DNA of 58,840 bases from Planctomycetota bacterium (GTDB lineage: Bacteria > Planctomycetota > MHYJ01 > JACPRB01): the NCBI GenBank assembly GCA_035574235.1, contig DATLZA010000075.1, positions 1 through 58,840 of the forward strand, read 5' to 3'. Below are positions 1 through 58,840 of the stretch, piece by piece. How positions within the stretch are numbered: the first letter of the stretch is position 1; each line of letters opens with the position of its first letter. The position numbers were made by a program, and so were the translations under genes. A model generated the notes under the pieces. It saw only the letters and a program-made list of their open reading frames with translations. It searched no databases and was not told the origin of the DNA.

Positions 1-326
1 GCCGCGTCGTGCACGAGCACCAGCGGACACGCCGCCGCCGCCAGCCCCGCCCGCACCGAATCCTGCCGCCGCCGCCCTCCCGCCACGATCCGCGTCACCT
101 TGCGACGGCGCAACCGCGCCCCCCACAGGCGCTCCACACGCGCCCTCCAGCCGGGCGGAACCACGAGCACGATCTCCCGCACGAACGGCAGCGACGCGAA
201 CGTCTCCACGCTGTGCTCGAACATCGGCCGCCCCGCCAGGGAGACGAGCGCCTTGGGCACGCGCGCGCCCAGACGCTCCCCCCGGCCCGCCGCCGCCAGG
301 ATCACGCTCGCCGCCGGAATCCGCAT
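1..326 (-). CDS. ispD: 2-C-methyl-D-erythritol 4-phosphate cytidylyltransferase, N-terminal part (cut by window edge)
   Basis: The visible 108 residues are the N-terminal half of IspD, the cytosolic enzyme that transfers CMP from CTP to methylerythritol phosphate in the MEP isoprenoid pathway. Seen: the nucleotide-binding loop AAGRGERLGARVPKAL near residues 12-27 with the conserved Arg and Lys, the LAGRPMFEHS stretch, GGRRRQDSVRAGL, and VHDAA at the edge. The rest lies beyond base 1. An upstream in-frame ATG (335) overlaps the likely -10 box, so I prefer the ATG at 326, which sits 6 bases downstream of that box. It is divergent from the MBL gene and shares a promoter region with it. Identification is firm; only the start is debatable. 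Confidence 0.93.
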   Translation of the reverse strand, partial: MRIPAASVILAAAGRGERLGARVPKALVSLAGRPMFEHSVETFASLPFVREIVLVVPPGWRARVERLWGARLRRRKVTRIVAGGRRRQDSVRAGLAAAACPLVLVHDA

Positions 327-332
327 CCGCCC

Positions 333-362
333 CATTTAGGCTCCCGCCGCGTCCCTTGACAA
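333..362 (-). promoter_or_regulatory. ispD promoter (TTGTCA-18-TAAATG)
   Basis: On the minus strand TTGTCA (362-357) is followed after 18 bases by TAAATG (338-333). The -10 box ends 6 bases before the ATG at 326, which predicts a leaderless mRNA. The -35 box overlaps the -35 of the divergent gene by five bases. Confidence 0.6.
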
Positions 363-385
363 CCGTTTTTCCGGTGGAGTATCCT
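356..385 (+). promoter_or_regulatory. Promoter of MBL-fold gene (TTGACA-18-TATCCT)
   Basis: A consensus TTGACA (356-361) and TATCCT (380-385) are separated by 18 bases. Transcription would begin about 8 bases before the ATG at 400. No Shine-Dalgarno sequence is seen in the short leader. Confidence 0.65.
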
Positions 386-399
386 TCGCCTACCCTTCC

Positions 400-1290
400 A
401 TGAAACTCAAATTCTGGGGCGTCCGCGGATCCATTCCGTGCCCCGGCCCCGCCACCGCCCGCTTCGGCGGCAACACCTCCTGCATCCAGGTCCTCGGGGG
501 CCCCGACGTCGTCATCCTCGACGCCGGCACCGGCATCCGGGAACTGGGCCAGGAACTCGTGGCCCAGAAACGGCCCCTTCGCATTCACCTTTTCCTCAGC
601 CATACCCACTGGGACCATATCCAGGGCTTCCCCTTCTTCGCCCCCATCTATGTTCCCGGCAACGAACTTTTCGTCTACGGCCCCCGCGCCCTGGAAAAAT
701 CCCTCGAGGACGCCCTCATGTTCCAGATGCAGTACAGCTACTTCCCCGTCCGGGGCGTGGAGCTGGCCGCGCGCGTCAAGTTCACCGAGCTCGAGGAAGA
801 GACCTTCCGCATCGGCGACTTCGAAGTCTCCACGAAGTCCATGAACCACCCGATCCGCGTCCTGGCCTACCGGTTTTCGCGCGGCGGAAAGTCCGCGATC
901 TACACCGGCGACAACGAACCCTACTACGACGTGCCGGCCGACCGCCCCGGCGGCCGCGAAACGTCCGTCCGCCGCCGCGCCGACTTCATCCAGGAATGCA
1001 ACCGCAAGGTCGTGGACTTCTGCCGCGACGTGGACGTCCTCGTGGCCGACGCGCAGTATACGGACGAAGAATACGAGTCCAAGCGCGGCTGGGGCCACAG
1101 CTCGATCTCCCACGTTCTCGCCCTGGCCCGCGAGAGCGCCGCGCGCACGCTGGTGCTCTTCCACCACGAGCCGACCCACGACGACAAGACCCTGGCCGCC
1201 CTCGAGCGGGAAGCCCGCCGCCGCGCCGTCCGCGACCGGATCCGCGCCAAGGTCGTCATGGCCCGCGAAGGGATGACCCTGGAGGTGTGA
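400..1290 (+). CDS. MBL-fold metallo-hydrolase (RNase Z / cyclic-nucleotide phosphodiesterase-like)
   Basis: This is a 296-residue soluble metallo-beta-lactamase-fold hydrolase. The zinc motif HTHWDH is at residues 68-73, preceded by the family opening MKLKFWGVRGSIPCPG and followed by candidate metal ligands in MNHP, YTGDN, GWGHSS and FHHEPTHDD. That opening and the late His residues fit the COG1235-like branch, whose characterised members cleave phosphodiesters. The real substrate cannot be read from sequence. It has its own consensus promoter and stands alone: ispD diverges from it and gspK converges on it one base after its stop. No signal peptide is seen. Confidence 0.85.
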   Translation: MKLKFWGVRGSIPCPGPATARFGGNTSCIQVLGGPDVVILDAGTGIRELGQELVAQKRPLRIHLFLSHTHWDHIQGFPFFAPIYVPGNELFVYGPRALEKSLEDALMFQMQYSYFPVRGVELAARVKFTELEEETFRIGDFEVSTKSMNHPIRVLAYRFSRGGKSAIYTGDNEPYYDVPADRPGGRETSVRRRADFIQECNRKVVDFCRDVDVLVADAQYTDEEYESKRGWGHSSISHVLALARESAARTLVLFHHEPTHDDKTLAALEREARRRAVRDRIRAKVVMAREGMTLEV

Positions 1291-1291
1291 G

Positions 1292-2293
1292 CTACCGCTC
1301 CTCGGGCGGCCGCGCGGTCACCAGATCGTTCATCCGCCGCGACGCCAGGAGCTTCAGCGACCCCGGCCGCTGCCCCTGCCCCGCCGCTCTCTGCACGACG
1401 TAGAGCCACGCCTTCTCCACCCGACCCACCCGGCTGCGCGCGCGCACCTCGAAGACGGACGAGCGTACCGCGAGGAACCCCTGAAGGGACGAGAAGATCT
1501 CGTCGGTCATCCCCGAAACCTGCTTGAGGTCCTCGACCCGGCGGAATTCCTGGGGGCGCCCGTCCGCGCCCCGACCCGTCCGCCACGCCGCGATCGCCGC
1601 CGCGACCGGAGCGGTCATCTCGTCCGACAGCGCCCGCAGCACCTCCGGCGGGGCGGTGTTGACGTTTACGCTCCAGGTTCCCTGCGCGGGCCACACCGTG
1701 ACGAACTCGAGAAGCCCCCGGGGGGCGTCTTCCTTCTCGGGAACGCCGTAGAGCACTTCGGGGCCGAGCCCCTCGATCCGGAGCAGCTCGTCCACGTCCA
1801 TGAGGCGCCGGTTGCGCGCCCGCGTTTCGAACCCGCCGCGGCCGTCCGCGTCCACATAGTCCACGATCCGGTCGGCCACGTCCGCCGGATGCCCCAGAAG
1901 CTCCACCAGCCGCCGCAGGGCCGCGACGACGGGGGCGTTGGGCTCCCCCTTGTCGTTGACCAGAGCCGAGAGGTTGAGCGCCCGCTCGGCGTCGCGGATC
2001 GACACCTCCACCTGCGCCCGCCCGACTTCGATCGAAAGCGGCGCCGCCCATCGCTCGTGTAAAGTGTCCGCCTCCGCTCCTTCCTCGAGGTCCGCCTCGA
2101 GCAGGAGCCGCGCGTGGGCGTACCCCGAGCGCGTCCCGTAGGTGTTCTGGAGATCCGCCAGGTGATTCTCCGACACGGTCCGGTTGTGCACCGAGGTGGC
2201 GCTCATCTGGGTCACGACGAGGGCCAGGACGATGAGGACCAAAAGGGCCAGGATGAGGGCGATCGCGCCCTCGTCGCGGCGGCGCCGGTGCAT
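1292..2293 (-). CDS. gspK: General secretion pathway protein K-like minor pseudopilin
   Basis: This is a GspK-type minor pseudopilin of the type II secretion / type IV pilus-like machinery, 333 residues from the ATG at 2293. That start gives a short basic leader (MHRRRRDEG) ending in the Gly of a prepilin peptidase site, then the hydrophobic helix AIALILALLVLIVLALVV. The typical GspK signature VNVNTAPPEVLRAL lies in the second half, and the helix-hairpin-helix-like repeats of the GspK core surround it. An ATG at 2368 adds 25 residues and would give an oddly long leader. No other gsp genes are adjacent. A second, much larger GspK-like protein lies at 38938. Confidence 0.8.
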   Translation of the reverse strand: MHRRRRDEGAIALILALLVLIVLALVVTQMSATSVHNRTVSENHLADLQNTYGTRSGYAHARLLLEADLEEGAEADTLHERWAAPLSIEVGRAQVEVSIRDAERALNLSALVNDKGEPNAPVVAALRRLVELLGHPADVADRIVDYVDADGRGGFETRARNRRLMDVDELLRIEGLGPEVLYGVPEKEDAPRGLLEFVTVWPAQGTWSVNVNTAPPEVLRALSDEMTAPVAAAIAAWRTGRGADGRPQEFRRVEDLKQVSGMTDEIFSSLQGFLAVRSSVFEVRARSRVGRVEKAWLYVVQRAAGQGQRPGSLKLLASRRMNDLVTARPPEER

Positions 2294-2330
2294 GGAGTTT
2301 AAACGTCCTGGCCGGGGGGCGGTTTGGACG

Positions 2331-2358
2331 TTGACAACCCGTCCCGGTGTGTTAGAGT
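2331..2358 (+). promoter_or_regulatory. Promoter of TPR lipoprotein gene (TTGACA-16-TAGAGT)
   Basis: TTGACA (2331-2336) and TAGAGT (2353-2358) are 16 bases apart. Unlike many promoters here it is followed by a leader of about 23 bases with a good Shine-Dalgarno sequence, AGGGAGGGA (2377-2385), before the ATG at 2388. Confidence 0.6.
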
Positions 2359-2387
2359 TATCTCGCATACTCGTCTAGGGAGGGACT

Positions 2388-3194
2388 ATGATCCGGTCCG
2401 GCGTTCGGCGGTGGGGGGTGTTGGCGCTGTGCTCGGCCCTGGGGGCCTGCACCTACTGGCACGGCGACCTCGAACGCCTGGCCGACCAGAGCGGCCGCAA
2501 CTTCAAGATCGCTCCGGACAAGGTCTACAAGCACACGACCCTCGGGGCGATCGCGGCTCATCCCTCCAGTTTCAAGCTCATGGACGTGGAATTCGACGCC
2601 GTCGTGAACCGCCTGGACGAACAGATCTTCGTCTCGTTCTACAGCACGTTCCGTCCGGAAGACTACTTCGGTTTCTCGGCATGGCCGGCGGAGGCGGAGC
2701 TGTGGGTCCCGGAACAGCGGCTGCGTTCGGTGCCCACCCTCTATATGAACAAGGACAACCAGGACATGGAGGAGCTGCTCTCGCTGCGTCGCTTCGCGCT
2801 GGTGCGGCTGCGCGGCCGCGTCATGGGGGACTTCGAGCAGCGTCCCTTCGTGGAGGTTCATTACGTGGACGTCCTCCATCCGGCCGCCTACAGCGAGGCG
2901 ACCCTGGCGGACGTGGGCGCGGGCTTCGCGGCCGTCTCGGACGGGAAATCCGACGAGGCGATCGCGCGCCTGGAGCGCGCCCTGGAGGGTCTGCTCCACG
3001 GTCCCGTGCGCGGCCGGGCCAACCTGGAACTCGCGCGCCTCTACGAGGCCCGCGGCGACTATGGCCGCGCGGCCGCCCGCTACGAGGACGTCCTCTGGAC
3101 GGACCCGTACAACGACGAGGCTTGGGAGGGCTGGACCCGCTGCACGGAGGCCGCCGAGCGTCAGCGCCGCGAAGCGGCCGCCCAGCAGCCCTAG
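2388..3194 (+). CDS. Lipoprotein with C-terminal TPR repeats, function unknown
   Basis: 268 residues. The lipobox LGAC ends at Cys21 after a short basic and hydrophobic signal, so the protein should be lipid-anchored outside the cytoplasmic membrane. Residues about 40-170 form a domain I do not recognise, rich in aromatic residues. Residues about 170-245 contain two tetratricopeptide-like helical pairs (AAVSDGKSDEAIARLERAL and ELARLYEARGDYGRAAARYE), which usually mediate protein-protein contacts. The gene has its own promoter and Shine-Dalgarno sequence. It is followed 24 bases later by a metallophosphoesterase gene on the same strand and is probably cotranscribed with it. Confidence 0.75.
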   Translation: MIRSGVRRWGVLALCSALGACTYWHGDLERLADQSGRNFKIAPDKVYKHTTLGAIAAHPSSFKLMDVEFDAVVNRLDEQIFVSFYSTFRPEDYFGFSAWPAEAELWVPEQRLRSVPTLYMNKDNQDMEELLSLRRFALVRLRGRVMGDFEQRPFVEVHYVDVLHPAAYSEATLADVGAGFAAVSDGKSDEAIARLERALEGLLHGPVRGRANLELARLYEARGDYGRAAARYEDVLWTDPYNDEAWEGWTRCTEAAERQRREAAAQQP

Positions 3195-3218
3195 GCCCGA
3201 AGTCCGGCCGTAGATGCG

Positions 3219-4178
3219 GTGGTGCCCCTCGACGCGGCGATCCTGCTGTGCTTTCTCGTCGCCGCCCCGCTGGCGGCCGTTGTCGTTCTGGCGACCTTCC
3301 TCTTTCGCGCCTTGGCCCGACGCCGGGGGTGGATTCCCGCGGACCTGAGATCCTGGATCGACCGTCCGGCCGCCTGGATCTCGTCGGCGGCGACCCTCCT
3401 GGTTTTTGCGGGTGCGACGGCATACGGGGCGGCGATCGAGCGCGATTGGGTCGAGACCACCCGCACGGAGATCCGGGCGGGCCGCGCCGTCCTCGGGCAC
3501 GAGCGGTTCCGGATCGTCCACCTCTCGGACCTGCACCTGGAGCGCCTGGGGCGTCGTGAAGAGCGCGCCGTCGAAGCGGTCCGGGCGGCCCGACCTCACC
3601 TCGTCCTTCTGACCGGCGACTGCATGAACGTCCGAGAGGCGGGTGGGGAACTGCGGACGTTTCTGGAGCTCCTGAAGGCGGAGGCTCCGTTCGGGGTCCT
3701 CGGAGTTCCGGGTCACCGGGACTTGAAGTTTCCGGTGCGGGATCTCTTCGGGCGGGCGGGCGCCCGGCTGCTGGAGGACGACACGCATCTTCTGACGGGG
3801 AAGGGACGGCCGCTGCGGCTCGTGGGGCAGTCCGTCTACCCGGGCAAGAGGCTTCGCGAGCTTCTGGCGGGCCTCGAGGACGACGCCTTCACGATTTACC
3901 TCCATCACTCTCCCGACGGCGCCGATGAGCTGGCGCTGCGGGACCCGGGCCAGCGGGTGGATCTCTTTCTGTGCGGCCACACGCACGGGGGGCAGATCGG
4001 CCTCCCCTTTTGGGGGGCGATTCTGACGTTCTCCCGGCACCACAAGCGGTACGAGCGGGGGCTCTACCGGGTCGGGGACGTGCCCATGTATGTCAACCGC
4101 GGGCTCGGCACGGAGGGAATTCCGGTGCGGTTTCTGGCGCGCCCGGAAGTGGCGGTGATCGATCTCGTGGCCGATTAG
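3219..4178 (+). CDS. Membrane-anchored metallophosphoesterase (YkuE-like) with an altered GNHD motif
   Basis: 319 residues with a GTG start (3219; GTG 3222 also possible). Two N-terminal hydrophobic helices (about residues 5-28 and 45-67) anchor a calcineurin-like phosphoesterase domain. The metal motifs SDLHL, LTGD, LHHSPD and CGHTHGGQ are present in order. The usual GNHD motif is replaced by GHRD, so the bridging Asn is His and the catalytic His is Arg. Related YkuE/LpxH-type proteins hydrolyse phosphodiesters or lipid phosphates; here activity may be reduced or changed. Its stop codon overlaps the stop of the convergent small lipoprotein gene. Confidence 0.82.
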   Translation: MVPLDAAILLCFLVAAPLAAVVVLATFLFRALARRRGWIPADLRSWIDRPAAWISSAATLLVFAGATAYGAAIERDWVETTRTEIRAGRAVLGHERFRIVHLSDLHLERLGRREERAVEAVRAARPHLVLLTGDCMNVREAGGELRTFLELLKAEAPFGVLGVPGHRDLKFPVRDLFGRAGARLLEDDTHLLTGKGRPLRLVGQSVYPGKRLRELLAGLEDDAFTIYLHHSPDGADELALRDPGQRVDLFLCGHTHGGQIGLPFWGAILTFSRHHKRYERGLYRVGDVPMYVNRGLGTEGIPVRFLARPEVAVIDLVAD

Positions 4179-4597
4179 CCCGCTCCGCGGGCCGCGCGCT
4201 CGTCCGCCAGCCGCAGCCGCAGCCGGTCCACGTAAAGCCGCCAGGCGGTTTCCCGAAGCTGCTCCCGGACAGCCGGTTCGGGGCGCCGGGAGAGTTCCGC
4301 CAGGCGCGCCTCCAGCGCGGCGATCCGCTCCCGCAGCCCGGCGCGCAGGCGCTCCAGGGTTTCGCCGTCGGCATGGCTCAGGACCGTGTCCCTCCAGGCC
4401 TCGACCTCCGGGGGCGTGAGCGCCGCGGGCTCGTGGCGGGGCGGGTGGAAGACCTCCGAGAGCTCCAGGCGCCAATCCTCGTAGGTCTTTTCCTGAAGCG
4501 CTTCTTCCTGGCCGCTCGTGTCCCACGGATTGGGGCGGTCGTAATAGCAGCCGCCGAGCGCGGCGGCCAGGAGGATCGGCGCGGCGGTCGTTCTCAT
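4175..4597 (-). CDS. Small lipoprotein, helical, function unknown
   Basis: 140 residues from ATG 4597. The signal peptide MRTTAAPILLAAALGGC ends in a lipobox (LGGC). The mature part is charged and predicted mostly helical, with a heptad-like stretch of Leu/Arg/Glu in the last 70 residues (ERIAALEARLAELSRR), so it may dimerise or pack along another protein. The start overlaps the stop of the upstream nucleotidyltransferase gene as ATGA, so the two are translationally coupled. I do not recognise a family. Confidence 0.7.
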   Translation of the reverse strand: MRTTAAPILLAAALGGCYYDRPNPWDTSGQEEALQEKTYEDWRLELSEVFHPPRHEPAALTPPEVEAWRDTVLSHADGETLERLRAGLRERIAALEARLAELSRRPEPAVREQLRETAWRLYVDRLRLRLADERAARGAG

Positions 4598-5349
4598 GAC
4601 GGCCCCCGGGTCAGCATCATTTCGTTGGCGGCGTTGTAGGAATCGATGTCGCCGATATCGAACCAGCTTCCTTCCACCACATATCCATAGACGGGGATCC
4701 GCGGGTGGAGCCATTGCAGATAATAGCCGGGAGCGTCCTTTCCTTTGCCCTCGTCGAGGAACTCCTGGAAGAGCGGAAGGTGGATTTTGGGGAAGTAGTA
4801 GACGCCGATCGAGATCAGGGTCGTCCGGGGCTTCGGGGGCTTTTCCTCGAAGCCGACGATTCTCCCGTTTTTGTCGATTTCCACGGCGCCGTAGAGAGAA
4901 ACTTTCTCCTTGCGCCCCAGATCCTTCAGGCACACCGCGGCCCCCCGCGACCGGCCGAACGCCGCGAAGTCCTGAAGCGAGAACTCGAAGAGGTTGTCTC
5001 CGGCGATCACGAGGAGGTCGTCTTCGACTTTGGCGTTGCGGATCACGAACTGGATGTCCCCGATGGCGCCGAGGCGGTCGTCGGGGCTTTGGGTGAGGTC
5101 GTCGTAGATCTCGACGGGCACGGGGAAGGCGCGCTGCTCCTGGTAATCCCGGAGCCAGCCGTAGTAATGCGCCGCGAACCGGTGGTTGGAGACGACGTAG
5201 ATCCGGTCCAGATCCTTGACTTTGAAGACCTGCTCGCAGATCCGGGTGAGGATCGGCACGCCGGCCACGGGGAGCAGAGGCTTCGGGCGGTCCTTCGTCA
5301 GAGGATAGAGGCGGGTGGCGTATCCTGCGCCAAGGAGGAGGGCTTTCAT
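4594..5349 (-). CDS. Sugar-phosphate nucleotidyltransferase (glucose-1-phosphate thymidylyl/uridylyltransferase type)
   Basis: 251 residues, a single catalytic domain of the RmlA/GalU fold that makes NDP-sugars from NTP and a sugar-1-phosphate. Seen: the N-terminal signature GAGYATRLYPLT followed by RPKPLLPVAG, the metal-binding GDN near residue 118, GFEEKP, and the closing GSWFDIGDIDSYNAANE. There is no C-terminal left-handed beta-helix, so it is not a GlmU-type bifunctional enzyme. Sugar and base specificity cannot be told. It forms a two-gene operon with the small lipoprotein that follows (ATGA overlap), which hints at an envelope role. Confidence 0.85.
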   Translation of the reverse strand: MKALLLGAGYATRLYPLTKDRPKPLLPVAGVPILTRICEQVFKVKDLDRIYVVSNHRFAAHYYGWLRDYQEQRAFPVPVEIYDDLTQSPDDRLGAIGDIQFVIRNAKVEDDLLVIAGDNLFEFSLQDFAAFGRSRGAAVCLKDLGRKEKVSLYGAVEIDKNGRIVGFEEKPPKPRTTLISIGVYYFPKIHLPLFQEFLDEGKGKDAPGYYLQWLHPRIPVYGYVVEGSWFDIGDIDSYNAANEMMLTRGPS

Positions 5350-5356
5350 AAACTCA

Positions 5357-5386
5357 ATTATCGCACCCCGTCTTGGGAGGCGTCAA
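5357..5386 (-). promoter_or_regulatory. Promoter of nucleotidyltransferase operon (TTGACG-18-GATAAT)
   Basis: On the minus strand TTGACG (5386-5381) and GATAAT (5362-5357) are separated by 18 bases. Only 7 bases separate the -10 box from the ATG at 5349, so the transcript should begin at the start codon. Confidence 0.65.
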
Positions 5387-5402
5387 CATCGCGCGCGGCC
5401 GG

Positions 5403-5431
5403 TTGCGCCGGCCGCCGGTTTCTGGTTCAAT
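5403..5431 (+). promoter_or_regulatory. Possible promoter of PEGA lipoprotein gene (TTGCGC-17-TTCAAT)
   Basis: TTGCGC (5403-5408) and TTCAAT (5426-5431) have a 17-base spacer and lie 8 bases before the ATG at 5440. The boxes are imperfect, but position and spacing match other promoters in the window. Confidence 0.4.
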
Positions 5432-5439
5432 CGGGGCCC

Positions 5440-5844
5440 ATGGCCCGCCGCTCCTGGACGCCGGTGGCGTTCGTTCTTCTCTGCGGCTGCGTGGAGCGCA
5501 CGATCTACGTCCGCAGCGACCCCCCGGGGGCGGTGGTGTATCTGGACGACCAGCGGATGGGCGTGACGCCCTGCGAGATCCCCTACGTCTGGTACGGCAA
5601 GCGCGAGATCGTCCTGGAGCTTCAGAAGTACCGCCTGGTCCGCGAGATCGTGACGCTCAACCCCCCCTGGTGGCAGTATTTCCCCCTGGACTTCATCACG
5701 GACGTCCTGGTGCCCTTCACGATCCGGGACCGGACGGAGCTGTCGTACGTTCTGGAGCCGGCGGCGCCCACCGCCGAAGAGCGCGAGGAGATCCGCGCGC
5801 GCGCCCGGGAGATGCGCGAGAAGGCGGGGGTTTCGCCCCGGTAG
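5440..5844 (+). CDS. PEGA-domain lipoprotein
   Basis: 134 residues. A short signal ends at the lipobox LLCGC (Cys17). Residues about 22-65 form a PEGA domain: RSDPPGAVVYLDDQRMGVTP followed by a Tyr/Trp-rich strand and KREIVLELQKYR. PEGA domains are small surface-layer-associated beta modules. After a Trp/Pro-rich stretch (NPPWWQYFPLDF) the C-terminus is a charged helix (EEREEIRARAREMREKAG). It lies 4 bases upstream of murD on the same strand, so the two may be cotranscribed. The enzymatic role, if any, is unknown. Confidence 0.8.
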   Translation: MARRSWTPVAFVLLCGCVERTIYVRSDPPGAVVYLDDQRMGVTPCEIPYVWYGKREIVLELQKYRLVREIVTLNPPWWQYFPLDFITDVLVPFTIRDRTELSYVLEPAAPTAEEREEIRARAREMREKAGVSPR

Positions 5845-5848
5845 CCCG

Positions 5849-9270
<3,422 letters not shown>

Positions 9271-9289
9271 TTCCAGGGAAGGCCTTTTT

Positions 9290-10270
9290 TTGTCGGCGGA
9301 GACGGCCGTGGTCCAGAAGCTGAGCGTCATCTGGATGGACGGGAAGCTCGTGCCCTGGGACGAAGCGCGCGTCCATGTGCTGACCCACAGCCTGCATTAC
9401 GGCCTGGCGGCCTTCGAAGGAATCCGCTCCTACGAGACCCACGACGGCCGCTCGGCGGTCTTCCGGCTGGCCGACCACCTGCGACGCCTGGCCGACTCGT
9501 GCCACATCGGCCAGATGAAGCTGCCCTATACGCTCGACGAGCTGGCGGCCGCCTGCAAGGAGACGCTGGCGGCCAACGGACTGCGGGCCGGATACATCCG
9601 GCCCGTGGCCTACATCGGAGAGGGCGTCATGGGGGTCCATCCCCAGGACAATCCGATCCGGGTCTTCATCGCCACCTGGTCGTGGGGCGCCTATCTGGGC
9701 GAAGAGGCGCTCAAGAAAGGCATCCGCGCGAAGATCTCCTCCTACACCCGCTTCCAGCCCAACACGATCATGACCCGCGCCAAGCTCACCGGCAACTACG
9801 CCACCGGCATCCTGGCCAAGCGGGAGGCCAAGGCTCTGGGCTTCGACGAGGCGATCATGCTGGACACCGAGGGCTATTGCGCCGAAGGGTCCGGCGAGAA
9901 TCTCTTCATCGTGCGGGACGGCCGGGTGAAGACCGCGCCGCTGACGTGCGTGCTCCCGGGGATCACGCGGGACACGATCCTGCGCCTGGCCGCCGACGAG
10001 GGGATCGAAGTCGTCGAGCAGCGCTTCAGCCGCGACGAGCTGTACATCGCCGACGAGGCCTTCTTCACGGGCACGGCCGCGGAGGTCACCCCCATCCGCG
10101 AAGTGGACGGGCGGACGATCGGCTCCGGCGCGCCGGGTCCCGTCACCCGCCGCCTCCAGGAACGCTTCTTCGACGTGGTTCTGGGGCGTCACCCCAAGTA
10201 CGCCGGTTGGCTCGACTACTACGAAGTCGGCCCTTCCGCGCGGAAGTCCGCGGCCAAGGCCCGGGCGTAA
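9290..10270 (+). CDS. ilvE: Branched-chain amino acid aminotransferase
   Basis: About 326 residues from a TTG at 9290; a GTG at 9308 is a reasonable alternative that still leaves the full enzyme. This is a fold-type IV PLP transaminase that makes or degrades Leu, Ile and Val. Seen: VHVLTHSLHYGLAAFEGIRSY cut short at the N-terminus as expected, the PLP-lysine region AKLTGNYATG, the FDEAIMLD strand, EGSGENLFIV and the substrate loop VLPGITRDTILRLA. Spacing and motifs fit ilvE better than D-amino-acid transaminase or aminodeoxychorismate lyase. The gene appears to be transcribed from a promoter in the end of ligA. Confidence 0.92.
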   Translation: MSAETAVVQKLSVIWMDGKLVPWDEARVHVLTHSLHYGLAAFEGIRSYETHDGRSAVFRLADHLRRLADSCHIGQMKLPYTLDELAAACKETLAANGLRAGYIRPVAYIGEGVMGVHPQDNPIRVFIATWSWGAYLGEEALKKGIRAKISSYTRFQPNTIMTRAKLTGNYATGILAKREAKALGFDEAIMLDTEGYCAEGSGENLFIVRDGRVKTAPLTCVLPGITRDTILRLAADEGIEVVEQRFSRDELYIADEAFFTGTAAEVTPIREVDGRTIGSGAPGPVTRRLQERFFDVVLGRHPKYAGWLDYYEVGPSARKSAAKARA

Positions 10271-10288
10271 GGGCGGTCCCCGGCCGCT

Positions 10289-10318
10289 TTGACACCGCGC
10301 CGCCCGTTCGCTTATCAT
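10289..10318 (+). promoter_or_regulatory. Promoter of Uma2 gene (TTGACA-18-TATCAT)
   Basis: TTGACA (10289-10294), an 18-base spacer and TATCAT (10313-10318) end exactly 6 bases before the ATG at 10325. A transcript from it would start on the A of the start codon. Confidence 0.7.
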
Positions 10319-10324
10319 GGGACC

Positions 10325-10864
10325 ATGACGGCCGCCGTCCGCAAGCTCACCTACGAGGACTTCGCCCGGATCCCGGACGACGGGTTCCGCCACGAGATCA
10401 TCGAGGGGGAAGAGTTCATGACGCCGGCTCCCACGCCCGAGCACCAAACGGTGCTTCTGAACGTCCTCGATCTGGTGAGGAGCCACGTCAAGGCCCGCAA
10501 CCTGGGAAAAGTTTTCGTGGCCCCGACGGACGTGGTCCTTTCCGAGCACGACATCGTGGAGCCCGATCTTCTGTTCATTGCGAGCCACCGCCTTTCGATC
10601 GTGGGGTCCCGGAACATTCAGGGGGCTCCGGATCTGGTGGTGGAGGTGACGTCGCCTTCGACGGCGGCGCTCGATCGGGGTCCGAAACTGGAGCTTTATC
10701 GGCGCTCGGGAATCCGGGAGTACTGGATCGTGGATCCCGCGCCGCGCACGGTGGAGATTCACGAATTCGGCAGCCCTCGCCGCACCCGGGTGTACCGGGA
10801 GGATCAGTCGTTCGCCTCCGAGATCCTTCCGGGACTCACCGTGCGCGTCGCGGACTTCTTCTGA
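10325..10864 (+). CDS. Uma2 family protein (PD-(D/E)XK nuclease fold, DUF820)
   Basis: 179 residues. Uma2/DUF820 proteins have a restriction-endonuclease-like fold and are abundant in cyanobacteria and planctomycetes; their biological role is unsettled. Seen: the opening LTYEDFARIPDDGFRHEIIEGE, the conserved VEPDLLFIA with the acidic metal ligand, DLVVEVTSPSTAALD, then GPKLELYRRSGIREYWIVDP with the Lys and the characteristic Y-W-V-D closure. An upstream in-frame ATG-like start at 10289 lies inside the -35 box, so I take the ATG at 10325. It is a monocistronic gene convergent with the ABC operon that follows. Confidence 0.88.
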   Translation: MTAAVRKLTYEDFARIPDDGFRHEIIEGEEFMTPAPTPEHQTVLLNVLDLVRSHVKARNLGKVFVAPTDVVLSEHDIVEPDLLFIASHRLSIVGSRNIQGAPDLVVEVTSPSTAALDRGPKLELYRRSGIREYWIVDPAPRTVEIHEFGSPRRTRVYREDQSFASEILPGLTVRVADFF

Positions 10865-10875
10865 CGCGTCCCCGT

Positions 10876-11502
10876 TCAGACCAGCCGCCCCGCCTCCATC
10901 CGCAGGATCCGGGAGGCTCCCCGAAGGATCGCTTCATCGTGGGTAACGACGAAAAGCGCGCCTCCGCGGGCCGCCCGCCGAAGGCACTCCATGACCCGCT
11001 CGGCGTTCGCCCGGTCGAGGGCCGCCGTGGGCTCGTCGGCGAACACCACGGCGGGCCCGTGCACCACGGCCCGCGCGATGGAGACGCGCTGGCGTTCCCC
11101 GGCGGACATCCGCCAGGGGAACGTGTCGCGGCAATGGGCCACCCCGAGCTCCTCGAGGAGGCGCTCCGCCGGGCCCTCGCCCCCCGCGCGGACGTTCTCC
11201 AGCGCCGTCAGGTAAGGAATGAGGAAGGGGCTCTGGAAGACGAAGCCGAAGTGCGTCCGCCGGAGCGCCGCGCGGCCGTCGGCGTCGAGCGCCGCGGTGT
11301 CCATGTCGCGGAAGAGCACCCGTCCCTCCGTGGGGATCTTGAGCCCCGCCAAGAGATAGAGAAGCGAGCTTTTCCCCGAGCCGCTGGGACCGAGAATTCC
11401 CACGAACTCGCCGGCGCGCACTTCGAGCGAAACGCCGTCCACCGCGCGCACCGCGGCGCCGCCGTCGCGATAGGTCAGCCGCACCCCCTCGGCCCGGATC
11501 AT
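10876..11502 (-). CDS. ABC transporter ATP-binding protein (LolD/MacB type)
   Basis: 208 residues. Walker A GPSGSGKSS is at residues 38-46, followed by the Q-loop (FVFQSPFLIP), the ABC signature as MSAGERQ in place of LSGGQ, Walker B VVFADEPTAALD and the switch His in VVTHDE. Small size and motif detail match the LolD/MacB/FtsE branch, whose partners are FtsX-like permeases working on lipoproteins, peptides or cell-wall signals. Its ATG overlaps the stop of the upstream permease gene (ATGA). It is the last gene of a three-gene operon with that permease and a HEAT-repeat membrane protein. Substrate unknown. Confidence 0.92.
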   Translation of the reverse strand: MIRAEGVRLTYRDGGAAVRAVDGVSLEVRAGEFVGILGPSGSGKSSLLYLLAGLKIPTEGRVLFRDMDTAALDADGRAALRRTHFGFVFQSPFLIPYLTALENVRAGGEGPAERLLEELGVAHCRDTFPWRMSAGERQRVSIARAVVHGPAVVFADEPTAALDRANAERVMECLRRAARGGALFVVTHDEAILRGASRILRMEAGRLV

Positions 11503-12635
11503 GAGCCCCTCCGCTCGATGATCGTCACGGGATCGAGCTTTCTCAGGCGGCCGAAGACCGTGACTCCCGCGAAAGCCTGCGCCACCAGGGGCAGCGCCAG
11601 GGAGACGAGGACCGGCCCCGCCTGCGCCGCCGGGGGCGAGATGCCCCGCGGCAGGAGCACCGCCTGCCGGAAGGTCTCCAGGGCCGCCAGCGCCAGCGCC
11701 AGCCCCGCCGCCCAGGAGAAGGCCATCAGCCCGGCCGTTTCGGCGAGCGCCTTCCCGAGGAGGCGCCGGCGCGTGTGGCCGATCGCCAGGAGAATCGCGA
11801 ACTCGTCCAGACGCTGCGCGAAGAAGATGTTGTGGAGCAGCCCCACCACGCCGGAGACCACGACGATGAGGAGCCCCGAGATGAAGTTGAAGATGAGGAC
11901 AATCCGGTCGAACGCCTCGGAAACCTCCTCGACCGCGCGTTCCCGGTCCCAGGGTTTGACGTCCGGAAGCGTCCGCAGAAAGGCGTTGAGCTCCGCGAGC
12001 CGCCCCGGGCGCGCGACCACGATGAGCCGCTCCCAGAGCTTGGCGGAAAAGGGATAAAGAAGCGGGTTGTCCAGATACTCGAACGAGGCCAGCCCCAGGG
12101 GCGTCGGCCCCTCGAGAATCCCCACCACGCGGAACCGTCCGGGCATCCAGTCGTCCTCCGTCACCTCCATTCCGAACTCGGCGCCGAGGGTCCACCCGTT
12201 GGCCTTCATCAGATTCTCGTGGAGCGCCACCTCGCTCGTGCCCGGTCGCGGAAGGCTTCCTTCCTTGAGGCGGTTGCCGGCGCGGGCCAGGAGGAACTCC
12301 GCTTCCTCCCGCCGCACGGCCCGCAGGTGGTACGGGACGGGACCGATGAGCGTGCGCACCCGCGCGAAGCAGTTGCGGGAGTCGATCAGGCGCTCGACGG
12401 CCGGATGCGCCTCGAGCGCGGCGCGCGTGGAAGCGGAAATCCGCGTGTCCCGCCGGGGAAAAAGGACCGTCCAGTGATCGAACTCCCGCGTGTAGGCGAG
12501 GGCGGATTCTTTGAGGCCGCCGAGGGCGGTCAGGATCGCCACGACAAGCATGACGACGAAGGCCAGGATGATGAAAAGAGGCAGGATCCGGCGGAGGTTC
12601 CGGCGGCCGTACGTCCAGGGGGAAAGAGGATCCAT
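11499..12635 (-). CDS. ABC transporter permease, FtsX/MacB-like
   Basis: 378 residues. One N-terminal membrane helix (about residues 19-40) is followed by a large periplasmic domain of roughly 190 residues, then three C-terminal helices (for example FISGLLIVVVSGVVGLLHN and ALPLVAQAFAGVTVFG). This is the four-helix layout of FtsX/LolE/MacB permeases, which couple ATP hydrolysis to mechanical work on periplasmic substrates rather than classical transport. It is followed directly by its ATPase and lies 15 bases after the HEAT-repeat protein gene. No outer-membrane or adaptor gene is adjacent. Confidence 0.87.
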   Translation of the reverse strand: MDPLSPWTYGRRNLRRILPLFIILAFVVMLVVAILTALGGLKESALAYTREFDHWTVLFPRRDTRISASTRAALEAHPAVERLIDSRNCFARVRTLIGPVPYHLRAVRREEAEFLLARAGNRLKEGSLPRPGTSEVALHENLMKANGWTLGAEFGMEVTEDDWMPGRFRVVGILEGPTPLGLASFEYLDNPLLYPFSAKLWERLIVVARPGRLAELNAFLRTLPDVKPWDRERAVEEVSEAFDRIVLIFNFISGLLIVVVSGVVGLLHNIFFAQRLDEFAILLAIGHTRRRLLGKALAETAGLMAFSWAAGLALALAALETFRQAVLLPRGISPPAAQAGPVLVSLALPLVAQAFAGVTVFGRLRKLDPVTIIERRGS

Positions 12636-12650
12636 GCGAATCCCGCTCCC

Positions 12651-14582
12651 TCAATATTTGTCGGGCGCGATCCGCCGCAGCGCCTCGAGCGCCAGAAGCC
12701 CCTCGTACCAGCTGCCCTCTTTCATGAGCGCGACGAGCGCGCCTTCGGCCTCCGGCCGCCGGAGAAATCCCAGCCCTTCCGCCGCCCGGTAACGCACGAA
12801 GAACTCCCGGTCGCGGAGGCGTTCCAGGAGCCGGGGGAGGGCCCGCGGGTCGCCCGTCTTGCCGAGCGCCGCGCAGGCCCAGAGGCGCACGCGCAGGTCG
12901 GGGTCGTCGGCCGCCCGAAGGAGCGCCTCGACGAGCGCCGCGTGTCCTTCCTTCAGCCGGAACGCGCGGTAGGCCGCCTCGTGGCGGAGGGCGGCGGAGG
13001 GATGAGCCAGCGCCTCGGCGATCCGGCCGGGGGAAGGACGGTCGCGGAGTTCCCGCAGGCGGTCCAGATCGTCCCGGGCGCGCGCGTCGCCCCACACCAT
13101 GAGCCCCGCGGTCGAAAGAAGACACGCCAGGATCGCCGCGGAAGCCGCCCGGCGGCTCATCGCCCGGTACAGGATCGCGACGAACGGGCAGCACACGCCG
13201 ACGAACGCGGCCGCCGCCACGAGCGGCCCCGCGTGATAGACCGCCCGCCACCCGAGTCCCGCGGCCTCCCGGAGGGTCCCGCCGCGGAACGTTTCGCGGC
13301 TCAGGCGGTCGAGCGCCTCGGCGAGCGACCGGCGGTCGGAGGCGCAGGGGACGAAGACGTCTCCGGAGCGGACCCCCTCGGGGACGGCTTCGACGTCGTA
13401 CGGAACGCCCTCGGGGACGGGAACGAAGCCGAGCGTCCGAAAGGTCGGCGCGCGGGCGTCCGTCACGCGCGCCAGGCGCACGGCGCGGGCGGGCCGGGAG
13501 GGATCGAGGGAAAAGAACTCCTTGAGGGGATCGGCCGCGTAGAGCGTATGCCGGTAGTAGGCGCGGGCGAGCGCGCGGCCCGGGGCGTGGCCCAGAAGCG
13601 CGCGGTCGCGGAAGAGCGCCAGCCGGTCGAGGAGTTCCCGGGCGTCCACGGGGCGCGGGACGAGCGCGGCGGCCAGTCCGAGGGCCAGGACCGTCCCGAG
13701 GACGGCGGTGCGGCGCGGCCCGCGGGGGCCCTCGCGGACGCGCTCGCGGCGCGCGCCCCAGACGAGCGTATACCCCGCGTGCGCTCCGAGCGGAACGAGC
13801 AGCGCGAGCGGCACGGCGGCCACGGAAACGAAGGGGAAAAAGGCGGCCGAGAGAAAGATCGCCAGGAAGAGGAACGAAACCTGCGCCAGCCGCGCGGCCG
13901 CGAGCCAGATCTCGCCCGCCAGAAGCGCCGCCGCGTGGACGAGTCCGGCGAAGAAGCCGAGGGGGAATCCGAAGAGGAAGGCGACTCCGGCGAAAAAGAG
14001 CGGTCCCGCGGAGGAAAGCTCCGCCGGCGGGGGAAGAGGGATGGCGCCCACGGCTTCGAGCGCGCGCGAGCGCGCGGCGATCTCGCCGAAGGCGCGGATC
14101 GAGGGGGCCAGCGACGCCGCCGCGGCGGCCAGAAGCGCGCCGGCCAGGGCTCCCAGCCCGGAGGCCGTCGCCCAGGCGAAGCCGGCGGCGATCGCCCCGG
14201 GATCGGTTCCGAACGCGGCCAGCGGCGCGCGCAGGCGGTCGGCGTCGAAGTCCTCCGGGCGGCGTCCCCGGAGGCGCCCCGTGAGGAAGTCGGCCAGCTG
14301 TCCCTGCCGGAAGGCCACGAGCCGACCGGCCTTGCGGCGCGTCCACGGGGCCGCGATGGCCGACGGGCGCAGGGAGAGCGCGCCGTCGGGTTCCCGGGCC
14401 ACGCGCACCCGCCAGGGAGCGGCGTTCGGGTTGACCGACAGGAGCGCCCCTCCCGCGACGCCCCAGGCTTTGCCTCCGGGCTCGCGGGCCGCCCCGCCGC
14501 CGACGGCGCGGGCGAATTCCCGCAGGAACCGTTCCAGTTCCTCGTCGGTGCCGCCGAATTCGATCCGGCCGGGGGCGCTCAT
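12651..14582 (-). CDS. Large multi-helix membrane protein with C-terminal HEAT repeats
   Basis: 643 residues from ATG 14582; an earlier in-frame start at 14624 would lie upstream of the -10 box. Residues about 1-110 are soluble. Several hydrophobic helices follow (GLGALAGALLAAAAASLA, AGPLFFAGVAFLFGFPLGFF, FLFLAIFLSAAFFPFVSVAA), then a soluble stretch, two more helices and a C-terminal HEAT-like repeat array (about residues 500-640: LAHPSAALRHEAAYRAFRL, AADDPDLRVRLWACAALGK, RDREFFVRYRAAEGLGFL). HEAT repeats bind protein partners. Being first in the operon with an FtsX-like ABC exporter suggests it is a partner or clamp for that transporter. I do not recognise the membrane part. Confidence 0.7.
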   Translation of the reverse strand: MSAPGRIEFGGTDEELERFLREFARAVGGGAAREPGGKAWGVAGGALLSVNPNAAPWRVRVAREPDGALSLRPSAIAAPWTRRKAGRLVAFRQGQLADFLTGRLRGRRPEDFDADRLRAPLAAFGTDPGAIAAGFAWATASGLGALAGALLAAAAASLAPSIRAFGEIAARSRALEAVGAIPLPPPAELSSAGPLFFAGVAFLFGFPLGFFAGLVHAAALLAGEIWLAAARLAQVSFLFLAIFLSAAFFPFVSVAAVPLALLVPLGAHAGYTLVWGARRERVREGPRGPRRTAVLGTVLALGLAAALVPRPVDARELLDRLALFRDRALLGHAPGRALARAYYRHTLYAADPLKEFFSLDPSRPARAVRLARVTDARAPTFRTLGFVPVPEGVPYDVEAVPEGVRSGDVFVPCASDRRSLAEALDRLSRETFRGGTLREAAGLGWRAVYHAGPLVAAAAFVGVCCPFVAILYRAMSRRAASAAILACLLSTAGLMVWGDARARDDLDRLRELRDRPSPGRIAEALAHPSAALRHEAAYRAFRLKEGHAALVEALLRAADDPDLRVRLWACAALGKTGDPRALPRLLERLRDREFFVRYRAAEGLGFLRRPEAEGALVALMKEGSWYEGLLALEALRRIAPDKY

Positions 14583-14594
14583 GGAAGAGGGCGG

Positions 14595-14624
14595 ATTATA
14601 GCAGAGCGCCCGCCCTTGAGTCAT
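14595..14624 (-). promoter_or_regulatory. Promoter of HEAT-protein/ABC operon (ATGACT-18-TATAAT)
   Basis: A perfect TATAAT (minus strand, 14600-14595) lies 12 bases before the ATG at 14582, with ATGACT (14624-14619) 18 bases upstream. It is back to back with the promoter of the divergent FG-GAP gene and shares sequence with its -35 region. Confidence 0.6.
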
Positions 14625-14644
14625 CCGGCCCGGCGGTCTATGAT
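14616..14644 (+). promoter_or_regulatory. Promoter of FG-GAP gene (TTGAGT-17-TATGAT)
   Basis: TTGAGT (14616-14621), a 17-base spacer and TATGAT (14639-14644) end 6 bases before the GTG start at 14651, which predicts a leaderless transcript starting with GTG. Confidence 0.65.
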
Positions 14645-14650
14645 CGCGGC

Positions 14651-16204
14651 GTGGCCCCGAGAGCGGCGGTTCTGATCCTCCTGGGCGCGACGTGGCCCGC
14701 AGCCACCGGGGAAGACGCTCCGGCCGGGATCGAATTCCGGCTGCAGTACCTGCCCGTCCACGGTCGCCGCGCGGACACGCTCACGTACGACTTCGACGGA
14801 GACGGTCGCGGGGACGTCTTCAACTCGTCCGTCCACTTCGACGCCGAGCCGCCGGAGCGGTGGGCGGCGCTGCACCTTCAGCGCGAGGGCTCCTATGGGG
14901 AGACCCCGGACTTTCTCTGGCCCCTGAGCGACCGGGCGTGCGCGCTCGTTTTCGGGGACTTCCTCCCGGGGGGGGGCGTCGAGGTCGGCTTCATCGCCGA
15001 AGACGGCGTTTATGTCTACCCGTGGACACCGAAGGGGCCCGCCGAGGTTCCCCTGAAGCTTATCCACACGCGGACGTTTTACCGTTCGCCGTCGCCCCGG
15101 CAGATTTCGGTCTGGCATTGGGTCACGGACCTGGACCGGGACGGAAAACACGACCTCGTGGTGCCGGTCGAGGACGGCTATCGCGTGTACTTTCAGACGG
15201 CGCCCGGCGTTTTCGGGCGGGTGGCGAGGCTCGAGGCGGACCTGGCCGCCGGCGCGCCGCGGGCGCTGGGAACGGCCCGGTACGCGGAACGGATCGAGGT
15301 GTCGCCCTCCCTCTTCGTCGCGACGGCGGAGCTGCCCCGCCTGGAGGCGGTGGACATCAACGGGGACGGGCTGAGCGATCTCGTGCTGGTGCGGGGGGAC
15401 ACGATCACCTACTTCCTCCAGAAGGAACCGGGGGTGTTCCCGTCGCAGCGGCCGTACCGGATTTCCTACGCGGTGCCGACGCTCCGGGACGAGCCGCGCA
15501 AGGACAGCGTGAACCTTTCGCTCATCCGGTTCGTGGACATCGACCGGGACGGGATGGCGGACCTCGTGGTCACGAAGATTCAGGGGACGCTGGGGCTCTG
15601 GGAGAGCATCCGCACGAGCATTTATCTGCATCTCGGGACGGGGAAGGGGAACTTCCTTCCGGACCGCCGGATCGCGATCGACGGCGTCTCGATCGATCCG
15701 GAGTTCGTGGACATGGACCTGGACGGCAAGCTCGACTGCGTGACGTCGCGGCTGCGGACGGACCTCATGAAGAAGGCGGTGGAGGCGTTCGTCCTGGGGG
15801 ACGTGCCGATCACGTACGAGGTGTTTCAGTTCGATCCCGAGCGGCGCTCGTTTCTGCCGGACCCGGTGTACGAGAAGCAGATCCTGGTCCGCCGCGCCGA
15901 TCTCGACAAGACGGGGGCCGGGGCGGTGCCGCTGGTGTTCGTGCGCGGGGACTTGTCGGGGGACGGCCGGCCGGACATGGTGGCGGTGGATCCGAAGACG
16001 GCGGAGCTTCGGATCCATCCGGGGGTGGTGCGGGAGACTCCGGCCGGCCGGCGGATCGGATTCGACGGGACGGCTCACTGGACGATCAGCCTGGAACGCG
16101 CGCCGAAGTCGCTTCACGTCCTGGACGTCAACAGCGACGGCCTGAACGACATTCTGCTGTACCACGCGGGGGCGCTGGGGCTGGTTCTTTCGCGCCGGCG
16201 CTGA
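14651..16204 (+). CDS. Secreted FG-GAP / VCBS repeat protein
   Basis: 517 residues with a GTG start and a signal peptide (MAPRAAVLILLGATWPAATG). At least seven calcium-binding-type Asp-rich turns are spread along the chain: DFDGDGRGDV, DLDRDGKHDL, DINGDGLSDL, DIDRDGMADL, DMDLDGKLDC, DLSGDGRPDM and DVNSDGLNDI. This is the FG-GAP/VCBS beta-propeller pattern of integrin alpha chains and many planctomycete secreted proteins. The number of repeats fits one seven-bladed propeller. Such proteins usually act in adhesion or as exported binding scaffolds; a specific ligand cannot be read. It stands alone, divergent from the ABC operon and convergent with the DUF151 gene. Confidence 0.85.
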   Translation: MAPRAAVLILLGATWPAATGEDAPAGIEFRLQYLPVHGRRADTLTYDFDGDGRGDVFNSSVHFDAEPPERWAALHLQREGSYGETPDFLWPLSDRACALVFGDFLPGGGVEVGFIAEDGVYVYPWTPKGPAEVPLKLIHTRTFYRSPSPRQISVWHWVTDLDRDGKHDLVVPVEDGYRVYFQTAPGVFGRVARLEADLAAGAPRALGTARYAERIEVSPSLFVATAELPRLEAVDINGDGLSDLVLVRGDTITYFLQKEPGVFPSQRPYRISYAVPTLRDEPRKDSVNLSLIRFVDIDRDGMADLVVTKIQGTLGLWESIRTSIYLHLGTGKGNFLPDRRIAIDGVSIDPEFVDMDLDGKLDCVTSRLRTDLMKKAVEAFVLGDVPITYEVFQFDPERRSFLPDPVYEKQILVRRADLDKTGAGAVPLVFVRGDLSGDGRPDMVAVDPKTAELRIHPGVVRETPAGRRIGFDGTAHWTISLERAPKSLHVLDVNSDGLNDILLYHAGALGLVLSRRR

Positions 16205-16276
16205 GAGAAAGGCCCCCCGGTCTTGGCCGCGGGGAACGACCGGAAACGGGGCTCGACGGGGTGGCGACGCCCGGGG

Positions 16277-16738
16277 CTACCGCTCTTCGGCGTCCTGCTC
16301 CCCCTCCTCTTCAGGGCCGGCGTCCGGGGATCCGCCCATGCCCGGCCCGGGCGTGACCTCTTCGAGGACCGACTCCTCCACGTAGATCGGCGCGCGCATC
16401 TGGACGGCCAGCGCGATCGCGTCGCTGGGGCGCGAATCGATCTCGACCGTCTTGCCGTTTCGCCGGAGGATGAGCTTGGCGTAGAAGGTGCGGTCCCGAA
16501 GTTCCGTGACCACGATGCGTTCGAGCTTGGAATCCAGTCCGTGGATGACGTTTTCGAGAAGGTCGTGGGTCATGGGGCGGGGGGTCTTCTTGCCTTTGAG
16601 GTTCCGATCGATGGCCACGGCCTCCCAGATTCCGATGACGATGGGAAAGGCGCGCTCTCCGTTGACCTCCTTGAGGACGATGACCTGTTCGTCGCTGGTT
16701 TCGCTGATGATGATGCGGGCCAGTTCCATCGGCACCAC
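16277..16738 (-). CDS. Bifunctional nuclease family protein (DUF151)
   Basis: About 153 residues from a GTG at 16738. The core VPMELARIIISETSDEQVIVLKE, interrupted here only for brevity, then RAFPIVIGIWEAVAI, RPMTHDLLENVI, FYAKLIL and SRPSDAIALAVQMRAPIYV matches the DUF151 (BFN) family, whose plant member has DNase and RNase activity. The C-terminus is an acidic, Gly/Pro-rich tail of about 25 residues. A TATAAT (minus strand, 16775-16770) overlaps two upstream in-frame ATGs. The GTG at 16738 is preceded by GAGGA with a 7-base gap, so I choose it; ATG 16729 is the alternative. Confidence 0.82.
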   Translation of the reverse strand: MVPMELARIIISETSDEQVIVLKEVNGERAFPIVIGIWEAVAIDRNLKGKKTPRPMTHDLLENVIHGLDSKLERIVVTELRDRTFYAKLILRRNGKTVEIDSRPSDAIALAVQMRAPIYVEESVLEEVTPGPGMGGSPDAGPEEEGEQDAEER

Positions 16739-16769
16739 GGCGGCGTCCTCGCGAAAGCGGATTGACATC

Positions 16770-16775
16770 ATTATA
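16770..16775 (-). promoter_or_regulatory. Probable -10 box of DUF151 gene (TATAAT)
   Basis: A perfect TATAAT is on the minus strand with a weak -35 (CTGTAC, 17 bases upstream). It overlaps the first in-frame ATG of the gene, which argues that translation starts at the downstream GTG, preceded by GAGGA. Confidence 0.45.
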
Positions 16776-16898
16776 GCGTCCCGTCTTCTCCCGTACAGGC
16801 CCAATTTCTCCGCCGGCCGCGAACCCCGGCGGCGCCCGCGACGGTCTAAGGTGAGAGGATATTCCGGATGCGGTGTTCTCTCGGGAGGAGCCTGGCCG

Positions 16899-18482
16899 AT
16901 GCGATGGTTGCTGGCGGCGGCGTGCTGGGGGACCGTGGGGGCGGCGACCGGGAGCGTCCAGGAACCGGCCCGCACGGATCCTTCGAAGGACGAGCTGGCC
17001 GTGGTCGGAATGCTGGCCTTGGGGATGTTCGAGGAGGCGCGCCGGGAAAACCGCGTTCCTCCGGACGTATGGGGGGCGGCGGCGGAGGCCGCAGGCGCCT
17101 TCCAGGCCGGGGACGCGGCGCGGGCGTATCGATCCGCCCTTCGCGCGGTTCACCGGCTCCGGGGGCTTCGGGTGGACGAAGCGATCGACGAAGCGATCGA
17201 CCTTAACGTCGTGCTCGACCGGGCGCTGGCGGAACCGGGGGAATCCGTGCGGGTCCGTCCGGAAGGGCCGAAGATCGCCGCGACGAGCCTCGAGGTGACG
17301 CTTCTGGACGGGGCGGGCCGTGTGCTCAAGCCTCTGGGGGAACTCGGCGGGGAAGGGGCCCCGCGCCCTCGGGAACTTGCGATTCCCTGCCGTGCCCTGA
17401 AGGCGGGACTCTTCGAGGCGGCTTATCGCCTGAAGGCTCGCGACGGACGGATTCTCGCGGAGGGGCGCCGGCGGTTCCGCATCGTTCCGGGCATTGCCGA
17501 GAGGATCGGTCGGCTGCGGAAGCTCGTGGACAGGATGTCCGCTGATCCCCGGGTGTCGGCGGACGTCCGGCGGCGGACGGCGATCGAGAGCGTGACCTGG
17601 AAACTCGAGGTTCTGGAGCGCGCCCGGCGGGAGTTCGTCGGGACGCTCGTTCAATCCCTGCGGCCGATGACCGCGCTTCTGGTCCGTTGGGCGGGACAGG
17701 GAGATGTCGATTGGGAAACGGATCCGGTCGATCCCGAGCGGGATATGCCGGATCTGGAGGCGATGGCGAAGGCCCTGGAGGCGGGAAAGGATCCCCTGGC
17801 CGGGCGCGCGGGGGATTTGCGTCTGGCGTATCGGTCGCCGGTGGACGGAACGCTCCAGCCGTTTCGGGTTTTCGTTCCGTCGGGAGGCGTGTCCGGCTCT
17901 CCGCGTCCGGCCGTGGTGGCGCTTCACGGCGCCGGATGCGACGAGAACACGTATTTCGACCGGTATCCCGAGCCGCGCGGCGGGGGAAATCTTTTCAAGA
18001 AACTGGGTCAGGAGCGGGGATACGTGCTGGTTTGTCCCCGGGGGCGCGGGCCGATGGCGGGATACGAAGGAAACGGGGGAAGGGACGTCCTCGACGTCGT
18101 CGAGCGCGTGAAGCTTCTTTGGGGAGCGGCTTCGGAGCCGGTGTTCTTGACCGGACACTCGATGGGGGCGCACGGAACCTGGATCCTGGGGACGCGTCAT
18201 CCGGATCTCTTCGCGGCGGCGGCGCCCGTGGCGGGGATTCCGCCGGATCCTTCGGCGGTGCCGCTGGAACGGGCGGTTTCGCTGCCGGTGCTCTTCGTCG
18301 CGGCCGCGCGGGATCGGGGGGTGCCTGTCGAACGAGCCCGAGAGTGGGCCCGCCGGGCCCAGCGGGTCCTGAAACGGCTGCGTTACGTCGAGTACCCGGA
18401 CGACGACCACTATTCCATCGGCGTCAACTCCCTGCCGGCCGTTTTCGATTTTTTCGACGTGTGCCGGAAGCCGGGGAAGTAG
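16899..18482 (+). CDS. Secreted alpha/beta hydrolase, PHB-depolymerase / feruloyl-esterase-like
   Basis: 527 residues from ATG 16899, chosen because GGGAGGAG (16883-16890) precedes it by 8 bases and a signal peptide follows (MRWLLAAACWGTVGAATG). Residues about 30-300 form a helical region I do not recognise. The C-terminal 230 residues are an alpha/beta-hydrolase: VVALHGAGCDENTYF (oxyanion region), nucleophile in GHSMGAHG, AARDRG as the likely acid, and DDDHYS with the His. This resembles Esterase_phb/LpqC-type enzymes that cut polyesters or ester-linked sugars. A second hydrolase of similar plan is at 27520. The organism thus carries two exported esterase-like proteins in the window. Confidence 0.8.
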   Translation: MRWLLAAACWGTVGAATGSVQEPARTDPSKDELAVVGMLALGMFEEARRENRVPPDVWGAAAEAAGAFQAGDAARAYRSALRAVHRLRGLRVDEAIDEAIDLNVVLDRALAEPGESVRVRPEGPKIAATSLEVTLLDGAGRVLKPLGELGGEGAPRPRELAIPCRALKAGLFEAAYRLKARDGRILAEGRRRFRIVPGIAERIGRLRKLVDRMSADPRVSADVRRRTAIESVTWKLEVLERARREFVGTLVQSLRPMTALLVRWAGQGDVDWETDPVDPERDMPDLEAMAKALEAGKDPLAGRAGDLRLAYRSPVDGTLQPFRVFVPSGGVSGSPRPAVVALHGAGCDENTYFDRYPEPRGGGNLFKKLGQERGYVLVCPRGRGPMAGYEGNGGRDVLDVVERVKLLWGAASEPVFLTGHSMGAHGTWILGTRHPDLFAAAAPVAGIPPDPSAVPLERAVSLPVLFVAAARDRGVPVERAREWARRAQRVLKRLRYVEYPDDDHYSIGVNSLPAVFDFFDVCRKPGK

Positions 18483-18512
18483 CGGGTGGGTCTTTTTTGC
18501 GCGACGCGGCCA

Positions 18513-18542
18513 TTGACGCCTCATGCTCCGGAGGGCTAGAAT
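18513..18542 (+). promoter_or_regulatory. Promoter of protein kinase gene (TTGACG-18-TAGAAT)
   Basis: TTGACG (18513-18518) and TAGAAT (18537-18542) are 18 bases apart. The -10 ends 10 bases before the ATG at 18553, leaving a leader of about 4 bases. Confidence 0.6.
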
Positions 18543-18552
18543 TTCCTGACGC

Positions 18553-19800
18553 ATGTCCAACTACGAAACGGTCTTCCTGGCGATCGCCTCCAAGAACCGT
18601 TTCCTGACGCACGAAGACGCCGCCCAGTGCCTGGCCGAGTTCCGCGGGCAGGCGGAAGGGGCCCGACGGACGATCGAGGAAATCGTCTCGGAGCGGGGTC
18701 TTCTGACGGCCGAGCAGATCCGGATCCTGGGGGAGGCCGCCCGCAAGGTGACGACGCGCCGGACGGCGGCGGCGTCTCCGCCGCCCGCCTCCGCGGCGCC
18801 CCGGGATCCGCAGGAGCCGATTCCCGGCATCCGGATCACGGGCAAGCTCGGGGTCGGCGGAACCGCCACCGTTTTCCTGGCCGAGGAAGCGGCGGCCCGC
18901 CGCTCCGTGGCCCTGAAGGTCCTTCACCCCTCGCTCGCCCGGGATGAAAAGGCCGCGCGGCGTTTCCGGCGCGAGGCGGAGCTGCTCGTCGAGTTCGATC
19001 ATCCCAATCTCGTCAAGGGCTACGCGCAGGGGCTCATGGGGCCGCTGCCGTACCTCGTCATGGAGTTTCTGGAGGGCGAGACGGCGCAGGAGGCGCTGGA
19101 CCGCGAGAAGAAATTTTCCGAGGCGCGCGCGCTCGAGATCATTTTGGAGGCCGCGCAGGCCATCGATTACATTCAGTCGCGGGGCTACGTCCACCGGGAC
19201 ATCAAGCCCGGCAACATCTTTCTTTGCAAGGACGGCCGCGTGAAGGTTCTGGATCTGGGCTTCGCGCAGCCCATGGGGAGCGGCTCGGGAGGGGAGGAGG
19301 AAACCACCAGCGGCACCGTCCAGTACATGAGCCCCGAACAGGCGCGCGGGCAGAACGACCTGGACGTCCGGGCGGATATCTATTCGCTGGGAGCGACGCT
19401 GTATCACATGGTCATGGGGGAACTTCCCTTCACGGGCGCCGATTCGCTCGAGGTCATGGCCAAGCAGGTCATGGAGGCCCTCAATTCGAGCGAGATCAAG
19501 AACCGCCGTCTCTCCCGGCACATGCATTACTTCATCGAGCGGATGATGTCCAAGGACAAGGACCTGCGGTACGCCACGCCGCGGGAGCTCGTCGACGACA
19601 TCCGCGAGCAGATCGAAGGCTTCCGTTCCCTCGAGTACCGGCCGGAGGAGCAGGACACCGCGGTGGGACGGTTCATGGGGCAGGATCCCGCGGGCCGTCC
19701 GCCGGCGGATCCCCATGCGACCACCCGCCGGCTGGGCCGGGTGACGACCCGCCGGATCTCGAAGCTGGACGAGATCACGCGACGATTCCGCAAGAAGTGA
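18553..19800 (+). CDS. Soluble serine/threonine protein kinase (Hanks type)
   Basis: 415 residues with no membrane helix. An N-terminal helical region (about 1-90) is followed by the kinase domain: GKLGVGGTATVFLAE (Gly loop), VALKVL (ATP Lys), HRDIKPGNIFL (catalytic loop), VLDLGFA in place of the DFG motif (Leu for Phe, common in bacterial kinases), GTVQYMSPEQARG and DIYSLGATLYHM. The C-terminal tail of about 85 residues is basic and disordered, with repeated TTRR and RRIS/RRL patterns that look like phosphorylation targets. The bacterial Hanks kinases I know usually carry a transmembrane helix and a sensor, so this one should be cytosolic. The following gene may be its partner. Confidence 0.92.
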   Translation: MSNYETVFLAIASKNRFLTHEDAAQCLAEFRGQAEGARRTIEEIVSERGLLTAEQIRILGEAARKVTTRRTAAASPPPASAAPRDPQEPIPGIRITGKLGVGGTATVFLAEEAAARRSVALKVLHPSLARDEKAARRFRREAELLVEFDHPNLVKGYAQGLMGPLPYLVMEFLEGETAQEALDREKKFSEARALEIILEAAQAIDYIQSRGYVHRDIKPGNIFLCKDGRVKVLDLGFAQPMGSGSGGEEETTSGTVQYMSPEQARGQNDLDVRADIYSLGATLYHMVMGELPFTGADSLEVMAKQVMEALNSSEIKNRRLSRHMHYFIERMMSKDKDLRYATPRELVDDIREQIEGFRSLEYRPEEQDTAVGRFMGQDPAGRPPADPHATTRRLGRVTTRRISKLDEITRRFRKK

Positions 19801-19813
19801 CGGCCGGGGCGCC

Positions 19814-20506
19814 ATGGCGGGAGCGGGATCTCAGGACAGCGCGCGCCGGGCCGGCGACACGACCCTCTTCCGGGTCGCGCGCGACGTCGGTTTCAACGCC
19901 CGGGTGGAGCCCTTCTGGCGCACGTTCGAACGCCTGAAATCGCGCATGGGATTCTTCGAGCGCCGGAGGGAGCGGCGGCGCCTCGAGCGGATCGTCGCGG
20001 GCGTCCGCCGGGGCTTGAAGGAAGCCGGGGCCGATCCCCAGGGGTGGGACGCGCGGGAGGGGGAGTGCGTGTGCAACCTGCGCGTGGCCCGCATGGGGCT
20101 CGTCAAGGAGTTCAAGACCTACGTCCGCGGGGCCGCCGAAGGCGCCCAAGCGGGAGACCCCTGGCCGCATCTTTTCGCGCTGCGGGACCGCCCGTGCCTG
20201 CTCATCCCCGTGGAATTCGCCCGTCCCCTGTCGGTCTCCCCGGGCGGGGGCGAGGAGCCGTTTCCCGTGGCCAGCTCGCTTCGCGCCCGCGCCGAGCTCG
20301 AGGAGATCAACGCGCGGCTGCGGATCGACGAGACCTTCGCGATCCGCAAGATGGTGGACTACCTGGACGCGACGGAGCGGGACATCGCGATCTACGAGTC
20401 CCGCTTCGGGACGTCGGAAGGATTCTGGCCGAAGTTCACGTTCGTGCTCCTGCGCAAGCTCTGCGAGGCGAGCGCGGCGCACCGGCTGCCGGTCCTTTTC
20501 GCCTGA
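19814..20506 (+). CDS. Conserved-looking protein of unknown function, downstream of kinase
   Basis: 230 residues. It begins 13 bases after the kinase stop on the same strand, so the two are probably cotranscribed. No signal peptide or membrane helix is seen. The N-terminal third is strongly basic and helical (FERRRERRRLERIVAGVRRG); the middle contains CVCNLRVARMGLVKEFKTYV; the C-terminal third has acidic patches (LEEINARLRIDE, DYLDATERDIAIYE). I do not recognise a family. Coding use (G/C at third positions) matches its neighbours. It could be a kinase substrate or regulator, but that rests only on position. Confidence 0.6.
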   Translation: MAGAGSQDSARRAGDTTLFRVARDVGFNARVEPFWRTFERLKSRMGFFERRRERRRLERIVAGVRRGLKEAGADPQGWDAREGECVCNLRVARMGLVKEFKTYVRGAAEGAQAGDPWPHLFALRDRPCLLIPVEFARPLSVSPGGGEEPFPVASSLRARAELEEINARLRIDETFAIRKMVDYLDATERDIAIYESRFGTSEGFWPKFTFVLLRKLCEASAAHRLPVLFA

Positions 20507-20511
20507 CGCGC

Positions 20512-21462
20512 TCAGAGGATCAGCATCGCGTCCCCGTAGCTGAAGAAGCGGTAGCGCTCGCGCACCGCCTCCTCGTAGGCGGCCAGGACCAGGTCGCGTC
20601 CCGCGAAGGCGCAGACGAGCATGAGCAGCGTGCTTCGGGGCAGGTGGAAGTTGGTCAGGAGCGCCTTGACCGCCTTGAACTCGAAGGGCGGGCGGATGAA
20701 GAGGTCCGTCCAGCCGGAGGTGCGGCCCGTCCGCGCCCAGGTTTCCAGGGCCCGGCAGGTGGTGGTGCCCACCGCCGCCACGGGTCCTTCGGGGGGCTCG
20801 GGGATCTCGAAGTACTCGGCTTCCATCCGATGATCCTCGATCTCTTCGACCTTGACGGGCTTGAAGGTGCCCACGCCGACGTGCAGGGTGATGCGGCGGG
20901 TCCGGAGTTGCGCGAGGATTTCGGGGGTGAAATGAAGCCCCGCGGTGGGCGCGGCGATGGAGCCTTCCTTTGTGGCGAAGACGGTCTGGTAGCGTTCCCA
21001 GTCGCGGGGTTCCGCGGCGCGCCGGATGTAGGGGGGAAGCGGCGGGCGTCCCAGCCGGGCGAGGTCCGGCTCTTCGTCGAATTCGAGGACCCAGCGGTCG
21101 CCTTCCTTTTCGGCGATCCGCGCCCAGGAGCGCTCCTCCACCCGCAGGCGCTCGCCCGGCCGGAGCTTGCCGCCCGCGTCCAGGAGCGCCGTCCAGCGCC
21201 GTTCCCCGAGGCGCCGCACCAGGAGCGCCTCGACCCGTCCTCCCGTCTCGCGCAGGAGGGGCAGGCGGGCGGGGATCACGCGGGTGTCGTTGAGGTAGAC
21301 GGTTTCGTCCCTGAGGTACGAGACGATGTCGGGGAACGTCCGGTGTTCCCAGCGGCCGGCGGCGCGGTGGAGCACCATGAGCCGGGAAGCGTCCCGGCGG
21401 GGCAGGGGCTCCTGGGCGATGAGCTCCGGAGGGAGCGCGTAGGTGAAGTCGGTGACTTTCAT
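20512..21462 (-). CDS. queA: S-adenosylmethionine:tRNA ribosyltransferase-isomerase
   Basis: 316 residues, slightly shorter than the usual 340-350. QueA transfers and isomerises the ribosyl part of SAM onto 7-aminomethyl-7-deazaguanine at tRNA position 34, making epoxyqueuosine. Seen: the N-terminal FTYALPPELIAQEPLPRRD, SRLMVLHR, YLNDTRVIPARL, APTAGLHFTPEIL, HVGVGTFKPV and the late FNAVKALLTNFHLPRSTLLM-type end (here VKALLTNFHLPRS). No tgt or other queuosine genes are adjacent. The gene is divergent from a secreted-protein gene with overlapping -10 boxes. Confidence 0.94.
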   Translation of the reverse strand: MKVTDFTYALPPELIAQEPLPRRDASRLMVLHRAAGRWEHRTFPDIVSYLRDETVYLNDTRVIPARLPLLRETGGRVEALLVRRLGERRWTALLDAGGKLRPGERLRVEERSWARIAEKEGDRWVLEFDEEPDLARLGRPPLPPYIRRAAEPRDWERYQTVFATKEGSIAAPTAGLHFTPEILAQLRTRRITLHVGVGTFKPVKVEEIEDHRMEAEYFEIPEPPEGPVAAVGTTTCRALETWARTGRTSGWTDLFIRPPFEFKAVKALLTNFHLPRSTLLMLVCAFAGRDLVLAAYEEAVRERYRFFSYGDAMLIL

Positions 21463-21479
21463 TCCGGCCTTTCCCGGGG

Positions 21480-21487
21480 TATTATAG
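21480..21487. promoter_or_regulatory. Overlapping divergent -10 boxes for queA and the 21516 gene
   Basis: The sequence here reads TATTAT on the plus strand (21480-21485) and TATAAT on the minus strand (21486-21481). The queA ATG is 18 bases from its box; the plus-strand gene has a Shine-Dalgarno GGAGGG (21501-21506) before ATG 21516. Neither -35 is convincing. Polymerase binding in one direction should exclude the other. Confidence 0.45.
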
Positions 21488-21515
21488 TGAGGCTCTTTCC
21501 GGAGGGAGAATCTTC

Positions 21516-22304
21516 ATGCGCTGGGTGATCGCTTTCGCACTGGCCGCTCAGGCCGCCGCCGGGGATTCCGCCACGATCAACGTGGATTCCAACCTGGAAC
21601 TCGAGGTCGTCGTGCGGGACGGGAGCGGGGAGACGACCCGTCTGCTTTCCCTGGCGCGCCGGGAGCGCTTCCGGCAGGAGGTGCTCGAGGCGGAAGGGGA
21701 TCGGCCGCGCGTCGTGCGGGTGAAGGTGCTGGGCTCGACGCTGCAGCGCAGCGGCACCGACCTGCCGCTCGAGGTGAAGCCGACGAAGCTCGCCGACCGC
21801 ACGTTCGTGGCCACGCGCGGGGCGCAGGGCTGGACCGCCGTGGACGTCGAGGGCGGCGCCGCTCCCCCCGAGGGGATCGCCCTGGGCGCATGGAACGAAT
21901 GGCGGGCGCTTGTCCCGAAACGGGACTTCAAGGCGGGCGACCAGTGGACGCTCCGGGAGGCGGAGGTCGCGGCGGTTCTTTTCCCGGCGAATCTCCGGGA
22001 GGGAAGCGGAACGATCTCCTGCTCCTGCGAATCGCGGGAAGGCAACCGGGCGTCGATTCTTTTCCGCGGGAAGGTGAGCGGCCGGGGCAAGGACGATTCG
22101 GCCGTGACGCTCACGATCAACGTGGGGCGCCTGATTCTCGTGGACGGGAAGCCCTCGCTCCTTTCGGTTTCCGGCACGCTGGAGTCCACGCTCGACGTGG
22201 TGGACGTGTACCGCAAGCCCAACGAGAACGAGGAGGAGCGCCGGAAGGTGGGCGAGGTCACCGTGCGCAGCCGGAAGCTCGAGGTGACCTTCGAGTTCCA
22301 GTAA
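21516..22304 (+). CDS. Secreted protein of unknown function
   Basis: 262 residues with a short signal peptide (MRWVIAFALAAQAAAGDS). The mature part is predicted mostly beta-strand, with alternating hydrophobic residues and frequent Val/Thr. It contains GAWNEWRALVPKRDFKAGDQWTL-type text (LVPKRDFKAGDQW) and a Cys pair in TISCSCESREGN. This resembles the plan of exported planctomycete proteins that measure or bind something in the periplasm, but I do not recognise a family. Good Shine-Dalgarno at 21501. It is convergent with alr 14 bases downstream. Confidence 0.6.
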   Translation: MRWVIAFALAAQAAAGDSATINVDSNLELEVVVRDGSGETTRLLSLARRERFRQEVLEAEGDRPRVVRVKVLGSTLQRSGTDLPLEVKPTKLADRTFVATRGAQGWTAVDVEGGAAPPEGIALGAWNEWRALVPKRDFKAGDQWTLREAEVAAVLFPANLREGSGTISCSCESREGNRASILFRGKVSGRGKDDSAVTLTINVGRLILVDGKPSLLSVSGTLESTLDVVDVYRKPNENEEERRKVGEVTVRSRKLEVTFEFQ

Positions 22305-22318
22305 GGGCGCGCCCCCGT

Positions 22319-23458
22319 TCAGGCGACCACGCGGAAGGCCGCGGCGGTTTCGACGCCGGCGTTGAGGGGCACCCGTCCCACGCGCCGACCGATCCGGCAG
22401 ACGAGTTCGTAGGGGATCGTCCCGGCGCGTCGGGCCACCTCTTCGGCCCGGAGTCCCGGTCCGATCAGCGTCACTTCATCTCCCACGCGGATGTCGGGGA
22501 CGTCCCCCACGTCGAGCATGACGTAGTCCATCGTGACGGTTCCCACGAGGGGCACGCGCCGGCCGCGGACGAGGGCCTCCGCGCGGTTGGAAAGCGCATA
22601 GGGGAGGCCGTCGTTGTAGCCGATGGGGCAGGTGGCGATGCGGGTGGCGTGGGGGGTGCGGTGGCGGCCGTCGTAACCGACGGGGGCGCCGGCGGGCACG
22701 CCCTTGAGGTAGGCGACCTGGGTTTTCAGCGTGAGCACGGGGTCGAGGCTGAGGCCCAGGCGGGCCAGGGGTCCCGGGTCGATGCCGTAGAGGGCGATGC
22801 CGGGGCGGACCATGTCGAAATGGGACTCGGGGCAGGAAAAAAGGCCCACGGAGTTGGCCGCGTGGAGGAGGGGGGGCTCGATGCCGTCGCGGGCCAGTTC
22901 GTCGGCCACGGCGCGGAAGAGGTCGAGCTGCTCGCGCGTCACGTCGGGGTCGTGGGCGGAAGCCAGGTGCGTGGAGAGTCCTTCGAGCTGCAGAAGCGGC
23001 CGGTCGAGGATGGCGCGGGCGATGTCGAGGGCGCGGCCGGGCGAGGCGCCCAGGCGGGCCATGCCGGTATCGATCTTGAGGTGGACGCGCAGAGGGCGCC
23101 CGCGGCGTCGGGTTTCCTCGTCCAGGAGGGGCAGGAGGTCGGCGGAGTGGAGGGTGACGGAGACGTCGTGCTGGACGACCTTGGGGATTTCCTCCTCGAC
23201 GATGGCGCCGAGGATGAGGATAGGGCCGGCGATGCCGGCCTCGCGGAGCTGGAGGGCTTCGGTGGAATCGCCCACGCCGATCATTTCGCAGCCGGCGTCG
23301 AGCGCGGTCCAGGCCACGGGGACGGCGCCGTGGCCGTAGGCGTCGGCCTTGAGGACGGCGAGAATGCGGGTGCGGGGGCCGACGGCGCGGCGGACGGCGG
23401 CGACGTTGCGGCGCAGCGCCGCCAGGTCGATTTCGGCCCAGGCCCGGTAGCCCTTCAT
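22319..23458 (-). CDS. alr: Alanine racemase
   Basis: 379 residues. Alr interconverts L- and D-alanine, supplying D-Ala for peptidoglycan. Seen: the PLP-binding Lys in AVLKADAYGHG near residue 40, HLKIDTGMARLG, AANSVGLF, RPGIALYG and, near the second active-site Tyr, GYDGRHRT followed by IATCPIGYNDGL; the C-terminal VGTVTMDYVMLDV is also present. Together with murD this supports a working murein pathway. It follows tsaB in the same direction with 129 bases between them, a gap that holds a long GC-rich hairpin. Confidence 0.94.
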   Translation of the reverse strand: MKGYRAWAEIDLAALRRNVAAVRRAVGPRTRILAVLKADAYGHGAVPVAWTALDAGCEMIGVGDSTEALQLREAGIAGPILILGAIVEEEIPKVVQHDVSVTLHSADLLPLLDEETRRRGRPLRVHLKIDTGMARLGASPGRALDIARAILDRPLLQLEGLSTHLASAHDPDVTREQLDLFRAVADELARDGIEPPLLHAANSVGLFSCPESHFDMVRPGIALYGIDPGPLARLGLSLDPVLTLKTQVAYLKGVPAGAPVGYDGRHRTPHATRIATCPIGYNDGLPYALSNRAEALVRGRRVPLVGTVTMDYVMLDVGDVPDIRVGDEVTLIGPGLRAEEVARRAGTIPYELVCRIGRRVGRVPLNAGVETAAAFRVVA

Positions 23459-23481
23459 GGCGTGACGCGCGCGAAGGGTCC

Positions 23482-23517
23482 GGCCCCGGGCGGCCGGCGG
23501 GCCGGCCGTCCGGGGCC
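23482..23517. repeat. Long GC-rich inverted repeat (17-bp stem) between tsaB and alr
   Basis: Arms 23482-23498 and 23501-23517 pair over 17 positions with one G-T wobble and a 2-base centre. There is no T-run on either side, so it is not a classical terminator. It may be an RNA-stabilising hairpin or a weak block between tsaB and alr. Confidence 0.6.
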
Positions 23518-23587
23518 TGCGTTCCCCTCTGTTCCGCGCCCTCTCTCCACTCCGGAGGAAAAGGGGAGGAAGGGGACCGGCGGGCGC

Positions 23588-24286
23588 CTATCGCCCGTTG
23601 CCTTTCCCCCTCTCGTCCTGCCCTCCCAATTTTTCGCGCGCCTTGAGCTCCGCCTCCGTGGGCCGGAGGTAAAGCGGCGCCAGGGTCGCCGCGTCGTGGC
23701 GCAGGCCGGCGGCGTACCGGCGTCTCCCGAGGAGCGCGATGCGTTCGGGCCGCGGGTCCCAGAGGTCCCGCGGGGCCCGGACCGCGTCGCGGAAGAGCGC
23801 GCCGTACGCGTCGAGCGCGTCCCCGAGGACGAAGGCCCCGGGGGGCACGCGCGCGGCGAAGACGGCGGGCTTCTCCGCGAGGTAGTCGGTGACGCGGCGG
23901 CCCTCCTCGTAGAGGGCGCCGTAGATCTGGTCCCACTTGGCGTCGAGCGCCGGGACGACGAGGCGGGCGTGTCCGAGCGCCGCGTCGGCCAGGGCGTCGA
24001 GGGACGGGACGCCGATGACGGGCCGGCCGAGCGCGAGGGCCAGGCCCTTGGCGGCGGCCAGGCCCACCCGGAGGCCCGTGTAGGATCCGGGGCCCACGTC
24101 GCAGGCGACGAGGTCGATGGCCGCGGGCGGAAGGCCCGCTTCCTCGAGGAGCGCCCGGATCGCGGGAGCGATCTCGCGGCCGTGCACCATCCCCTTTTCA
24201 AAGAGCCGGACCCCCAGGACCCGCTCCTCCTCGAGGAGGGCCACGCCCCCTCTCGTCCCGGAGCTTTCGATCCCGAGGACGCGCAT
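23588..24286 (-). CDS. tsaB: tRNA threonylcarbamoyladenosine biosynthesis protein TsaB
   Basis: 232 residues. TsaB is the ASKHA-fold partner that dimerises with TsaD to make the universal t6A37 tRNA modification in the cytoplasm. Seen: the N-terminal VLGIESSGTRGGVAL, HGREIAPAIRALLEEAG, the hallmark CDVGPGSYTGLRVGLAAAKGL cut here for length, and VPSLDALADAA. The C-terminus has YLRPTEAE and then a charged tail. The usual neighbours tsaE, rimI or tsaD are absent. It is probably the first gene of a tsaB-alr pair. Confidence 0.92.
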   Translation of the reverse strand: MRVLGIESSGTRGGVALLEEERVLGVRLFEKGMVHGREIAPAIRALLEEAGLPPAAIDLVACDVGPGSYTGLRVGLAAAKGLALALGRPVIGVPSLDALADAALGHARLVVPALDAKWDQIYGALYEEGRRVTDYLAEKPAVFAARVPPGAFVLGDALDAYGALFRDAVRAPRDLWDPRPERIALLGRRRYAAGLRHDAATLAPLYLRPTEAELKAREKLGGQDERGKGNGR

Positions 24287-24386
24287 CCGACATCGGGAAG
24301 TATACGCGGCGGGAGCGGGAAGGTCAAGTCATAATTTATAAATCGTAACTTACGAAATCGGTCCGCGTCCGGGGCGCACCGGGCTC

Positions 24387-24415
24387 TTGCCCTGCGGGCG
24401 GGGGTCTGTTATACC
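24387..24415 (+). promoter_or_regulatory. Promoter of methyltransferase-kinase pair (TTGCCC-17-TATACC)
   Basis: TTGCCC (24387-24392) and TATACC (24410-24415) are 17 bases apart, and the -10 ends 9 bases before the ATG at 24425. The boxes are moderate matches. Confidence 0.45.
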
Positions 24416-24424
24416 GGGGGCCCC

Positions 24425-25051
24425 ATGAAGCTCTCGCGGATCCGCAAGCTCACCTGGAAACTCCTGGCCGTCTACGCCCTCGTCGTCGTCATGGTCGCCG
24501 CCGCCGATCCTTCGCCCGAAAAATGGAGGCGCTGGAATTTCGCCGTGGGCGTCGCCCTCCTGGGGGTCTGCATCTGGATCCGTCTCTGGGCCGCCGGACA
24601 CCTCGTCAAGAACAAGGTCCTCACCGTCACCGGCCCCTATGCCTACGTCAAAAACCCCCTCTACATCGGAACCTTCCTCGGCATGGTCGGCTTCGCCTTC
24701 GTCGCCATGGGCGACCCTTCTCAGGAAACCTGGTATCTGCGCCATCTGAATTGGATCCTCCTGGCCGTGGGAATCGCCGTCTTCGTCGCCTACTACGTCC
24801 CCTACAAGAAGCGCCGCGAGGGCGACCGGCTCCGCGAAATCTTCGGAGAGGCCTGGGATCACTACGACCGCTCCGTTCCCGACTACATCCCGCGCCTGCG
24901 CCGCTACGAGCGCGCCGTCGACCGCCCCTGGAGCTGGCGCACCGCCTGCGAAAACAGCGAACAGTGGACCCCCCTGGCCGTGGCCGCGGGGCTCGCGGCG
25001 GTGATCTGGAACCGATGGCTGATCGACCTCTTTACGACCCTGATCGGGTGA
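24425..25051 (+). CDS. Isoprenylcysteine carboxyl methyltransferase family protein
   Basis: 208 residues, an integral membrane protein with about four hydrophobic helices (residues 8-27, 38-58, 78-98, 107-126). The ICMT/PEMT signature VTGPYAYVKNPLYIGTF, with the Pro-Leu-Tyr SAM-binding turn, is followed by the C-terminal E-W-Y-type part EAWDHYDRSVPDYIPRL. Bacterial members methylate lipid or isoprenoid-like substrates; the target is not known here. A last hydrophobic stretch closes the protein. Its stop overlaps a GTG start of a kinase-like gene (GTGA), so the two are translated together. Confidence 0.82.
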   Translation: MKLSRIRKLTWKLLAVYALVVVMVAAADPSPEKWRRWNFAVGVALLGVCIWIRLWAAGHLVKNKVLTVTGPYAYVKNPLYIGTFLGMVGFAFVAMGDPSQETWYLRHLNWILLAVGIAVFVAYYVPYKKRREGDRLREIFGEAWDHYDRSVPDYIPRLRRYERAVDRPWSWRTACENSEQWTPLAVAAGLAAVIWNRWLIDLFTTLIG

Positions 25052-25641
25052 CCCCCCGCGTTCTGCGGGACAAGGGCGGGTTCCTCTCGCCCGTCGTCTC
25101 CCTCGTTTCCCACGAGGGCCGCCCCGCCGTCCTCAAGGACTACCGCGCCCGCAACCCCATCACCCGCCACGTGCTCGGACCCGTGCTCGCCCGGCGCGAG
25201 TTCGCCATCCTCCGGCACCTCGAGGGCATCCCCGGCATCCCCCGCGCCTACGCCGTGGTGGACGGCCGCGCGCTCCTCCTCGAGTACGTCCCCGGACGCA
25301 CGATCAACAAGTTCCGCCCCGGGGACCTCCCGGATCTCGTCTTCGAGCGCCTCTGCGAAACCGTCCGCGCCATGCACCGCCGCGGCGTCGTCCACCTGGA
25401 TCTCCGGCAGAAGAAAAACATCGTCGTCGCCGGCGACCGGCCGTACCTTCTGGACTTCGCCAACGCCGTCCGCGGCCCCGCCGCCCGGCCGCTGCGCGCG
25501 GTCGACGAAAGCGCCCTCCTCAAGTTCAAGCGCCGGAACTTCCCGCACCTCCTCACCGAAGAGGACCGCCGGCGCCTGGACGCCCATCGTTTCTGGCGCC
25601 GCCTCTGGGTTTTCTCCCCCCGGGGCCGGAGCGTCCGCTGA
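25048..25641 (+). CDS. RIO/Bud32-like atypical protein kinase
   Basis: 197 residues from a GTG that overlaps the previous stop. A minimal kinase fold is visible: VLKDYRARNP with the ATP-binding Lys, LLLEYVPGRTINK (hinge), catalytic loop VVHLDLRQKKNIVV (H-x-D with Asn five residues later), and metal-binding LLDFANA in place of DFG. The compact size and lack of an activation segment fit RIO/Bud32 or lipopolysaccharide Kdo/WaaP-like kinases rather than Hanks kinases. Pairing with a membrane methyltransferase makes a lipid or envelope substrate plausible, but that is inference. Confidence 0.75.
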   Translation: MTPRVLRDKGGFLSPVVSLVSHEGRPAVLKDYRARNPITRHVLGPVLARREFAILRHLEGIPGIPRAYAVVDGRALLLEYVPGRTINKFRPGDLPDLVFERLCETVRAMHRRGVVHLDLRQKKNIVVAGDRPYLLDFANAVRGPAARPLRAVDESALLKFKRRNFPHLLTEEDRRRLDAHRFWRRLWVFSPRGRSVR

Positions 25642-25663
25642 ACCCCGCCCGGAGACCGCCGCC

Positions 25664-26803
25664 GTGGCCCGCAACGTCCGCGATCTGGCCGCCCGGGTCC
25701 TCGAGGAGGCCGAACGGGGCCGCGCGTTCGTGGACGATGTTCTGGCCGCCCACCGGACGGCCGGCCTGTCCCGCCGCGACCGGGCGCTGCTGACCGCCCT
25801 CGTCTACGGCGTCACCCGCCGGCGCCGGACGCTCGACTGGCTGATCGATCGCTGCGCGGCGCGCGTGGACCCCCGCGTCCGACAGCACCTCCGGGTGGCG
25901 CTCTTTCAGATCCGCTACCTCACGCGCGTGCCCCGCCATGCCGCCGTCCACGAGGCCGTGGAGCTGGCCAAAGGGTTCGGCCGCCGGGCGGCCGGATTCG
26001 TCAACGCCGTCCTGCGGCGCGCGGCGGACCTCGAACTTCCGGATCACCTGGGGGTGCGGACCTCGCATCCGGATTGGCTCCTGGAGCGCTGGCGCCGGCG
26101 ATTCTCGAGGGAAGAACTCCTCCGCATCCTCGAGGCCGACAACGCCGCCCTCCCCGTCACCGCCCGCGACCGGCGGACCGGCGCCGGGGTCGAGGTCGAA
26201 GGCGATCCCACCGAGCTTCCCGGCTGGGACGAAGGCCGCTACGTGGTGCAGGACGAAACGTCGATGAAAGCCGCACCGCTTCTGGCCCCGCGTCCCGGCG
26301 AACGTGTGCTCGACCTGGCCGCCGCTCCCGGAGGGAAGACCGCCCATCTGGCCGACCTCATGGAGGGACGCGGCCTTCTCGTCGCGGTCGATCTTCCCGG
26401 CCGCATCGAACTCGTGCGGGAAACCGTCCGGCGCCTCGGGCTCTCCCACGTCCGCCTGGTGGCGGCGGACGGAACGCGGGCGGCCTTCCGGGAACCCTTC
26501 GACGCGATCCTGCTGGACGCCCCCTGCTCCAACACCGGCGTGCTCGCCCGCCGGCCCGACGTGCGCTGGCGCCTGCGGGAAGCCGACATCGCCGGCGCCG
26601 CGGCGCTCCAGCGGCGCCTCCTCGAAAACGCCGCGCGGCTTCTCAAGCCCGGCGGACGGCTGGTCTACTCCACCTGCAGTCTGGAGCCCGAAGAGAACCG
26701 CGTGGACGTTCCCGGACTCCGCGTCCTTCACGAGGAGTGGATCCTGCCGACGGAACGGGCGTCGGGCGGGTACATGGCGCTGGCCGTCCGGGAAGGGACT
26801 TAA
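25664..26803 (+). CDS. rsmB: 16S rRNA (cytosine(967)-C(5))-methyltransferase
   Basis: 379 residues with a GTG start. The NusB-like RNA-binding domain fills the first 130 residues (LVYGVTRRRRTLDWLID), followed by a RsmB/NOP2 SAM methyltransferase: VVQDETSMKAAPLL, LDLAAAPGGKTAHLADLM, LLDAPCSNTGVLARRPDVRW with the first catalytic Cys, and YSTCSLEPEEN with the second. The C-terminus is about 40-60 residues shorter than in the usual enzyme and runs straight from the EEN motif to the last strands. Function is probably intact because both Cys are present. Its stop codon overlaps the stop of the convergent gene in a TTAA. Confidence 0.93.
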   Translation: MARNVRDLAARVLEEAERGRAFVDDVLAAHRTAGLSRRDRALLTALVYGVTRRRRTLDWLIDRCAARVDPRVRQHLRVALFQIRYLTRVPRHAAVHEAVELAKGFGRRAAGFVNAVLRRAADLELPDHLGVRTSHPDWLLERWRRRFSREELLRILEADNAALPVTARDRRTGAGVEVEGDPTELPGWDEGRYVVQDETSMKAAPLLAPRPGERVLDLAAAPGGKTAHLADLMEGRGLLVAVDLPGRIELVRETVRRLGLSHVRLVAADGTRAAFREPFDAILLDAPCSNTGVLARRPDVRWRLREADIAGAAALQRRLLENAARLLKPGGRLVYSTCSLEPEENRVDVPGLRVLHEEWILPTERASGGYMALAVREGT

Positions 26804-27486
26804 GCGCCGCCTCCGAGCAGGTCGTGGAGGCGGAAGGCGTGGTGGACCGCCGACTCCATCTCGTCGGGCCGGTGGATGAGGTCTTCCGTCCGCAGCCGGA
26901 ACAGAGCGCGGGAGTCGCCGCGCGGGGAGATCTTCAGCCGGAAGTCGCGCACGCCGGGGAGACGCGAGAGGACGACGAGGCTTTCGACCAGCGGCGAAGG
27001 GGCGGCGCTTTCGGGAGCGCCGTCCGTCAGAAGCTCCCGGATCGTCGCCGCGGCGGCCGCGTCCGCGTAGATATCCGCCGCCTCGTCGACGAGCGGCTCG
27101 GCGGACGGCACGCGTCCGAGAACGCGCCAGCCTTCCGCGGCGAACGCCCAGGGCGGGCGCACCGGGCGCCGGCTCCGGAAGATCGCCCGGACGATCGGGT
27201 CCGGCCCCGGATCCAGGCGCACGGCCACCGCGTCCTCGGCGGGGAGAAAAAGGACCGCCGGCCGTCCCTCGTGGACGAGACGCAGATGCGGCGGCCCCAG
27301 GAAGGTGGATTCCATCCTCACGGAGTCGAAGCGCCCGCGAAGCCGGTCGGCCAGATCTCTGAGGCGCCGCGTCCGGTCCCGGGACCCCCGGGTCATCTCG
27401 TAAACCACCCGCACGGGGACCGCCAGGATCACCAGTCCGATCCCCACGAGCACGAACGTCTCGATCCCGTCCGGTATTTCGGGCAT
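26800..27486 (-). CDS. Single-pass membrane-anchored protein of unknown function
   Basis: 228 residues. One N-terminal hydrophobic helix (IETFVLVGIGLVILAVPVRV) is followed by a basic stretch with many Arg (SRDRTRRLRDLADRLRGRF) and a soluble alpha/beta-looking domain. I recognise no motif. By topology the soluble part is probably cytoplasmic, because the positive residues follow the helix. It lies downstream of the hydrolase gene at 27520 in the same direction (33 bases apart) and is likely in one transcription unit with it. Confidence 0.6.
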   Translation of the reverse strand: MPEIPDGIETFVLVGIGLVILAVPVRVVYEMTRGSRDRTRRLRDLADRLRGRFDSVRMESTFLGPPHLRLVHEGRPAVLFLPAEDAVAVRLDPGPDPIVRAIFRSRRPVRPPWAFAAEGWRVLGRVPSAEPLVDEAADIYADAAAAATIRELLTDGAPESAAPSPLVESLVVLSRLPGVRDFRLKISPRGDSRALFRLRTEDLIHRPDEMESAVHHAFRLHDLLGGGA

Positions 27487-27519
27487 CCCTTTCCTTACGA
27501 TCCCTCCGGCGTCCGCCGG

Positions 27520-28773
27520 TTACGGAATCCGCACGCTCACGACGGCCGTGTAGAGCAGTCCGCGGTCCCGCCGAGCCGACTCCAGAAGCGTGTCGAGCGA
27601 CGGCCGCGGCGTGAAACTCGAACGCGTTCCGTTGGCCGTGACGGCGAGCGGGCGGCTGAAATCGATCATTCTCTCGTGCAAGTATATCCGGAGTTCCCTG
27701 GCCCCGGAGGCGGTCACCCGGATTTCGTTGGCGTCGCGCCGAATCTCCGCGCGGACCCGGACCTCGCCCGCCAGCGCGCGCCGGGTCTCCAGAACGTCGC
27801 CCTCGAAGTCCGTGAAGCGGCGCTCCACCCGTTCCGGTTCCCGGAAGGCCTCGATTTCCAGCCAGAAGGCCCGGTTGAAGAGGCGCTCGGAGGTCGCCAG
27901 ACCCGCGCGGAGCGGATAGGCGTCGCGCCGGCGGGCGGACATCCAGTCCAGGACCGCGCCGTTCTCCTGGGTGAACGCTTCGTGTCCCCCTTCCGGGTAT
28001 TCGCGGTAGACGAGAGGCGCTCCGAGCTCTTCGAGCCGCGCGCGGGCCTGTTTCACCCAGGCGTAGGGGAGCTTGGGGTCGCGCGCCCCGACGATCCAGG
28101 TGACGGGCGTGGCCAGGAGGTTTTCCAATCCCTCGGCCTCGACGGGCGCGTCCGGTCCCGGCGCGGTGCGCCGGAAGGCCGGTCCGCCCGAACGGGCGCA
28201 GACGGCTGCGAAGCGGTCGGGATAGGCGCAGGCGAGCTGGAAGGCGCCGTTTCCTCCCATGGAAGCCCCGTCCAGGAACACGCGGTCGGGGTCGATCGCG
28301 AAGGACGCGGCCGTTTCGCGCAGCGCGGTGAAGACGTAGGCGTGGCCCAGGAGGGACCTTCCCCATCCGCCGCGTCCGGCCGTGGGGGCCAGGACGAACC
28401 AGTCCTCGAGCCGGGCCGACTCCGGAAGCCATCGCCGCAGCGCGTCGTCCGCGGTTCCGCTCTGGCCGTGGAGGAGGACGAGGATCGGCCACCGCCGGGA
28501 GGGCGTGTAGCGCGCGGGGACGCGAAGGAGATATTCGAAGGGCGCGGCCCGGGGATGATCGGCGACGGTCTTCCGGCGCACCGTCGCGCCGGGGGCGGCG
28601 CTTTCGGAAAAGGCGGGAATGCTTTCCCGGATCGCGCGTTCGGCCTCCGCGAGGGACATCCGGATTTCCGCGCGGATCGCGGAGCGCGTCCGGGGATCCG
28701 GTTCGCGGAGGTACCGTTCCAGGGCGGATTCCTGAAGCGCCGGCAGGAGCAGAAAAAGAAGCTTCTGCGCCAT
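27520..28773 (-). CDS. Alpha/beta hydrolase, PHB-depolymerase-like, with C-terminal extra domain
   Basis: 417 residues. The N-terminus (MAQKLLFLLLPALQES) is a short hydrophobic export-like segment. The hydrolase core contains ILVLLHGQSGTADD (oxyanion), the nucleophile in DGASMGGNGAFQLA, VGARDPKLP (acid) and EGGHEAF (His). About 120 C-terminal residues form a beta-rich domain. It belongs to the same broad esterase group as the gene at 16899 but the two are not closely alike. The -10 TACAAT ends 6 bases before the ATG, which suggests a leaderless transcript. It is divergent from the DUF58 gene. Confidence 0.78.
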   Translation of the reverse strand: MAQKLLFLLLPALQESALERYLREPDPRTRSAIRAEIRMSLAEAERAIRESIPAFSESAAPGATVRRKTVADHPRAAPFEYLLRVPARYTPSRRWPILVLLHGQSGTADDALRRWLPESARLEDWFVLAPTAGRGGWGRSLLGHAYVFTALRETAASFAIDPDRVFLDGASMGGNGAFQLACAYPDRFAAVCARSGGPAFRRTAPGPDAPVEAEGLENLLATPVTWIVGARDPKLPYAWVKQARARLEELGAPLVYREYPEGGHEAFTQENGAVLDWMSARRRDAYPLRAGLATSERLFNRAFWLEIEAFREPERVERRFTDFEGDVLETRRALAGEVRVRAEIRRDANEIRVTASGARELRIYLHERMIDFSRPLAVTANGTRSSFTPRPSLDTLLESARRDRGLLYTAVVSVRIP

Positions 28774-28779
28774 CCAGCC

Positions 28780-28785
28780 ATTGTA
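28780..28785 (-). promoter_or_regulatory. -10 box of hydrolase gene (TACAAT)
   Basis: TACAAT on the minus strand (28785-28780) ends exactly 6 bases before the ATG at 28773. No good -35 is visible 16-18 bases upstream, so this is only a half promoter by sequence. Confidence 0.4.
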
Positions 28786-28819
28786 CGCCGCGCGGTGGCG
28801 CTCCGCGGCGGTCGCGTGC

Positions 28820-28825
28820 TATCAT
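28820..28825 (+). promoter_or_regulatory. -10 box of DUF58 gene (TATCAT)
   Basis: TATCAT (28820-28825) overlaps an ATG at 28824 and lies 7 bases before the in-frame ATG at 28833. The second ATG is therefore the likely start of a leaderless mRNA. The -35 is weak. Confidence 0.4.
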
Positions 28826-28832
28826 GCGCCGC

Positions 28833-29705
28833 ATGCCGTTCGACGGCGCTTTTCTCAAGACGCTCGAGGCCCTCAATCTCCTGGCCCGCAAGACGCTCGG
28901 GGGGGACGCCCGGGCGGACCGGCAGGCGCCGCGCAAGGGGGCGTCCATCGAGTTCGCCGATTACCGTCCCTACGCGCCCGGCGACGAGATCCGCTACATC
29001 GACTGGAACGTCTATGCGCGGCACGGGAGTCTGTTCGTCAAGGAGTTCTCGGCCGAGGAGAACGTCCATGTGTCGGTGCTCCTGGATGCCTCGGGTTCCA
29101 TGGAGTTCGGCGGGAAATTCGAAGCCGCGCGGGAGCTGGCCGCGGCGCTCGGTTACATCGGGCTGGCCAACTACGATACCGTAAGCCTCTACGCCTTCTC
29201 TTCGGACCTCCGGGCGCTTCAGAGTTTTCTGCGGGGCAAGGGCCGGGTGTTCGATCTCCTCGGCTCGCTCGAGGGACTGTCGCCCGGGGGCGCCACGGAC
29301 ATGGCGGCGGCCTTCCGCGGGAGCCTGCCGCGGCTGCGGGGGCGCTCGCTGGTTCTTCTGGTGAGCGATTTCTACGATGAAGCGGGATTCCGGGAGGCGG
29401 TCCGGGCGCTTCTGGCGCGGCGCCACGAGGTTCGCCTGATCCACCTGGTGGCTCACGAGGAAGTGGCCCCGTCGGTCCGGGGACGGTACCAGCTCCTGGA
29501 TCTCGAGACCGGTCGGGCGCGGGACGTCGTGGTGGAACCCGGGACCGTGGAGGCGTACCGCCGCCGGTTTTCCCGCTTCTGCCGCGAGATCGACGAATTC
29601 AGCCGCGCCCACGAGCTTCCGTGCGCGCGCGTCCTGGCCGAGGAGCCCCTGGACCGGCGGGTCATCGAGGTCCTGCGCGCGGGCGGCATCCTGGAGCACC
29701 GATGA
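28833..29705 (+). CDS. DUF58 domain-containing protein
   Basis: 290 residues from ATG 28833. DUF58 proteins sit between MoxR ATPases and BatA-type VWA proteins in envelope-stress or metal-chaperone loci. Seen: the signature FADYRPYAPGDEIRYIDWN, then YARHGSLFVKEFSAEEN, and a VWA-like metal site VLLDASGSMEFG. No signal peptide or membrane helix is present. Its stop overlaps the start of the BatA-like gene (ATGA). A moxR gene is not in the window, so either the pair works with an ATPase elsewhere or the locus is split. Confidence 0.88.
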   Translation: MPFDGAFLKTLEALNLLARKTLGGDARADRQAPRKGASIEFADYRPYAPGDEIRYIDWNVYARHGSLFVKEFSAEENVHVSVLLDASGSMEFGGKFEAARELAAALGYIGLANYDTVSLYAFSSDLRALQSFLRGKGRVFDLLGSLEGLSPGGATDMAAAFRGSLPRLRGRSLVLLVSDFYDEAGFREAVRALLARRHEVRLIHLVAHEEVAPSVRGRYQLLDLETGRARDVVVEPGTVEAYRRRFSRFCREIDEFSRAHELPCARVLAEEPLDRRVIEVLRAGGILEHR

Positions 29706-31519
29706 GGTTCGATCATCCCGCGGCGCTGGGGCTTCTGGGGCTGGCGGTCCCGCTGATCGCGCTTCATCTCTATCGGGGCCGCGTGCACCGCTGGGCGGTG
29801 CCGTCGCTGCGGTTCTGGGACGAAGGGCTCCGGGAGGACGATCGCCGCACGGGGTGGCGGCGGCTGCGGCGGTGGGCGTCGCTGGCGATGGCGCTGGCGG
29901 CCCTGATCCTTTTCACGCTGGCCCTGGCGGGGCCCTCGATTCCGGGTCTCACGCGCGAGCCCGGGCGCTACGCGATCGTTGTGGACAACAGCCCCAGCAT
30001 GGCGGCGCGGGAGCCGGACGGGAGAACGCGTCTGGAGCATGCTCTCGAGCGTGCGCGCGAGTTTCTGCGCCGCCGCGGATCGGGCGACGAGGCGGCGGTC
30101 TTCGATCGGACCGGGCTGCGCCTGCCGTGGACCCGGGATCTCGAACGGGCGGCCCGCGAAATGGCGGTTCCTCCGGTGGCGGATCCGGGGAGCCGCCGCA
30201 CCGGGATCCGGGCCGCGCGGGCGTCGGGGGCCGACGTGACGGTCGTCTTCTTCGGCGACGCCCCTCCCGCACCGGAGCCCCCGGGGAACGGCCCGCTGCG
30301 GTTCGTGCCGGTGGGCACTCCTTTGGAGAACTCGGGCTGGATCTCCGGGGTTCTGGAACGCCGGCCCGGGGAAAAGACGCTCAACCTCCACCTCTCGGCG
30401 GCGGCTTGGGCGGACGGCCCGGTGCGCCGCACGGCGGTCCTCTCGTTCGAAGACAGGGTTCTGGAGCGGCGGGAACTGGAGATTTCTCCAGGTCGGCCGC
30501 TGGAAGTGGCCTGGACGCTCGATCCGGCGCGTCATGCCGGCGCCGGGCTCGAGGAGGGCGGCCGGGTGCGGGTGTCCTGTGAGCCGGCGGACGCTTTTCC
30601 CCTCGACGACGAGGCCTGTTTCGTCGCGCCGCCGCTGTCGCCTCCGGGGGTGGTGGTCTTTCATGGGGGCCGGCCGGACGGGTTTCTGATGAAGGCCCTC
30701 GATTCGATGCGCGAGTCGGGACTCGTGCGCGAGGTGCTGCATGCTCCGGCGGAGCGGTACGCTCTCCTGAAGGACCGGGCGGGGGAGGGGTGGATTTTCG
30801 TTTTCGATCGCGCGGCGCCGGCGGCTTTGCCCGAACGCGGCGGCGTGCTCGTCCTGGGGGCGCCGGGGGAGCGGATCGTGGAGCGGCCGGTCGTGGTGGA
30901 CTGGGACCGCGAGGCGCCGCCGAACCGGCTGGTGGACTACGGGGGATTGCTCCTGCGCCGGTCGGCGGTGCTCGGCGGGACGCCGCTTCTGAGCGCGGCG
31001 GAGGGGCCGCTGGCGACCTGGTCGGCCCGAGGCGGGCGGGCGTTGGTGGAGACGGGCTTCGCGTTCGAGGACAGCGAGCCGCGTCCCGCGCTGCCGATGA
31101 TGCTTTTCAACTTCGTGGAGTGGGCCTCCTGGAGGGGCTTGCGGGCGTTCCGTCCGGTCGTTCGGGTGGGGGAGCCGCTGCGCCCGGAACGGTCTTTGTG
31201 GATCGACGAAGGGGAGCTGCGGTTCGGGCACCCGGGGGGGCCACGCCGGGTGCCGGTGCGGAACGGCCGTCCGGTCGAGGCGCCGCCGGCGGAGCCCGGG
31301 TTCACGCGCGCGCAGGCGGGGGATCGCGGCGAGTGGGTGGCGGCGAATCTGTTCGACGCGGAGGAGTCGGATCTCCGCCGCGCGGGTTCCGGGGAAGCGG
31401 CCGCTCTTCCGCCGCCGGTCCCGTGGCACGGACGCGTTCCGTTCACGCCCGTGGCGGCCGCGGCGGCGATGATTCTATTGGCGCTCGAGTGGCTGCTTTT
31501 CCAGCGCGGCGTCGTTTGA
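29702..31519 (+). CDS. BatA-like membrane protein with VWA domain
   Basis: 605 residues. The BatA N-terminal domain (FDHPAALGLLGLAVPLIALH, then SLRFW) gives two membrane helices, the second at ASLAMALAALILFTLALAG. A VWA-like region with the metal site VVDNSPSMAA (Asp-x-Ser-x-Ser) follows, then a long periplasmic segment and a final helix near the C-terminus (AAAAAMILLALEWLLF). This topology is typical of planctomycete BatA proteins, which are membrane partners of DUF58 and MoxR. It is coupled to the DUF58 gene by ATGA overlap. The following nitrilase gene converges on it. Confidence 0.87.
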   Translation: MRFDHPAALGLLGLAVPLIALHLYRGRVHRWAVPSLRFWDEGLREDDRRTGWRRLRRWASLAMALAALILFTLALAGPSIPGLTREPGRYAIVVDNSPSMAAREPDGRTRLEHALERAREFLRRRGSGDEAAVFDRTGLRLPWTRDLERAAREMAVPPVADPGSRRTGIRAARASGADVTVVFFGDAPPAPEPPGNGPLRFVPVGTPLENSGWISGVLERRPGEKTLNLHLSAAAWADGPVRRTAVLSFEDRVLERRELEISPGRPLEVAWTLDPARHAGAGLEEGGRVRVSCEPADAFPLDDEACFVAPPLSPPGVVVFHGGRPDGFLMKALDSMRESGLVREVLHAPAERYALLKDRAGEGWIFVFDRAAPAALPERGGVLVLGAPGERIVERPVVVDWDREAPPNRLVDYGGLLLRRSAVLGGTPLLSAAEGPLATWSARGGRALVETGFAFEDSEPRPALPMMLFNFVEWASWRGLRAFRPVVRVGEPLRPERSLWIDEGELRFGHPGGPRRVPVRNGRPVEAPPAEPGFTRAQAGDRGEWVAANLFDAEESDLRRAGSGEAAALPPPVPWHGRVPFTPVAAAAAMILLALEWLLFQRGVV

Positions 31520-31535
31520 GGGAGCGGCCGCGCCT

Positions 31536-32462
31536 TTACTTCCTTCCGCCTCCGAGGGGGAGGTCGTACCGCAGGATGAATTCTCTGGAATCGGCGCGAT
31601 TCGTGGACGGGGGCATTTCGGCCAGGACCGCGCCGTCCGGGCCGATCACCCGGGCGCCGCTGGCCCAGCGGGCGGGGGTGTCGTCCTGGGCCGGCGGATC
31701 GAATTCAGGGCTGTACCGGGCCGCATGGTTGTGCAGCGCGGCGTAGACCTTGAATTCCGCGATCCAGCCGGAGGGGCCGACCCACGCCCGGCGGAAGTTG
31801 TACCAGCCCGAGACGGTGGAGCCCGTGACGTTGGCGTGAGGGGCGTAGATGAGCTGCGCGCCGTTGTCCACGAGGGCCTTGAGGTTCTCGCGATACGAAC
31901 CGTCCCCGCAGGTGGCGATGCCGACCTTGACGCCTTTGACGTCGAAGACGGCGTGGACCGTCCCGGCCTCGGTGAACCCCTTTTCCTGGGTCAGGACGAT
32001 CTTGGCGTGACGGCCGACGAGCTTTCCGTCCGGTCCGAGGATGACGTGGGCGTTCCAGCGTTTCCCCGCGGCGTCCTCCTCGGCGAGTCCGGCGGCGATG
32101 TAGACGCGCTTTTCGGCCGCCTTGCGGGCCAGTTCGCCGAGTTCGGGGCCGTCGAGGCGGAGCCACGTCATGTCCTTGCTGAATCGGTATCCGTTGAGGG
32201 ACAGCTCCGGGAATCCGATGAAGTCCACGCCCTCCTTGCAGATCCGGTCGATGAAATAGAGATGCCGGTCGAGGTTGAGCCGCAGGTTCTTCCGATTCGC
32301 TTCGCCGTCGGGGCCGTCGGTGAAACGACATTTCATGTTGACGAGGGCGATGCGGAGCTTGCCGGGGGCGGCATCGGCCGGATTCTCCTGGGCGCCCGCC
32401 GGGAGGTCCGGCAGAGCGGGGAGCAGGAGCGCGGCCAGGACGGCGCGGAAAGCGGGTCGCAT
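31536..32462 (-). CDS. Exported carbon-nitrogen hydrolase (nitrilase superfamily)
   Basis: 308 residues with a signal peptide (MRPAFRAVLAALLLPALPDLPAGAQ). The Glu-Lys-Cys triad is visible in FPELSLNGY, HAKIVLTQEKG and IATCGDGSYRENL. Members cleave amides or nitriles. An exported nitrilase is unusual because most are cytosolic, so the substrate is probably taken from outside. It follows the MFS transporter gene in the same direction (23 bases apart); together they may form a hydrolyse-and-import unit for an amide. The exact substrate is not readable. Confidence 0.87.
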   Translation of the reverse strand: MRPAFRAVLAALLLPALPDLPAGAQENPADAAPGKLRIALVNMKCRFTDGPDGEANRKNLRLNLDRHLYFIDRICKEGVDFIGFPELSLNGYRFSKDMTWLRLDGPELGELARKAAEKRVYIAAGLAEEDAAGKRWNAHVILGPDGKLVGRHAKIVLTQEKGFTEAGTVHAVFDVKGVKVGIATCGDGSYRENLKALVDNGAQLIYAPHANVTGSTVSGWYNFRRAWVGPSGWIAEFKVYAALHNHAARYSPEFDPPAQDDTPARWASGARVIGPDGAVLAEMPPSTNRADSREFILRYDLPLGGGRK

Positions 32463-32485
32463 CGAACGTCCTCCCGGGAGGGGCG

Positions 32486-33913
32486 TCAGGCCTCCTTGGG
32501 CCCCTCCGCGTCGAAGAATTTCCGGGGCGAGGCCGGCGGCGCCGGCGCCGGGTCGAAATCGGCGTCCTCGGGAAGAGGCTTTCCTTTGGTTTCGGGGCCC
32601 ATCCAGGTTCCGATGAAGCCCAGGATGTAGACGCAGACGACGACGCTGGCCGCCTGGGGCCAGCCCCATTCCTTCTTTAGGAACCCGAGCGCGAACGGGG
32701 CGGCCGCCGCGAGGATTCGGGCCGCGTTGTAGGCGAACCCGCAGCCCGTCGTGCGCAGCCGGGTCGGAAAAAGCTCGGGGAAATAGATCGTGAAGCCGGA
32801 GAAGGGGCCCAGGGTGAAGAACCCCATGATCGGCGCCAGGACCAGGGCGTATCCTTTGGCGTCCGCTCCCTGGCCGGACACCGTCCAGAAGAACAGGAGG
32901 ACCGAGGCCCACGCCAGGGCGTAGGACGTGAAGAAGGCGATCCGGCGGTTGGAGCGCTCGGAGAAGATCGCCCACATATAGATGCCGAAGAAGGAGCCCA
33001 GGTTCTGAAGCAGGAACATGACGTTCTTGACCTGGTTGCGCTCGTCCACTCCGACGCCGCCCTTTTCGAGCTCGACGAGGACAAGGTCCGTGCTGAAAAA
33101 CCCGACGCCCCACAGGGCGCCCACGCCGGCCGTGCCCATGAGAACGGCCGCGATCAGGTTGCGGCGCAGCACGGGATGCCGGAAGAGCTCTCCGATCTTG
33201 CCCAGCTCGCGGCCCACCGTGGCGCGCTCCTTGGCATGGACCCACTGCTCGGGCTCCTTGACCGAGCGGCGGATCCAGAGGACCAGGAGCGCCGGGGCCG
33301 CGCCCACGAAGTACACGAACCGCCAGTCCATGCCGGCCCCTTCGATGAGCCAGGTGATGGCCGCCGCGGTCATGTTGCCCACGGCGGAAAGGGCCTGGAG
33401 AAGCCCCAGCGCCATCGGCCGGGAGCGCTGAGGGAAGGTTTCGGCCACGAGGGCGGCGCCGGCGGCCCATTCTCCGCCGACCCCGAGCCCCGTCATGAAT
33501 CGCATGAAGGCGTACAGGACCCAGTTGTGGACCAGGCCGCTTCCGCCCGTGAAAAGCGCGTAGATCAGGATCGTGAGGATCATCGTCTTCGTGCGTCCCA
33601 GGCGGTCGCCCAGGATGCCGAAGATGAATCCACCGGCGGCCCAGCCGATGAGGAACACGGCCGTCACGACGCTGCCCTTGTAGGCCACCTCGTCCTGGAA
33701 CTTCTTGGCCTCCTCGGGCGTGAGCTTCTGGCGCTCCTCCCGCGACATGAGGAGGTCTTCCATGGAGGACTTGCGGACCAGATTGAAGAGGTTCTGGTCC
33801 ATGGTGTCGAAGAGCCAGCCGAGGGCCGAGATGATGAGGACCACCCAGCAGTAGCGGTCCAGGCCCTGGTACCACTTCAGGGGGGCGCCGCCGGTTCGGT
33901 TCGTGTCGTTCAC
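32486..33913 (-). CDS. MFS transporter
   Basis: 475 residues with a GTG start preceded by GGAGAC. Twelve hydrophobic segments are visible. The first contains WVVLIISALGWLFDTMDQNL, followed by a soluble loop of about 30 residues and the GDRLGRTKTM signature between helices 2 and 3. The helix 4-5 motif GLGVGGEWAAGAALVAETF and the C-terminal half with FPTRLRTTG resemble the sugar/organic-acid branch of MFS (SHS/AAHS-like). Substrates in this branch include aromatic acids, lactate and sialic acid. Pairing with the exported nitrilase suggests a carboxylate released by it. Confidence 0.85.
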   Translation of the reverse strand: MNDTNRTGGAPLKWYQGLDRYCWVVLIISALGWLFDTMDQNLFNLVRKSSMEDLLMSREERQKLTPEEAKKFQDEVAYKGSVVTAVFLIGWAAGGFIFGILGDRLGRTKTMILTILIYALFTGGSGLVHNWVLYAFMRFMTGLGVGGEWAAGAALVAETFPQRSRPMALGLLQALSAVGNMTAAAITWLIEGAGMDWRFVYFVGAAPALLVLWIRRSVKEPEQWVHAKERATVGRELGKIGELFRHPVLRRNLIAAVLMGTAGVGALWGVGFFSTDLVLVELEKGGVGVDERNQVKNVMFLLQNLGSFFGIYMWAIFSERSNRRIAFFTSYALAWASVLLFFWTVSGQGADAKGYALVLAPIMGFFTLGPFSGFTIYFPELFPTRLRTTGCGFAYNAARILAAAAPFALGFLKKEWGWPQAASVVVCVYILGFIGTWMGPETKGKPLPEDADFDPAPAPPASPRKFFDAEGPKEA

Positions 33914-33997
33914 GGTTTGTCTCCGTAACCGTTGGTCTCCGCCCCCCGTGAAGGCGCGATCTTACCGGATCCCGGCGGCTTCCGGAAGGAAAACGGG

Positions 33998-34960
33998 CTA
34001 TCCGCCGAAGAAGAAATGAAGTCCGACCCCCAGGTTCCACTGGAAGGCGTTTTCCAGATCTTCCTCGTCCACCTCGTCGATCGTGTGATCTTCCACGAAA
34101 AGGACGCCTCCTCCGAGGGTCAGCGTGAACCCTCCGCCGAGCTTCGCGTACACGGAGGCCTCGAATCCGAAGCGGAAGTGCGCCTCCTCGATCGCTTCGC
34201 TTCCGCTCTCCTCCGTCACGTCTTCGCCCACGAAGAAGAAGAGCGCCCGCGTGTCCAGGCGCATCGTCGGCGAGAGGTGCCATTCCGCTCCCGCCAGGAT
34301 CGTCCACAGGTCCGCCCGCTCCTCATCCACATCGTTGCGCTCGCGTTCGCCGCCCCAGAGGTACGAGACGACGAGATACGGCTCGACGAGCCCCAGGTTC
34401 TTGCTGATGCCGGCGAGGCCTCCGAACTTCCACACTCCCTGGCCGATGCCGCCCTCTTCCCCCTCGGACACCGAACTTCCCCCGACTTCAAGCTCCGGGT
34501 CTCCCCGCTTGTCGTTGCCCGTGGGGGCCACCGCGATCGCGCCCACGATGAGCTGCGGCGACGAGGCGTCCTCCCGGAGGAGGCGCAACACGGGCGAGAT
34601 CTGGAGATCTCCGAATCCCAGAGATTCCTCCTCGCTCTCGAAGGAGACTCCAAGGGCCTCTCCATCCCCTTCCAGGGTCCCCCGGAAGCGGTAGGGAATC
34701 GAAAGCTCTACCTCCAGGCCCGCCCCGATTCCTACGGCGACCCCGAGCAGCGCCTCGAAGGTCTGTTCCTCGAAGTCCGCTTCGAACACGGGGTCGTTGC
34801 GGACGTCTCCCTGGCCGCTCAGGAACTGAAGGCGCGCCGTGGCGGAGAACTGGCCGGCCTCGAGAACGTCGGTGGGGGTCAGGGCGTCGTCCTGCGCCCA
34901 TGCCGCCGGGACGCCGGCCAGGAGGAAGCCGAGAACGGCCAAACCGCGCGTGCGAGTCAT
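33998..34960 (-). CDS. Probable outer-membrane beta-barrel protein
   Basis: 320 residues. The signal peptide (MTRTRGLAVLGFLLAGVPAAWA) is followed by repeated amphipathic strands with aromatic girdle residues (for example LVEPYLVVSYLWGG and LDTRALFFFVGED), acidic extracellular-looking loops (SFESEEESLGFG, GSSVSEGEEGG) and the C-terminal motif LGVGLHFFFGG, which lies near the end as in Bam-recognised barrels. It resembles the phenol-degradation MetA-type barrel group (transporter-like DUF3187/PF13557), but I could not test this. It has a good Shine-Dalgarno GGGGAGGG. The presence of an outer-membrane protein supports a diderm envelope. Confidence 0.75.
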   Translation of the reverse strand: MTRTRGLAVLGFLLAGVPAAWAQDDALTPTDVLEAGQFSATARLQFLSGQGDVRNDPVFEADFEEQTFEALLGVAVGIGAGLEVELSIPYRFRGTLEGDGEALGVSFESEEESLGFGDLQISPVLRLLREDASSPQLIVGAIAVAPTGNDKRGDPELEVGGSSVSEGEEGGIGQGVWKFGGLAGISKNLGLVEPYLVVSYLWGGERERNDVDEERADLWTILAGAEWHLSPTMRLDTRALFFFVGEDVTEESGSEAIEEAHFRFGFEASVYAKLGGGFTLTLGGGVLFVEDHTIDEVDEEDLENAFQWNLGVGLHFFFGG

Positions 34961-35018
34961 GTCCTGTCCCTCCCCAAGAGTAAAGCGTTCGCAGCTCAGG
35001 CGGCGGACTCCGTTTCCG

Positions 35019-35816
35019 TCAGAGTTTGCGCAGCAGCTCCTTCCAGCGGGCCCAGGCCTCCTGGCGGGCTTTTCGGTCGCCCTCGCGGCCGTCGGGTCCT
35101 TCGCCGGATCGCATGAAGCCGTGGCCGGCTCCGGGGTAGATCACGGCTTCGTAGGTCTTGCCGAGTTCGCGCATCGCCGCGCGGGTCTTCTCGATGCCCG
35201 CGTTGATGCGCGCGTCGTTTTCGCCGTAGAAGCCGTACACGGGGGCGTCGATGCGGCGGAGGGCTTCACGATCCTCGGGCGCGGGGCCGTAGAAGACGAA
35301 CGCGGCCGCCAGCCCTGGCCGGTTCGTGGCGAACCGGAACGCCTGCCCGCCGCCCCAGCAGAATCCCGCCACGGCCACCTTGCCGTTGGAGGCGGGGAGC
35401 TTGGCCACGTAGTCGGCCGCCGCCTTGAGATCGGCGGTCACCTGGTCCGGAGGGAGCTTATAGAGCGCCTCCCGGGCGGCGTCCTGGCTCGGGAAGTCCG
35501 AGGTCTTGCCGCCCCCGGGACCCATCCCCGAAAGGAGATCCGGCGCCAGGGCGATGTATCCCGCTTCCGCCAGCTGGTCGGCCACGCCGCGGACCCAGTC
35601 GGTCAGGCCGCGGTTCTCGTGGATGACGACGACCGCCGTCGCCTTCTCTTTGACTTCAGGAAAGACGAGAAAGCCGTGCAGCGTGCGGCCGCCGTGCTCG
35701 ATCCGCACCCACTCGTGATGCCGGGGGGATTTTTCCAGACGCTCGGCCGGGGGTTCCTGGCCGGCCGCCGGAAGGATCCCCCAGAGCAGAAGGCACGCCG
35801 TTCCGTATGCGCGCAT
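35019..35816 (-). CDS. Secreted dienelactone hydrolase family protein
   Basis: 265 residues with signal peptide MRAYGTACLLLWGILPAAG. The Cys-Asp-His triad of dienelactone hydrolases is visible: VAGFCWGGGQAF (Cys nucleophile), YGENDARIN (Asp) and PGAGHGFMR (His). DLH enzymes open lactones; the family also includes general esterases. A periplasmic location suggests polymer or xenobiotic breakdown. Its promoter is TTGCAA-16-TATGAT with a strong Shine-Dalgarno AAGGAGG. It is divergent from the hps-rraA fusion. Confidence 0.88.
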   Translation of the reverse strand: MRAYGTACLLLWGILPAAGQEPPAERLEKSPRHHEWVRIEHGGRTLHGFLVFPEVKEKATAVVVIHENRGLTDWVRGVADQLAEAGYIALAPDLLSGMGPGGGKTSDFPSQDAAREALYKLPPDQVTADLKAAADYVAKLPASNGKVAVAGFCWGGGQAFRFATNRPGLAAAFVFYGPAPEDREALRRIDAPVYGFYGENDARINAGIEKTRAAMRELGKTYEAVIYPGAGHGFMRSGEGPDGREGDRKARQEAWARWKELLRKL

Positions 35817-35841
35817 GGGCGACCTCCTTCAAACACCGCCG

Positions 35842-35869
35842 ATCATAACCCCGGACGCCGGAGTTGCAA
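35842..35869 (-). promoter_or_regulatory. Promoter of dienelactone hydrolase gene (TTGCAA-16-TATGAT)
   Basis: TTGCAA (minus strand, 35869-35864) and TATGAT (35847-35842) are 16 bases apart. The leader of about 20 bases contains AAGGAGG, so this is a leadered transcript unlike many others here. Confidence 0.55.
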
Positions 35870-35929
35870 AACCTTTCCCCCTCTGCCCATGGAACGTCTT
35901 CCGTTTCCCCGCGGGTGCAGGAGGGCTCC

Positions 35930-35958
35930 TTGTCGGCCGCCCCGGAGGGTGGTAAGAT
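35930..35958 (+). promoter_or_regulatory. Promoter of hps-rraA gene (TTGTCG-17-TAAGAT)
   Basis: TTGTCG (35930-35935) and TAAGAT (35953-35958) are 17 bases apart. The -10 overlaps an in-frame ATG (35957) and lies 10 bases before the ATG at 35969, which I take as the start. Confidence 0.55.
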
Positions 35959-35968
35959 GACCGCGCCT

Positions 35969-37321
35969 ATGGAACCCGTCCTCCAGGTGGCCCTCGATTT
36001 TCTCGAGCTTTCGCGCGCTCTGGGAGTGGCCCGCGAGGCGTGGAAGGGCGGGGCGACGTGGCTGGAGGCCGGCACGCCCCTCATCAAGAGCGAGGGGCTG
36101 GAGGCCATCCGGGCGCTGCGGCGCGAGTTCCCGCGGGCCTACCTCATCGCGGACCTCAAGACCCTGGACGCCGGGCGGGCGGAGTTCGAGGCGGCCGCCA
36201 AGGCGGGAGCCAATTGCGCCACCGTCTGCGTCACCGACAGCGACGCCACGGTCCTCGAGTGCATCGAGGCCGGGCGCAACTACGGCATCGACGTCTGCGT
36301 GGATCTCTTGGCGCTGCGGGCCCGGGAGGCGGTGGAGCTGTGCCGCAAGCTCGAGGAATGGGGGGCTCATCACGTCTGCCTGCACCTTCCGATCGACGAC
36401 CAGATGCGCGGGCGGGCGGTCACCGGGGAGCTGCGCGCGCTGCGACCCCACGTGCGGATTCCCATCGCGGTGGCCGGCGGGATCAACAGCGAAACGGCGG
36501 CGGAGGTCGTCAAGGCCGGGGCGGACATCGTCATCGTCGGCGGCGCGATCACCAAGAGCGCCGACGCGGAAGGGGCCACCCGGACCCTGCTTCGGGCCAT
36601 GCGGGAAGGGATCTCGATCGCCACGGATCTCTACAAGCGCGGGGGAACCGAGGAGGAAATCCGCCGCATCCTCGAGAAGGTTTCCACGCCCAACCTTTCG
36701 GACGCCATGCACCGCTCCGGAGATCTTCCGGGGCTTCAGTGCATCACCCCCGGCAAGAAGCTTGTGGGTCCGGCCGTGACCGTGCGGGCCTACCCGGGGG
36801 ACTGGGCCAAGCCCGTCGAGGCCATCGACCAGGCCCGGCCCGGGGACGTCATCGTGATCGACGCCGGCGGCGTGGGCCCGGCGCTCTGGGGGGAGCTCGC
36901 CAGCGAGTCCTGCCTTCAGCGCAAGGTGGCCGGGGTGGTCATCGACGGGGCGATTCGGGACGTCGATTCGATCCGCGCGATCGGCTTTCCGGCCCACGCG
37001 AAGCTCGTCACGCCCACCGCGGGCGAGCCCCGGGGGTTTGGGGAGATCAACGTGACGATCAAGGTCGGCGGCGTGCCCGTCTCGCCCGGGGACTGGATCG
37101 TGGGGGACGAGTCGGGGGTGGTGCGGATTCCCCGGGCCCGCGCGGTGGAAGTGGCCAACCGGGCGATGGACGTCCTGGAGCACGAAAACCGCCTGCGCGA
37201 GGAGATCCGGCGCAAGGCGACGCTCGGGAGCGTCGCGGAGCTTCACCGGTGGGAGAAGCAAATCGTGGAGTCCCTGGGCGGCGCTCAAAACGTCGATGAA
37301 AAGGGCCCGGGGAGGCGTTAA
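35969..37321 (+). CDS. Fusion of 3-hexulose-6-phosphate synthase-like and RraA-like domains
   Basis: 450 residues. Residues about 1-215 are an OMP-decarboxylase-fold hexulose-6-phosphate synthase: ADLKTLDAG with the Asp-x-Lys-x-x-Asp catalytic set, then VAGGINSETAAEVVKAGADI cut here and VGGAITKSAD. Residues about 220-430 are a RraA/HMG-aldolase-like domain with the DGxxRD motif in GVVIDGAIRDVDSI and PTAGEPRGFGEIN. The first half would condense formaldehyde with ribulose-5-phosphate, or run in reverse to make it. No phosphohexuloisomerase gene is nearby. Such fusions are known in archaea and some bacteria; the role of the RraA half is unclear. Confidence 0.85.
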   Translation: MEPVLQVALDFLELSRALGVAREAWKGGATWLEAGTPLIKSEGLEAIRALRREFPRAYLIADLKTLDAGRAEFEAAAKAGANCATVCVTDSDATVLECIEAGRNYGIDVCVDLLALRAREAVELCRKLEEWGAHHVCLHLPIDDQMRGRAVTGELRALRPHVRIPIAVAGGINSETAAEVVKAGADIVIVGGAITKSADAEGATRTLLRAMREGISIATDLYKRGGTEEEIRRILEKVSTPNLSDAMHRSGDLPGLQCITPGKKLVGPAVTVRAYPGDWAKPVEAIDQARPGDVIVIDAGGVGPALWGELASESCLQRKVAGVVIDGAIRDVDSIRAIGFPAHAKLVTPTAGEPRGFGEINVTIKVGGVPVSPGDWIVGDESGVVRIPRARAVEVANRAMDVLEHENRLREEIRRKATLGSVAELHRWEKQIVESLGGAQNVDEKGPGRR

Positions 37322-37324
37322 AAT
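37296..37324 (+). promoter_or_regulatory. Promoter before mcsA (ATGAAA-17-TAAAAT)
   Basis: TAAAAT (37319-37324) overlaps the stop codon of the preceding gene, with a weaker -35 ATGAAA 17 bases upstream. The -10 ends 9 bases before ATG 37334. The mcsAB pair can thus be expressed without the upstream gene. Confidence 0.45.
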
Positions 37325-37333
37325 AGAGAGCGT

Positions 37334-37825
37334 ATGACCTGCGAGAAATGCCATAAGAATCACGCCACCTACCATCTCACGGCCAAGGAGAACGGCGTGA
37401 TGCGGGAGGCGCACCTGTGCGAGGAGTGCGCCCGGCAGGCGGGCGTCAACCTCAAGTTCAATTTCACGATCGGGGAGCTTCTCGGGAACCTCATGGAGCC
37501 CAAGGTTCCCAAGGCGCACCAGGTTCGCTGCCCCGAATGCGGCATCTCCTACGCGGAATTCAAGACCAAGGCCCGCCTGGGCTGCGCCCACGATTACGAC
37601 GTCTTCCGGGCGGAGCTCCTGCGCCTCCTGGAGAAGATCCACGGGTCCACCACCCACGCCGGCAAGACGCCGCAGACCGTGGACGCCCAGGTGCGCCTGG
37701 AGAACGAGCTTATGCGCCTGAAGAAGGACCTCGAGTCGGTGGTCAAGAGCGAGGACTTCGAGAAGGCCGCGCAGATCCGCGACCGCATCAAGTCCCTGGA
37801 AACGGAACTCAACAAGAACCGATGA
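37334..37825 (+). CDS. mcsA: McsA-like zinc-finger protein with UVR motif (McsB activator)
   Basis: 163 residues. McsA binds and activates the arginine kinase McsB in the stress-protein quality-control pathway. Seen: Cys pairs CEKC (3-6), CEEC (29-32) and CPEC (67-70) with a further Cys in ARLGCAHDYDVF, and a C-terminal coiled UVR motif (LKKDLESVVKSEDFEKAAQI, followed by RDRIKSLE). Layout and length match McsA. The stop overlaps the mcsB start (ATGA). In Firmicutes the operon is ctsR-mcsA-mcsB-clpC; here ctsR and clpC are missing, so regulation must differ. Confidence 0.9.
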   Translation: MTCEKCHKNHATYHLTAKENGVMREAHLCEECARQAGVNLKFNFTIGELLGNLMEPKVPKAHQVRCPECGISYAEFKTKARLGCAHDYDVFRAELLRLLEKIHGSTTHAGKTPQTVDAQVRLENELMRLKKDLESVVKSEDFEKAAQIRDRIKSLETELNKNR

Positions 37826-38874
37826 AAGTCGAGGACCTCCTGAGCCAGGCGGGGGAATGGCTCAAGGGGACGGGGCCGGAGGGCGACGTCGTGATCTCCA
37901 GCCGCGTCCGGCTCGCCCGCAATCTTCGCCGCTTTCCCTTCCTCACCGTGGCCTCGCCCGCCGTGCGGGCGGAGATCGAGCGGTTCGTCCGGCCGCGCCT
38001 CGAGAATGCGAAGCTCCCGCGGCGGCTGGCCTACTGGTCGCTCGAGGAACTTTCGCCCGTGGAGCGCCTGCTGCTCATGGAGCGGCATCTGATCAGCCGG
38101 GAACTGGCTCAGGGGGAGGGCGACCGCGGCGTGGCCGTGGGGCCGGACGAGTCGATCTCCATCATGGTCAACGAGGAGGACCACCTGCGCCTCCAGGTCA
38201 TCCGGTCCGGCCTCCAGCTCGACGAGGCCTACGAGGAGATCGACCGGATGGACACCGCCCTGGAAGGCTCGCTCAACTTCGCCTTCAGCCCCCGGTTCGG
38301 CTACCTTACCGCGTGCCCCACCAACGTGGGCACCGGCCTGCGCATTTCGGTGATGCTGCACCTGCCGGCGGCGGTGCTCTCCAAACAGATGGACAAGGTC
38401 CTCCAGTCCCTCCAGCGCCTCAATTACACCGTCCGCGGCTTCTACGGAGAAGGGACCTCCCCGCTCGGGGATTTCTACCAGGTTTCCAACCAGATCACGC
38501 TGGGGAAGTCCGAACGGGACATCATCGCCGAAATGAAGAAGGTGGTCCCGGAGATCCTCAAGTTCGAGCGCGCGTGGCGCCAGCAGCTTCTGGGCAGCGA
38601 GCCCAAGCGTCTGGAAGACCGCGTGTGGCGCGCCTACGGGATCCTCAAGAACGCGCGGCGCATCTCTTCGGAAGAGGCCACCGAGCTTCTTTCCGCCCTG
38701 CGCCTGGGCGTCATCCTCAACGTGATCACCGGCATCCCCCTCAAGCTCGTCAACGAGCTGTTCGTCTTTACCCAGCCCGGCCACCTTCAGAAGGTCGAGC
38801 GCAAGATCCTCGAGCCCGACGAGCGGGACGTCGTCCGCGCCGAATTCATCCGGCGCCGCCTCGAAGGGTTCTGA
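37822..38874 (+). CDS. mcsB: Protein arginine kinase McsB
   Basis: 350 residues, close to the usual 350-360. McsB phosphorylates arginines on damaged proteins, marking them for ClpCP. Seen: DVVISSRVRLARNL (N-terminal of the phosphagen-kinase fold), VNEEDHLRLQ (catalytic Glu and His), YLTACPTNVGTGLR with the active-site Cys, VRGFYGEGTSPLGDFYQ, and the C-terminal basic IRRRLEGF. It lacks the N-terminal domain of metazoan creatine/arginine kinases, as McsB does. It is coupled to mcsA. The target protease must be encoded elsewhere. Confidence 0.94.
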   Translation: MKVEDLLSQAGEWLKGTGPEGDVVISSRVRLARNLRRFPFLTVASPAVRAEIERFVRPRLENAKLPRRLAYWSLEELSPVERLLLMERHLISRELAQGEGDRGVAVGPDESISIMVNEEDHLRLQVIRSGLQLDEAYEEIDRMDTALEGSLNFAFSPRFGYLTACPTNVGTGLRISVMLHLPAAVLSKQMDKVLQSLQRLNYTVRGFYGEGTSPLGDFYQVSNQITLGKSERDIIAEMKKVVPEILKFERAWRQQLLGSEPKRLEDRVWRAYGILKNARRISSEEATELLSALRLGVILNVITGIPLKLVNELFVFTQPGHLQKVERKILEPDERDVVRAEFIRRRLEGF

Positions 38875-38937
38875 TCGCCGCGGCTTTTTCTCCGTCGATT
38901 CCTCGCCTCCGGCGCACACTTTCCGCGCGGAGGTTCG

Positions 38938-41900
38938 ATGGAAGGCTCGGGCCGTCGCGGCGTGGCGCTCCTGGCGGTCCTGGGGGCGCTGGCGGTTCTG
39001 GCCCTCCTGGCGGTCGCCTTCACGACCCTCGCGGCGACGGACGCGCTCGTTTCCCAAAACGCCCTGGATGCCGCGCGCGCCCGGCTGCTCGCCGACGCGG
39101 GCGTGGAAGCCGCGGTGGCCCGGCTGCGCGGGCTCCTCGAACGCGGGGAACTGCCCGGCGAACCCGCGGTCCCTTCGTCGGGCCGGCGCCGCCTGCGCAT
39201 CGAGGGACAGGAAATCGAGGTCGAAGGCCCTTCCGGACCGGGCACCTACGCGCGAAACGGAGATCTCTACGTCGTCCGCGTGCGCGACGCCCAGGGGCAG
39301 ATCCACGTGAACGACGGCCTGGCGTGGGGCCCCGATCATGCGGTCAGCCGGAATCTGCGGAGAATCCTCAACGTCCTCGGCGCCCAGCCGTCCGTCCGCG
39401 TTCCCGGGCTCGGGGACAGGATCCTCGCGGCGCGGCCCGCTTCCGGATACGTCCACAAGGCGGATCTCCTGCGGGCCCTGGACGGCGACGCGGAAGCGTT
39501 CCGCCGCGTGCGCGACTTTCTCACGGTACGCGCGTGGTCCGATCCCGACGTGGTCCATCCCATCCCCCTCTCCGCCGAGGCGGTCCGTAGCTCCGGGTCT
39601 CCCGTGAGCTACGGCCGCCCCTCCGGCGGAGGCCGGCCGCTCTACCGCTACGGGCACCAGAAGAATTACCGCGGCGATGCCGTTCCGGGACCGCTCCTCT
39701 TCTTCGATCCCGGCCGCCCGGACCCGGCGCACAACGCGATCTGGGGCCGGGATTCCCTCAATCCTCAGTGGATCGAGGTCGTTTCGCGTTCTCCGGTTCA
39801 TGTGAACGCCGCGCCGCGGGAAGTGCTCCTGGCGCTCCTGACGGATCTCGAAGGCGTCTTCCTCATCGAGCGCCGCCGCGCCGCCCCGGGGCCGATTCGG
39901 GGAGCCGGCGCGTCTCCCTGCCGCAGTCCGGGCGGAGCGTACGATTGGACCGCGCTTCGCTACACCTACGACGGTTCCGGCGAGGAGGGCGACGAGTGCG
40001 GGTTTCTTTACCGGACCGTTCCCTTCGTCGGTCCGGGAGGGCGTCACCGCGAAGGCATTTCCGCCGAGAAGGTCGTCGAAGAAATCCTGGCCTGCCGCGA
40101 GCGGCGCGCCTCTCCCGGGATTCCGGGTCTCCATTACGCGCAGGCTCCCTTCGGGGGGCCGTTCCGCACCTGGGCCCAGTTTCATCTTTTCGTCGACGAA
40201 CTGGTTCGCGCCGGGCTGATCGCCGACCGCCGGGAGTCCTTCTTCTGGGATTACGGGCCGCGCGGCGAGCGGATCTTCGGTCCGCCGGCTCAGCTCCGCC
40301 TGGCTTCCCAGGCCGCCGGCGACGTCCTCAAGGCCAACTTCAACCCCAATCTCCACCTCAACGAGCTCAATCCCGACCGGCCTCTCTTTGCGCACGTGGA
40401 TAAGACCGACCTCGTCGTGCATTCCACCGAGTTCTGCCTGACCCCGATGGGGTATTTTGAAATCGAATCCACGGGGCTCGTGCTCCGCCCGCGCGACGGG
40501 AGCGACGACGCGCTGGCGGCGTCCGACAACGAGCGGGTCGCGCGCGCCACGGTTACGGTTCAGGTGCGCCTCTTCGACGCCCTCCGGCAGACGACCCAGG
40601 GACAATTCGCGCGCGGGGAGCTTGCGCCTCGGCGCCGCGGGCCGGAAACGAACAACAACCGCGCGATCGAGATCGGGCCGGAGCCCGACAACGGACCCGC
40701 TCCGCTCGAGAACCGCTACGAGGGATATCTTCAGCTTCCGACGCTCGGATCGAACCTCCTCGGCGCGGCGGTGAAGCCGCCGGGCGCCCTCTGGACGACG
40801 CTGTCGGATCCCTCGTTTTACCCCGGGGCGCAGCCGCAGGCGCCGGGCGGACCCCATCTCGGCTCGGTGATCCATGCCCATTTTCAGCTGGATCACGCGG
40901 CGCACCATCACGCGGGGCGCGACGGGGATCCGGATCGAGCCCCGTGGGACGGGTTCCGCCTTCCCCAGGGAGCCTGGCAGACCGTCTTCGGCCGCCGCTG
41001 CTGTCTGAACCGCAACTGGGAGGATCGTACCGAGGAGTTTCCGGGGCCCTATTCGCCGGTGGAGGGCGCCCGCGCCGGGCGGTCGCGGGATCATCGTCTG
41101 GCTCGATCGTTCCGCCCGCCGCCGCCCGAGGGGGTGGAGGAGGTCGCTCCCAGCGACCTGCGGATCGACGGAGCTTACGTGGAGCGCGGATCGGCCTTCG
41201 GATACTGGATCGACGAGAGCGAAAGCTTCAACTTCAACGAGGGAACGGCCGCGTTCTGGTTCAAGCCGGCCTTCTTTCCGGAGGCCGCCGGGAAACGGCG
41301 GACGCTTCTTTCCGCCAGCCGCTACCACGCGCACGCTCCGGAGTTCATGAACCCTTCGCCCTTCGCGCTCTTCCTGACCCCTTCCCGCCCGGAAGCGGAG
41401 GATCGACCGCCGCTCTACACCGGCGGCGTGGATCGTTTCCGCCCCGCTTCGCTCCTTTTCGGCTTCGGATTCTCGACGCACACGGGCTACAACTGGGAGC
41501 TCTTGGGCCGCCAGGGACCGGAGGCGCACGCCACGGGTCACGCCTTCGTCTCCACGCCGCGCCTGGCGGCGGACGATTCCGACGCGCGCGCCGGCTTGCT
41601 CCGCGCGCATTCGTGGGTCCACATCGCGGTGACCTGGAGCATCCCGCGCCGGCGGCGGCTCGACGCGGACAGCGCCCGCATCTACGTCAATGGACGGCGC
41701 CTTCCCGGATCTGCGGGGATGGCGCATCCCTACGGAGATCCGGCGGAAGGCCAACCCTTCGAACGCACGCCGCGCTGGACGACCCATTCGCTCCAGGCGA
41801 TCGTCCCCGGATCGGCGGGTCCCAAGTGGTGCAAGAACACCATCCGATTGGGCGGGGAACCCTCCGTGCTGGTCGAGCTTCCCCGAGATTCGGGGCTCTT

Positions 41901-42573
41901 TCCGGGAAACTACACGGCCGACGGAACGTTCGACGAGTTCTACCTCTGGATGGACCGGTCCCCCGCGTTCGGAGGCGGCCTCTGGGGGGCCCTCACGCTC
42001 TGGGCGCGGGGACGCTATTACCGGCCGGACGATGCCGACCCGGAGGATGCGCGGTTCGTCTCCGCGCCGATCGATCTGGGAGCGGTCTCGCGCCGCCGAC
42101 CCCCTCCGCCGTCCGGGTCCGCCCAGGCGCGCGAATCGCCGCCGCCGGGCCGCCGGAAGCGCCTCCTGGCCGTGGCCTGGACGGAGTGGGCCGAGGACTA
42201 CGACCGCGCGGGCGGCGTCCGGATGCGGCCCAGGATGTACGACCACGCCCAGGATCCTCCGGCGGAACTCCGGCCGGAGTCCGGCGCGGACGTCAACGGC
42301 CGCTCCGTCGCGTCCATGGCGGATCTGTTCGTCGAGCTGGACGGCTCCTGGAGGGGACCGTTCCGGGATCCGGCCTGGAGCCCGGTGCGCGGGACCGGAG
42401 GGAGGCCCCCGTCGATTGCCGATCCCGGCCGGGTGAGGTATGCGGTCAAGCTCAAGGCGGGCGCCGGCGCCTCGACGGGGGCGGTGCTTCTGGCTTCTCC
42501 GGTCGTGGACGACGTGACGCTTTATTTCGACGAAGAGGAACCGGAGTTCCTGAGCTGGACGAGGGAGCCATGA
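38938..42573 (+). CDS. Giant GspK-like pseudopilin fused to a LamG-like domain
   Basis: 1211 residues. The N-terminus is a class III (prepilin-type) signal: MEGSGRRG, then VALLAVLGALAVLALLAVAF. As in GspK, no Glu is at position 5 of the mature chain. Residues about 100-430 contain GspK features, including HVNAAPREVLLALLTD. The C-terminal third holds a concanavalin/LamG-like jelly-roll: NEGTAAFWFKPAFF, WVHIAVTWS, SARIYVNGRRLPG, DGTFDEFYLW. LamG domains bind sugars or proteins. I know of no standard GspK with such an extension, so this may be an adhesive tip of a pseudopilus. It overlaps the next gene by ATGA. The start has GGAGG upstream. Confidence 0.75.
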   Translation: MEGSGRRGVALLAVLGALAVLALLAVAFTTLAATDALVSQNALDAARARLLADAGVEAAVARLRGLLERGELPGEPAVPSSGRRRLRIEGQEIEVEGPSGPGTYARNGDLYVVRVRDAQGQIHVNDGLAWGPDHAVSRNLRRILNVLGAQPSVRVPGLGDRILAARPASGYVHKADLLRALDGDAEAFRRVRDFLTVRAWSDPDVVHPIPLSAEAVRSSGSPVSYGRPSGGGRPLYRYGHQKNYRGDAVPGPLLFFDPGRPDPAHNAIWGRDSLNPQWIEVVSRSPVHVNAAPREVLLALLTDLEGVFLIERRRAAPGPIRGAGASPCRSPGGAYDWTALRYTYDGSGEEGDECGFLYRTVPFVGPGGRHREGISAEKVVEEILACRERRASPGIPGLHYAQAPFGGPFRTWAQFHLFVDELVRAGLIADRRESFFWDYGPRGERIFGPPAQLRLASQAAGDVLKANFNPNLHLNELNPDRPLFAHVDKTDLVVHSTEFCLTPMGYFEIESTGLVLRPRDGSDDALAASDNERVARATVTVQVRLFDALRQTTQGQFARGELAPRRRGPETNNNRAIEIGPEPDNGPAPLENRYEGYLQLPTLGSNLLGAAVKPPGALWTTLSDPSFYPGAQPQAPGGPHLGSVIHAHFQLDHAAHHHAGRDGDPDRAPWDGFRLPQGAWQTVFGRRCCLNRNWEDRTEEFPGPYSPVEGARAGRSRDHRLARSFRPPPPEGVEEVAPSDLRIDGAYVERGSAFGYWIDESESFNFNEGTAAFWFKPAFFPEAAGKRRTLLSASRYHAHAPEFMNPSPFALFLTPSRPEAEDRPPLYTGGVDRFRPASLLFGFGFSTHTGYNWELLGRQGPEAHATGHAFVSTPRLAADDSDARAGLLRAHSWVHIAVTWSIPRRRRLDADSARIYVNGRRLPGSAGMAHPYGDPAEGQPFERTPRWTTHSLQAIVPGSAGPKWCKNTIRLGGEPSVLVELPRDSGLFPGNYTADGTFDEFYLWMDRSPAFGGGLWGALTLWARGRYYRPDDADPEDARFVSAPIDLGAVSRRRPPPPSGSAQARESPPPGRRKRLLAVAWTEWAEDYDRAGGVRMRPRMYDHAQDPPAELRPESGADVNGRSVASMADLFVELDGSWRGPFRDPAWSPVRGTGGRPPSIADPGRVRYAVKLKAGAGASTGAVLLASPVVDDVTLYFDEEEPEFLSWTREP

Positions 42574-43208
42574 TGCTTGCGGCGATCGCGGGGTGGCTGG
42601 CGGTGCAGGAGGCGTCCGGGGAAGCGCGCAGCGTTCTGGAAGCCCCGCTGCGCGTGGAGGAGTCCGTGGCTGGGAGCGACGCGATCAAGGTCGCTGCCGG
42701 GCTTCTCCGGATTCTTCCGAAAGGCGGGGTCGAGGCGGATTTTGCGGCGGCAGGGTCCGGCGGCCGGCGCGTCGTTTGGCGTTCGGGCGCGGCGCGGGAT
42801 CCGATCTCGGCGGCCTTGGAGCTGTGGGGGATGAGGCCGGAAGAATATGAGCGCCGCTTTGCGGTGACGGTGGAATCGGAGGGGGAAGGCGGGTCGGGTG
42901 TGGTGGACGGAGAAGGGCGCCCTCGGGCTCCGGTGCACGTGCGCTGGCCGCGCGGCGTCCGCCCGGCGGTCGGGCCGGCGGATCCGGTTGCGGAATGTCT
43001 TGTCCTGCGGCTGGTGCCGCGCGAGGAGGCGTTGCGGTCGAAGGTGCGGTGCCTGCGCGCGTGGGTGGACCCGGCGACGCGGCGCCCCCGGAGAGTGGCG
43101 GTCGAGGAAGAGGGGCGCCGTCGGGTGTTCGTGGCGGGCGATTGGCGGGCCGTTCCGCCGTCGGTGGGCGGGGCGGACGAGACGGATTCCAGGAAGGAGG
43201 CGCGATGA
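42570..43208 (+). CDS. Exported protein of unknown function, faintly LolA-like
   Basis: 212 residues from an ATG overlapping the previous stop. A weak signal-like start (MMLAAIAGWLAVQEASG) is followed by a chain of short beta-prone stretches: GLLRILPKGGVEADF, VLRLVPREEALRSKVRCLRAW, VDPATRRPRRVAVEEE. The last two resemble the late strands of LolA/LolB-type lipoprotein carriers, where a LVP turn precedes the substrate-independent sheet. The similarity is slight and not enough to name it. Operon position between the pseudopilin-LamG gene and a coiled-coil protein gene suggests a joint surface role. Confidence 0.5.
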   Translation: MMLAAIAGWLAVQEASGEARSVLEAPLRVEESVAGSDAIKVAAGLLRILPKGGVEADFAAAGSGGRRVVWRSGAARDPISAALELWGMRPEEYERRFAVTVESEGEGGSGVVDGEGRPRAPVHVRWPRGVRPAVGPADPVAECLVLRLVPREEALRSKVRCLRAWVDPATRRPRRVAVEEEGRRRVFVAGDWRAVPPSVGGADETDSRKEAR

Positions 43209-44251
43209 CGTACGCACTGTGGATCGTGGCGGCGTGGGCGGCGTCCGTTCAGGATCCCGAATGGACGCTGGGCGCGAGGGCGCGCAAGACCGCGGAGGGA
43301 TTCGAGCTTCTGATTCGGGGATCGGGGGCGGTCGTTCGGGGAGCGGAGTCGGCGGAAGTTCGGATCCGCCGGCAGGTTCACCGCTACGACGAGGAGGCCG
43401 GAGTGCTGCGGACGGAATCGGCGGAGGAGGCGCGCGGCGGGGCGGTTTGCGCGCAGGACGGAGCCTTCGCGTATCGGGAGGCGTTCGAGGCGCCCATGGA
43501 AGTCGAGGTCGAGGCCGTCGTGAGGACGCCGGACGGCGGCGTGGCGCGGCGCGCTTCGGTTCTCGCCTGGACGGCGCCGGCGTACGCCGTGGCGGCGGCG
43601 CTTGAGGCGGACGCGCGCCGGGCGGAAGCCGCGATGGGAGGCATCGAGGGACTCCTGGACGAGCTTGAGGCGCTGGAGCCGGCGGGACCTTCGCGGGCCG
43701 CTGCGGCGCGCCGGCTGCGCGTGAAGATCGAGCGCCGCCGCGCCGAGTGGACGCCCGAGGTTTCACGGAACCTCCTTTCGGCCACCGCGGCGCTGGTGGA
43801 CGGACTCATCGAAGATCTGCACACGGCGGCGGAGTCGGCGTCGGTCGGGCGACCCGCGGGCGGATTCCTCGCCCGGACGTCGGGGCGTCCGTTCTCGATC
43901 GAGGAGGCGCGGCGGCGGATCGAGCGGATCCGGGCCGTGCGCGTTCGCGAGCGGATGCTTGTCCTGGTGCGGGCGACGGCGGCGTTGCGGGAAGAGATCC
44001 GGGCCGGAGCGGCCACGGGGTGTCCCTTCCGCTGGTCGCGGATCGAGGAGGACGTGGAGCGTTCCCTTGAAGCGGCGGCGCAGGCGGATTCGGAAGGACA
44101 CCTGGAGGGGCTCCTGGCGGCCACCCGGGATTTCCTGGCCGAAGCGGGCGGCGGAGGATGTCCCGAGTCGAAGAGCCCCGGAGCGGCGGAGCGGAGGCTG
44201 ATCGAGCACGCGGAGGAACTGGAACGTCGATACCGCGCCGTCGGACCGTAG
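43205..44251 (+). CDS. Exported coiled-coil protein of unknown function
   Basis: 348 residues, ATGA-coupled to the previous gene. An N-terminal hydrophobic stretch (MTYALWIVAAWAASVQ) fits export. Residues about 20-130 are beta-prone. From about residue 130 the chain is Ala/Glu/Arg-rich and helical (AAALEADARRAEAAMGGIEG, RRIERIRAVRVRERMLVLVR), consistent with long coiled coils. There are scattered Cys (GCPF, GGCPES) that could form disulfides outside the cytoplasm. No family is recognised. It ends the operon that begins with the pseudopilin-LamG gene and is followed by a terminator. Confidence 0.6.
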   Translation: MTYALWIVAAWAASVQDPEWTLGARARKTAEGFELLIRGSGAVVRGAESAEVRIRRQVHRYDEEAGVLRTESAEEARGGAVCAQDGAFAYREAFEAPMEVEVEAVVRTPDGGVARRASVLAWTAPAYAVAAALEADARRAEAAMGGIEGLLDELEALEPAGPSRAAAARRLRVKIERRRAEWTPEVSRNLLSATAALVDGLIEDLHTAAESASVGRPAGGFLARTSGRPFSIEEARRRIERIRAVRVRERMLVLVRATAALREEIRAGAATGCPFRWSRIEEDVERSLEAAAQADSEGHLEGLLAATRDFLAEAGGGGCPESKSPGAAERRLIEHAEELERRYRAVGP

Positions 44252-44277
44252 GCGCACCGGACTTGGTACAGTCGGCA

Positions 44278-44319
44278 GGGGATGGCCGGGAGCGAAACCT
44301 CGGCCATCCCCGTCTTTTT
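44278..44319 (+). terminator. Rho-independent terminator after the pseudopilin operon
   Basis: GGGGATGGCCG (44278-44288) pairs perfectly with CGGCCATCCCC (44301-44311) and is followed by a short U-run (GTCTTTTTA). This is the clearest intrinsic terminator in the window and closes the 38938-44251 operon. Confidence 0.85.
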
Positions 44320-44493
44320 ATGGCAGCGGAATCCTGAGCGTCTACTGGATCGCCGGAAGATGTATAGAAATTAGTCATGACAAGGGGCTTGGAAAATTCG
44401 TTTGTGCAAAACTTTATGGGGCAGCGTGTTACAATTGGGGCCGTGGCAAGGGGTTTGCAAGTAAACCTCTGGGAAACTCTGTAGAGGAATCGC
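44320..44493 (+). promoter_or_regulatory. AT-richer regulatory region and structured leader before the YdjY-like gene
   Basis: This stretch is less GC-rich than its surroundings. It holds TACAAT (44430-44435) as a likely -10 without a clear -35, and two near-identical 11-mers CAAGGGGCTTG (44381-44391) and CAAGGGGTTTG (44447-44457). Its leader can form a hairpin 44449-44456/44463-44470. The same CCTCT (44466-44470) can instead pair with AGAGG (44483-44487), which is the Shine-Dalgarno sequence before ATG 44494. Confidence 0.5.
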
Positions 44494-45552
44494 ATGCAGA
44501 GAGCGCCGATCATTTTGGCGGTGGGGGCGATCTTGCTTGTGGCGGCGGGGGCAACGCTCCTGATGCGCATGCCGGGCGGCTCTGTTCCGGAGGGAGCCAA
44601 GTCGGATCCGGTGGCTGCAACGCCGAGCGCTGCGACGTCCCCGCAGGAGCGCGCGTCCGCGCCGACGGCTCCCTCCGCGCCGGCGGCGTCTCCGGAGGCT
44701 GCGTCGGCCGCGCCCTCGAAGCCTCAGGAGGCCGCGCCCGATCCCGAAGTGGGAGACAAGCCCGATCCGCGTCTCGTCGTGCCGCCGGTCGTGGAGCCTG
44801 AGTTCGAGGTGGGGTCCAAAGCGGAGGAGCGTCCGGACTTTGTGGCCGCGCTTCAGGGGGGCGGTTACATCTTCGAGCGTTCGGGGTCGGACGGCAAGCG
44901 GGTGACCGGCGTGGTCGTGCCCGGGACGATCCTGGTGACGCGCGGTCTGGTGGAACTTTTCGGCTGCGGTCAAAGCGGCAAGGAGCACGAGACGGTGCTG
45001 CGGCTGGAGTGTGACGCCCAGTCCCTCGACCTGGCTTTGACGTCGGCGGGATTCACGCGCGGGCGGCTGCCGACGGCGCTGGGGATCGAGGATCCCGGGC
45101 AGGGCTCGCGGGTGATCGTTCTGGTGCAGTGGAAGGACAAGGATGGAAAGCTGGTAACTCACCGGTCGGAAGACTTGATCATCAGCATCCGGCGGAATGC
45201 TCCCATGCCGCGGGTGGGCTGGACCTACGTGGCCCAGTGGGCGGAAGTGCAGGATCCGACGCATCCGAAGGGAGAGAAGACGCACAAGGTCCTGGCGGCG
45301 GCCAACAGCCGGTCGTTCGTGACGACGTTCCGCGACAAGACGGCCTTGCTGGACAATCCGCTCGAAGAAGCGGTGGACGACACGCTCTTTGCCGCCAATT
45401 ACATGCTTCTGCCGCCGTCGGGGACGCCGGTGAGGGTGATCTTCCGTCCGCCCACGGATGAGGAGCGTCGGGAGATCGCCGCGCTGGAGAAGGAGCTGGC
45501 CAAACAGGCCAAGGATTTCCGGCCCGACGACCGGGAGGAGAAGGAGAAGTAG
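44494..45552 (+). CDS. Single-pass protein with Pro/Ala-rich linker and YdjY-like domain
   Basis: 352 residues. An N-terminal membrane helix (IILAVGAILLVAAGATLLM) is followed by a 100-residue Ala/Pro/Ser linker of low complexity. From about residue 120 a beta-rich domain includes LFGCGQSGKEHETVLRLECD and SLDLALTSAGFTRG, which resembles the YdjY-type domain found in many planctomycete exported proteins (H-E-x-V/L pattern, then an A-L-x-x-x-G-x turn). A charged tail ends the protein (DDREEKEK). It starts the operon with the DUF4175-like and cyclase-repeat genes. The role is unknown; a scaffold outside the inner membrane is plausible. Confidence 0.65.
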   Translation: MQRAPIILAVGAILLVAAGATLLMRMPGGSVPEGAKSDPVAATPSAATSPQERASAPTAPSAPAASPEAASAAPSKPQEAAPDPEVGDKPDPRLVVPPVVEPEFEVGSKAEERPDFVAALQGGGYIFERSGSDGKRVTGVVVPGTILVTRGLVELFGCGQSGKEHETVLRLECDAQSLDLALTSAGFTRGRLPTALGIEDPGQGSRVIVLVQWKDKDGKLVTHRSEDLIISIRRNAPMPRVGWTYVAQWAEVQDPTHPKGEKTHKVLAAANSRSFVTTFRDKTALLDNPLEEAVDDTLFAANYMLLPPSGTPVRVIFRPPTDEERREIAALEKELAKQAKDFRPDDREEKEK

Positions 45553-45555
45553 GGC

Positions 45556-46497
45556 ATGGAGGCCCTGCTGGCGACGCTGGCGGTGCATCGCCGCCGTCTG
45601 CGGGCGGCCCGGGCGCTGGACGCCGGGCTGAAGGGGGCCTTTTACGCATCTTTGGCGGCGGCGGCGGGAGTGGCCGCGGCGAGGGCGACTTCGATCGGCG
45701 TGCCGCCGGCGGCGCTCCTGGCGGTCGCGGCGGTTCCCCTGGCCTTGGCGGCGTGGGCGGCGGCGCGGACTTTTTCCCTTCGGGACTGCGCGATCGAGCT
45801 GGACCGGCGGCTGGGCTTGGAGGAGCGGCTGGCGACGGCGGTCGAGGGGGCGGGTCCGTTTCGCGAACTGCAGGGCGCGGACGCCGCGGCGGCGTTCGCG
45901 CGGGCGAAGTTTCCTCCGCGCCGGCTTCCTCGGGAGGCGCGCTTTCTGGCGGGAAGCGCGCTACTTCTGGCGGCGCTCTGGGCGATGCCCGCGGCGGGAT
46001 CGGGGGGAGACGGGGCGGCGGACGACGAGGCGCTGCAACCGGTGCTCGCGGCGGAGGCCGCGCGGCTGGAGGCGATCGCGGAAGGCGGTCCGATCGAGTT
46101 CCGCGAGGTGACGGAGCTTCTGCGGCGCGGAGAGGCCCGGGCGGCCCTCGAGCGGCTGGAAGCGCTGCGCGAAAAGCTGGAGGCGCGTCTTCTGACCGAA
46201 TCGGGGGGGCCCGGTCGCGAGGAGGCGCTGCGGCTCCGGGATGCGGCGGGAGCGGCGGCGGAGGCGTTGGCGGCGCGGTTGGGCCGGCTGGGACGGCGCC
46301 CGCGGGCGGCCCGGACGCCCGAGGCGGCGGCGGCGAAGCTGGAGCGTCAGCGGGTCCGCCCGGAAGGCGCCCCGACGGAGGAGGACGGCCCGGGGGCGGC
46401 CGGCGCGGCCCCCGGCCCGGCGGTTCGCATGGACAAACCGGACTGGGATCCGAAGTACGACGCGGTGATTAAGCGCTATTTCAGGAGCGTGCCATGA
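45556..46497 (+). CDS. DUF4175-like membrane protein
   Basis: 313 residues, 3 bases after the previous stop. Two to three membrane helices are seen (FYASLAAAAGVAAARAT, ALLAVAAVPLALAAWAAA, and a weaker one at FLAGSALLLAALWAMPA). Between the second and third lies a family-typical segment: DCAIELDRRLGLEERLATAVEG. The rest is an Ala/Arg/Glu-rich helical region ending in MDKPDWDPKYDAVIKRYFRS. DUF4175-type proteins accompany BatA/DUF58 and cyclase-fold proteins in planctomycetes, and here too the partner gene follows by ATGA overlap. Function unknown. Confidence 0.65.
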   Translation: MEALLATLAVHRRRLRAARALDAGLKGAFYASLAAAAGVAAARATSIGVPPAALLAVAAVPLALAAWAAARTFSLRDCAIELDRRLGLEERLATAVEGAGPFRELQGADAAAAFARAKFPPRRLPREARFLAGSALLLAALWAMPAAGSGGDGAADDEALQPVLAAEAARLEAIAEGGPIEFREVTELLRRGEARAALERLEALREKLEARLLTESGGPGREEALRLRDAAGAAAEALAARLGRLGRRPRAARTPEAAAAKLERQRVRPEGAPTEEDGPGAAGAAPGPAVRMDKPDWDPKYDAVIKRYFRSVP

Positions 46498-47699
46498 AGA
46501 TGTGCGTGCTGGCGATCGCGGCGCTCTGCGGCGCGCCGCAGGAAAGCGAACTCGGTAAGAAGCTTCTGGAGATCTACGCGAACGCGGCGGACTGGCTGGT
46601 GAGCCAGCAGGATCCGCACGGGGCCTGGCACATGGGGCCTCCCGGGAAATCCATGCCCAGCCCGGCCTACACGGGGCTCATTCTGCACGGTCTGGCCAAC
46701 GCGCCGCAGGCCCTGCGGGCCAAGTACCGTCCGGCCGTGGACCGGGCCACGGAGTTTCTGCTCTCCAAGCGGAACGCGGACGGGTCGTTCGGCGAAGGAC
46801 CGACGGGCTCGTTCATGAAGACCTACACCACGGCGGTGTGCATGATGGCGCTCGCGTCGGTGGAGCGGACGGACCGCGTCGCCGACGCGCTCCGCGGCGC
46901 TCAGGCCTACCTTCGGCAGAACCAGCTCAAGGAGGGCATCCACCGCGGAGGGCTGGGCTACGGCGACGAATCGCCCGTCGTGGTCGGCGGTCAGGTGACC
47001 ACCAAGAAATCGATCGCGAACCTCTCGATCACCGGCTTTGCGGCCGAGGGGATGATCATGGCCGAGCGCGCGGGGCTGCCCCGGGACGAGGAGTTCTGGA
47101 AGCTCGTCGTGGAGTTCGTGCGCAAGTGTCAGAACAACACCGAGGTGAACAACGACCCCGAGTTCGTCGCAGCTCTCAAGAAAGCGGGTCTTTCGGTGGG
47201 GGACGACGGGGGCCTCTACTACGCCCCGGTGGCCGACGGCTCGATCCAGAAGGCCGGCACCCGCAAGATCGCCGACCGGGAGGTGATTCAGAGCTACGGC
47301 TCGATGACCTACGACGGCATCAAGACGTATCTTTACGCCGGGCTTCGGAAGGACTCCCCCGAGGTGAAAGCCGCGATCGACTGGGTGCGGAAGAACTACT
47401 CGATCGAGAGCCACCCCGGCTTCGCCTTCGACGCGACGCAGCGCCACCACCTGCGCGGGCTCTATTACTACTATCTGGTCATGGCGCGCGCGCTGGACGC
47501 CTACGGGGAGCGTCCCTTCGAGACCTTCGACGGGCGCAAGCGGGACTGGCCGGTGGAGCTGGCAGAACAGCTTCTGAAGACCGTGCGGGAGTCGAAGATG
47601 TGGAAGAACGACAACCCCGGCTGGTACGAAGGCGATCCCGTGCTGACGACGAGCTACGTCCTTTCGACGCTCGACATTCTTTTCAAGCACATCAAGTAA
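46494..47699 (+). CDS. Exported prenyltransferase / squalene-cyclase repeat protein
   Basis: 401 residues with a short signal peptide (MKMCVLAIAALCGA). It has alpha/alpha-toroid repeats of the squalene-cyclase/prenyltransferase type: ADWLVSQQDPHGAWHMG, RATEFLLSKRNADGSFGEG with the QW-like Gly-Ser-Phe turn, AQAYLRQNQLKEG and SYGSMTYDGIKTYLYAGL. The catalytic DxDD of squalene-hopene cyclase is not seen, so a hopanoid-making role is unlikely. Related exported repeat proteins in planctomycetes have no known function. Its start overlaps the DUF4175-like stop. Confidence 0.8.
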   Translation: MKMCVLAIAALCGAPQESELGKKLLEIYANAADWLVSQQDPHGAWHMGPPGKSMPSPAYTGLILHGLANAPQALRAKYRPAVDRATEFLLSKRNADGSFGEGPTGSFMKTYTTAVCMMALASVERTDRVADALRGAQAYLRQNQLKEGIHRGGLGYGDESPVVVGGQVTTKKSIANLSITGFAAEGMIMAERAGLPRDEEFWKLVVEFVRKCQNNTEVNNDPEFVAALKKAGLSVGDDGGLYYAPVADGSIQKAGTRKIADREVIQSYGSMTYDGIKTYLYAGLRKDSPEVKAAIDWVRKNYSIESHPGFAFDATQRHHLRGLYYYYLVMARALDAYGERPFETFDGRKRDWPVELAEQLLKTVRESKMWKNDNPGWYEGDPVLTTSYVLSTLDILFKHIK

Positions 47700-47770
47700 G
47701 GGGGGCGCACGTAGAGTATCGGGGTGGGAAAGCCCTCCGCCGGGCGGGGGGCGCATTCACGAGAGGCACC

Positions 47771-49000
47771 ATGGAGCGCAAAGTCGGGGTATGGATTGTC
47801 GGCGCGTGCGGGAGCGTGGCCACCTGCGCCGTGGCCGGCGCCGAGGCCGTCCGGTCCGGCGCCATCGGAACCGCGGGGCTCGTGAGCGAGCTTCCGGAGT
47901 TCCGTGATCTCGATCTGCCGCGGTTCGACCAGTTCGTCTTCGGGGGCCACGAGATCCGGCCCGTGGACTGGGTGGCCGCCGCCGAGGAGTACGCGCGCGA
48001 GAACGGCGTCCTGACCCCGGCCGTTCTCGAGGCGGTGCGGCCCGCTTTGGCGCGGTGGAGCGAGAATCTCCGCCCCGGCGTCACGCTCAACAGCGGCGGG
48101 GGCGTCCGCTCGATCGCCCCGGAGGCGGGGGATCGCCCGCTTCCCCTGCGCGAGATCGTCCGCCTGATCCGCTCGGACCTCGAAGCCTTCCGGGCGCGTC
48201 ACGGCCTGGACGAGGTCGTGGTGGTGCACCTCACCTCGGCGGAGCCGCACTTCGTTCCCCCGCGGGAGTTCCATTATCTCGAATCGTTCGAAGCGCTTCT
48301 GGAGGCGGACCGCCGGGACCTCTTTCCGGCCAGCGTCCTTTACGCCACGGCGGCGATCGAGGCGGGGTTCCCGTACGTCAACTTCACGACGTGCATCGGC
48401 TCGAGCTTCCCGGCGCTCGACGAACTGGCGCGGCGCCGCGGGGTGCCCCATGCGGGGCGCGACGGGAAGACGGGCGAAACGCTGCTCAAGACGACGCTGG
48501 CGCCCATGTTCGTGGCGCGGAACCTGCGCGTGCTCTCGTGGGAAGGCTACAACATGCTCGGCAACCGCGACGGGCGCGTCCTCGACGAGCCGGACGCCAA
48601 CCGCGCCAAGACGCGCGACAAGGATCAGTGCCTCCGGGACATCCTCAAGGACGAGTCGGTGCACTCCCGCGTCCGGATCGACTATGTGCCCTCGCTGGGG
48701 GACTGGAAGACGGCGTGGGACTTCGTTCATTTCACGGGATTCCTGGGCGCCCGGATGTCGCTTCAGTTCACCTGGCAGGGGTGCGACTCCGCGCTGGCGG
48801 CGCCCCTGGTCCTGGACCTGGTTCGGTTCGTGGACTTCGCGCACCGCCGCAACGAGTCGGGCGTCCTGCGGCACCTGGGATGCTTCTTCAAGGCTCCCTA
48901 CGGGGTCGAGGAGCACGGATTCTTCCGCCAGCACGAGGCGCTTCTGGCGTACGCGGCGGCCCACCGGCCGGCCGGGGGTCGGGTGCTTTCGGGCCGCTGA
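47771..49000 (+). CDS. ino1: Inositol-3-phosphate synthase
   Basis: 409 residues from ATG 47771, preceded by GAGAGG. It converts glucose-6-phosphate to myo-inositol-3-phosphate with an internal NAD+ redox cycle. Seen: the NAD-binding VWIVGACGSVATCAVAG, TSAEP, FTTCIGSS, the catalytic lysine region RDGKTGETLLKTTLAPMF, NMLGNRDGRVL and the later RIDYVPSLGDWKTAWDF. All match the MIPS family. The product could feed phosphatidylinositol or compatible solutes. Nothing adjacent uses inositol. Confidence 0.93.
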   Translation: MERKVGVWIVGACGSVATCAVAGAEAVRSGAIGTAGLVSELPEFRDLDLPRFDQFVFGGHEIRPVDWVAAAEEYARENGVLTPAVLEAVRPALARWSENLRPGVTLNSGGGVRSIAPEAGDRPLPLREIVRLIRSDLEAFRARHGLDEVVVVHLTSAEPHFVPPREFHYLESFEALLEADRRDLFPASVLYATAAIEAGFPYVNFTTCIGSSFPALDELARRRGVPHAGRDGKTGETLLKTTLAPMFVARNLRVLSWEGYNMLGNRDGRVLDEPDANRAKTRDKDQCLRDILKDESVHSRVRIDYVPSLGDWKTAWDFVHFTGFLGARMSLQFTWQGCDSALAAPLVLDLVRFVDFAHRRNESGVLRHLGCFFKAPYGVEEHGFFRQHEALLAYAAAHRPAGGRVLSGR

Positions 49001-49038
49001 ACGGGGCGGCGCGGCCTCCTTCCTTTTTCCGGCGCCGC

Positions 49039-49067
49039 TTGAGGTCGGGCGTCGTGATCTCTATAAT
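49039..49067 (+). promoter_or_regulatory. Promoter of FGE-like operon (TTGAGG-17-TATAAT)
   Basis: TTGAGG (49039-49044) and a perfect TATAAT (49062-49067) are 17 bases apart. A leader of about 17 bases with AAGGAGA (49078-49084) precedes ATG 49091. Confidence 0.65.
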
Positions 49068-49090
49068 CGGGCCGCGCAAGGAGACCTTTC

Positions 49091-50335
<1,245 letters not shown>

Positions 50336-50349
50336 TCCCGGAGGTGTCC

Positions 50350-51585
50350 GTGCGCGTCGGTATCGCAGCGTTTCTTGGCTGGGCGGCCGCGGCCGGCCCG
50401 GCGCTCGCTCAGGAAATCCGCGAGGAGAAGATTCCGGTCCCCGGCACGTCCCTGACCGTGACGGTCGTCCGCGTTCCGGGGGGACGGGTGACGGTGGGGG
50501 CCAACGGGGGGAGCCGGCGGGAAGTGGAACTTCGTCCCTTCTGGATGGGGAAGTTCGAAGTCACCTGGGGGGAGTTCGACGCCTTCTTCGAGAGCGAGCA
50601 GAGCAACGTCGAGCGCCTGAAGGTCGACGGCATCACGCGGCCGACGAAGGCCAAGAGCTATTTCGGCCAGGTGGGGCTGCCGAATCACTTCCTGGAGGCG
50701 CGGCGTCCGGTGATCAACGTCCGCTGGCACGGCGCGGCGGCGTTCTGCGACTGGCTGGCGCGCCTGACGGGGCGGCGCTTCCGCCTGCCGACCGAGGCCG
50801 AATGGGAACACGCCTGCCGCGCCGGCCTGGGGGGCGATCTCGATTCCCAGGCGTGGCACGCGGGCAACAGCGGCGAGCGCAGTCACGCGGTGGGCGAGAA
50901 GAAGGCCAATGCGATCGGCCTGCATGACCTTCTCGGCAACGTGTGGGAATATTGCCTGGAGCCGATGAATCCGCCCGAGTACGGTCCCGTGCTTCGCGGC
51001 GGAGCCTGGAACACGCCCGCGTCGGAACTCGGGCCGGCGCTCCGGCACGGGGTGCCCAAGGAGTGGTACGAGGCCGATCCCAACCGGCCCCGGAGCAGCT
51101 GGTGGCTGACGAACGTGCACACGCAGGGATTCCGCGTGGTCCTCGTGGACGAGGGGGCCGAACGGTCGGCGGTTCAGGAATACGCCCGGAAGATCGACGT
51201 GAAGGTGCTGGGGTTCGAGGACGTGCCGCAGTCCAAGCGTCCGGCGCTGGGTTCTCACGCGGTCCGGGTCTGGGGCGAGGTCCGCAACACGGGGGATCGT
51301 TCGCTCGACGAGCTGGATTTGACGGTGTACTATCTTGATCCGAAAGGGCAGCCGCACCTTCTGGACGTGATCGGGGCCGACAAGGAAGGGCGGGCCACGT
51401 TCGGCCGTTGCTGGCCGGTGCTCGTTTCGAGCGCCCACGACGGCCCGCAGGCCAGGCCGCTCAAGCCGGGCGAGACGCGTGCGTTCGCGGTGGAGTTCCC
51501 GCAGAGCTCCGATCCCGAGGACTACGTGGCCTACGACAAGTTCGGCGCGCGGGTCGGCGGCCTGCGGTTCTCGCCCGCCCCGTAA
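50350..51585 (+). CDS. Exported FGE-fold protein, second of the tandem pair
   Basis: 411 residues from a GTG at 50350, chosen because GGAGG (50340-50344) lies 5 bases before it and a clean signal peptide follows (MRVGIAAFLGWAAAAGPALAQ). A GTG at 50332 overlaps the previous stop and adds six residues. It has the same two-domain plan as its neighbour: PVPGTSLTVTVVRVPGGRVT, FWMGKFEVTWGEFD, RLTGRRFRLPTEAEWEHACR, LHDLLGNVWEYCLEPM, RGGAWNTPASELGPALR, then a beta-sandwich (LDLTVYYLDPKGQP). Catalytic Cys are missing here too. The pair arose by tandem duplication and has since diverged. Confidence 0.87.
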   Translation: MRVGIAAFLGWAAAAGPALAQEIREEKIPVPGTSLTVTVVRVPGGRVTVGANGGSRREVELRPFWMGKFEVTWGEFDAFFESEQSNVERLKVDGITRPTKAKSYFGQVGLPNHFLEARRPVINVRWHGAAAFCDWLARLTGRRFRLPTEAEWEHACRAGLGGDLDSQAWHAGNSGERSHAVGEKKANAIGLHDLLGNVWEYCLEPMNPPEYGPVLRGGAWNTPASELGPALRHGVPKEWYEADPNRPRSSWWLTNVHTQGFRVVLVDEGAERSAVQEYARKIDVKVLGFEDVPQSKRPALGSHAVRVWGEVRNTGDRSLDELDLTVYYLDPKGQPHLLDVIGADKEGRATFGRCWPVLVSSAHDGPQARPLKPGETRAFAVEFPQSSDPEDYVAYDKFGARVGGLRFSPAP

Positions 51586-51605
51586 GGGGGCAAGGAGGTG
51601 CGTTC

Positions 51606-52820
51606 ATGCGGGGCGCGGCGCTCGCCGTCCTGGCGCTGGCGGGGATCGCCCGGGCGCAGGACTGGCCGGCTTGGCGCGGACCCAAGGGGGACGGGACCTC
51701 CGCCGAAACCGGCTTTCCTCTTCGCTGGAGCGCGACCGAGGGGGTTCTCTGGAAGGTCCCGGTGCCGGGCTGGGGCCATTCCTCGCCCGTGCTGGCCGGG
51801 GACCGCCTGTTTCTGACGACGTACGTCGAGAGCACCGACGAGCGCAAGCTGCTTTGCCTGGATGCGCGGAACGGACGTCTCCTCTGGGAGCGGACGGTCC
51901 TCGTGGCCCCCAAGGAGCGCAAGCATCGCCTCAACAGTTACGCCAGTTCCACGCCCGCGACCGACGGCCGGTACATCTTCACGGCGTTCCTGGACCGGAC
52001 GGATTTCGCGGTCTTCTGTTACGACCTGGAGGGGAACCTCGTCTGGAAGCGCGTCCCCGGGAGCTTCTATTCCCCCCACGGCTTCTGCTCGTCGCCGGCG
52101 CTCTACAAGGATCTCGTGATCTTCAACGGGGACCAGGACGCGGACGCCTGGATCGTGGCGCTCGAGAGAGCCACGGGGCGGGAGCGCTGGCGCGCGGACC
52201 GGCCCAACAAGACGCGTTCGTACGTGCCTCCGGTCGTGATCGAAGCGGCCGGGCGCGCGCAGCTCGTGCTGAGCGGGAGCAAGTGCGTGGCCTCCTACGA
52301 TCCGGACACCGGCCGGCTGCTGTGGATTGTGGACGGTCCCACGGAACAGTACGTGGCCAGCCTCGTGTACGCGGACGGCGTTCTCTTCGTCACGGGGGGC
52401 TACCCGGACCGGTATCTCACGGGGATCCGGCCGGACGGGGAGGGGAACGTCACGCGGACCCATGTGTTGTGGCAGCACGAACGGGAGGGGGTGTCGTACG
52501 TCCCTTCGCCGGTGGCCTGGGAGTCCCGATTTTTCGTGGTTTCGGACGACGGTCTGGCCAGCGCGCTGGAGGCGAAGACGGGGCGGCGGCTTTGGAAGGA
52601 GCGCCTGGGGCCGCACCACAGCGCTTCGCCCGTGGCGGCGGGCGGGTATCTGTATTTCACGGACGATCGGGGGACGACGCACGTGCTCAAGGCCGGTCCG
52701 ACCTTCGAGCGCGTGGCCCGCAACGAGCTGGGGGAGGAATGTTACGCCTCTCCGGCCCTTTCGCGGGGCCGGATTTATCTGCGAACCGCCCGGCATCTCT
52801 GGTGCCTTGGAGAGCGGTAG
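51606..52820 (+). CDS. Exported PQQ-type beta-propeller protein
   Basis: 404 residues with a signal peptide (MRGAALAVLALAGIARAQ). Family landmarks of the planctomycete PQQ-like propellers are seen: DWPAWRGPKGDGTSAETGFP, then LWKVPVPGWGHSSPVLAGDR, LCLDARNGRLLWER, CYDLEGNLVWKR, ALERATGRERWRADR, SYDPDTGRLLWIVDG and ALEAKTGRRLWKERLG. These WRG/GxLLW repeats build a beta-propeller. The start TW-type opening PAWRGP is typical. It may bind a quinone or serve as a scaffold; no dehydrogenase domain is seen. It is in line with the two FGE-fold genes, 20 bases downstream. Confidence 0.87.
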   Translation: MRGAALAVLALAGIARAQDWPAWRGPKGDGTSAETGFPLRWSATEGVLWKVPVPGWGHSSPVLAGDRLFLTTYVESTDERKLLCLDARNGRLLWERTVLVAPKERKHRLNSYASSTPATDGRYIFTAFLDRTDFAVFCYDLEGNLVWKRVPGSFYSPHGFCSSPALYKDLVIFNGDQDADAWIVALERATGRERWRADRPNKTRSYVPPVVIEAAGRAQLVLSGSKCVASYDPDTGRLLWIVDGPTEQYVASLVYADGVLFVTGGYPDRYLTGIRPDGEGNVTRTHVLWQHEREGVSYVPSPVAWESRFFVVSDDGLASALEAKTGRRLWKERLGPHHSASPVAAGGYLYFTDDRGTTHVLKAGPTFERVARNELGEECYASPALSRGRIYLRTARHLWCLGER

Positions 52821-52830
52821 GCCGAGGGCG

Positions 52831-52989
52831 CTACGGTCCGCCCGCTCTCCGGCGGGCGGCCTCCTGAGCGCGGCGTTCGGCGGCGCGCTTTTCGTAGCGG
52901 CGCTTGGCCAGGGCGATCTGGACGAGGAAGGACAGCGCCGTCAGAAGTCCGACGAGAAGGGCCAGTTCGGGACCGCTCAGCGAGCGCAT
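52831..52989 (-). CDS. Small single-pass membrane protein (52 residues)
   Basis: From ATG 52989 to a TAG at 52833-52831 the minus strand encodes a 52-residue protein. It has a hydrophobic helix (LALLVGLLTALSFLVQIALA) followed by a very basic, Arg/Glu/Ala-rich helix (KRRYEKRAAERRAQEAARRR). The pattern of one membrane helix plus a charged cytoplasmic helix is common in small regulators of larger membrane complexes. A TATACC box lies only three bases upstream, so the start or promoter is uncertain. It is convergent with the propeller gene and lies downstream of the actin-like operon in the same direction. Confidence 0.55.
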   Translation of the reverse strand: MRSLSGPELALLVGLLTALSFLVQIALAKRRYEKRAAERRAQEAARRRAGGP

Positions 52990-53020
52990 GCTGGTATAAC
53001 GGTTTTCCGGCCCGGGAAGT

Positions 53021-54802
53021 TCAGCTGATGAGCGGAATGTCTCCGGCGCCCGGCCGGGGTTCGCCGTCCAGCTCTTCGACCTTGAGTTCCTCGAGCTCCA
53101 CGACCTCTTCCAGGGCGGGGGCCTGTTCCTTGGGAGCGGAGGGCTTGGAAGGGGGCGGCGTCTTGGCGGGGGTCTTCTCGACCTTGGAGGGAGCGGCCCG
53201 TTCGGGGGCCGGCGTGGGGGGCGGCGTGGGGGCCAGGCGCCGGCGCGTCCCCGCGTCGGCCTTTTCGGCCTTGGAGACGGCGGAGCGCTCCAGGGCCGCG
53301 GGGGCGATCTGGATCTGGGCTTCCTGGAGGGCGCGCTGTTCCTCCATGGCGGCCACCAGGCACCCGTGGGCGATCGCCCGCAGCGGATCGCGGGCCAGGC
53401 GGATCTCGTTCACCTCGAGAGGGAAGTTGACCTTTTCGAATTCGTCCCGGAACACTTCGATGAAGCCTTTGATGAGCGAGGTGCCGCCCGCGCAGACGAC
53501 GTCGATCGGGCGGGTGAACGTAGGCATGTTCTGGGCGGTCTCGAGCTTCTGCTTGATCGTTTCCAGGGTGTACTGGATGAGGTTGCGGTAATAGATGACG
53601 ATGGCGTCCTGCACGCGGTCCTTGGGGTTGAGGAGGTCCACGCCGCTTTCCTTGACGGCGCAGACCATGGGGGCGGGCATGCCGATGGCTTGAGCGACGT
53701 TGTTGTCGATCCAGTCCCCGCCGCGGGACGTCGAGAAGGTGAGGGCCGGGACGCTCTTGTAGGCGATGCAGACGTTGAACATGCCGCCGCCGCAGGAGAT
53801 GCCGATGCCGGTGTAGTCCTGCGCCGCCAGTTCGGAGAAGACGACGGAGTGGCCCTCCAGCATCGGTTTCGGGGTGTAGCCCAGCTTGCGCAGGACCGCC
53901 TCGAGCGCCCCCCGATGGTAGATGACGTTGCGCTCGACGTCGATCGGGTCGGCCGGGACGGAGAAGGCGCAGACTTCGCCCACCTGCTTGGGGTGGCCCA
54001 GGAGCTGGGCGATGATGAGGCTGACGATGAGCAGGGCTTCGGGCTCGATGGGCGAGATCATGCCGTCCTTCATGGGCCGGCGCGTGTTTTTCTCGAAGAT
54101 GTTGGCCAGCTCGAAGGCCGGATCGCCGAGGACGTAGCCCTTGTCCCCCTGGACGATGTAGTCGATGCCCAGCTTCATCAGCATCTTCTTCGTGAAGGCG
54201 TCGGAGCGCACGTCCAGGAAGGCGTTGCGCTGGATGTTGTAGGCGACCTCGCCGGTGTCTCGGCGGCGGGCGGCGGCGCAGATGTTGACGGTGCCCACGT
54301 CGAGGCCCCGCCCCAGATCGAGGTCGAGCTTGTTGAAGCTGACGATGCGCCGCTCGCCGTCGTCGGCGACCTCGACGCGGCCCTCTCGGGAGGCGGGCTT
54401 CTCGACGGAGAAGTTCTTGATGATCTGCATGATGGGCCGCGTGGGGCCCTCCTTCTCGATCATCTCCTTGATCTCGAAGAAGAAGTCCCAGTAGCGGTTG
54501 GCCTCGGCGTCGGTGCGGGCCTTTTCGGCGGAGCGGATGATCTTGGTGAGCTCCTTGACCCAGGTGGCCGGGAGATTCTTCTCGACCGCCAGTTCCGCCA
54601 GCTGCTTCTGCCGGGCGGCGGAGTTGATCTTGGAGATCTCCAGGAGCTGGGCGTCTCCGAGGAGCCCCTTGGAACCGAGCTCGGCGACCTCGGGGTCCAG
54701 GCGCTGGAGGGCCAGGACCTTGTCCACCTGATACTTGGACAGGCCCTTGCGCTGGAGCCGGGAGTACAGCTGCTCCCCGAACGCCTTGGCCTCTTCGCCC
54801 AT
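53021..54802 (-). CDS. Actin-fold ATPase-like protein with ParB-like N-terminal region and acidic tail
   Basis: 593 residues. Three parts are seen. Residues about 1-110 are helical and resemble the HTH part of ParB/KorB (LSKYQVDKVLALQRLDPEVA, then LLGDAQLLEISKI and QLAELAVEKNL). Residues about 165-485 are an actin/FtsA/MreB-like fold: phosphate-1 loop GRGLDVGTVN, phosphate-2 region GIGISCGGGMFNVC in which the usual Asp is Ser, and an adenosine loop CAGGTSLIKGF. Residues 500-593 are Ala/Pro/Lys-rich and end in an acidic segment (LEEVVELEELKVEELDG). The central part is a close paralogue of the next gene upstream, 50 bases away. No membrane helix. Confidence 0.8.
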   Translation of the reverse strand: MGEEAKAFGEQLYSRLQRKGLSKYQVDKVLALQRLDPEVAELGSKGLLGDAQLLEISKINSAARQKQLAELAVEKNLPATWVKELTKIIRSAEKARTDAEANRYWDFFFEIKEMIEKEGPTRPIMQIIKNFSVEKPASREGRVEVADDGERRIVSFNKLDLDLGRGLDVGTVNICAAARRRDTGEVAYNIQRNAFLDVRSDAFTKKMLMKLGIDYIVQGDKGYVLGDPAFELANIFEKNTRRPMKDGMISPIEPEALLIVSLIIAQLLGHPKQVGEVCAFSVPADPIDVERNVIYHRGALEAVLRKLGYTPKPMLEGHSVVFSELAAQDYTGIGISCGGGMFNVCIAYKSVPALTFSTSRGGDWIDNNVAQAIGMPAPMVCAVKESGVDLLNPKDRVQDAIVIYYRNLIQYTLETIKQKLETAQNMPTFTRPIDVVCAGGTSLIKGFIEVFRDEFEKVNFPLEVNEIRLARDPLRAIAHGCLVAAMEEQRALQEAQIQIAPAALERSAVSKAEKADAGTRRRLAPTPPPTPAPERAAPSKVEKTPAKTPPPSKPSAPKEQAPALEEVVELEELKVEELDGEPRPGAGDIPLIS

Positions 54803-54852
54803 GGCTCTCGCTACGCGCCTCCTACCCGCGTGTCGCCGCCGTCCCGCGGCCC

Positions 54853-55860
54853 TCAGGCGGCCTGGCTGGCCATTTCCAGCTGGGCGGCCACGAGCGCGCC
54901 CTTGGCCGTGGCGTTGAACGGGTCCCTCGCCATCCGGATGTCCTTGACGGGGATCGGGAAGTCGAGCTCCTTGAAGACGGCCTTGACGAGCTCGATGAAG
55001 TTCCCCGCCATGGCCGTTCCGCCCGAGAAGACGATCGAAATCGGATCCGGGAAGCTCGGCATGTTCTCGGCGGCCCGGAACCGCTCGGCGATGTTGGTCA
55101 GGTTGTACTTGATGAGGTTCCGGTAGTAGATCGAGATCGCGTCCTCCTCGCGGTTCCTGGGCTTGAGGAGATCGACGCCCTTTTCCTTGAGAAGAGCCGC
55201 TTTGGCCGGCTTGATTCCGAGCGCGTTGGCCACGTTCAGGTCCACCCAGTCGCCCGAACGGGCCGTCGAGAAGTAAAGCGCCGGCATGGATTTATACGCC
55301 ACGCAGATGTTGAACATGCCGCCGCCGCAGGAGATGCCGATCCCGGTGAAGTCCTCCTCCGCCAGCTCCGCGAAGACGACGGCGTGACCCTCGATGATGT
55401 GGCTGGGCTTGTATCCCAGCGACTTGAGCACCGCGTCGAAAAGGTCGCGGTGGTAGGCCACCGAAAGATCCGAATCGATCGGGTCGCCCGGCACGGAGTA
55501 ATAGCAGACCTCGTTCGGAACGCGGGGCTGGCCGAGGATCGAGCCGATGAGAAGCTTCATGACCGGCAGGGCGTCCTGCTCCTTGGGGGAGATGAGGCCG
55601 TCCTTCATGGGCCGGCGCGTGTTGCGGTTGAGGACGTTCGCCAGCTCGAACGCCGGTTCGCCCAGGACGTACATCTTCTTGCCCTGAACGACATACGGCA
55701 CGTTCAGCCGCGTGAGCATGTTCTTGGTATACGCGTCGATGGGCACGTCGATGAAAACGTTGCGCTTCGGGCGCAGCTCGACCTCGCCCTTCTCGTTCTC
55801 TTCCGCGGCCACCAAGTTTACGGTCCCGACGTCCAACCCCTTGCCGTACCGGATACCCAC
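54853..55860 (-). CDS. Actin-fold ATPase-like protein (short form)
   Basis: 335 residues with a GTG start preceded by AGGAGG. It consists only of the actin-like fold: phosphate-1 GKGLDVGTVNLVAA near residues 6-19, a distinctive NTRRPMKDGLISPKE, EGHAVVFAELAEEDFTGIGI followed by SCGGGMFNICVAYKS (phosphate-2 with Ser for Asp), and adenosine loop FSGGTAMAGNFIELV. The end IRMARDPFNATAKGALVAA matches actin subdomain IA closure. It is alignable along its whole length with the core of the 53021 protein, without gaps of note. It lies between the coiled-coil gene and that paralogue, so all three are likely one operon. It is closer to MreB/FtsA/PilM than to Hsp70, but I cannot place it in a named family. 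Confidence 0.8.
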   Translation of the reverse strand: MGIRYGKGLDVGTVNLVAAEENEKGEVELRPKRNVFIDVPIDAYTKNMLTRLNVPYVVQGKKMYVLGEPAFELANVLNRNTRRPMKDGLISPKEQDALPVMKLLIGSILGQPRVPNEVCYYSVPGDPIDSDLSVAYHRDLFDAVLKSLGYKPSHIIEGHAVVFAELAEEDFTGIGISCGGGMFNICVAYKSMPALYFSTARSGDWVDLNVANALGIKPAKAALLKEKGVDLLKPRNREEDAISIYYRNLIKYNLTNIAERFRAAENMPSFPDPISIVFSGGTAMAGNFIELVKAVFKELDFPIPVKDIRMARDPFNATAKGALVAAQLEMASQAA

Positions 55861-55933
55861 CGTGTGTCCCTCCTGAATGTGACCTCGGACGTGATTTTAT
55901 CCCGGGCCGGACCCCCCAGCCACCCCCCCTGGG

Positions 55934-56845
55934 CTACTTCTTCTCCTCGTCCTTCTTCGCCTCCCCACCGCCCTGGCCGCTGCGCATGGCCTTGAGGCGC
56001 TCCAGGGCGTTGGAGATCTTTCCGCTCGTCTTGGCCTCGACCTGCATCTGCTTGAGGTTGCTTTCCAGCTCGCTGGCGACGAGGCTTTCGATCGTGGCCT
56101 GGCTGGGCCGGAATTCGAGGTCTCCCTCGAACCGGGCCGCCGCGCCCGCCCCGACCCCTCCTCCCGCCAGCGCCTTCAGGCGCAGATCCGTCAGCTTCTT
56201 GTTGACGCCGTCGATGGCCTTCGTGAAGAGCTCCGACAGCTTCATGAAGAGCTCCTCGTCGGACTTGCGCAGCTCCTCGACCATCTGGGCCTGTTTCTGG
56301 GCCGCCTCCGCCTTCATCTGTTCCAGGACCAGGCGCTCCTGGGCCATTTTGGCCTGATACTCCAGCTCCACCTGCTTGCGGACCCGCGCCTCGATCTCCT
56401 GCTCCATCGAGGCCATCTTCTTGCGCATGTCCTCGACCTCGGCGCGCATCATCGCCTTGCCGTCCTCGTAGCGCTGCTTGGCGGTGTCCTCGGCGAGCTT
56501 GCGCTGGAGCTGAATCTGCTTCTGGAGGTTTTCCACCTCCGCCGCCAGCCCCGCCTTGTCCTTCTCCATGAGCTCGGCCTTGTCCTTCATGGCCTGATGT
56601 TCCTTCATCAGGCGGTCGAGCTCCTGGCGCGAGGCGGCAATGAGCTTCTGGCGGTCGTCGGCGGAAAGCAGGTTGGTCTTCGTGGAGACGATCCGCTCCA
56701 CCGCGTCCCCGATGAGCTTGTTGATCATCTGCTCGTCGAGGACCTTCACCCGATGGATCCCGCGCTTGGCGAGTTCCTGGAGGGTGCTCTTCGAGGAGCT
56801 CTGCTCGATCGCGCGCCGGACGTCGAACGGCTGTGGATCGGTCAT
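55934..56845 (-). CDS. Long coiled-coil protein, first gene of the actin-like operon
   Basis: 303 residues from ATG 56845; a GTG ten codons upstream overlaps the -10 box and is unlikely. The N-terminal 70 residues form a small helical domain (STLQELAKRGIHRVKVLDEQ). Residues about 75-200 are a continuous coiled coil with heptads of Leu/Ala/Met (DKAGLAAEVENLQKQIQLQR). Residues 200-303 are again helical, with a Gly/Ala-rich break and a Lys/Glu-rich tail. No signal or membrane helix is seen. Such a protein could cross-link or cap filaments made by the two downstream actin-like proteins. A strong promoter and GGAG site precede it. Confidence 0.75.
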   Translation of the reverse strand: MTDPQPFDVRRAIEQSSSKSTLQELAKRGIHRVKVLDEQMINKLIGDAVERIVSTKTNLLSADDRQKLIAASRQELDRLMKEHQAMKDKAELMEKDKAGLAAEVENLQKQIQLQRKLAEDTAKQRYEDGKAMMRAEVEDMRKKMASMEQEIEARVRKQVELEYQAKMAQERLVLEQMKAEAAQKQAQMVEELRKSDEELFMKLSELFTKAIDGVNKKLTDLRLKALAGGGVGAGAAARFEGDLEFRPSQATIESLVASELESNLKQMQVEAKTSGKISNALERLKAMRSGQGGGEAKKDEEKK

Positions 56846-56863
56846 CCGAGTCTCCGACGGCAA

Positions 56864-56893
56864 ATTATATCCCACCCTTCAAAGCCCTGTCAA
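56864..56893 (-). promoter_or_regulatory. Strong promoter of coiled-coil/actin-like operon (TTGACA-18-TATAAT)
   Basis: Both hexamers are perfect: TTGACA (minus strand, 56893-56888) and TATAAT (56869-56864) with 18 bases between. The leader of about 12 bases has GGAG 7 bases before ATG 56845. This is the best promoter in the window, so the operon is probably highly expressed. Confidence 0.8.
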
Positions 56894-56915
56894 CCGCGGT
56901 CCGGCCGGCCGCGGA

Positions 56916-58196
56916 TCAGACCCGGAAGCGCTCGAGCTTGTAGACGGCCCGGGCCGGCACCTTCACCCGCATCCGGACGTGCCCGTCCACGAACGTGCGG
57001 TCCACCAGCACCGACCAGGTCGCCAGCTCCGCCAGGAGCCGCCCCTCCGTCAGCGGGATCGAAACCTCCATCTCCCGGAGCTGGCGCGTCAGCGCCTCCG
57101 CCACCCGCCGCGCCAGGAGATCCAGGCCCTCTCCCGTCCGCGCCGACAGCGCCAGCGATCCCGGGAACCGGTTCAGCAGGATCTCCCGCTCCACCGCGTC
57201 CCGGAAACGGTCGATCTTGTTGAACAGAAGAAGCGTCGGCTTGCCGCGGCAGCCCAGCTCCTCGAGCACGGATTCCACCGACCGGATCTGTTCCTCCGCC
57301 TGGGGGTGGCTGGCGTCCACGACGTGCAGAAGGAGGTCCGCCTGCGTCACCTCCTCGAGCGTCGCGTGGAAGCTCGCCACGAGGTCGTGCGGCAGGTTCC
57401 GGATGAACCCCACCGTGTCCGAGAGCAGCACCCGGATCCCCGGGCCGATCGTCCAGAGCCGCGTGCGCGTGTCCAGCGTCGAGAAGAGCCGGTCCTCCAC
57501 GAGCACCCCCGCCCCCGTCAGCGCGTTCATCAGCGTGGATTTTCCGGCGTTCGTGTAGCCGACCAGAGACACCGTGGTGTTCTCGAGCGTCCGGGCGGAA
57601 ACCTCGCGGCGCTTGCGCTCCTCAAGCTGCTTCATCTCGCGCCGCAGCGTCGTGATCCTCCGGCGCGCCAGGCGGCGGTCCACTTCGAGCTGCTTTTCGC
57701 CCGGGCCGCGCTGGCCGATCCCGATTCCGAAACCGCCCGCCTGCTGCTCGCCCCGCAGGTGCGCCCCCAGCCGCGACAGCCGCGGGAGGTTGTACTCCAG
57801 TTGCGCCAGCTCCACCTGGAGCTTCGCCTGGTGGGTCCGGGCGTGCGTGGCGAAAATGTCCAGGATCAGCTCGGTCCGGTCGATGACCTTGCAGCCGACG
57901 TCCTTTTCGAGATTCTGGACCTGGGCGGGAGAAAGCTCGTTGTCGAAAATCGCGCAGTCGGCGCGGTGCTGCGCCGCCAGACGGGAAAGCTCCCCCACCT
58001 TGCCGGATCCGATGTAGGTGCGGGGGTCGGGCCGCTCCCGCTTCTGGAGCACCCGGTCCACGACGATCGCGCCGGCCGTCTCGGCCAGGCGCGTCAGCTC
58101 CTCGAGGGGGTCCGCCGCCCGAACGTCGGTCCCGGGATCGACCGTGCCCACGAGCAGGGCCCGCTCCCGGTAAACCGTCTTCTCGAAGGGTTTCAA
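56916..58196 (-). CDS. hflX: GTPase HflX
   Basis: About 426 residues from a TTG at 58196 (436 if ATG 58226 is used). HflX is a ribosome-associated GTPase that splits stalled or heat-damaged ribosomes. Seen: the HflX N-terminal domain (YIGSGKVGEL, AIFDNELSPAQVQNLEK, DRTELILDIFATHARTHQA), glycine-rich QRGPGEKQLEVDRR, then the GTPase: GYTNAGKSTLMNAL (G1), LFSTLDTRTR (G2), LLSDTVGFIRNLPH (G3) and LLFNKIDR (G4). The C-terminal domain ends VKVPARAVYKLERF. ATG 58226 lies inside a TATAAT box with a good -35, so it cannot start that transcript's protein. The stop lies 23 bases from the -35 of the coiled-coil operon. Confidence 0.92.
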   Translation of the reverse strand: MKPFEKTVYRERALLVGTVDPGTDVRAADPLEELTRLAETAGAIVVDRVLQKRERPDPRTYIGSGKVGELSRLAAQHRADCAIFDNELSPAQVQNLEKDVGCKVIDRTELILDIFATHARTHQAKLQVELAQLEYNLPRLSRLGAHLRGEQQAGGFGIGIGQRGPGEKQLEVDRRLARRRITTLRREMKQLEERKRREVSARTLENTTVSLVGYTNAGKSTLMNALTGAGVLVEDRLFSTLDTRTRLWTIGPGIRVLLSDTVGFIRNLPHDLVASFHATLEEVTQADLLLHVVDASHPQAEEQIRSVESVLEELGCRGKPTLLLFNKIDRFRDAVEREILLNRFPGSLALSARTGEGLDLLARRVAEALTRQLREMEVSIPLTEGRLLAELATWSVLVDRTFVDGHVRMRVKVPARAVYKLERFRV

Positions 58197-58224
58197 CAGG
58201 CTGTTCCGATTCCTCCCGAATCGC

Positions 58225-58253
58225 ATTATAGGCGCGCCCGGTTCCCGAATCAA
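58225..58253 (-). promoter_or_regulatory. hflX promoter (TTGATT-17-TATAAT)
   Basis: TTGATT (minus strand, 58253-58248) and TATAAT (58230-58225) are 17 bases apart. The ATG at 58226-58224 overlaps the -10 box. The predicted leader contains GGGAGG (58217-58212) upstream of CTG 58199 and TTG 58196. Confidence 0.65.
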
Positions 58254-58271
58254 CCGCCCCGCGCGCGGCCA

Positions 58272-58299
58272 TTGCATTGCTTCCACCCGCTGGTATACT
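58272..58299 (+). promoter_or_regulatory. holA promoter (TTGCAT-16-TATACT)
   Basis: TTGCAT (58272-58277) and TATACT (58294-58299) are 16 bases apart, 11 bases before the GTG at 58311. It is divergent from the hflX promoter with about 18 bases between the two -35 boxes. Confidence 0.5.
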
Positions 58300-58310
58300 G
58301 AATTTCTTCC

Positions 58311-58840
58311 GTGAATCCGTCGCCCGTCGATTTCGCCTCGTTCGCCGCCGAGATCCGGGGGAAGAAACCCCCGGCGCCGGTGTACGTCTTCGCCGGACCC
58401 GAAGCCCTCCTGCGCGACCGCGGCGTGGCCCTCCTGCGCGAACGGGATCCGGAACTGGCCGCCCACGCCGTCCGCCTGACCTCCTCCGAGATCGACTGGA
58501 CCCGCCTGGCCGACGAGCTCTATACGCCCCCGTTCCTCGGAAGCCGCAAGCTCGTCGTCCTCGCCGATGAAGGCAACTTCGTCCATAATCATGCCGACGC
58601 GCTGCGGGCTTACCTGGCCGCCCCGTCGCCCGCCGCCGTCCTGGCCGCCCTCGTCCCCGGCGGAAAGGTCCCGGCCCTCGGGGAAGGGGCCGTCGTCGTC
58701 GAGTGCCGCCCCCCGCGCCCCGCGGAACTTCCCCGGTGGATTTCCACCGAAGCCCAGCGGCTGGGCAAGACCCTCGACCGCGCGGCGGCCCAGCTCCTGG
58801 CTTCGCGGGCCGGCGGGAACCTCGCGGCCCTGGCGGGTCA
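58311..58840 (+). CDS. holA: DNA polymerase III delta subunit, N-terminal part (cut by window edge)
   Basis: The visible 176 residues from GTG 58311 match the N-terminal AAA+ domain of HolA, the clamp-loader subunit that opens the sliding clamp: PVYVFAGPEALLRDRGVALL, LADELYTPPFLGSRKLVVLA, then RAYLAAPSPAAVLAALVPGG and LPRWISTEAQRLGKTLDRAA. The YVFAGPE opening (F-x-G-x-E) with the FLGSRKLVVL strand is typical. The rest lies outside the window. A GTG start is the first in-frame start after the promoter. Identification rests on pattern, with no sequence search. Confidence 0.82.
   Translation, partial: MNPSPVDFASFAAEIRGKKPPAPVYVFAGPEALLRDRGVALLRERDPELAAHAVRLTSSEIDWTRLADELYTPPFLGSRKLVVLADEGNFVHNHADALRAYLAAPSPAAVLAALVPGGKVPALGEGAVVVECRPPRPAELPRWISTEAQRLGKTLDRAAAQLLASRAGGNLAALAG

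Follow-up and report, generated by a model that had tools for sequence, protein, structure and literature searches.

A planctomycete operon pairs two volactin-family actins, one of them carrying a ParB/Noc-type domain, with a conserved putative coiled-coil partner

The locus lies in a 58,840-nucleotide stretch of a Planctomycetota contig (DATLZA010000075.1, assembly GCA_035574235.1; hereafter the window) and consists of three genes in the order CC-A1-A2, arranged as an operon on the minus strand. CC (55934..56845, minus strand) encodes a 303-residue putative coiled-coil protein, A1 (54853..55860, minus strand, GTG start) a 335-residue volactin-type actin, and A2 (53021..54802, minus strand) a 593-residue protein made up of a ParB/Noc-type helix-turn-helix (HTH) domain, a volactin core, and an acidic proline-rich tail. 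Re-reading the open reading frames gave the same single strand, protein lengths, and intergenic gaps of 73 and 50 bases as a first-pass annotation of the sequence. The operon is preceded by a sigma-70-type promoter, TTGACA-N18-TATAAT (56864..56893, minus strand), located between hflX and CC; the annotation had called it perfect, and it does match the consensus at 12 of 12 positions and is the sole such site across 4.2 kb, where shuffled sequence yields a mean of 0.3. For CC, we preferred the ATG start at 56845, which has a GGAG upstream, over the upstream GTG start of the program-made ORF list (313 residues) because the latter overlaps the -10 region. The GC3 of the three ORFs is 0.91 to 0.93, and the order CC-A1-A2 is kept at the orthologous loci of four other, related genera (L005-L008); we therefore regard the ORFs as real genes in a stable order. 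The close relatives used for comparison are metagenome assemblies. The upstream neighbor, hflX (56916..58592, minus strand; TIGR03156, E = 9e-131), is probably not a component of the system; a gene that looks equivalent to it was also seen at L005 and L006. Elsewhere in the window, at 49091-51585, lie two adjacent genes of similar layout, each with a secretion-signal-like start and a formylglycine-generating-enzyme-type domain (supported by Pfam for the second gene only), followed by a gene for a PQQ-repeat protein.

A1 and the core of A2 are bacterial volactins with an actin fold. The Pfam profile PF25216 (Volactin) matched A1 with E = 9.3e-81 and A2 with E of about 2e-86 to 7e-87 (core at 53348..54310, minus strand, E = 7e-87); the scores of the two proteins, 290.8 and 272.2 bits, exceed the curated cut-off of 35 bits by more than 230 bits in both cores. 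Their paralogy had been read from shared runs such as NTRRPMKDG, TGIGISCGGGMFN, and IYYRNLI, and the alignment contains these runs and is identical at 181 of 324 positions (56%). An AlphaFold2 model of A1 based on a 17-sequence alignment reached a pLDDT of 92 and a pTM of 0.90, and a Foldseek search of the PDB placed MamK, MreB, BeeR, and FtsA nearest, with E down to 5e-15 and MamK as the closest solved fold, bearing out the actin fold proposed at first pass; a PDB sequence search with A1 returned no significant match. Haloarchaeal plasmid volactins align with 96% of A1 at 38 to 39% identity, and the Haloferax volactin belongs to the same family as A1 and the A2 core. A trait of the family in our alignments, common to the haloarchaeal and nearly all bacterial members, is the sequence I-S-x-G-x-G, in which serine replaces the usual phosphate-2 aspartate. 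The system had been presented as undescribed, which is true of it in part, since the volactin family, to which both cores belong, was described in 2024 from Haloferax. In the tree, the A1 and A2 clades of family f1 are distinct and each is well supported, whereas the deeper order is not settled.

A relocated and renamed MreB, FtsA, or PilM system would account for the weak, subthreshold matches to the FtsA profile (13.8 and 17.1 bits against a cut-off of 31.8) and the MreB profile (PF06723, 18 bits for A2 against a cut-off of 27, with no match for A1), but PF25216 outscores these profiles by about 250 bits, the PilM profile gave no match, a genuine MreB (475 bits) is encoded on another contig of the genome, and no mreCD, fts, or pil neighbors were noticed in the orthologous loci. 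Given these profile and neighborhood results, this reading, which the first-pass annotation had dismissed from the neighboring genes, is already refuted and retains almost no probability. The annotation was accordingly right to set FtsA, MreB, and PilM aside, although the actins are volactins and not of an unknown kind. Two further candidates were rejected: MamK identity (NF040964, 18.6 bits against a cut-off of 400 bits) and anti-phage defense (no PADLOC match).

The 165 residues that precede the actin core of A2 had been left uninterpreted and are a ParB/Noc-type DNA-binding domain, with the HTH domain at about residues 1-93 (54524..54802, minus strand). PF17762 (HTH_ParB) was the best family for the N-domains of all five A2 orthologues, in one common register; with 26.4 bits and E = 8.1e-6, one orthologue passed the curated cut-off, and the remainder fell below it with E values of 0.0075 to 0.032. 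With hhalign, the comparison with 28 ParB HTH rows scored 30.9, compared to a maximum of 13.2 among 40 column-shuffled decoys, at a moderate hhalign probability of 65%. A blind reverse search of 392 Planctomycetota genomes ranked the five orthologues first, with nine weaker matches below them, and the six of these nine that were examined are all canonical ParBs with the GERRxRA motif. The AlphaFold2 model of the domain is all-helical and confident for residues 30-130; in Foldseek, its top matches were ParB and Noc DNA-binding domains (probability 1.00, E 0.02-0.2), among them Noc bound to its DNA site, while Raf1 ranked lower with a large rmsd. We take this structural match between a model and known folds as supportive rather than decisive alone. 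A PDB sequence search with the N-domain profile gave no significant match. The profile, hhalign, Foldseek, and reverse-search results agree with one another; we consider homology to the ParB/Noc DNA-binding domain established, and the domain probably binds DNA. The likeliest role of the operon therefore shifts towards DNA or nucleoid attachment. Unlike ParB and Noc, A2 has neither the CTPase domain (no family match, and the protein starts at the HTH region) nor the known C-terminal ParB dimerization domain, and its HTH is fused to an actin. All five genomes of family f1 have this HTH-volactin fusion, which was absent from the 387 other Planctomycetota genomes searched. At the opposite end of A2, the variable proline/glutamate-rich tail finishes in a conserved hexapeptide, D[ILF]PL[IF]S (53024..53041, minus strand), in the alignment of the five orthologues.

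The HTH could alternatively be used for protein contacts or for autoregulation. In the latter case, A2 would repress its own promoter and sense the state of the filament with no structural role on DNA. ParR-type adaptors often autoregulate, and a lone strong promoter immediately precedes CC; however, no palindrome or iteron was detected at this promoter, and ParB/Noc-type HTHs usually serve nucleoid organization, which makes autoregulation a distinctly improbable sole function.

CC is low in proline and glycine, about 50% of its residues are charged or glutamine, and the periodicity test gave a weak signal at 3.5-3.7, which hints faintly at a coiled coil. The protein had no Pfam match above cut-off, HTH families included, and no PADLOC or PHROG match. 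Its conserved part is an N-terminal head of about 66 residues (56627..56824, minus strand), which the head profile matched here with E = 3.5e-23. Orthologues of CC adjoin volactin in many Planctomycetota families, and the head occurs in 47 ORFs of volactin loci, each of which immediately precedes volactin, overlaps it, or is fused to it. When 294 Planctomycetota genomes were searched for the head without reference to volactin, 82 strong matches were obtained; 66 of them are followed on their own strand by a volactin, in 65 cases within 2.3 kb. Of the 71 genomes in which the head matched strongly, 70 encode a volactin (Fisher p of about 4e-37, with genomes counted as independent despite their relatedness). 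As 67 of 137 volactin genes have no strong head match upstream, the partner is common rather than universal. In one locus (L051, genome G272), CC and volactin are naturally fused into a single 750-residue protein. These head-profile searches agree with the earlier view of the coiled-coil gene as a partner: CC is a conserved, gene-linked partner of volactin, with which it would be expected to make contact. Several other planctomycete volactins have long N-termini, but these proved to be mostly reading-frame artifacts overlapping the upstream CC gene. In genome G000, a CC-head ORF (C98:2-763, L173) and an A1-like volactin (C108:1-1233, L052) are each cut at a contig end and look like pieces of a third volactin, fused to CC as in L051.

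In family f18, which has no volactin over the cut-off, a CC-head protein precedes a MamK-family actin instead. Since the head is found before either type of actin, it looks like an actin-partner domain. The f18 heads occur in ORFs of 650-760 residues (L184:4723-7936 and L185:4876-8306), outside any evident magnetosome context. The f18 arrangement, and the position of MamK as the closest solved fold to A1, would suit a system that positions an organelle or a protein complex, and two actins with coiled-coil proteins are a known magnetosome design, MamK and Mad28 with Mad20, Mad23, Mad25, and Mad26 (PMC12748827). In contrast to the operon described here, MamK and Mad28 belong to a different actin family and carry no DNA-binding domain. 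No magnetosome or other organelle genes were seen near the operon, the MamK model matched weakly, and the ParB-type HTH would be left unexplained, so that we judge organelle positioning improbable.

Of 294 Planctomycetota genomes, 111 have a volactin over the PF25216 threshold, as do 7 of 193 Omnitrophota genomes. In at least five of the latter (L012, L134, L135, L136, and L137), the genes form a cluster encoding a ParA/MinD-like ATPase, a coiled-coil protein, a volactin, a second volactin, and a 200-residue protein, and this cluster provides another, independent connection between paired volactins and partition-type ATPases. The N-terminal extensions of the second Omnitrophota volactins were considered as ParB-type domains and rejected as unrelated. 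The tree cannot tell whether the duplication in Omnitrophota was independent of that which gave A1 and A2.

FtsZ was not found in any of the 23 genomes searched of the class to which the window genome belongs, while a control search was positive in 13 of 14 reference genomes; division in this class must therefore use other parts. The volactin of Haloferax volcanii (VolA, HVO_2015) is described as forming dynamic filaments in vivo that touch the membrane by their tips and as acting in cell shape, where it determines the disk form (PMC10869688). A1 and A2 filaments might likewise shape the cell or envelope, with CC as an intermediate-filament-like element and the HTH serving only to hold filaments at the nucleoid or away from it, in the manner of Noc. 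This possibility draws on the role of the Haloferax protein, on the DNA-bound Noc among the structural matches of the A2 N-domain, and on the need for other division parts in a class without FtsZ, but it sits less well with the ordinary MreB of the genome, the lack of conserved envelope genes in the operon, and the ParA that accompanies the Omnitrophota pairs. We regard it as unlikely, though worth keeping in mind.

We propose instead that the operon encodes a DNA-tethered volactin cytoskeleton in which A1 polymerizes, A2 joins the filament to DNA, and CC organizes or anchors it, a reading to which we assign even odds (a probability of about 0.5). A1 would be the bulk filament subunit; the volactin core of A2 would join or cap A1 filaments, while its HTH would hold on to a particular site on the DNA, or to the nucleoid. 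A2 would thereby merge in one chain the roles of ParM, the actin, and ParR, the DNA adaptor. The CC head would bind volactin, and the protein would bundle, space, or anchor filaments. Its likely task would be the positioning or segregation of chromosomal DNA, or a link between the location of the nucleoid and cell shape and division, in cells that lack FtsZ. Polymerization, copolymerization of A1 with A2, and the cellular role are what we infer for this locus; the first-pass annotation had suggested that the two actins copolymerize or form antagonistic filaments, and either may be the case. The reading draws on the volactin family and fold, the ParB-type HTH and its presence in every f1 genome, the linkage of CC to volactin, the ParA of the Omnitrophota clusters, and the class in which no FtsZ was found. 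Against it stand the absence of a convincing parS- or parC-like repeat cluster from the operon, the other possible uses of the HTH, the missing CTPase and dimerization domains of A2, and the cell-shape role and membrane-touching filament tips of the one characterized volactin. That the operon represents a new class of DNA-positioning or segregation machine of FtsZ-less Planctomycetota, consisting of a mixed volactin filament in which one actin subunit bears a ParB/Noc-type centromere-binding domain and organized by a phylum-wide family of coiled-coil partners, is a more tentative suggestion, to which we give slightly less than an even chance.

Type II partition systems (ParMRC and AlpAC) resemble the operon in combining an actin-fold ATPase and an HTH DNA-binding function. 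Here, however, the HTH is of the ParB/Noc type and is fused to a second actin, and the actins are volactins and not ParM or AlpC. At the operon, we saw no convincing cluster of parS- or parC-like repeats; those repeats that occur there are short, imperfect, and nearly all within coding sequence. Because there is no separate ParR or AlpA gene and no iterated centromere was found at the operon, we do not class it with ParMRC. A ParB-family protein physically tied to a cytoskeletal filament is known from the bactofilin-PadC-ParABS system of Myxococcus, which serves chromosome segregation (PMC5703909; PadC is also cited in PMC12704722). PadC differs in keeping its CTPase domain and in using bactofilin as the filament, whereas in A2 the HTH and the actin share one chain. 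The operon also differs from the haloarchaeal volactin, being bacterial, with two paralogues, one of which bears a ParB-type HTH, and with a coiled-coil partner gene. To our knowledge, no other actin subunit carries a ParB-type DNA-binding domain within its own chain.

Among 5.39 million open-access papers, volactin is mentioned in seven, none of which appears to concern bacteria, and Planctomycetes are absent from the main volactin paper (PMC10869688). New here are the ParB-type HTH on A2, the conserved CC partner, the spread of volactin in Planctomycetota, Omnitrophota, and phages, and its presence in a class without detected FtsZ. Volactin, known from haloarchaea, is thus common in Planctomycetota; CC is the first concrete candidate for a volactin-binding factor, of a kind suspected in Haloferax; and the operon is a directly testable suspect for chromosome arrangement and division in FtsZ-less planctomycetes.

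Several observations concern the family more widely. In the two haloarchaeal plasmid loci that we read (L107:4974-5897 and L108:4920-5828), the position that CC occupies here, upstream of volactin, is taken by related membrane-protein genes; the encoded protein has a conserved cytoplasmic-looking tail and is a candidate membrane anchor. The haloarchaeal volactins nest in a clade with those of Planctomycetota families f6, f15, f24, f80, and f90, a placement based on these two archaeal sequences and an arbitrary root; the family may thus have crossed from one domain to another. In Planctomycetota, a 1160-residue ORF (L050:7238-10720, G188:C115) combines an A2-type volactin lacking the HTH with a Wzz/BY-kinase polysaccharide co-polymerase. 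Volactin-family actins are also very common on viral contigs, with at least 521 confirmed (including L221-L300, LR745208, and LR756511), some on contigs of up to 435 kb. A phage-borne module was considered and rejected, as the volactins of phages fall into separate clades and show no pairing, CC head, or HTH. No PHROG match was obtained for a phage volactin or its tested neighbors. Among the matches listed, the best viral volactins are 38 to 50% identical to A1, and the three tested all passed the Pfam cut-off. In the loci read, the viral volactins are single-copy, often lie directly downstream of a gene of about 210 codons, and are found near genes that by eye resemble tail genes.
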